Assembly (NCBI GenBank): GCA_019634305.1
Contig: JAHQVQ010000429.1
Location: forward strand, 1-32,435
Origin: Flammeovirgaceae bacterium
Lineage (GTDB): Bacteria > Bacteroidota > Bacteroidia > Cytophagales > Flammeovirgaceae
Reading direction: 5' to 3'
Length of the DNA: 32,435 bases
Every line of letters starts with the position of its first letter. Within the stretch, counting starts at the first letter, position 1. Under the pieces are notes generated by a model that saw only the letters and a program-made list of their open reading frames with translations, had not been told where the DNA came from and ran no database searches. Positions 1 through 32,435 of this stretch are shown here, piece by piece. Position numbers and translations under genes: made by a program.

Positions 1-269
1 GTCTTAACAATCCTAAAATAGAAGTAACAGCAGAAATTACTCAGCACTCTGCAAATATTACCATCTGTGACAACGGTATAGGAATTCCAGAAGAACATCA
101 GGAAAAGGTTTTTGAAATATTTTACAGAGCCAATGAAGAAAAGAAAGGATCTGGAATAGGGCTTTATTTAGTAAAGGAAGCAGTAGCAAAATTAAATGGG
201 ACAATAGCATTGGAATCTAAAGTAGGAAAAGGAACAACTTTTACAATTATGCTTCCTACTTTAAATTAA
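1..269 (+). CDS. Sensor histidine kinase, C-terminal HATPase_c fragment (5' truncated by window edge)
   Basis: Frame 3 reads LNNPKIEVTAEITQHSANITICDNGIGIPEEHQEKVFEIFYRANEEKKGSGIGLYLVKEAVAKLNGTIALESKVGKGTTFTIMLPTLN*; N-box/G-box motifs DNGIGIP and GSGIGLYLVKE. Confidence 0.9.
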   Translation, partial: LNNPKIEVTAEITQHSANITICDNGIGIPEEHQEKVFEIFYRANEEKKGSGIGLYLVKEAVAKLNGTIALESKVGKGTTFTIMLPTLN

Positions 270-299
270 ATGATGGAAGTGTTTACCTAATTCTGTCTG

Positions 300-322
300 G
301 GTTAATTTTGAATTACTACTTA
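300..322 (+). repeat. Right-end fragment of the ~94-bp dispersed repeat
   Basis: ggttaattttgaattactactta is identical to the right end of the copies at 1326 and 16400. Confidence 0.7.
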
Positions 323-323
323 A

Positions 324-1307
324 TTACCATTGTGGATGAATAATACCTTTTAAATAATTATCATATATCGCTTTAATTTTCTCCATCTCCTTTTCAGAAA
401 TAGCATCCATTTCTGATGCTAAAATGTTATTTTGTGCTTGAGAAATATTACTTGCTCCAGGAATTACACAACTGACAGCTTCTTGCATAAGCACCCATTT
501 GAGGGCAAAAAGAGTAATATTCTCCTGATTTAAAACTTCCTTCAACTCCTGAACAGCTTTAAGACCAATTTCATAAGGTACTCCTGAAAATGTTTCTCCT
601 TTGTCGAATACCTGCCCCTCACGGTTAAAATTTCGATGATCCTCATTATGAAAAATAGATCCATTAGAAAATTTCCCAGTTAATAATCCACTTGCCAGAG
701 GCACTCTGGCTAAAATACCTACATTATTTTTTTGAGCAAAATCGAAAAATATATCTGAAGGTTTTTGCCTGAACATATTAAATATAATCTGGACAGTAGA
801 AACTCCTGGATATTTAATGGCAACTTCCGCTTCAATTACCTTTTCTACACTAACACCAAAATGCTTTATTTTTCCTTCTACCTTTATTTTTTCCAGGCTA
901 TCAAAAATTTCTGAACTGCTATAAACTGAGGTTGGTGGACAGTGTAATTGAATAAGGTCGATTTGCTCCAACCCCATATTTCTCAGACTATCTTCAATAA
1001 ATCCTCTTATGTTTTTTTCATTATACCCCTCTGCATTATGAGGGTTTAGTCTTCTTCCTGCCTTCGTAGCCACAAAAATATTTTCACTTCTACTTTTCAC
1101 AACCCTTCCTACAGTCTTCTCACTCCTACCATCTCCATATACATCGGCTGTATCAATAAAATTTACGCCTAAGTCTATTGATTCATTTATTATTGCTTCT
1201 GCATTTTTTTCATTAAAAGGCTCTCCCCACTTTCCACCTACCTGCCAGGTACCTAAAGATACTTCAGATACTTTTAACCCTGTTTTTCCTAATCTTCTGT
1301 ATTTCAT
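324..1307 (-). CDS. Aldo/keto reductase
   Basis: ORF track; MKYRRLGKTGLKVSEVSLGTWQVGG...DTADVYGDGRSE...IQLHCPP typical of the AKR family. Confidence 0.93.
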   Translation of the reverse strand: MKYRRLGKTGLKVSEVSLGTWQVGGKWGEPFNEKNAEAIINESIDLGVNFIDTADVYGDGRSEKTVGRVVKSRSENIFVATKAGRRLNPHNAEGYNEKNIRGFIEDSLRNMGLEQIDLIQLHCPPTSVYSSSEIFDSLEKIKVEGKIKHFGVSVEKVIEAEVAIKYPGVSTVQIIFNMFRQKPSDIFFDFAQKNNVGILARVPLASGLLTGKFSNGSIFHNEDHRNFNREGQVFDKGETFSGVPYEIGLKAVQELKEVLNQENITLFALKWVLMQEAVSCVIPGASNISQAQNNILASEMDAISEKEMEKIKAIYDNYLKGIIHPQW

Positions 1308-1325
1308 TTTAAGAGATTTTTTTCA

Positions 1326-1419
1326 TTAAGCACCAGTGCTATTATTTCTGAGAAATAGTAATCTCTCAATCAGTCTTTTACGGCAAAATAATACACGGTT
1401 AATTTTGAATTACTACTTA
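1326..1419 (+). repeat. Dispersed intergenic repeat, copy A (94 bp)
   Basis: ttaagcaccagtgctattatttctgagaaatagtaatctctc...ttttgaattactactta; near-identical to 16400-16493 and to the reverse complement of 21388-21495. Confidence 0.9.
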
Positions 1420-1456
1420 TAAAGATCTCTTTTTTATTTTTTTTATCAAAATTGAT

Positions 1457-2047
1457 TCATTTCAACCTCGATTTAATCTCTCTGAAATCTTCTGGATAAT
1501 TCGCATTTTTTAATGCATCTGGATTTTCGGAATTGATAAGGTTGGCATCATTCATCATTAATATTTTCCTTGGGCCAGTTTTTATTTGATTCTTTCCTTT
1601 TTCCAAAAATGCCATTACTGATGGTTCCCAAATGGCAATTAAAGGTTCAGGTTTATGATCGATTGGGCTATTGTACGCTGTAGCTATTTTTTCTGGATTT
1701 CTTTTATCAATTAACATCTGAATAGTTTCCTCATCTAATAATGGTAAATCACAAGCTACTACCAGCCATGCACAATTTGAGTTCTGTCTAAAGGCTGAAA
1801 AAATAGCCCCAAAAGACCCTGAGTTGGGAACCTGATCAACTATTGAGTTAAAACCCGAAAGTGAAACCACCTGATCTTCCCTACAGGAAAACCAGGTGGT
1901 TTCACAAAATTTTTCTATTAAATGGTATGTAAATTCCCTTTGAGGAATACCATGATAATTTAATAATCCTTTATCTTGTCCCATTCTGGAGCTTTTCCCA
2001 CCTACCAACACCAATCCATTTAATATGGGAATTTTATTACTATTCAT
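1457..2047 (-). CDS. mobA: MobA-like molybdenum cofactor guanylyltransferase (NTP transferase)
   Basis: LNGLVLVGGKSSRMGQDKGLLNYHG signature and VVACDLPLLDEE motif. Confidence 0.85.
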   Translation of the reverse strand: MNSNKIPILNGLVLVGGKSSRMGQDKGLLNYHGIPQREFTYHLIEKFCETTWFSCREDQVVSLSGFNSIVDQVPNSGSFGAIFSAFRQNSNCAWLVVACDLPLLDEETIQMLIDKRNPEKIATAYNSPIDHKPEPLIAIWEPSVMAFLEKGKNQIKTGPRKILMMNDANLINSENPDALKNANYPEDFREIKSRLK

Positions 2048-2070
2048 ATGGGATGATTTTCAAATTTTCA

Positions 2071-3390
2071 CTAATTCTTAAACAATACCGGCTTAAAGGT
2101 TAACATAGCCCAGGCCCAATTATTAATCTGGCTTTTATCTCCAACAAAATCTCCCCCATTTGGTATTCTTTTTATAGCATCCAATGCATCAGTTCCAAAC
2201 ATTTGAGAATAACCCATTTGAAAATTGATAAAACTGTTTACTTGTAAATTGTAAACCAAATCAAGTTCAAACCCTAAGGCTTTATCCAAATCATCTGAAG
2301 GATTCTCAGGATTAAATACATCAACTGGAGAAAGGAAATAGTGCGCATGTGTAATAAACTTAGATTTTTCCCCTGTTTTAAAAACTGACTTCACATAAAA
2401 ATCATTCAAACCAGACATTTTTGCACCTTGTTTATGGTCATTTCCAACATAAAAATAATCCATATATCCATAAAACTTATGATTTGTACCATACAATGGA
2501 TTCCATGAATTGTTTTTTTCTGTTTCAGTAGCTTTTGTTCCCGATGCCATATCCACACCAAAATTTATTGGAACACTTCCTGCTTTTATATCTGCATTTA
2601 AAGAGACAAAATATGCACTAACAGATCTCTTTGAAGGATCTTTTCCACCCTGATAATAAAATTCCCCATTTAGGTTTATACCCCCAAGTTTCTTATTTCC
2701 TATAATCCCATAGGTTTGCAAAAACTGAATTCCTGAAGAATCTGAAGCTTCCCTACCATCATTATGTATTAAAAGAGACAATGCCGACTCCTCAAAATCT
2801 TTATGGAACCAGGCAAACTGCATGGTTTTGTTATTTGATCTATCATAGTAGGTATCAGCAAGTTTTCTTGGTTCTGGATCAGGGTTACTACTTTCGTTAT
2901 AAGTTACTCCAGCATGAAATTGGACCCCTGTACTATCATTCACATATTTATATAAAACTCCATCATGTCTTCTGCCTTGCTGCGCCCATTCCAAACCACC
3001 TAAAAACCTTTCATTATCGTAGCGTAACATCATTCTACCTACTTTGATAAATGATTTTTTGGTCATGGCATATTCCCCCCAACCATAGTTTAAGGTAGTC
3101 ATAGCAGGGTCACTCTTTTGAATTTGATCATAATTTCCCCACAATCTCACATCCTGAATGGCAAATTTGAACTTGAACCGATCCATCGCATAATCCAAAT
3201 AAATCCTTGATCTCTGCTCTACAAATAATACAGGTTCAGTATCGGCATTAGTCATTCTTTTAAACCCGTTCCTAAATTCTGTTCTTGGTCTTATTTCCCC
3301 GGTAACTATTAATTGAGCCAATCCAATTGAACTACTTCCTATTAAAAGAAGAATTGAAATTAAAGCAATATTGTAAATTTTGGTATTCAT
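2071..3390 (-). CDS. Alginate export-like outer-membrane beta-barrel porin
   Basis: Signal peptide, then GEIRPRTEFRNGFK...EQRSRIYLDYAMDRFKFKFAIQDVRLWG typical of Bacteroidota alginate_exp-family proteins. Confidence 0.7.
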   Translation of the reverse strand: MNTKIYNIALISILLLIGSSSIGLAQLIVTGEIRPRTEFRNGFKRMTNADTEPVLFVEQRSRIYLDYAMDRFKFKFAIQDVRLWGNYDQIQKSDPAMTTLNYGWGEYAMTKKSFIKVGRMMLRYDNERFLGGLEWAQQGRRHDGVLYKYVNDSTGVQFHAGVTYNESSNPDPEPRKLADTYYDRSNNKTMQFAWFHKDFEESALSLLIHNDGREASDSSGIQFLQTYGIIGNKKLGGINLNGEFYYQGGKDPSKRSVSAYFVSLNADIKAGSVPINFGVDMASGTKATETEKNNSWNPLYGTNHKFYGYMDYFYVGNDHKQGAKMSGLNDFYVKSVFKTGEKSKFITHAHYFLSPVDVFNPENPSDDLDKALGFELDLVYNLQVNSFINFQMGYSQMFGTDALDAIKRIPNGGDFVGDKSQINNWAWAMLTFKPVLFKN

Positions 3391-3598
3391 TTATGAAGTG
3401 ATAATGATTAAAAATTTATTTATTGATGAGGTATAAATAATTGGGCAAATATTTACATCAAAAAATCAAGATAGATAATACCGTGTGGATCAGACTATTC
3501 CACTACATTAATCATGTAAATCTAATTTTCCTTTTCAGTTTTTGTTTGGATAGCAAACCCACTTAAAGCCCAAACTAAAAAAAGTAGTTGATCCTGAA

Positions 3599-6184
3599 TT
3601 ATCCCTTTATAACATTTTCATAAAATGTTTTGGCTTTTATATCTGATTCATTCACATATAGTTCCTCCATTAATTGGCTTACTCCCTCTTCTTCAGATAG
3701 TAAATCTAAAGCTTTATAAGCGGCAATTTTGGTATTTGAATCACTATCATATGAAAAAAAATTCTTTAATATTTTAACCCCTTGCAGCTTGGTTTCTGAA
3801 GGTCTTCCCAATAAATAACTACCAAAGTAATTGATCAAATAAGGTAACTCTTGGCTCCCTCTGGTGCTCATTTTTTCATCAAACCAATCTAGCTTTCCCG
3901 GTACACCAATATAGCTGTAAAAATCTGCTATGGTTATAATTATAGAAAGATCATGAGAATCTTCAAACTGACTCACCATTGCCACGGGATCGGGACCTCC
4001 CATATTTGCATAGGCATATAAGGCAGTAGCTATAACCGCATAAGAACTGTCTGTCATAGCTTTTTCCACAACATTCAGGTATTTTAGGCCTAATGTAGAC
4101 AGCACATTTAATGCTTCGGCCCTTACCAAAGAATTGGCATCACTTAAAGCTATCTTTTCAATTTTCTCCCCAATTATATCTTTGTCCTCTCCTTTATAAT
4201 CCTGAAAAGCCTCCAAAGCAGCTTGGCGAATTTTCCAAAAATCATCCCCTAGAGCAGAAACTACAAGTGGTTTTATTTGAGAATCCCCAATATCTCCTTT
4301 TAATTCATTTAGAGCTTCCAGTCTGGCTAAGATTTTATCCGAATTATAAAATTGATAAATAAATTCTTCTGTCGATTTTAGATAATCAATTTCACAGGGA
4401 AGATAAGTTTCAGCATCAAATAAGAGAAGATCAGGTTTTTTACCCGTTTCAAACCAAAAATCCTTTCGTTTTTCCGATATTACCACTTTGTGTCTCTCTC
4501 TTTTTCCATTTACCCAGATATCTACAAAAACCGGTAATTCATAAATTGGCGAAAATTTCTCATCCTGCATTTGTCTTACTCTAAGTTCCACAAACCCGCT
4601 ATCGTAATAAGTGTGGGCTACATTAAGTGACGGATGACTTGCTTCCATAAACCATTGGTTAAAAAACCAATTTAAATCCTGCCCTGTCACCTCTTCAAAT
4701 GACATTCTTAAATTGTGAATCTCAGCTGTTTTGAAAGCATTTTCCTTTATATATTTTTGAAGGGAAGCAAAAAAGGCCTCATCCCCAATAATTTTTCTGA
4801 GCATATGCAAAAGCAATGATCCCTTTGCATAAGAATGACTATCAAACATATCTTCCTTATCGTGATAGTTATATCTAATCATAGGAACCCTTTTGCTTTC
4901 TGATTCAAAAAGGTATGTTTCCCATTCTTCTTTCCATTTCAAATCTGCTTCTTCTCTTCCCATTTTGTGTTCCAACCAGAGGTATTCAGAATACGTAGCA
5001 AATGATTCATTTAATGGGAGATTTGCCCAGGATTCTGCTGTTACCAAATCACCAAACCAATGGTGGAATAGTTCATGGGCAATGATGTCATCCCAATTCT
5101 GGTCAAGTAAATATCGATCATCAACTTGAAGTTGTTCCATAAAAATAGATGCTGAAGTATTTTCCATTGCCCCAGAAACATAATCTCTTACCACAATTTG
5201 GGAATATTTATCCCAGGGATAAGGATAATCCAGCATATCAGAAAAATAAGTCATCATTTCCGGAGTATTTCCAAAAATCTGCTTGGCATATTGTGCATAT
5301 TCCTTTTCTACATAATAGTTTACAGGAATACCATTCCATTTTTCCTCTGAATATTTACTAAACTTCCCAACAGCCATCATAAACAAATATGGGGCATGGA
5401 CTTTTTCCTGTTTCCAATAATCAGTTCTGGTTCCATTCGAGTTAATTCTTTGGGAAATTAATTTACCATTAGAAAGGGTTTGGTAAGCAGTATCTACTGT
5501 AATGTAAATTTCCTGTTTTGTTTTCACATTAGGAGCATCAAAAGTTGGGAACCAGCAAGAACTTGCTTCGGTTTCTCCCTGTGTCCAGATCTGCTGAGGT
5601 TTATTTGGATTCTTTCCGCTTGGATTAATAAAATACAATCCTTTATCTGAAGTAATTGCTGCACTTCCGCCTTCTGGTAATTCATTTGGCTTTGCCGTAT
5701 AGGTAATACTGATTTTAAACTGATCGAATTTTGTATATTCTTTATCCAGGTAAATTTTCAGCTTTAAGCTATCATAATCGTATTTTAAGGCAGTGGAATC
5801 CTTTAAATTTGCCAGTAATACTTTATGAATTTCAAATCCTTTTGCATCAAGAATAACTTCATGTTGTGGATAAAACCAGGGCTTTAAAGTGAGTTCCGCT
5901 CTTCCATTGAGGTATTGATTCTTCCAATCGAAGCTTACATCCAATAAGGTGTTTACCAAATGAAAATAATGGGTTCGGGACGGATTATATTCCCCTGGAG
6001 TGGCTAACCACTCTGGCCTAAGTAGTTCTTCTTCTTCCTCAGAAATGATAGGAACGGAAATAGTTGGAACTCCGCTTACCTCTACATTTTCCTGGCTTTC
6101 AGTAGGAGTTTGTGTTGACTTACAAGAAATAAAAATCAGAAATATTAGAAAAGGATAATAACGTAGGGAAGCATTAATAATCAT
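3599..6184 (-). CDS. M1 family zinc metallopeptidase (aminopeptidase) lipoprotein with C-terminal HEAT-like repeats
   Basis: GAMEN motif (SGAMENTSAS), HELFHHWFG + downstream E (NESFATY); N-terminal lipobox-like LIFISC. Confidence 0.93.
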   Translation of the reverse strand: MIINASLRYYPFLIFLIFISCKSTQTPTESQENVEVSGVPTISVPIISEEEEELLRPEWLATPGEYNPSRTHYFHLVNTLLDVSFDWKNQYLNGRAELTLKPWFYPQHEVILDAKGFEIHKVLLANLKDSTALKYDYDSLKLKIYLDKEYTKFDQFKISITYTAKPNELPEGGSAAITSDKGLYFINPSGKNPNKPQQIWTQGETEASSCWFPTFDAPNVKTKQEIYITVDTAYQTLSNGKLISQRINSNGTRTDYWKQEKVHAPYLFMMAVGKFSKYSEEKWNGIPVNYYVEKEYAQYAKQIFGNTPEMMTYFSDMLDYPYPWDKYSQIVVRDYVSGAMENTSASIFMEQLQVDDRYLLDQNWDDIIAHELFHHWFGDLVTAESWANLPLNESFATYSEYLWLEHKMGREEADLKWKEEWETYLFESESKRVPMIRYNYHDKEDMFDSHSYAKGSLLLHMLRKIIGDEAFFASLQKYIKENAFKTAEIHNLRMSFEEVTGQDLNWFFNQWFMEASHPSLNVAHTYYDSGFVELRVRQMQDEKFSPIYELPVFVDIWVNGKRERHKVVISEKRKDFWFETGKKPDLLLFDAETYLPCEIDYLKSTEEFIYQFYNSDKILARLEALNELKGDIGDSQIKPLVVSALGDDFWKIRQAALEAFQDYKGEDKDIIGEKIEKIALSDANSLVRAEALNVLSTLGLKYLNVVEKAMTDSSYAVIATALYAYANMGGPDPVAMVSQFEDSHDLSIIITIADFYSYIGVPGKLDWFDEKMSTRGSQELPYLINYFGSYLLGRPSETKLQGVKILKNFFSYDSDSNTKIAAYKALDLLSEEEGVSQLMEELYVNESDIKAKTFYENVIKG

Positions 6185-6640
6185 TCTAGCTAAGGTTTAA
6201 TGTATTTACAGGAATTAAGTCAAAAAAATCATAATCCAAAATCAGTAATAGTGAACCGAGATGTCGGATCACACTTTTGGTTTTTAATGAGCATCTAAAT
6301 ACAAGTATATGAATCTTAAGAAGCCATAAAATTAGATTTTCTCAAACCATTTTCTTTTGGTATATATCACTAATTTCCCTGCACATTAGTGTATTGCGCA
6401 AATGTAATGATAAAGAAATGGGACAGAAATAAAGACTAAATAAATGATAAGGAAAATCAGTTCAAAACAACATAATTCTTCCAATTTTCTTTGTATTGAA
6501 ACAAAATTGCTCATAATCGGATCATATGTACAAAAATATAAAGGTAAAATCAACCAATTTTGAAAAGAACTAAGTAAAAATAGGTAATTGTACAGTTGAT
6601 TGAAAACATATAAAAACCTGGTATAAAATGATTAACTTTT

Positions 6641-6673
6641 AGTGCTCTCTCTTTTAGGGAGAGTATTTTTTAT
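6641..6673 (+). terminator. Intrinsic terminator-like hairpin
   Basis: ctctctc-tttta-gggagag stem-loop (one G-U pair) followed by tattttttattt. Confidence 0.55.
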
Positions 6674-6770
6674 TTAAAATGATGGTGTGGAATGATAATA
6701 GCCCGCCAATACCTCATCATTTCTGGACAGGAAAATTCGGATTACATCCTGCCCGATCTTCCACTCTCTA

Positions 6771-7874
6771 TTAATTATTGATCGCCTTAACTATTTCCTC
6801 CTGAACAGGTACAGCATTATAAGACCATTTTCCTTTTACAGTACCATTATCGAATACCATAATTCCAGGATTTGAGCGAATCATAGCTTTTAGCACTGTA
6901 GAATCTACGAAATAGTAGGGAATCGCCAATTGTACATCATGCCTGAATTCTTCGAAATTACTACCATCTGAGGTAAATGCCATTGGAATGATATCTGGAT
7001 GAGATTTTTCCAAATCGCTTATTAATTGATTTATCGCTTTAAAACTTTCAAAGTCCGTTTCACTTACTTTATGGACCAGGATAATTAGCTTTTTACCCTG
7101 AAGCGATTCTTCGGTAAAATCTTCTCCTTCCACACTGGAAACATTATAATCTACAATTTTAGGAGAGCAGGCTTTTTCATTTAACATTTTCATCTCCTTA
7201 AATTTAAAATCCGGATCAGTTGGGTATTGCTCAAAAACAAAGACTTCCCCATTTTTTTCCATAATATATTCGTATTTACATTGCTCCTGAGGCTGCATTA
7301 ATTCCCTAATATAATTTCCAATTTTATAAGATCTAAAATCTAATATGGGTAAATAGGTGAGTACATAAATAGCAACTGCCAAACAAAAGACTGTACTTCC
7401 TCCAACTATTATAAAACTCATTTTTTCCGAGGAATTACTTAGGTTTTTAAAGTCGGATAATAGGAAAAGAATTAATACAAAAAGAATTACATCTTTAATA
7501 AATGATTCCCATGGGTCAAGCGGAATAGCATCTCCAAAACAACCACAATCCGTAACTTTTTCGAAATATGCAGAATAGAAAGTAAGGAAAGAAAAGAAAA
7601 GAATTAGGGCAAAAGTGGCTAAAAGCGTCATCCGGGCTTTAAATCCAACTAAAATGGCAACTCCCAGCACGACTTCGAAAACACATAAGAAAACAGCTAA
7701 TGGAAGTGCTATAGGAATGAAAATATGAAAGAAGGAGGCGAAATCCGCAGAGAATACTTCAAAATATTCTTCCAGTTTTATGGCTGTACCTACAGGATCG
7801 TTCAGTTTAATTAGTCCTGAAAAAATAAAAAGTCCCCCAACAAAAAAAGAAACCAGTTTTCTTAGAAAATTCAT
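6771..7874 (-). CDS. BT_3928-like protein: DoxX/MauE-type membrane domain plus thioredoxin-like C-terminal region
   Basis: LVSFFVGGLFIFSGLIKLNDPVGTAIKLEEYFEVF... four-TM DoxX-like domain with DCGCFGDAIPL. Confidence 0.8.
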   Translation of the reverse strand: MNFLRKLVSFFVGGLFIFSGLIKLNDPVGTAIKLEEYFEVFSADFASFFHIFIPIALPLAVFLCVFEVVLGVAILVGFKARMTLLATFALILFFSFLTFYSAYFEKVTDCGCFGDAIPLDPWESFIKDVILFVLILFLLSDFKNLSNSSEKMSFIIVGGSTVFCLAVAIYVLTYLPILDFRSYKIGNYIRELMQPQEQCKYEYIMEKNGEVFVFEQYPTDPDFKFKEMKMLNEKACSPKIVDYNVSSVEGEDFTEESLQGKKLIILVHKVSETDFESFKAINQLISDLEKSHPDIIPMAFTSDGSNFEEFRHDVQLAIPYYFVDSTVLKAMIRSNPGIMVFDNGTVKGKWSYNAVPVQEEIVKAINN

Positions 7875-7881
7875 CTTTAAA

Positions 7882-7946
7882 TTAAGTAGTTATTTATAAG
7901 TAATCAGGTGTTTTTTACCACCCAATGTGGAGCACTAGTGCTTTAA
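7882..7946 (-). repeat. Degenerate/internally deleted copy E of the dispersed repeat
   Basis: ttaagtagt... at one end and cccaatgtggagcactagtgctttaa at the other; the latter matches cccagtgtggagcactggtgcttaa in copy C. Confidence 0.6.
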
Positions 7947-7965
7947 ATGTAACTTAAACGGAATA

Positions 7966-8520
7966 TTAAACTTGTCCCTCTTTTTTAAGAATTAAAGCAA
8001 AAACCGAGTAATTCAGCATATCGCTATAATTTGCTCCTACGCCTTCGGAAACCAGTGTTTTACCTTCATTTTCTTCAATTTGTTTCACCCTCAACAATTT
8101 CATCAGGATAATATCTGTAAGACTACTAATCCTCATATCCCTCCAGGCTTCACCATAATCATGATTTTTATTCATCATCAGGTCTAGTGTTTCCTGAGAT
8201 TTTTCATCATAAAGTTTCATCACTTCCTCTACTGGCAACTCCATTTCTTCACTTTTATCCAGTGTAATCTGCATTAATGCAATAATACAATAGTTGATTA
8301 TGCCGATAAATTCAGATTGAATATCCTCATTTATTTTTTGGGTTCCTTTTTCCTGAATTGATCTTATCCTTTTAGCTTTGATAAAAATCTGGTCGGTAAT
8401 AGAAGGAAGCCTTAAAATACGCCAGGCAGTTCCATAATCTTTTGTTTTCTTTTCAAAAAGAATCCGGCACATGCCAACCACTTCATTATATTGCTCAACA
8501 GTTTTTGATGATTCAGACAA
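7966..8520 (-). CDS. DUF1599 domain-containing protein (two tandem DUF1599-like halves)
   Basis: Internal duplication KTKDYGTAWRILRLPSITDQIFIKAKRIRSIQE / KNHDYGEAWRDMRISSLTDIILMKLLRVKQIEE. Confidence 0.85.
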   Translation of the reverse strand: MSESSKTVEQYNEVVGMCRILFEKKTKDYGTAWRILRLPSITDQIFIKAKRIRSIQEKGTQKINEDIQSEFIGIINYCIIALMQITLDKSEEMELPVEEVMKLYDEKSQETLDLMMNKNHDYGEAWRDMRISSLTDIILMKLLRVKQIEENEGKTLVSEGVGANYSDMLNYSVFALILKKEGQV

Positions 8521-8761
8521 TTGTGTAAATATTTAATGATTTTGTAAATGGGTAAATATGCTCTCAGCAAAAAATGCAAAGTAAATTTAATCCTTAGGTA
8601 AATTTAGAAAATTGAAAAAAAATTGTCATAATTACGGATTTCAATTGTCTAATATTTATAAACCAGATTATTTTTTCATACCCTTTTTCTTGCTTAAAGA
8701 TCAGGCACAACAATATGCTGGTCATTTGTCCTAATTCCAAACTTAATCAACAAAGTTATAA

Positions 8762-9610
8762 TTGCGAAATATAGCATTTTTAAGTCCGCATTCCATTAAT
8801 ATAAAAGGTAAACTGATCGGTTTGGATAAACCACTGATCATGGGAATTTTAAACATTACCCCCGATTCGTTTTATGATGGCGGAAAATGGTTTAATAATC
8901 CTGAAAAAATAATTGGCCAGGCTTCCCAAATGGCAAGAGATGGTGCTGCTATAATTGATATAGGAGGATATTCTTCCCGACCAGGGGCTGGTCATGTGAA
9001 TGAAGAAGAAGAAGCCAGCAGAGTAGTTGGAGCTATTGAAGCTGTTAAATATTATAATGAGAATATTTTAATCTCAGTTGACACCTTTCGGGCAAATGTA
9101 GCTAAAAAGGCAGTTGATGCTGGAGCAGATATTATTAATGATATTTCGGGAGGAGCACTTGATGATAAAATGTTTGAAACTGTCGCAGAATTAGGCGTAC
9201 CTTATATTCTTATGCATATGAGAGGAACACCTCAAACTATGCAACAATTCACCAAATATGATGATATACTTCTTGAAATGATTGATTATTTTCAGAGAAA
9301 AGTTTTCAAACTCAGGAAATTAGGATGTAAGGATATTATTATAGACCCAGGTTTTGGATTTGCTAAAGATTTAAATCAAAATTATTTGATTCTTAAGCAA
9401 TTAGATCAATTTAATATATTAAATTTACCCATGCTGATTGGGCTTTCTCGAAAAAGCATGATTTATAAAAAGTTAAACATCCTACCTGACCTTGCCCTTA
9501 ATGGTACAACTGCTTTAAATGCTATTGCCATTCAAAAAGGAACAGCAATCCTGAGGGTGCATGATGTGAAGGAGGCAAGGGAAATCGTTGATTTACTAAC
9601 AGACATATAA
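8762..9610 (+). CDS. folP: Dihydropteroate synthase
   Basis: PLIMGILNITPDSFYDGGKW, IDIGGYSSRPGA, IIDPGFGFAKDLNQNY motifs. TTG start in ORF track. Confidence 0.96.
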   Translation: MRNIAFLSPHSINIKGKLIGLDKPLIMGILNITPDSFYDGGKWFNNPEKIIGQASQMARDGAAIIDIGGYSSRPGAGHVNEEEEASRVVGAIEAVKYYNENILISVDTFRANVAKKAVDAGADIINDISGGALDDKMFETVAELGVPYILMHMRGTPQTMQQFTKYDDILLEMIDYFQRKVFKLRKLGCKDIIIDPGFGFAKDLNQNYLILKQLDQFNILNLPMLIGLSRKSMIYKKLNILPDLALNGTTALNAIAIQKGTAILRVHDVKEAREIVDLLTDI

Positions 9611-9864
9611 CAATAATTCTTTTTGTAATAATCTGATTTCGGACTGTAATCATCATACATTTATATGTACTGATAATTACCTATCTGGATTTTTCTGGAA
9701 AAATTTCCATACAAATAAGGATTATTTTTAGTTTTGATAAAATTGAAAAAAATTACCTGTATCATTTATATAAAAATAACTTATAAACTAAAGCAATTAA
9801 ACGTTTACCTATTAAAGCGTCTATTTATTGAAGCAAAGTAACTAACCAGTATTTTTTTAAGTTT

Positions 9865-10734
9865 ATGTTAGGATTTCATGTTGGTTTTCTGGAGATACGG
9901 TGGGTTGATATCCTAGATATCGCTCTGGTTACCATCCTATTGTATAATATATATAAACTTATCAGGGGCAGTGTTGCCCTTAAAGTTTCTATAGGTTTCC
10001 TCTCTATTTATCTTCTTTATCTTGTTGTAAAAGCTACAGAAATGGAACTGCTCAGTTCTATTCTTGGTCAGTTTATGAGTGTGGGTGTATTGGGTGCCTT
10101 AATTATTTTTCAAAATGAAATTAGAAAGTTCCTCCTGCTGGTAGGAAAAACCACATCTTTCAGGGATTTTACTTTTACCAATATTTTCAATTTTGGCAGA
10201 TCGATGGAAAAGGATAATTACGATATTTCCCCAATCATTGAAGCCATAAAGGTATTGGGTGGCACAAATACTGGTGCCCTTATTGTGATTTCCAAAAATG
10301 ACGATCTTAAGTTTTTCGTAGAAACTGGGGATGTTCTAGATGCTCAGATTTCCAAAAGATTGCTGATGAGTATTTTTTACAAAAACAGTCCGCTTCACGA
10401 TGGCGCAGTGATTATCCATAACAATAAAATTGTAGCAGCCAGATGTATTCTACCTGTTTCCGACAATCAGAATATTCCCGCTTCCATGGGTCTGAGACAC
10501 CGGGCAGGAATAGGAATATCAGAAGTAAATCATGTGGCGGTTTTAATCGTTTCTGAAGAAACAGGGCAATTGTCTTATGTATTTAATGGAAAAATCTTCC
10601 ATAATCTTTCTCCTTTGGAAATAAGAAGGAAACTCAATGAATATCTTTCAGGGAAATCCATAAGTAAATCGATTGTGGCTCCTGATGAAAGTGATATTGA
10701 AGATCAGGAACAGGAAAAAGTACAAAGTGCTTAA
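9865..10734 (+). CDS. cdaA: Diadenylate cyclase (c-di-AMP synthase), DisA_N/DAC domain, membrane-anchored CdaA type
   Basis: N-terminal TM segments; DGAVIIHNNKIVAARCILPVS and RHRAGIGISE catalytic motifs (DGA, RHR). Confidence 0.95.
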   Translation: MLGFHVGFLEIRWVDILDIALVTILLYNIYKLIRGSVALKVSIGFLSIYLLYLVVKATEMELLSSILGQFMSVGVLGALIIFQNEIRKFLLLVGKTTSFRDFTFTNIFNFGRSMEKDNYDISPIIEAIKVLGGTNTGALIVISKNDDLKFFVETGDVLDAQISKRLLMSIFYKNSPLHDGAVIIHNNKIVAARCILPVSDNQNIPASMGLRHRAGIGISEVNHVAVLIVSEETGQLSYVFNGKIFHNLSPLEIRRKLNEYLSGKSISKSIVAPDESDIEDQEQEKVQSA

Positions 10735-10823
10735 AGCACCTGTGCTTATTTTTTTGAGGATTAATATGGACTCTATCAAACTTTTATAGCAAACAAATAC
10801 TCGATAACCTTTGATTAACAACC
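10731..10823 (+). repeat. Diverged copy F of the dispersed repeat
   Basis: aagcacctgtgctt palindrome at the left end, then an alignable body (ctctatcaaacttttatagcaaacaaatactcgataacctttgattaacaac vs ctctcaatcagtcttttacggcaaaataatacacggttaattttgaattactac). Confidence 0.5.
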
Positions 10824-12001
10824 AAATCAGCAAACTCAATTCAAATTTTAAGAGAAGCCCTGTTTTTTACATCACTATTTCTCTTTTTCTCATTTTCCTT
10901 CCCATTTTTTACAAACTTACTTTTTATACCCATCTTGATTTTACTGCGCATGTCAACCAGACCATTCAGTTTTTAGAAACAGGTTATTGGAGACCAAACT
11001 TTTTGTATTATTTCTTAATAGCAACTCTGTCATTTTTCTCTGCTTCTTCTGCGCAATTATACCTGAGTACCACACTGGTAATGTCAATCTCCCTTGCCTA
11101 TAAATATCATTTGACTGGTAAAATTTTTTCAAGTTTAGTTACATCTAATAATAACTTCTTTAAGGCAGTACTGGCTTTAAGTTTAATTTTTGTTTTTTCC
11201 CTACCAGTTGCCTATAATCATTGGTATTTAGGGCAACTCCCTCCAAATGTCTGGCATAATAGCACCACCATTTTTCTAATGCCTTTTGCCATTTTATTAT
11301 TTTGGAACTCCTGGCAGTTCGCCATTATTGGTTCGAACCGGTTCTTTTATTTTACTTTATTGTTTTCCTTAATTAACATTCTGATAAAGCCCAGTTTCGT
11401 ATTCTGCTTTATATTCATCTATCCTATCTGGCTTTGGTGGAAAGCAGGTTTTTCAAATAGATTATGGAAAGGAATATTTATCGTTACCATTTCCATATTA
11501 TTAATACTTTCCCAGTATGCTGTTTTATACTTCTATCCGGAAAGTAAGGAAGCACTCAGTGGAAATACTGGTGGAGTAAAAATCACTTTATTTCATGTTT
11601 GGGGCAAATATTCTGGAAATATTTTACGCTCTTTTTTATTATCAATTCCTTTCCCAATCGCTGTTCTCAGTAAATACTATAAAGCCGCATTCAGGTCAGA
11701 TTTATTCCTATATTCCCTTGGGTTATTTTTGGTAGCTATCATCATTTTCAGTGTATTGACAGAAACAGGAGCAAGGGAATTCCATGGAAATTTTATGTGG
11801 CAAACTATCATTTGTAATTATTTATTTTACCTGATGTGTTTGGTAATTTTCGTACAGGAAAGTAAATTAGGTAAATACTTTCCCCGAAAATTAAAGAAAA
11901 TATCCACTCCGGATAAAATTATAATACTGTTTTTTTGTCTTCAGTTCCTTATTGGGATAGCCTATCTTCTCAGAATATTAATCAGAGGATCTTACTCTTA
12001 A
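10811..12001 (+). CDS. Hypothetical multi-pass membrane protein
   Basis: ORF track, 396 aa, many hydrophobic segments; TTG start lies inside repeat copy F so the exact start is uncertain. Confidence 0.75.
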   Translation: MINNQISKLNSNFKRSPVFYITISLFLIFLPIFYKLTFYTHLDFTAHVNQTIQFLETGYWRPNFLYYFLIATLSFFSASSAQLYLSTTLVMSISLAYKYHLTGKIFSSLVTSNNNFFKAVLALSLIFVFSLPVAYNHWYLGQLPPNVWHNSTTIFLMPFAILLFWNSWQFAIIGSNRFFYFTLLFSLINILIKPSFVFCFIFIYPIWLWWKAGFSNRLWKGIFIVTISILLILSQYAVLYFYPESKEALSGNTGGVKITLFHVWGKYSGNILRSFLLSIPFPIAVLSKYYKAAFRSDLFLYSLGLFLVAIIIFSVLTETGAREFHGNFMWQTIICNYLFYLMCLVIFVQESKLGKYFPRKLKKISTPDKIIILFFCLQFLIGIAYLLRILIRGSYS

Positions 12002-12006
12002 TTTTT

Positions 12007-14073
12007 CTAATCTTCTCCTACCAAAACTACAATTGATCTGCTCTTTAATTTATATATATTTTCATTTAGCATCGGTGCTTTTTCAAAGGGAATAAAATCC
12101 TCCGGATGAGGAAGGGAAGTATCTATCAATCTTTTCCAACCGATTCCAGAAAATAGTGGGGGAACTTCAAATTTTAAGTCTCCCCAATAGGCATTAATCA
12201 TCACATGAATATGACCATTGGTTTTGTGGTTGCCAATGGTAAAGGCCAATGTTCTGGAATTAACTCCCCAATCCGGCTTATTCAATTTTATTCCATGCCA
12301 TTTGATATTCGAATTTTTCGGATTTTTTTCATCTTCAATCCAGAATTTTTCTTCGTGAAGAATATCATACTTTTTAAACAAATTGTGATTGAGGTTTTTC
12401 ACAAACTCAAGCACATCGTTATGTTTTTTGGTAAGTTCCCAATCAAACCAGCTTATTTCATTATCCTGGCAATAGGCGTTATTATTTCCACCCTGCGTTC
12501 GCCTTACTTCATCACCCATGAGCAACATAGGCGTTCCCTGCGATAACATTAAAATGGTGAGGTAATTTTTTATTTGTTTCAGCCTTATTTTTTCAATCTC
12601 AGGATTTTGAGTATCCCCTTCTTCTCCACAATTCCAGCTATTGTTATCATTCATTCCATCACGATTTTGCTCCCCATTTGGCATATTGTGTTTTGAATTA
12701 TATGAAACCAGGTCATTGAGGGTAAATCCATCATGACAGGTGATGAAATTCACACTTCTATTGGGATCACGATTGATGCCAGAGAAAAAGTCAGGACTTC
12801 CAATAATCCTTTGCACAGTTCCTCCTGCCATAGATTTATCTCCCTTAATAAACTTTCTGATATCATCCCTGTACATACCATTCCATTCAGACCATTTATC
12901 ACCGATAAATCTCCCTACCTGATACAAACCAGCTGCATCCCAGGCTTCAGCAATAATTTTTGTACCAGCCAGTACTGGTTCAGATTCAATTTCCCAAAGT
13001 ACAGGAGGGTTTTCCATTGGAACTCCCTCTTCATCTCTAGAAAGTACCGAAGCCAAATCAAATCGAAATCCATCTATATGCATTTCTGAAACCCAATATG
13101 TCAGAGAATCCATAATCATTCTTCTTACAATCGAATGGTTGGCATTTAGTGAATTTCCGCATCCGGTATAATTTGCAAAATTATAAGTATCTTTTTCAAA
13201 GGAATAATAGGCAATGTTTTCCAGGCCTTTAAAACACTGAACAGTTCCATTATCTCCAACCTCTGAAGTATGATTATATACCACATCCAGAATAACTTCA
13301 ATTCCAGCCTTATGCAAGGCCTTCACCATATCCTTAAACTCATTTACAGTTTTAAGCGGATCGCTGGTTGTGCCATAAGCATGGTGTGGGGCAAAAAAAC
13401 CAATTGGGCTATATCCCCAATAATTCGTACCGTTTGGAGCATCCTGAGGATCAAACTGGTGGACAGGCATTAATTCTACAGCAGTTATTCCTAATTCTTG
13501 TAGATAGGGTATTTTTTCAATCAGCCCTAAATAAGTTCCTCTTAAATTGTCATTTACACCTGAATTAGGGTTTTTGGTAAATCCCGCTACATGAAGTTCA
13601 TAAATTATAGTTTTCTTATAAGGAATTTGCAAAGGCTGATCATCCTCCCAATCGTAATTATCAGGATCAACCACTACACTTTTCATGGCTTTTCCAAAAT
13701 TATTTTCTCCTATTTTTTTCGCAGCATTTCTATCATAATTATCTCCCAACAAAATTGCCTTAGCATAAGGATCAATAATTAACTTCGAATCATCAAACCA
13801 TAGTCCTTTTTTAGGATTAAACTCTCCATAAACCCTATATCCATAAAGCTGACCTTCTTTTACACCTGGTACGAAAATATGCCAATAGTAAAAGGTTTTA
13901 TTATCTTCATGATCTAATGGAATTATTCTGCTCGGGGTGGAATCTTCTATTTTGTCAAAAAACAACAATTCAACAGCGCTTGAATTTTTCGAAAAAACAC
14001 AAAAGTTTACACCTACTTCATTTTTAGTGGCTCCTAACGGAAAGCTTTGTCCGGTTTGGGTATTAATCTGCAT
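12007..14073 (-). CDS. glgX: Glycogen debranching enzyme GlgX / isoamylase
   Basis: GATKNEVGVNFCVFSKNS...VYGYRVYGEFNPKKGLWFD...GFRFDLASVLSRD...NFITCHDGFTLNDLVSYN. Confidence 0.93.
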   Translation of the reverse strand: MQINTQTGQSFPLGATKNEVGVNFCVFSKNSSAVELLFFDKIEDSTPSRIIPLDHEDNKTFYYWHIFVPGVKEGQLYGYRVYGEFNPKKGLWFDDSKLIIDPYAKAILLGDNYDRNAAKKIGENNFGKAMKSVVVDPDNYDWEDDQPLQIPYKKTIIYELHVAGFTKNPNSGVNDNLRGTYLGLIEKIPYLQELGITAVELMPVHQFDPQDAPNGTNYWGYSPIGFFAPHHAYGTTSDPLKTVNEFKDMVKALHKAGIEVILDVVYNHTSEVGDNGTVQCFKGLENIAYYSFEKDTYNFANYTGCGNSLNANHSIVRRMIMDSLTYWVSEMHIDGFRFDLASVLSRDEEGVPMENPPVLWEIESEPVLAGTKIIAEAWDAAGLYQVGRFIGDKWSEWNGMYRDDIRKFIKGDKSMAGGTVQRIIGSPDFFSGINRDPNRSVNFITCHDGFTLNDLVSYNSKHNMPNGEQNRDGMNDNNSWNCGEEGDTQNPEIEKIRLKQIKNYLTILMLSQGTPMLLMGDEVRRTQGGNNNAYCQDNEISWFDWELTKKHNDVLEFVKNLNHNLFKKYDILHEEKFWIEDEKNPKNSNIKWHGIKLNKPDWGVNSRTLAFTIGNHKTNGHIHVMINAYWGDLKFEVPPLFSGIGWKRLIDTSLPHPEDFIPFEKAPMLNENIYKLKSRSIVVLVGED

Positions 14074-14377
14074 AAAACATTATTTATAAGGTCATCCTGA
14101 TAGCAAAAAACTCATCATTATCAATTAGCTTAAAACAGGAAATATGGTTGAAAGATGGAATATTTTAAGAAAAACAGTAATAAGGAAAGTTGTGAATTCC
14201 TGTTTCCAGGAATTTTATATTAATAATCTCTACCAATATTCTCATTTTTTGAAGAGAAAATTTAGCATGAAGTAGTTTTAATAATTTTGTCTTAAACTTA
14301 CTTAGAATTTTTAAAAATCAAATAATTTAAACCGCCTTCTTTAATTTGTCCACATGGACTAAATTTAAGAAAGAAAT

Positions 14378-15688
14378 TTAATCAAACTTTAAACTTGGCA
14401 GCCAGGTAACCATTTCCGGAAATAATACAATCATCCCCAGCATCAATAACTGTATAATAATAAATGGTATAATTCCTTTATACAGATGAGTTGTTTTCAC
14501 TTCGGGAGGGGCCACTCCTTTTAAATAAAATAATGAAAAGCCGAAAGGAGGAGTAAGAAATGAAGTTTGTAAATTCATTGAAACTAAAATGGCAATCCAA
14601 AGCAAATCCATTTGGTAGGCAGCAAAAACCGGAGTGACTACTGGCATGAAAATGAAAATAATTTCTATAAAATCTATAAAAAAACCAGCTATGAATATTC
14701 CAATCATCACAAAAGCTAAAAAAACATAAGGACTCATATCTGTTTCCTGAATGAAATTGATTAAAGCATCATCCCCTTCCAGCCCTCTGAAAACCAAACC
14801 AAATACAGTTGCTCCAACCAGAATAATAAATACCATACAGGTGAGAAAGGTGGTTTCTTTCATTACATCTGTAAGTACTTTTAAGGTTAATTTCCCTTCA
14901 AAAATAGTAAGTAAAGTAGCCATCAAGGCACCAACTGCAGCTGCCTCGGTGGGAGAGGCTATGCCTAAAAATATTGAACCAAGAACAGAAAATACCAGCA
15001 AAAGTGGCAATACAAATGCCCTGAATAATTTACTATAAAAATCTTTCTCTTTAAATGCGGCAATTTCCTTTTTTGGAACTGAAGGAGCTGATTTTGGTTT
15101 TAAAATCGCCACACCAACAACAAATAGGATATAACACAAAACAAGCAAAACACCTGGCACGATTGCTCCAATAAACAAATCGCCAACGGAAATATTCATC
15201 ACACTTCCCAATAATACCAATACGATACTTGGAGGAATTATCTGCCCCAAAGTTCCTGCTGAAGCAATTGTTCCAGTAGCCAGTTCAGGACTATATTTTC
15301 TTTTGAGCATGGTTGGCAGGCTCAGCAATCCCATGGTTACTACCGTTGCTCCAACAATTCCAGTGGAAGCAGCTAACATTGCCCCAACTAATATGACTGC
15401 TATGGCTAATCCTCCTTTTATTCTCCCTAAAAGCATTGCCATTGTATTGAGCAACCTTTCGGCAATTCCCGATTTTTCTAGCATTACTCCCATATACACA
15501 AATAGGGGAACCGCAATTAAGATAAAATTGCTCATGGTTCCATAAATCCGAAGAGGTAGTAAATTAAAAAACTCTACGTCTAGAAAGATTAATCCGAAAA
15601 TAATGGAAACTCCTGCAAGTGTAAAAGCCACAGGATAGCCCAAAAGGATTAGGATAATCAGAATAAGGAAAAGAAGAAGTGCTTCCAT
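14378..15688 (-). CDS. dctM: TRAP transporter large permease subunit (DctM-like)
   Basis: ~12 hydrophobic segments; VGALMATLLTIFEGKLT, PPSIVLVLLGSVMNISVGDLFIGAIVPG, FIDFIEIIFIFMPVVTPV signatures. Confidence 0.92.
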   Translation of the reverse strand: MEALLLFLILIILILLGYPVAFTLAGVSIIFGLIFLDVEFFNLLPLRIYGTMSNFILIAVPLFVYMGVMLEKSGIAERLLNTMAMLLGRIKGGLAIAVILVGAMLAASTGIVGATVVTMGLLSLPTMLKRKYSPELATGTIASAGTLGQIIPPSIVLVLLGSVMNISVGDLFIGAIVPGVLLVLCYILFVVGVAILKPKSAPSVPKKEIAAFKEKDFYSKLFRAFVLPLLLVFSVLGSIFLGIASPTEAAAVGALMATLLTIFEGKLTLKVLTDVMKETTFLTCMVFIILVGATVFGLVFRGLEGDDALINFIQETDMSPYVFLAFVMIGIFIAGFFIDFIEIIFIFMPVVTPVFAAYQMDLLWIAILVSMNLQTSFLTPPFGFSLFYLKGVAPPEVKTTHLYKGIIPFIIIQLLMLGMIVLFPEMVTWLPSLKFD

Positions 15689-15736
15689 TTAGTTTGTTGT
15701 TAGTTTTTGAGTTGCTAAGCTTATAGTCTTTATTTT

Positions 15737-16279
15737 CTAGTCATCTGCTTTACTGGGTAGAGGTTTTCCCATAACAGTGAGAATGGAGGAAAAAATCAGA
15801 GAAATCCCCTGAATTAGAAGAAAGAAAAAGCCAATAAAAATAGAACTTTTAATAAAATATCTTGCGGGTAACCCTCCGGCATCATTTGAGCCTTCTCCCA
15901 ATTTATAAGACGTAGCTACATAAGGAATACTCGATTTGATGATAATTATACAAAAGGGAATCAAGAAAAGTAAGGTACCTATGATATTGATCCATGCTTG
16001 CCCTTTTGGAGATAACTTCTGATAAAAAACATCTACCCTAACATGCTTGTCATGTTTTAAAGTATAGGCTGCCCCCAAAAGAAAAATCAAGGCAAACAAA
16101 TGCCATTGTAATTCAAACACCGCTACAGAGGAGATACTAAAAATATTTTTTAGTGCCACATCCAGACAAATGACGATTACTAAAATGCTACTCAGCCAGG
16201 CAACAGTCTTCCCAAGATTTTCATTTATTTGATTGATGATATGAATCCAGGATTGTAAAAATTTCATTTTCAATAACAT
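15737..16279 (-). CDS. dctQ: TRAP transporter small permease subunit (DctQ-like)
   Basis: FELQWHLFALIFLLGAAYTLKHDKHVRVDVFYQKLSPKGQAWI is the DctQ signature. Confidence 0.9.
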   Translation of the reverse strand: MLLKMKFLQSWIHIINQINENLGKTVAWLSSILVIVICLDVALKNIFSISSVAVFELQWHLFALIFLLGAAYTLKHDKHVRVDVFYQKLSPKGQAWINIIGTLLFLIPFCIIIIKSSIPYVATSYKLGEGSNDAGGLPARYFIKSSIFIGFFFLLIQGISLIFSSILTVMGKPLPSKADD

Positions 16280-16366
16280 TTTTTTTAATCAAAAAGACTT
16301 AACCTATTTCATGGATAAAAAACTAAAATTAAGATGAAAAAGGGACATTTATAACCATAAGGGTAT

Positions 16367-16394
16367 AAAAAAAGTCCGACAATTTGCCGGACTT
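16367..16394 (-). terminator. Intrinsic terminator downstream of lysS
   Basis: Minus strand AAGTCCG-gcaaattgt-CGGACTT followed by T-run (16373-16367). Confidence 0.8.
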
Positions 16395-16399
16395 CAATT

Positions 16400-16493
16400 T
16401 TAAGCACTCGTGCTATTATTTATGAGAAATAGTAATCTCTCGATCAGTCTTTTACGGAAAACTAATACACGGTTAATTTTGAATTACTACTTA
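16400..16493 (+). repeat. Dispersed intergenic repeat, copy B (94 bp)
   Basis: ttaagcactcgtgctattatttatgagaaatagtaatctctcgatcagtcttttacgg...gaattactactta; same length as copy A, about half a dozen mismatches. Confidence 0.9.
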
Positions 16494-16507
16494 TGTCTGA
16501 GGTTAGG

Positions 16508-18229
16508 TTAGGCTAGCCAACCATCAACCTCATCTTTTGTGGGGTTTTTAACATCCTTTAATTTGAGTTTTTTCCTCATTCCACAAACATCATTAAACAA
16601 CTTGGAAGGACTTGCTTTTTTCACATCCTCAATTGTAAGTAATCCCAGTTGTTGAAGGATTGGAACTAACTCTTCTCTTATTCCCAAATTCGTGTAATCT
16701 TCTACCGTAGCATATTTTGGTTTCTTCTCAGGTTTCATTTGTGGGAAAAATAAAACATCCTGGATAGAATTAGAATTAGTCATGATCATACTCAATCTAT
16801 CAATACCAATTCCCAAACCAGCTGTAGGTGGCATGCCATATTCCAATGCTCTAAGGAAATCCTCATCCAAAACCATCGCTTCATCATCTCCTCTTTTTCC
16901 TAATTCCAATTGTTCTTCAAATCTTTGTCTTTGGTCAATCGGATCATTCAGCTCAGAAAATGCATTACAAATTTCTTTTCCATTACAAATCGCCTCAAAC
17001 CTTTCTACCAATCCTTCTTTGTCTCGGTGCTTTTTTGCCAATGGAGACATTTCTACAGGATAATCGGTAATGAAAGTTGGCTGAATTAAATAAGGCTCAC
17101 ATTTTTCCCCAAAAATTTCATCAATCAATTTGCCTTTTCCCATTGTATCATCAATAGGAACATTCAACTTTCTGGCAGTTGCCTTCAATTCCTCCTCACT
17201 CATTTCCGAAATATCAATTTCAGTAAAATGCTCGATTGCCTCATACATTGTAAATCTCTTCCATGGCCTTTGGAAATCAATTTTATTTTCCCCCACTTCC
17301 ACAACTGTATCTCCATGAAGTTTCATAGCAATTTTCTCCACCACTTCTTCCACCAAATCCATCATCCAGTTGTAGTCTTTATAGGCTACATACAATTCTA
17401 TTTGGGTAAACTCAGGATTGTGGAATCGACTCATTCCCTCATTTCTAAAATCTTTAGAAAACTCATAAACCCCATCATAGCCACCTACAATAAGTCTTTT
17501 CAGATACAATTCATTGGCAATACGCATGAAAAGCGTCATGTCCAGTGTATTGTGATGGGTTTTGAAAGGTCTTGCAGCCGCTCCACCATAAATAGGCTGA
17601 AGAATAGGCGTTTCAACTTCCAAATAACCTTTACCATTAAGGTATTCGCGCATCACATTCATCAGTTGTGTCCTTTTAATGAAAGTTTCCCTGACTTCTG
17701 GGTTTACAACCAAATCAACATACCGTTGCCTGTATCTTAGTTCCGGATTCGTAAAAGCATCATGCACCACTCCTTCATAATCTGTTTTTGGAAGTGGAAG
17801 TGGTTTTAGAGACTTTGTTAAGACTTTAAACTCAGTTACATGAATGGTGATTTCCCCAGTCTGTGTTGTAAACACATATCCCTTTACCCCAATGATATCT
17901 CCAATATCCAATAACTTTTTGAATACGGTATTATACATGGTTTTATCTTCTCCAGCGCAAATATCATCTCTTCTCAAATAAACCTGGATCCTGCCTGTAG
18001 CATCCTGAATTTCAGCAAAAGCAGCACTTCCCATTATCCTAAAACCCATAATTCTACCAGCAAGGGAAATATCCTTATACTGGAGTTTCATCCTTTCATA
18101 ATTCTCATGGATATCTTTACTATGGGCGTTCACAACAAATAAATCAGCTGGGTATGGTTCTATTCCCAAATCCAATAATTTTTGTCTTTTTTCTCTTCTT
18201 AAAATCTCTTGTTCGCTTAAATGCTGCAT
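16508..18229 (-). CDS. lysS: Lysyl-tRNA synthetase (class II)
   Basis: [56 protein letters not shown] motifs. Confidence 0.97.
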
Positions 18230-18827
18230 CTTTTTAATAATTTTTCCACCAACCTGTCCCCAAATAAATAGTTGTTAAAATTTAGGATAAATTCTTTTTG
18301 TATGTATTAAAGTCTGAACAATTCTTAGCGTTTGGAATTAAACAAAATGTTTAACATCAATTACTAAAATTGTTTTCACCAATTCCCCATTATTTGCAAG
18401 GGCATTTTCCTTGGAAAAAACATGGAATCGGCAAAGTTAGAGAAGAATTTGAGTATATGATATAAAATAATTAATTTGTTAATAATTTTACCATGGAAAA
18501 ATGGTTGTTGAGATGGTAAAAAGGAGTTTTATAAAATCTTTTTTTATCCTTTTTAATTTTTAGAAAAGGTCAGCCAAATCCTAAAATAGATTTTATGATT
18601 CTTTTAGAAGAGACAATTTAGAAAAGTTACATACTTGGTTTAAAGTTTGTGCCAAACTTTCCTTGAATTTACCTGTGAGCTGGCAAATAAAATCAACAAT
18701 ATATTAGATTTGTTCAGGAACTTTTTTGGGTAGCTATTTTTTTTAATTATCAACATTGAATCCACATTAAATTTACTATCATAATTTCGGACTGTATACA
18801 AAATACCTAACAGATTTTTTCTAACTA

Positions 18828-20702
18828 ATGAAACCTTTAAGGTTAATAATTCACGCGACTGTAGGGAGTGTTTTTTTAATTATTCTTACCCTTGCCGTCC
18901 TGATCAACAAAAGGATCGGGATACTAGAATTATTGTTACCAAACGATATAAAAGGCGTAAAAGAAATGGTGTTAGTGCCAGGAGGCAAGTTTACCTTAAA
19001 ACATGGACCGGAATACATCGATAAATCAGAAAATTATCAAAAAGTTTGGGTATCCGCATTTTATATGGATAAAACCCCAGTTACCAATCAGGATTTTGAG
19101 GAGTATTTAAAAGCTGGAGGTCTTCCTACCGCTTATTGGGAAGATGACAGCTTTCATGGTAAAAATAATCCGGTAACGGGAATTAGCTGGTATCAAGCAG
19201 TTGATTTTTGTAATTGGAGAAGCAAAGTGGAAGGACTTTCTCCAGCTTATATTCAAGTAATGGAATTGGATAGCTGGGGACAACAAAAATGGGTAATTGC
19301 ACCACTTTCATCTGGTTACCGTCTACCTTCCGAAATTGAATTTGAATATGCTGCTTGTGGTGGGAATGACGAAAATTATTATCCATGGGGAAATTCATTT
19401 AAAAATACTCTTGCCAATTTTGATAATGAAAAAGGAAACGAAATAGGTAATTGGGTCCATTTGGCAGATGTTTCTTCTCAATACCAAAATGATTATGGAT
19501 TACTCGGAATGAGTGGAAATGTATGGGAATGGACTAATGATTGGTTTGAGGCTGAAAAAATTAAAACACCCAATAGAAAAAAATCCATCAAGGAAAAACC
19601 CTACTTTTCCAAAGTTTTAAAAGGAGGCTCATTTGGTAGTCCTTCTAAAAAGTTTTTGAGAGTTGCCTCAAAAAGTCATTCAACCCCTAGTAATTTTAAT
19701 TTTGATATTGGATTCAGATGCATCCGACCAATTTCATTACAAATGGTAGTATTCAGAGGAGGAATTTCCACTAACTTAGAAGTTTCCCACAAATTCTATA
19801 CGCCTAATTATCAAATTACTGATTTCAAAAATGTAGATTTTAAACGCTTTGATGAAAAGTTCAATAAAAAACTCGAAGTGTTTATCGCAGAAAACTATCC
19901 TAATTGTATTTATTTTAGTGAAAATGTAGGCGAACAAAAAGTACTTACTCCAAAACAATTGGCTGATTTAATTATTGGAGTCTCTCTGAGGAACAAAATT
20001 AATCCTATTTTCCTAACGGCAGTTCTGGCTTCTGAAAGTGGATTTGCCAGTGCAGGGTTACCCCGCTGGTTTAATAATCCTTTGCATTTCAGTTGGATAG
20101 AGGCCCCAAAGCAAAAAGATCTTTATTATTCTGTTTTACCTAATCATTCTAACCGAAACCGACAATATCCAGATCTTAAATCAAACTTAACAGCATTCTG
20201 TAAATTCATCCAAAAGGAACAAATAAAGACAGCAGGGAAATCTGATTTATACGATTTTCAGTTAAATTATTTAGGAAAGGAAAATAAGAAGTGGTTTTAT
20301 GTATTTTCAAAAATCTATTTCGATCTGGCAGGAATGCCTGTTGGAGCAGATTTTCCAGAAAAGAATTTTGGAAAACTAGTTTATACAGATTGGAATAGCT
20401 ACACCTACAGAACCCCACTTAAATCAACCGTTCCAGTAAAAAAAGCCGAACCTCAACTGGCAAACAAAAAACCAGAGGAAAACACCAAATATTTTTTGAT
20501 TATTGATTCATTTGAGAATAATGACAAAGCACAAAATTCTTTGAGAAGACTTATCAAATTTGGGTTTATCAGTTCTGAACTGGTTAATGTAGATAAGCAA
20601 TATAATTTAGCGATTGCCCATTTTTCCTCAATCGATGAAGCACAATCTGCCCAAAAGAGCTTTAGTGAACTTTACGATAATATCTGGATTTTAGAATTAT
20701 AG
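18828..20702 (+). CDS. Membrane-anchored FGE-sulfatase (SUMF1) domain protein fused to glucosaminidase-like and SPOR-like C-terminal domains
   Basis: MVLVPGGKFTLKHG...FYMDKTPVTNQDFEEYL...YPWGNSF...GMSGNVWEWTNDWF...VLKGGSFGS...GFRCIRP (FGE); then ILAVLASESGFAS...NNPLHFSW-type segment; C-terminal YFLIIDSFENNDKAQNSLRRL...SSIDEAQSAQKSF (SPOR-like). Confidence 0.8.
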   Translation: MKPLRLIIHATVGSVFLIILTLAVLINKRIGILELLLPNDIKGVKEMVLVPGGKFTLKHGPEYIDKSENYQKVWVSAFYMDKTPVTNQDFEEYLKAGGLPTAYWEDDSFHGKNNPVTGISWYQAVDFCNWRSKVEGLSPAYIQVMELDSWGQQKWVIAPLSSGYRLPSEIEFEYAACGGNDENYYPWGNSFKNTLANFDNEKGNEIGNWVHLADVSSQYQNDYGLLGMSGNVWEWTNDWFEAEKIKTPNRKKSIKEKPYFSKVLKGGSFGSPSKKFLRVASKSHSTPSNFNFDIGFRCIRPISLQMVVFRGGISTNLEVSHKFYTPNYQITDFKNVDFKRFDEKFNKKLEVFIAENYPNCIYFSENVGEQKVLTPKQLADLIIGVSLRNKINPIFLTAVLASESGFASAGLPRWFNNPLHFSWIEAPKQKDLYYSVLPNHSNRNRQYPDLKSNLTAFCKFIQKEQIKTAGKSDLYDFQLNYLGKENKKWFYVFSKIYFDLAGMPVGADFPEKNFGKLVYTDWNSYTYRTPLKSTVPVKKAEPQLANKKPEENTKYFLIIDSFENNDKAQNSLRRLIKFGFISSELVNVDKQYNLAIAHFSSIDEAQSAQKSFSELYDNIWILEL

Positions 20703-20720
20703 CCTACCAATAAATAAATT

Positions 20721-21206
20721 ATGGTTATTTCAATGATCGCTGCTGTTTCAGAAAATAATATTATTGGCCAGGACAACAAACTGGTTTGGAACCTTCCTAC
20801 TGATACTCAATATTATAAGGATACTGTAAGAAATAAAACCATTATTATGGGAAGAAAAACTGCAGAATCTCCCGATATGTTTTTTTCCAAAAAAAGAAAT
20901 ATTTTAATCACCAGAAAAGAGAATTACCAAAAAGAAAACTTTGAAGTAACCTCAGGCTTGGAAGAAGCTCTAAAATTAACGGATGATAATGAGGAAGTTA
21001 TTATTACAGGAGGAGGACAGATTTATAAAATGGGAATGGAGGTAGCCGACAGGCTATATATCACCAGAGTACATACTGAAATTGAGGGAGATACTAGTTT
21101 TCCAATGATAGATCCTAAAATATGGAAAGTTACTTCGGAAAGGAAATTGGAAGCAAATGAAAAAAATGAGTATAGTTTTTCATTTTTGATTTATGAAAGA
21201 ATATAA
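20721..21206 (+). CDS. folA: Dihydrofolate reductase
   Basis: MVISMIAAVSENNIIGQDNKLVWNLPTDTQYYKDTVRNKTIIMGRKT and EEVIITGGGQIYKMGMEVADRLYITRVH. Confidence 0.96.
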   Translation: MVISMIAAVSENNIIGQDNKLVWNLPTDTQYYKDTVRNKTIIMGRKTAESPDMFFSKKRNILITRKENYQKENFEVTSGLEEALKLTDDNEEVIITGGGQIYKMGMEVADRLYITRVHTEIEGDTSFPMIDPKIWKVTSERKLEANEKNEYSFSFLIYERI

Positions 21207-21387
21207 GTTAATGTAATTGCAATTCCCAATGTAGCAAATTTAGTCATTTTCGTAGCACAGAACCCAAAAAGAAGCAAGGTCGCGAAAATGCAGCCCCTGC
21301 TGAGACAAACTTTTTAGTTACATTAGGAATCTCTGTAAATGTGCTTTTAGTTTTTGTGAAAACACTCTAATTCGATTAGCTAACAAT

Positions 21388-21495
21388 TAAGTAGTAATTC
21401 AAAATTAACCGTGTATTATTTTGCCGTAAAAAACTGATAGAAAGATTACTATTTCTCAGAAATAATAGTGCCCAGTGTGGAGCACTGGTGCTTAA
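21388..21495 (-). repeat. Dispersed intergenic repeat, copy C (108 bp; carries a 14-bp segment missing in A and B)
   Basis: Reverse complement reads TTAAGCACCAGTGCTCCACACTGGGCACTATTATTTCTGAGAAATAGTAATC...GAATTACTACTTA. Confidence 0.9.
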
Positions 21496-21505
21496 AAAAC
21501 CAAAA

Positions 21506-21985
21506 ATGGAAAAACCTGAACACAAAACCTTTATGCAAATCGCGATTGCCCTGGCTGTGGAAGGAGTAAAGGCTGGAGTAGGAGGACCTTTTGGCGCCAT
21601 TGTGGTGAAAGGTGGTAAAATTGTTGGAAGAGGAAATAATCAGGTAACTTCTACCAACGATCCCACCGCCCATGCTGAAGTTGTAGCCATAAGGGATGCT
21701 TGCAAAAATTTAGGTACTTTTCAATTGGATGGCTGCACCATATATACTTCCTGCGAACCCTGCCCAATGTGCCTTGGTGCCATTTATTGGGCCAGGCCAG
21801 ATCAGTTATTTTATGCCTGTACCAAAGAGGATGCTTCCGAAAATGGTTTTGACGATTCCTTTATTTACAAGGAATTAGAATTGAGTTGGGAAGAAAGAAA
21901 AATCCCTACAAAACAAATCTCCAGACAAGAAGGACTTGAAACCTTTCTGACCTGGAGAAATAATACTGATAAAAAACTTTATTGA
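21506..21985 (+). CDS. guaD: Guanine deaminase-like nucleoside deaminase (cytidine deaminase fold)
   Basis: HAEVVAIRDACKNLGTFQLDGCTIYTSCEPCPMCLGAIYWAR. ATG at 21506 preferred over the GTG at 21488, which lies inside repeat copy C. Confidence 0.88.
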   Translation: MEKPEHKTFMQIAIALAVEGVKAGVGGPFGAIVVKGGKIVGRGNNQVTSTNDPTAHAEVVAIRDACKNLGTFQLDGCTIYTSCEPCPMCLGAIYWARPDQLFYACTKEDASENGFDDSFIYKELELSWEERKIPTKQISRQEGLETFLTWRNNTDKKLY

Positions 21986-21986
21986 A

Positions 21987-22006
21987 GTGGAAAATTAATT
22001 TTCCAC
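21987..22006. terminator. Perfect 20-bp palindrome at a convergent gene junction (putative bidirectional terminator)
   Basis: gtggaaaattaattttccac between guaD stop and the last codons of the minus-strand 113-aa ORF; no strong T-run. Confidence 0.5.
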
Positions 22007-22336
22007 CTTACTTTTAGTCTTTTTATCCTTCAACATTTTAATAATTTTATCTTTATCCTTAAGCTGTTCCTTTAAAGTTTCAACTTGTTCCTTCAGATAT
22101 TTTATTTCCAAATCTTTAGAAAAATCTCCTTTACTATCCTCCTCTTTTCTTGGAACAACTTCTTCAGTGGTATCCCACTCAAACTTTTGCTTGAATTTAT
22201 TGAACATATCAAACAAATCATCCATTCCAGGATTTCTGCCATTATTGGATTGCTTGAATTTATTAAATCCTCTCGCCATCATTTCCTTTATAAACTCATT
22301 TATTAGCGATTCAAATTTATCATCGTTCTCTTTCAT
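21995..22336 (-). CDS. Hypothetical small charged/coiled-coil protein
   Basis: 113 aa; LKEQVETLKEQLKDKDKIIKMLKDKK heptad-like C-terminus. Confidence 0.65.
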   Translation of the reverse strand: MKENDDKFESLINEFIKEMMARGFNKFKQSNNGRNPGMDDLFDMFNKFKQKFEWDTTEEVVPRKEEDSKGDFSKDLEIKYLKEQVETLKEQLKDKDKIIKMLKDKKTKSKVEN

Positions 22337-22821
22337 AATATCTATCTTTAATCTGAGGTTTCCTATGCTTATGAGAAACCAAAATAAAATTTACAGTAAA
22401 TTTAACGAAATCTTTACTCTATTAAACAAAAAGATTCCTTGTATAGATTCATTTTGATTTAAATGGTTCATTAACCTTATATTAGGTGATGGAATTCTAA
22501 TCAACTGAAGATAGATCAATCTTTTTATCATTAGATAATAATACTTGCCAATAGGCTCGTTTTATAGCTTTAAGAACCTATATTTATTATTAATGAAAAA
22601 TTTTATCTCACCAAAAATCTATTGAGGCAAAATTCATCCTATTTACTTCAACTAATTTTTTAGAGATTAAAATCACACTAAAATTATTTTTTGATTGCCT
22701 TACAATTAGTTTTACAAAAATTTTCCCACCCAAATTTTATGGGAATGGAGGTAAAAATTGAAGTTTAGTTTATAGTGATATTAATTTCAAAAAAAACAAA
22801 AAGGCACCACAGTACTGATTA

Positions 22822-23604
22822 ATGCCAATTATTACTTTCATATCTGATTTTGGAAATACTGATTTTTACGTTGCCTCCGTAAAAGCAGCCATTCTATGCC
22901 AATTTCCCAACCAACAGATTATTGATATTTCCCATTCTACCAAATGTGGCAATATCGCCTACGCAGGTTTTAATATAAAGGCTGTTTACCAGGATTTCCC
23001 GGAAGGTACTATTCATATGGTAGCTATTGGAACCACAGATAGTTTTCAAAATCAACATTTACTTGTAAAGTTCAATGGTCACTATTTTATTGGACCTGAT
23101 AATGGTATTTTCAGCTTAATTTCTGATGAAGAGCCAGAAGAAATCATCAACCTTTTCAAACCAGATAACTGGATAAAATCATTTCCAGCAAAGTCTATTT
23201 ATGCCAATATCGCTGTTCGGTTATTAAGCGGACATCTTCCTGAAGAACTTGGGGAATCGGTTTCTCATTTCCAGAAGAAGATTCTTGGTAGTGTTTCCAT
23301 TAATAAAAATCAGATAAAAGGAAAAGTGGTGTATGTTGATTTTAATGGCAATTTGATCACCAATATTGATTTGGACACTTTTCAGCAATTAAGAAAGGAA
23401 AGGCGATATGAAGTTGAATTTGAATATGAGTCTGTTAGAAGAATAGCCCACCATTATTCCACTGTGGAGTTTGGCGATTGTGTAGTCATATTCAATAGTT
23501 TAGGTTTTCTGGAAATTGCCATTAACCAAGGGAATGCCAGCCATTTGCTGGGCATGTCCATCAATAGCCCTGTTTTAGTCTCCTTTCACCCCGAAATCAA
23601 CTGA
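22822..23604 (+). CDS. S-adenosyl-L-methionine hydrolase / SAM hydroxide adenosyltransferase (DUF62)
   Basis: ITFISDFGNTDFYVASVKAAIL...DISHSTKCGNIAYAGFNIK...FIGPDNGIFSLI...YVDFNGNLITNI. Confidence 0.93.
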   Translation: MPIITFISDFGNTDFYVASVKAAILCQFPNQQIIDISHSTKCGNIAYAGFNIKAVYQDFPEGTIHMVAIGTTDSFQNQHLLVKFNGHYFIGPDNGIFSLISDEEPEEIINLFKPDNWIKSFPAKSIYANIAVRLLSGHLPEELGESVSHFQKKILGSVSINKNQIKGKVVYVDFNGNLITNIDLDTFQQLRKERRYEVEFEYESVRRIAHHYSTVEFGDCVVIFNSLGFLEIAINQGNASHLLGMSINSPVLVSFHPEIN

Positions 23605-23725
23605 ATTTAACATTTCTTTAACAAATTATCACTGCTTTAAAATGTAAGTTTGTGGCGCGTCAAATTTTTAGTAAATTGAATTTCCTCAATTTTACTCTTT
23701 TGGCCTATATTAATTAAAATGGGGC

Positions 23726-23820
23726 TTAAGTACCGGTACTTGTTTAATTAGTGGGAGATATTATCTCACTATCAATGAGTTGTGGTAAACTAGGTAATGT
23801 TTATTCAAAAAAACTACTTA
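23726..23820 (+). repeat. Diverged copy J of the dispersed repeat (95 bp)
   Basis: ttaagtaccggtactt at the left end, second hairpin gagatattatctc in the middle, actactta at the right end; same length class as A and B. Confidence 0.55.
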
Positions 23821-23870
23821 AAATTTAAAAACACATTTATTGATTTAATTTTTTACTAAAATCTTTTAAA

Positions 23871-24479
23871 ATGAAAACACACAAATTTCTACCAATTTTT
23901 ATTGCAATTTTCACTTTAGGACTTTGCAGTGCTGAGTTATTCGCACAAATTCAATCGCCTCAACCAAGCCCGGCTGCCAGTGTAACACAAAAAGTTGGCT
24001 TCACTAATATTACAATTGAGTACTCGTCTCCGGGTGTAAAAGGAAGAAAAGTTTTTGGTGAGTTACAAAAATTTGGCACTACCTGGAGAGCAGGAGCAAA
24101 TCAGGCTACAAAAATCACTTTTAGTACTGATGTAAAAGTAGGAGGAAAAGACCTTAATGCAGGTTCCTATAGCATTTCAATTAAGCCTGTGAAAAGTGGT
24201 GACTGGACCATCTATTTACACGGTGATGGAAAAAGCATTTCTAATTACATGAGCCAGGGAAAAGTTGATGAAACAAAATTAGAAGCTGAAGCGGCAGCAA
24301 AAATAAGTGCCACACCAAAATCGCTTTCTGATGCTGTAGAAAGATTAGTATATGTAGTATCAGCTGAAGATAACAAAACTGGTAAAGTATCTATGGCCTG
24401 GGATAAAACAATGGTTTCTTTTGATGTAGATACCAATCCTGAAGGAATTATCGAAGGTTTTAAAGGTTCTTTCAAATAA
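23871..24479 (+). CDS. DUF2911 domain-containing secreted protein
   Basis: Signal peptide; SPAASVTQKVGFTNITIEYSSPGVKGRKVFG...TWRAGANQATKITFSTDVKVGGKDLNAGSYSI. Confidence 0.9.
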   Translation: MKTHKFLPIFIAIFTLGLCSAELFAQIQSPQPSPAASVTQKVGFTNITIEYSSPGVKGRKVFGELQKFGTTWRAGANQATKITFSTDVKVGGKDLNAGSYSISIKPVKSGDWTIYLHGDGKSISNYMSQGKVDETKLEAEAAAKISATPKSLSDAVERLVYVVSAEDNKTGKVSMAWDKTMVSFDVDTNPEGIIEGFKGSFK

Positions 24480-24496
24480 GTATTATAACTTACAAC

Positions 24497-24528
24497 AAGT
24501 AGTGGTAAGTATACCACTACTTTTCTTT
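24497..24528 (+). terminator. Intrinsic terminator downstream of the DUF2911 gene
   Basis: aagtagtggta-agta-taccactactt 11-bp perfect stem followed by ttcttt. Confidence 0.75.
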
Positions 24529-24725
24529 CCCTTCCAAAACTCATTACTTACTATCCAAAAAGAATTATTTAAACTACAACTTGGGATAATAATCTTATAA
24601 AAGTTGTTTATTCATTAAACAAAATAGGTATTAAATATTTCATCAACAGTTTTTGTGTAAAGTAGTTTTGCCGTTCTCATTTATTTATAATAACTATTTC
24701 TCACAAACCTCAAATTAACTCAGGC

Positions 24726-27260
24726 ATGTCTCATAAATCAATAAAATCCGCCTTCATATTGTTGGCAGCTTTAGTTCTACCATTTAAAATTTTTGCTCAG
24801 GCTGGCCCTGCTACTTCCAAAAGTTCTTCTGAAATAAAACATGCTCTGAATAAATTACAAGTTCTAGGCTCTGTGCTTTATGTAGCTGCCCATCCAGATG
24901 ATGAAAATACAAGGATGATTACTTATATGGCCAATGAAAAAGGGATGAATACAGCCTACCTTTCTTTGACAAGAGGAGATGGTGGACAAAACTTAATTGG
25001 TAAAGAAGTAAGAGAGCAAATGGGTTTGATTAGAACCCAGGAATTATTAGCAGCAAGAAGAACAGATGGAGGACAACAATTTTTTTCCAGAGCCAATGAT
25101 TTTGGATACTCCAAACATCCAAGTGAAACCCTTACCATTTGGGATAAAGAAAAAGTGCTGGCCGATGCTGTTTGGGTAATCAGAAAGTTTAAGCCAGATG
25201 TAATCATTACCAGATTTTCCCCAAACAGGGATGGAAAAACACACGGACATCATACCACTTCTGCTAAAATTGCCTTGGAAGCCTTTTCCGCTGCAGCTGA
25301 TCCTAACCAATTTCCAGAGCAATTAGAATTTGTAGATCCATGGCAGGCCAAAAGAATTTTATGGAATACATCATGGTGGTTTTTCCGGACCCAAAAGAAT
25401 CATGATTTTTCCCAATACCTTAAAATAGATGCTGGTGCTTATAATACACTTTTAGGGAAATCTTATGGGGAAATTGCTGCTAAAAGTAGAAGCATGCATA
25501 AAAGTCAGGGGTTTGGTGCCAGTATGCAAAGAGGAAGTGAAATAGAATATTTAAGTCATCTAAATGGAGACAGTGCAGCCACTGATTTATTCGAAGGAAT
25601 TGTGACCAACTGGGACAGGGTAGAAGGAAGTGAAAAGGTAAAGTCATTAATTGGAGAAGCAGTTGCTAATTATAATATTGAAAAACCTTCTGCTTCCTTA
25701 AATACTTTGCTTAAAGCCCATACAGAAATTGCAAAACTTCCTGCTGAAAATCATTATGTAAATCTGAAAAAACAGGAATTAGAAGACTTGATTTTACAGT
25801 GCGCTGGAATCTGGGCAGATGCCAACAGTAAAGTTTACAGTACTTCTCCTGAGGACAGTTTATTTGTGACCGCCAGAATTATCAAAAGATCTCAGGCTAA
25901 AGTTGTTTTAAAAGCTATTGATTATCAATACACTAAATTCGAAAATGATTCTATTCTTGAATTTAATAAACTGGTTACTGTAGAAGATTCATTTAAAATA
26001 CCCTCAACCCTTTCCTATTCACAACCTTATTGGCTTAGAGAAACTCCACTGAAAGGCATGTTTCAGGTGGCTAATCAGGAATTAATTGGCTTGCCTGAGA
26101 ATGAGCCACCGATTTCAGTTATTTATACTTTGGAAATAGAAAGTGAAGGAATAAAAAGAGAAATACCTTTAATTACTCCGGTCATGTACCGATGGGTTGA
26201 TCCGGCTGATGGGGAAAAATACAGACCCCTTGCTATTGCTCCTCCGGTTACTGCCAACATTGCAGAACAAGTTTACATTTTTGCTAATCAAGAAGCACTT
26301 CCTATAGATATCATTTTAAAATCAAATACAGAGAACATTGAAGGCGATTTGACTTTGGATTTTCCAAAAGGCTGGAAAAGCTCTCCGGAAAAGATTCCTT
26401 TTAGCTTTAAAGAAAAATTTGAAGAGTTAAACACCACCTTTCAGGTAACTCCACCAGAAGGGCAATCTATTGGAAAGATAAAAGCTTTGGTAAAAATTGG
26501 AGACCAGTCTTTAGACTATAGCCTGAAGATAATTGATTATCAACATATTCCTGTTCAAACTATTTTCCCAAAAGCAGAAGCAAAATTGGCCAAACTTGAT
26601 ATCCAGATTCAGGGCAAAAAAATTGGATACATCATGGGTTCTGGAGATGCTGTTCCCGAAGCTTTAAGGCAAATAGGCTATTCTGTTGATATCCTTTCCG
26701 ATGAAGATATCAACTCGGCTAACCTGAGCCAATATGATGCAGTTATTACCGGAGTGAGAGTTTATAACACTAATAGCCGGATGAAATTCCATCAGAAATA
26801 TTTGATGGAATATATGGAAAAAGGTGGAAATGTAATTGTACAATATAATACCAATCGTTCACTTACAGACGATTTAGGTCCCTATCCTTTAAAAATTTCA
26901 CGAGACAGGGTAACCGTAGAAGAAGCAGAAGTGAAGTTGCTAAACTCTAACCACGAAATACTCAGTTTTCCCAATAAAATTACAGAAGCAGATTTTGATG
27001 GATGGGTGCAGGAAAGAGGACTTTATTTCCCCAATGAATGGGATGAAAAGTATGAACCAATCATCTCCATGAATGATCCCGGAGAAGATCCTAAATCTGG
27101 TAGCCTATTAGTTACCAAATACGGAGAAGGCAGCTATATCTATACCGGGTTATCCTTTTTCAGAGAATTGCCAGCTGGTGTTCCCGGAGCCTACCGACTT
27201 TTAGCTAACCTCATTGGCTATGGAAAAAAGGAACCTATGAAGCTGGAAACAGCCAAGTAA
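24726..27260 (+). CDS. PIG-L (LmbE-like) family deacetylase, large secreted form with C-terminal GATase-like region
   Basis: VLYVAAHPDDENTRMITYMAN...SLTRGDGGQN...RFSPNRDGKTHGHHTTSA PIG-L motifs; C-terminal GYIMGSGDAVPEALRQIGYSVDIL. Confidence 0.9.
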   Translation: MSHKSIKSAFILLAALVLPFKIFAQAGPATSKSSSEIKHALNKLQVLGSVLYVAAHPDDENTRMITYMANEKGMNTAYLSLTRGDGGQNLIGKEVREQMGLIRTQELLAARRTDGGQQFFSRANDFGYSKHPSETLTIWDKEKVLADAVWVIRKFKPDVIITRFSPNRDGKTHGHHTTSAKIALEAFSAAADPNQFPEQLEFVDPWQAKRILWNTSWWFFRTQKNHDFSQYLKIDAGAYNTLLGKSYGEIAAKSRSMHKSQGFGASMQRGSEIEYLSHLNGDSAATDLFEGIVTNWDRVEGSEKVKSLIGEAVANYNIEKPSASLNTLLKAHTEIAKLPAENHYVNLKKQELEDLILQCAGIWADANSKVYSTSPEDSLFVTARIIKRSQAKVVLKAIDYQYTKFENDSILEFNKLVTVEDSFKIPSTLSYSQPYWLRETPLKGMFQVANQELIGLPENEPPISVIYTLEIESEGIKREIPLITPVMYRWVDPADGEKYRPLAIAPPVTANIAEQVYIFANQEALPIDIILKSNTENIEGDLTLDFPKGWKSSPEKIPFSFKEKFEELNTTFQVTPPEGQSIGKIKALVKIGDQSLDYSLKIIDYQHIPVQTIFPKAEAKLAKLDIQIQGKKIGYIMGSGDAVPEALRQIGYSVDILSDEDINSANLSQYDAVITGVRVYNTNSRMKFHQKYLMEYMEKGGNVIVQYNTNRSLTDDLGPYPLKISRDRVTVEEAEVKLLNSNHEILSFPNKITEADFDGWVQERGLYFPNEWDEKYEPIISMNDPGEDPKSGSLLVTKYGEGSYIYTGLSFFRELPAGVPGAYRLLANLIGYGKKEPMKLETAK

Positions 27261-27275
27261 TCAGTATTGAAAAAC

Positions 27276-27318
27276 AAAAAAAGGAATTGGTTTTTAATTT
27301 AAATCAATTCCTTTTTTT
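27276..27318. terminator. Bidirectional intrinsic terminator between the PIG-L gene and cysH
   Basis: aaaaaaaggaattg ... caattccttttttt inverted repeat with A- and T-runs on both flanks. Confidence 0.8.
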
Positions 27319-27337
27319 ATGATCAGTTGGCAACTCC

Positions 27338-28033
27338 TTACACTGCCACCTGAATATTTTTTTTCTGATTATGTAATCCACATTCAGTTTTACTGGTGGC
27401 TTTCCATCTTCCTGTTCTTCCTTCTCCTTTTGAAGTACAATGCATACAACCCACTGAACCATAGCCTTTGCTTAAAAGTGGATTTCTTGGCAAGTTGTAT
27501 TTAGCTATATGCTTGTTGACTTCCTCCAGAGAAACATCTATTATCGGATGGAATTTTAATATTTCCTTAGTTTGTTCAAAAACTGATTTTCCGTTTCTAA
27601 ATTCATTTTGTTGACCAATTAATCCTGAAATCCAAACCTGATGCTTTTCTTTCAGACTATTGAGTGGTAAAACTTTGTTTACTGAGCAACACAAATCAGG
27701 GTTTTCCTTCCATATCTGATTTTCTGTGGTAAACTTATTATGCAATTTATCAGGGTTAAGGTCTATAATTTCAATCCCCAATAAATCCTGCAAATGGTTT
27801 TTATAATTTAATGTTTCCTGAAAGTGATAATTTGTATTGATAAAATAAACTTTCTGGTTTTTATTAATTTTGCTGATCAAATGCAACAAATAAACAGAAG
27901 TTGTTCCAAATGAAGAAGTCATTAAAACCTGATTTTTTGGAAAATCCTGGTACAACAGTCCAAGTCTTTCTTCTGGTTTTAATTTATTGTAAAGTAAATT
28001 AAGCGACTCCGTTTCAATTTCCTGTGTCTCCAT
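27338..28033 (-). CDS. cysH: Phosphoadenylyl/adenylyl-sulfate reductase (CysH-like, [4Fe-4S] cysteine motif)
   Basis: SSFGTTSVYLLHLI, LCCSVNKVLPL, GCMHCTSKGEGRTGRWKATSKTECGLH. ATG at 28033 (METQEI...) preferred; the ORF-track start is 28051. Overlaps the upstream gene's 3' end. Confidence 0.88.
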   Translation of the reverse strand: METQEIETESLNLLYNKLKPEERLGLLYQDFPKNQVLMTSSFGTTSVYLLHLISKINKNQKVYFINTNYHFQETLNYKNHLQDLLGIEIIDLNPDKLHNKFTTENQIWKENPDLCCSVNKVLPLNSLKEKHQVWISGLIGQQNEFRNGKSVFEQTKEILKFHPIIDVSLEEVNKHIAKYNLPRNPLLSKGYGSVGCMHCTSKGEGRTGRWKATSKTECGLHNQKKNIQVAV

Positions 28034-28640
28034 TTTTATCATTCTTCTCAATTAGGTTTGAAGTAATTTGATTAAGGACGTCTATTTTATGCTGGAAATC
28101 TCCTTTAAGACTGTCTCTTATTATTTTTAGTCTATCAAGCGTTTCAGTAATATTTTCTGGTAAAATATCTTCCAGAAGCATTCTAAATCTTTTGGCAAAT
28201 GTTGGTGATTTTCCATTGGTGGAAATTGCCACTTTAAGATCACCTTTAGTTACAATCGATCCTAAATAAAAATCACACAGATCTGGCGTATCAGCTACAT
28301 TCGTAAGGATATTTCTGGCAACAGCCATTTCCCGAATTCCCATATTAATTTTATTGTCGTCAGTAGCCACAATCACCAGCTTTTTCCCTTCCAAATCTCC
28401 TTCTTCAAAATTTCTTTTGTGAACAATCACCTGCTCATGTCTTCCTGCTATTTCAGCAACCTCCTCTATAAACTCAGGAGCAACCAGGGTTATTCTTGCA
28501 TTTGGGCTGCTTTTCATAATATATCTCATTTTCTCAGCTCCTGCATCTCCTCCTCCTACAATCAGGATATCGAATTTGTCCAGCTTCAGGAAAACCGGAT
28601 AAAGTACATTTCGAGATATATTTTCAACTGATTGATCCAT
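28014..28640 (-). CDS. Precorrin-2 dehydrogenase / sirohydrochlorin ferrochelatase (Met8/CysG N-terminal type)
   Basis: YPVFLKLDKFDILIVGGGDAGAEKMRYIMKSSPNARITLVAPE...VIVATDDNKINMGI...TNVADTPDLCDFYLGSIVTKGDLKVAISTNGKSPTFAKRFR. Confidence 0.92.
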   Translation of the reverse strand: MDQSVENISRNVLYPVFLKLDKFDILIVGGGDAGAEKMRYIMKSSPNARITLVAPEFIEEVAEIAGRHEQVIVHKRNFEEGDLEGKKLVIVATDDNKINMGIREMAVARNILTNVADTPDLCDFYLGSIVTKGDLKVAISTNGKSPTFAKRFRMLLEDILPENITETLDRLKIIRDSLKGDFQHKIDVLNQITSNLIEKNDKNGDTGN

Positions 28641-28747
28641 ATTTTATAGCGAACCGCTATTGGTTTTTAATGAGAAACAATTGTAAGTATCTGAATTTCA
28701 TGTGGCAAATAACTTACTAATTCCCAATACCTATTTTAGTCTAACAC

Positions 28748-29509
28748 CTATCCTTCGTAGTAATAATTCTGTGAAACATACTCCATTACAAATTCCGGAT
28801 GAAGCTTAACCACCTCTCCAATAATAATAATGGCAGGGGTTCCTATTTTTCCTGATTCCGCCTTTTCCACAATACTATCCATTGTTCCCACTACTATTTT
28901 CTCTTCAGGCAATGAGCCATTCTGTATAATCAGAACTGGAGTTTCAGCTTTTCCTAAGGCTTTAAATAATTTTGAAATCTGAGAAAGTTTTTTCATTCCC
29001 ATCAAAACCACCAAAGTAGCATTTGTGCTTGCTGCCACTTTTATATCCCCAGTCAACTCACTCTCACTTCCAGTAGCTGTAGTTACCCAAAAACTATGGG
29101 TTATTTCTCTTCTGGTTAAGGGAATATTTTGCAAACCAGCCAAAGAAGTGGCACTGGAAATTCCGGGAATTACTTCCACTTCAATCCCAAAGCTTTCTGC
29201 ATATTCTTTCTCCTCATGCCCTCTTCCAAAAATAAATGGATCTCCACCTTTAAGTCTCACAACATTACCCTTTATAAGCACCTGAGAAACAATTATCTCA
29301 TTAATTTTTTGTTGCTTATAACTATGAGCACCCGACCTCTTCCCCACAAATATTTTGGTTGCATTTTCTGGAACATAATCTAATAAGTCCTTATGTACCA
29401 GAGCATCGTAAAGCACTACTCTCGCATTTTGCAGTGCTTTTACTCCTTTTACACTTATCAGATCCGGATCTCCGGGTCCTGCTCCAACCAACGTAAGTTT
29501 TTTTACCAT
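28748..29509 (-). CDS. cobA: Uroporphyrinogen-III C-methyltransferase
   Basis: LTLVGAGPGDPDLISVKGVKALQNARVVLYDALV, RLKGGDPFIFGRGHEE, IPGISSATSLAGLQNIPLTRR. ATG at 29509; the ORF track starts at TTG 29512. Confidence 0.95.
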   Translation of the reverse strand: MVKKLTLVGAGPGDPDLISVKGVKALQNARVVLYDALVHKDLLDYVPENATKIFVGKRSGAHSYKQQKINEIIVSQVLIKGNVVRLKGGDPFIFGRGHEEKEYAESFGIEVEVIPGISSATSLAGLQNIPLTRREITHSFWVTTATGSESELTGDIKVAASTNATLVVLMGMKKLSQISKLFKALGKAETPVLIIQNGSLPEEKIVVGTMDSIVEKAESGKIGTPAIIIIGEVVKLHPEFVMEYVSQNYYYEG

Positions 29510-29512
29510 CAA

Positions 29513-31660
29513 TTAGGCTTTATAATACTCATCAATTACCAACTTACCCTCCTGGTTTTTATCTTGTTGGATTTGTTTTTTTCTGTGTGATAATACCTCC
29601 TCGAAAAACTTAACTCCTCTCTCAAGATAGCTTTCTGCAAATTTTTTGGAAGGCTCTTGTTTGTTCAACTGAAGAACATCTTCCTCAAAAGAACCTTCAA
29701 ATTTAAACTTACCAGTAGAAACAAAATGCTTGTCAAAATCACGGATAATTCCGATTTGAGTATTACATTTTACATCATCACTCAGTAAAAGTGCCTTGGC
29801 AGCAATAATTTTTATATTATAAGCATGGTAAATAGCATCAGCAAAATGACCCTCACCAATTGCTTCTTTTGCCAAGCTAATTTTGGTTTCTGCATCTTTC
29901 AAAATCAGCCCGATCATATCGTACATTACACCAGCACATTCTCCAACTCCAATAGCTAATTTAAATTCTTCAGTATCTCCCCAATCAACAAAATCTTCGG
30001 CAACCAACTCAGATGTATCTGCAAGAGGTTTCAATAAATCGTAAAAATACCTTTTTCCCAATCGGTAGAAGTAGTCATTAAAATATTCGCCTTCTTCTTT
30101 CTTATCCTCAAAATCATTTAAAACCCATCTGATGGCTTCAATAATTTTCTTAGAAGGAAGTTTGATCACTTTTTCAGCCACAAAACCTTTTCCACTTGGA
30201 TCAACCCCACCACCAATCACCACTTGCATCGCTGGTATAACCAAAGCCCCTTTTTTTATAGAACTTCCATGGAACCCAATATTTGCAGCCATATGTTGAC
30301 CACATGAGTTCATACATCCACTTATCTTAAATTTAACCTGAGAATCAAATACAAGATCATGGTATTCTTTTCTAATCATTTTTTCTATCTCAACTGAAAG
30401 AACAGTACTATTCGATACTCCTAAATTACAAGTATCTGTACCAGGGCAGGCAGTAATATCAGCAGCAGAATTGAAACCTGGTTGAGCCAGATTTAATTCA
30501 TATAATTTATTGAAAATGACCGGAAGTGCTTCTTTTTTAATGTATTTGAACAACAGGTTTTGATCCACAGTTACCCTGATATCATCTCCTGCATATTCTT
30601 TAATTAAATCAGAAAGCTCTCTTGCGGTATCTGAACTGAAGTTACCAAGAGGTACAAGAGCATACACCCCGTAATATCCTTTTTGCTTTTGTTCGAACAC
30701 ATTAGTTACTAACCAATCTTTGTAAAGTTGCTCATCCAAAACTTTTACTTCTCCAATTTCCTTTTCCGCTGGCAGGCTCACTACCTCTTCTTTAATTTCA
30801 ATTTTTCCAACTTTTGCTTGTAAAGCCTTTCTTTCTTCCTCTACCAATTCTACAATTTTTTTAGCTCCAATTTTTTTAGCTAAAAATTTCATCCTTGCTT
30901 TATTTCTACTGGTTCTTTCTCCATGTCTGTCAAAAACTCTAACTAAAGCCTCAGCAAATGGTAATACTTCTTCTTCCGGTAAAAATTCATACGCAGTGTA
31001 GGCAATCATAGAAAGCGCACCTAAACCACCAGCAATTAGTACTTTAAATCCTTTCTTTTCTACTCCGTCAACAGTTTGAACTCTTGGAATTAAACCTAAA
31101 TCATGGAAATAAGTAAAAGCGGAATCATCATCACTTGAAGAAAGTGCAATTTTAAATTTCCTTCCCATTTCCTGGCAAATAGGATTTCTTAAAAAGAATT
31201 CAAATAACTTTTGTGCGTAAGGGGAAACATCAAAAAGTTCATTTGGGTCTATTCCCGCAACTGCAGAAGCAGTTATATTTCTTACAGTGTTTCCACAAGC
31301 TTCTCTTAGGGTAATATCCGATTCTTCCAAATCGGCCCAAAGTGCGGGCGACTCTTCTACTTTCACATAATGAAGCTGAATATCCTGTCGGGTAGTAAGG
31401 TGCAAGTTTCCATTGCTAAATTTATCGGAAGTAGCCGCAATGGTTTTTAATTGCTTAGAAGTTATTTTTCCATAAGGAATTTTAATCCTTATCATTTGCA
31501 CTCCTAGTTGCCTTTGTCCATAAACCCCTCTGGTTAACCTGAAAAGCTTAAACTTATCTTCTGGAATTTTACCAGCATTAAACTCTTTAATTTTTTCATC
31601 CAGTTCCAGAATATCTTTTCTGGCCTCCTTACTAATGTTCGAATTTGGATTTGTGCTCAT
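29513..31660 (-). CDS. Ferredoxin-type nitrite/sulfite reductase hemoprotein with HEPN-like C-terminal domain (sulfite reductase by context)
   Basis: GNLHLTTRQDIQLHYV, NTVRNITASAVAGIDPNELFD, TACPGTDTCNLGVSNST, KISGCMNSCGQHMAANIGFHG (siroheme/4Fe-4S cysteines). ATG 31660 (MSTNPNSN...) preferred: the ORF-track ATG at 31702 lies inside a terminator hairpin. Confidence 0.9.
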   Translation of the reverse strand: MSTNPNSNISKEARKDILELDEKIKEFNAGKIPEDKFKLFRLTRGVYGQRQLGVQMIRIKIPYGKITSKQLKTIAATSDKFSNGNLHLTTRQDIQLHYVKVEESPALWADLEESDITLREACGNTVRNITASAVAGIDPNELFDVSPYAQKLFEFFLRNPICQEMGRKFKIALSSSDDDSAFTYFHDLGLIPRVQTVDGVEKKGFKVLIAGGLGALSMIAYTAYEFLPEEEVLPFAEALVRVFDRHGERTSRNKARMKFLAKKIGAKKIVELVEEERKALQAKVGKIEIKEEVVSLPAEKEIGEVKVLDEQLYKDWLVTNVFEQKQKGYYGVYALVPLGNFSSDTARELSDLIKEYAGDDIRVTVDQNLLFKYIKKEALPVIFNKLYELNLAQPGFNSAADITACPGTDTCNLGVSNSTVLSVEIEKMIRKEYHDLVFDSQVKFKISGCMNSCGQHMAANIGFHGSSIKKGALVIPAMQVVIGGGVDPSGKGFVAEKVIKLPSKKIIEAIRWVLNDFEDKKEEGEYFNDYFYRLGKRYFYDLLKPLADTSELVAEDFVDWGDTEEFKLAIGVGECAGVMYDMIGLILKDAETKISLAKEAIGEGHFADAIYHAYNIKIIAAKALLLSDDVKCNTQIGIIRDFDKHFVSTGKFKFEGSFEEDVLQLNKQEPSKKFAESYLERGVKFFEEVLSHRKKQIQQDKNQEGKLVIDEYYKA

Positions 31661-31688
31661 TTTGGTTGATATATATATTTTTTGAGAT

Positions 31689-31721
31689 AAAAAAACCTTC
31701 ATATTTAAAATAGGAAGGCTT
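31689..31721 (-). terminator. Attenuator terminator T2 between the poly-Cys leader ORF and sir
   Basis: Minus strand AAGCCTTCCTATTTTAAATATGAAGGTTTTTTT: CCTTC/GAAGG stem extended by G-U and A-U pairs and an inner A/T stem, then T7. Confidence 0.75.
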
Positions 31722-31782
31722 ACACTTTTTATGATTAACTTTTAATAAAATTAAAATCAATCGGAATGTATGAAGCCTTCCT
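31712..31782 (-). promoter_or_regulatory. Antiterminator pairing for T2 (AGGAAGGCTT : AAGCCTTCCT)
   Basis: Minus-strand 31782-31773 AGGAAGGCTT is perfectly complementary to 31721-31712 AAGCCTTCCT, which is also the 5' arm of T2. Confidence 0.7.
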
Positions 31783-31843
31783 TAAGCTGCTGTATTTCAC
31801 AGCAACAACAACAATTACAACAACAATAATTAAAACAATTCAT
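31757..31843 (-). CDS. 28-aa poly-cysteine leader peptide MNCFNYCCCNCCCCCEIQQLKEGFIHSD
   Basis: Direct translation of ATG 31843 to TGA 31757; 9 Cys in the first 15 residues (8 TGT, 1 TGC); directly upstream of the T2 attenuator and sir. Confidence 0.8.
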   Translation of the reverse strand: MNCFNYCCCNCCCCCEIQQLKEGFIHSD

Positions 31844-31885
31844 GTGAGTTTGATTAAGAATAAGGTGAAAATATATAGTATGGTC

Positions 31886-31917
31886 AAAAAAAAAGCCTTT
31901 CCAGATGGAAAGGCTTT
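31886..31917 (-). terminator. Attenuator terminator T1 downstream of the CCMM leader ORF
   Basis: Minus strand AAAGCCTTTCC-ATCT-GGAAAGGCTTT, 11-bp perfect stem, followed by a continuous T-run of 9 (31894-31886). Confidence 0.85.
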
Positions 31918-31966
31918 AGTATTTTGAATATGTACTAAATTTAATGACGTAATGACACACCTTTCC
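31907..31966 (-). promoter_or_regulatory. Antiterminator pairing for T1 (GGAAAGG : CCTTTCC)
   Basis: Minus-strand 31966-31960 GGAAAGG (codons AGG AAA GGT of the leader) is complementary to CCTTTCC in the 5' arm of T1 (31913-31907). Confidence 0.6.
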
Positions 31967-32039
31967 TATAGAAAACCAGCATCATACAACAGCTATGATG
32001 GGCATTTGGTCGACTTTGGAATGGAGTGTTATTAAACAT
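31941..32039 (-). CDS. 32-aa leader peptide MFNNTPFQSRPNAHHSCCMMLVFYRKGVSLRH
   Basis: Direct translation of ATG 32039 to TAA 31941; TGT TGT ATG ATG run (Cys-Cys-Met-Met) four codons upstream of the T1 antiterminator arm. Confidence 0.65.
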   Translation of the reverse strand: MFNNTPFQSRPNAHHSCCMMLVFYRKGVSLRH

Positions 32040-32069
32040 AAAATCGATATTTAAACTTATTTCTGACTA

Positions 32070-32100
32070 CAATATTAAAGACTAAACAAAACCCATGCAA
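32070..32100 (-). promoter_or_regulatory. Possible Bacteroidota-type promoter for the sulfur operon leader
   Basis: Minus strand TTG-N20-TAATATTG resembles the TTTG/TAnnTTTG Bacteroidota consensus and lies about 30 nt upstream of the first leader ATG. Confidence 0.35.
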
Positions 32101-32303
32101 GCTTTTTTTATTATTTAATATATTAATATGCTAATAAATCAATTGATCTTTTGCAAATCTGTCAGATAAATTACGGATTAGTTGAAAAACTAGTATAAGT
32201 TTTTTCATTTTAATTTTTCAACTTTATCTGCTAACTCCAAGATTTATTTTAAAGTTCATTTGTCTTAGTTTTTTTCATAGTGGATATATAAAAGTTTACT
32301 AAC

Positions 32304-32327
32304 AAAAAAACCCGGATATACCGGGTT
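32304..32327 (-). terminator. Intrinsic terminator for a minus-strand gene entering from the right edge
   Basis: Minus strand AACCCGG-tatat-CCGGGTT followed by TTTTT. Confidence 0.75.
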
Positions 32328-32352
32328 AAAGAGCTTGTTTAAGCTTCAAATA

Positions 32353-32433
32353 TTATATTAAAACCGCCCATTTCAAGAACCTCAGTCCAGTATTTTCATT
32401 TACAATAGCACTGCTACTGAATGTTGGCTCAGC
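32353..32433 (-). CDS. C-terminal end of an unidentified minus-strand CDS (truncated by window edge)
   Basis: Open frame AEPTFSSSAIVNENTGLRFLKWAVLI* followed by the terminator at 32304-32327. Confidence 0.35.
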   Translation of the reverse strand, partial: AEPTFSSSAIVNENTGLRFLKWAVLI

Positions 32434-32435
32434 CA

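Follow-up and report, generated by a model that had tools for sequence, protein, structure and literature searches.

The 0.4 kb preceding the sir–cobA–met8–cysH operon very probably constitutes a double attenuator of transcription, ribosome-mediated and sensing charged Cys-tRNA. The operon, which serves to supply sulfide for cysteine synthesis, lies on the minus strand of the window, by which we mean the whole 32,435-nucleotide stretch of a Flammeovirgaceae bacterium that was analyzed (contig JAHQVQ010000429.1 of assembly GCA_019634305.1). Two leader-plus-terminator modules are present, of which an earlier note, made from the letters alone, listed the downstream one only. Comparison across relatives, recurrence specific to Cys, and the predicted terminators and antiterminators support, at the level of sequence, the earlier note's proposal that a trp-type attenuator reads the Cys codons.

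Two leader modules ahead of sir

The features are given below in the order of transcription.

32309–32327, minus strand: hairpin resembling a terminator, where the preceding transcript probably ends (terminator scan)
31941–32039, minus strand: leader ORF 1, MFNNTPFQSRPNAHHSCCMMLVFYRKGVSLRH and stop codon (homologues in relatives; new in this analysis)
31986–31991, minus strand: tandem Cys codons of leader 1, TGTTGT (direct reading and comparison with relatives)
31960–31967, minus strand: region 2 of leader 1, AGGAAAGG, partner of CCTTTCC in terminator 1 (−12.8 kcal/mol, p 0.009 versus shuffles)
31886–31917, minus strand: terminator 1, AAAGCCTTTCC-ATCT-GGAAAGGCTTT plus T-run (AAAGCCTTTCCATCTGGAAAGGCTTT); strong, −16.1 kcal/mol
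31757–31843, minus strand: leader ORF 2, MNCFNYCCCNCCCCCEIQQLKEGFIHSD and stop codon, 9 Cys (direct reading; intact in F. dorotheae)
31799–31825, minus strand: Cys run of leader 2, codons 7–15, CCCNCCCCC, the proposed stall site (direct reading and shuffles)
31787–31805, minus strand: region 1 hairpin, TTGCTGT..ACAGCAG, overlapping the last Cys codons (folding)
31773–31782, minus strand: region 2 of leader 2, AGGAAGGCTT (2:3 duplex −16.5 kcal/mol, p about 0.003 versus shuffles)
31712–31721, minus strand: region 3 of leader 2, AAGCCTTCCT, partner of region 2 or 5′ arm of terminator 2 (direct reading, folding)
31689–31718, minus strand: terminator 2, CCTTCCTATTTTAAATATGAAGG, stem 31718–31696 plus T7 31695–31689 (−5.5 to −8.5 kcal/mol)
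29513–31660, minus strand: sir, nitrite/sulfite reductase family (Pfam PF01077/PF03460; NCBIfam scores do not reach the curated cut-offs of named subtypes)
28748–29512, minus strand: cobA-type uroporphyrinogen-III C-methyltransferase, siroheme (NCBIfam)
28014–28640, minus strand: siroheme synthase N-terminal domain, Met8-like (NCBIfam TIGR01470)
27338–28051, minus strand: cysH, phosphoadenylyl-sulfate reductase (NCBIfam)

On the minus strand, leader ORF 2 reads ATG AAT TGT TTT AAT TAT TGT TGT TGT AAT TGT TGT TGT TGC TGT GAA ATA CAG CAG CTT AAG GAA GGC TTC ... TGA. Direct reading at 31843–31757 bears out the earlier note's description of nine Cys within the first 15 codons, and the other elements it had described were recovered as well. 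The perfect 10-bp 2:3 pairing is real, AGGAAGGCTT (31782–31773) being the exact reverse complement of AAGCCTTCCT (31721–31712); region 3 doubles as the 5′ arm of a terminator with its T7 ahead of sir (31718–31689); and folding places the region 1 hairpin across the last Cys codons at 31787–31805. The gene order sir–cobA–met8–cysH is likewise supported by Pfam and NCBIfam matches to the respective families. Region 2 sits within the ORF, 5′ of its stop codon. When the leader was folded, the 2:3 helix formed the core of the structure (z = −4.1 versus 200 shuffles). The stem of terminator 2, CCTTC-C-TATT-TTA-AATA-T-GAAGG, lies just before sir and is weak; it was absent from the output of a simple terminator scan. 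As this terminator (−5.5 to −8.5 kcal/mol) is weaker than its antiterminator (−16.5 kcal/mol), transcription could read through by default.

Only a single short ORF of the window reaches 4 Cys in 9 codons, and this one has 8 Cys. Dinucleotide shuffling of the window (25 replicates) gave a mean of 0.12 for the same count, and no shuffle reached 5 Cys, which rules out a chance ORF. A near-identical leader is present in the sister species Flexithrix dorotheae, where both modules are found; the nine Cys codons of leader 2, its regions 2 and 3, and both terminator stems are identical. The conservation check on leader 2 was thus passed, with the frame and every Cys codon intact.

The sir start was placed at 31660 (MSTNP). 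A longer frame from 31702 was rejected, as its start falls within the terminator arm and the frame is interrupted in F. dorotheae. At one other sir locus of the comparison the frame holds three stop codons within the match (frameshift or sequencing error).

The upstream module has the same architecture. Region 2 of leader 1 starts 19–20 nt past the last Cys codon, and taking both window leaders together the distance is 16–20 nt by geometry. The terminator at 31917–31892 was considered as the end of the previous gene and rejected since it comes after leader ORF 1; the hairpin at 32309–32327 is the better candidate. Across four genomes the stem of terminator 1 is invariant and its loop variable, and the pairing of leader 1 region 2 is maintained via G-U changes in two relatives. 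No confident promoter assignment was obtained upstream of the sir leaders, and no Rfam model (T-box, SAM riboswitches, amino-acid leaders) matched the sir leader at or above its gathering score. Assignment of leader 1 to the Rfam Phe_leader was rejected, its best match scoring 30.2 bits against a cut-off of 55.

Leader 1 has homologues before sir in F. dorotheae and two genomes from a different genus of the family; within the window's own genus, homologues also precede an oxidoreductase gene. The two genomes of the other genus combine a homologous leader 1 (RPGAHHSCCM) with a different leader 2 (MKKFTMIYMMMTCCCCNLSP). In the window's genome the core RPNAHxSCC recurs before a 2-oxoacid:acceptor oxidoreductase with changed codons. 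Comparison of the core TPFQSRPNAHHSCCMM between the window and F. dorotheae revealed four synonymous and no replacement codon changes; the RPxAHxSCC cores of the other genus and of the same-genus oxidoreductase leaders show 4–5 synonymous changes and one replacement each. This synonymous excess argues for selection on the peptide and not on the RNA alone, and it points to the conservation of the leader 1 peptide as the sole feature that a plain codon-counting attenuator would not need. Leader 1 might thus be an arrest peptide, with nascent RPNAHHSCC, and not uncharged Cys-tRNA alone, stalling the ribosome on a signal while leader 2 acts as a plain Cys-codon counter. We consider this unlikely. 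Its residues are kept while codons vary across genera and the oxidoreductase leader, and leader 1 has two Cys codons only; still, the RPxAHxSCC leader is confined to two genera of one family, with few sequences, shared descent of the cassette accounts for part of the peptide conservation, and the standard attenuator pairing is present in leader 1 too. Among 395 genomes of the class, RPxAHxSCC was found in the window's genome only, and within the order the leader was seen in two Flexithrix genomes and one of the sister genus, other matches seeming unrelated. An AHHSCC match in Chitinophaga was rejected as a leader because it falls within an apparent gene.

A model of tandem attenuation

For the preferred reading, a double attenuator sensing charged Cys-tRNA, RNA polymerase, on its way to sir–cobA–met8–cysH, would pass leader ORF 1, terminator 1, leader ORF 2 and terminator 2. 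With ample cysteine, a ribosome translating the leader would clear the Cys codons and get to the stop codon, covering or lying just past region 2; region 3 would then pair with region 4 and transcription would stop. With scarce cysteine, the ribosome would stall on the Cys codons with its front edge just short of region 2, the 2:3 helix would form, and the polymerase would read through. Given the footprint of a ribosome, a stall on the last Cys codon would leave a region 2 at 16–20 nt free. As both terminators must be read through, the response should be sharper.

Recurrence on sulfur genes of Bacteroidota

The earlier note had suggested a search for Cys-run ORFs with terminators before sulfur genes of Bacteroidota; it was run, and its success went well past expectation. 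The search was gene-centered and used sir orthologues from relatives and from 80 named genomes, with sampling uneven for Flavobacteriales and Bacteroidales. A Cys run was counted where a short ORF within 450 nt of sir held at least 4 Cys in 6 codons, and all 20 amino acids were scored alike. Such ORFs precede sir at 19 of 97 loci, compared to 0.05 expected from dinucleotide shuffling and 0.9 from the upstream regions of other genes. Leu came second (11 versus 5–7 expected), and the remaining residues were at or near background. The hosts include Saprospiraceae, Cytophagales, Cesiribacter, Fulvivirga, Pontibacter, Pedobacter and Mucilaginibacter, among others. Many sir loci carry no Cys leader directly upstream, including nine that represent an entire genus of the window's family. 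Scanning 296 whole genomes for the pattern of a Cys run with GGCTTTT was given up, as Ala, Leu and Gln repeats in coding DNA swamped the output.

An intrinsic terminator follows the Cys ORF in 36 of 50 cases versus 32 of 185 control upstream regions (17%), an enrichment of about fourfold, and the median distance from the Cys run to the beginning of region 2 is 16 nt in leaders across Bacteroidota. Antiterminators were tested against the 5′ arm of the terminator plus its loop, the 5′ arm alone having proved too narrow. The antiterminator beats shuffles (p ≤ 0.05) in 20 of the 36 terminator-bearing leaders, where 1.8 would be expected, and is no better than shuffles in 16; as loci share ancestry, combined p-values overstate the evidence. 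The proposed competition between 2:3 and 3:4 thereby gained statistical support from many non-homologous leaders. At several sir loci (five) the modules occur in tandem, each with its own terminator.

These comparisons also bear on whether the Cys run belongs to a gene for a small metal- or redox-binding protein, or to a chance ORF, with the hairpins being unrelated terminators. Poly-Cys peptides are able to bind metals. Conversely, the leader peptides before sir have only the Cys run in common between relatives and are otherwise unrelated (e.g., MKYSSLHTCCCCCTFPSPYSGS, MNRNLHSTFSRITISNLCCCCCYCCCCNRAWKAYVSSITLSKK and MKATNIFTTCCICICCCNTAT), and the Cys ORFs are located before sulfur genes with terminators after them at similar spacing. 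Together with the shuffles of the window, this makes such an origin extremely improbable.

Beyond sir, Cys leaders recur in Bacteroidota on genes for cysteine synthase and PAPS reductase and on homoserine and siroheme genes. In the window's genome, whose own scan for such leaders covered the pattern TGYTGYTGYTGY, there are three further sites with Cys leaders, at cysteine synthase, an oxidoreductase and O-acetylhomoserine sulfhydrylase. The cysteine synthase gene has a poly-Cys leader, MLLFAQNIFCLSTAATCCCCCAMRTGRIKLCMSKV, with a terminator, and this arrangement is conserved in F. dorotheae. The gene for the 2-oxoacid:acceptor oxidoreductase alpha subunit carries a pair of leaders, and the first belongs to the RPNAHNSCC type; in another genus the oxidoreductase leaders are tandem as well, albeit divergent, and five loci with tandem leaders before this gene were noted in all. 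The oxidoreductase leaders may couple the supply of electrons to sulfite reduction, the electron feed itself being a guess. A motif located about half of the ferredoxin orthologues across the class, and no Cys leaders were found among those read; ferredoxin-associated Cys leaders occur where ferredoxin precedes sir within one locus.

Two further arrangements were observed. At five loci (L098, L104, L114, L115 and L120) Cys-run short ORFs without terminators lie inside the operon just 5′ of cobA, and these possibly exert translational control. At L102 and L114, an ORF with a CCC Cys run and a strong terminator stand before a 1-Cys peroxiredoxin gene adjoining sulfur genes.

SAM-I composites and relation to known leaders

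At the O-acetylhomoserine sulfhydrylase gene of the window's genome (contig C428), the Cys leader MNKFISTSLTVHPFFKVVFCFFITCCCK begins right after a SAM-I riboswitch (S box, RF00162), an element that adjoins Cys-run ORFs in related loci and has no match above threshold in the window's sir leader. The distance from the end of the aptamer to the ATG of the Cys ORF is about 4–13 nt in related loci and the window's genome, and in nine cases from the Cys scan the Rfam SAM-I aptamer ends 8–13 nt before it. Outside the window's genome the combination was noted at 16 loci in all, L115 and L120 among them, and it stands before genes for O-acetylhomoserine sulfhydrylase or PAPS reductase, or before a sir locus led by ferredoxin. 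Viewed from the riboswitch, in a non-random sample of the class, a Cys ORF is often present at O-acetylhomoserine sulfhydrylase and PAPS reductase, and none was found after SAM-I before metH, metE or cystathionine-type enzymes in that sample. Most generic SAM-I riboswitches lack a Cys ORF, so the association is gene-specific. The composites are mostly without an intrinsic terminator, their ORFs end with the Cys run or shortly after it, and they thus probably act by another route, translational or Rho-dependent. A gate for two metabolites, SAM and Cys, is possible.

In comparison with the trp- and his-type attenuators of Proteobacteria, the window shares a short ORF rich in codons for the end product (nine Cys codons before sulfite reductase and PAPS reductase genes), an intrinsic terminator between leader ORF and first structural gene (weak in the case of terminator 2), a mutually exclusive antiterminator that uses the 5′ arm of the terminator, and a region 2 that, as judged from geometry, would be free with the ribosome stalled on the Cys codons. 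It differs in the use of Cys codons, the host phylum, the two serial modules, and the position of region 2 inside leader ORF 2.

In Actinobacteria, Cys leader peptides have been predicted without conserved terminator hairpins (PMC1262725), in agreement with the earlier note's remark that Cys-rich upstream ORFs are known at sulfur genes there. The leaderless polycysteine sORFs shown in mycobacteria (Canestrari et al. 2020, cited by PMC13236596 and PMC9094748) are described as acting by translational attenuation (PMC13236596). Like the window, these systems place Cys-run short ORFs before cysteine or sulfur operons; unlike them, with their control independent of a conserved intrinsic terminator, both window leaders have intrinsic terminators and antiterminators. 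Translational control of sir, in which a stalled ribosome alters folding at the sir start or feeds ribosomes there, is accordingly an alternative, and an improbable one. Besides the translational mode published for polycysteine uORFs in M. smegmatis (PMC13236596), it is favored by the Cys leaders of Bacteroidota that lack an intrinsic terminator, before cobA (L098, L104, L115 and L120) and behind SAM-I, which make a second mode in the phylum probable. Both window leaders, however, precede hairpin-plus-T-run terminators that compete with an upstream complement, and terminators are about four times as frequent after Cys leaders as before control genes.

A further counterpart is the uORFC-8-2 motif proposed at cysS of Rhodobacterales, where a short ORF carrying a tandem pair of Cys codons is followed by an intrinsic terminator, with a Cys-tRNA logic (PMC8632094). 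It belongs to another phylum and gene and has one module, and the accessible part of that paper describes neither long Cys runs nor combinations with sir, cysteine synthase or SAM-I. Within the same phylum, leader-peptide attenuation is reported for amino-acid biosynthesis operons of Flavobacterium psychrophilum, and the main text names neither cysteine nor sir among them (PMC9723704). A Cys leader in Bacteroidota, or a SAM riboswitch fused to one, was not found in the literature searched, which leaves out most subscription journals; within that coverage the search agrees with the earlier note that such a leader was undescribed in the phylum. The device would thus work like the trp type, Cys attenuators are known elsewhere, and it is apparently new to Bacteroidota.

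A wider reading can be offered tentatively, at somewhat less than even confidence: an RNA-based regulon of Cys leaders may run the assimilatory sulfur metabolism of Bacteroidota, placed in tandem before sulfide production and behind SAM-I before the use of sulfide for homocysteine, with SAM gating translation of the leader. Leader 1 would then possibly be a sequence-specific arrest peptide common to sir and to the oxidoreductase that could supply its electrons. Cys ORFs of this length are too short to pass annotation cut-offs, so standard annotation would overlook such a regulon. The attenuator reading provides a concrete and testable answer to how cysteine may be sensed in many Bacteroidota, and the tandem and SAM-I-fused versions would represent natural two-step and two-input switches.
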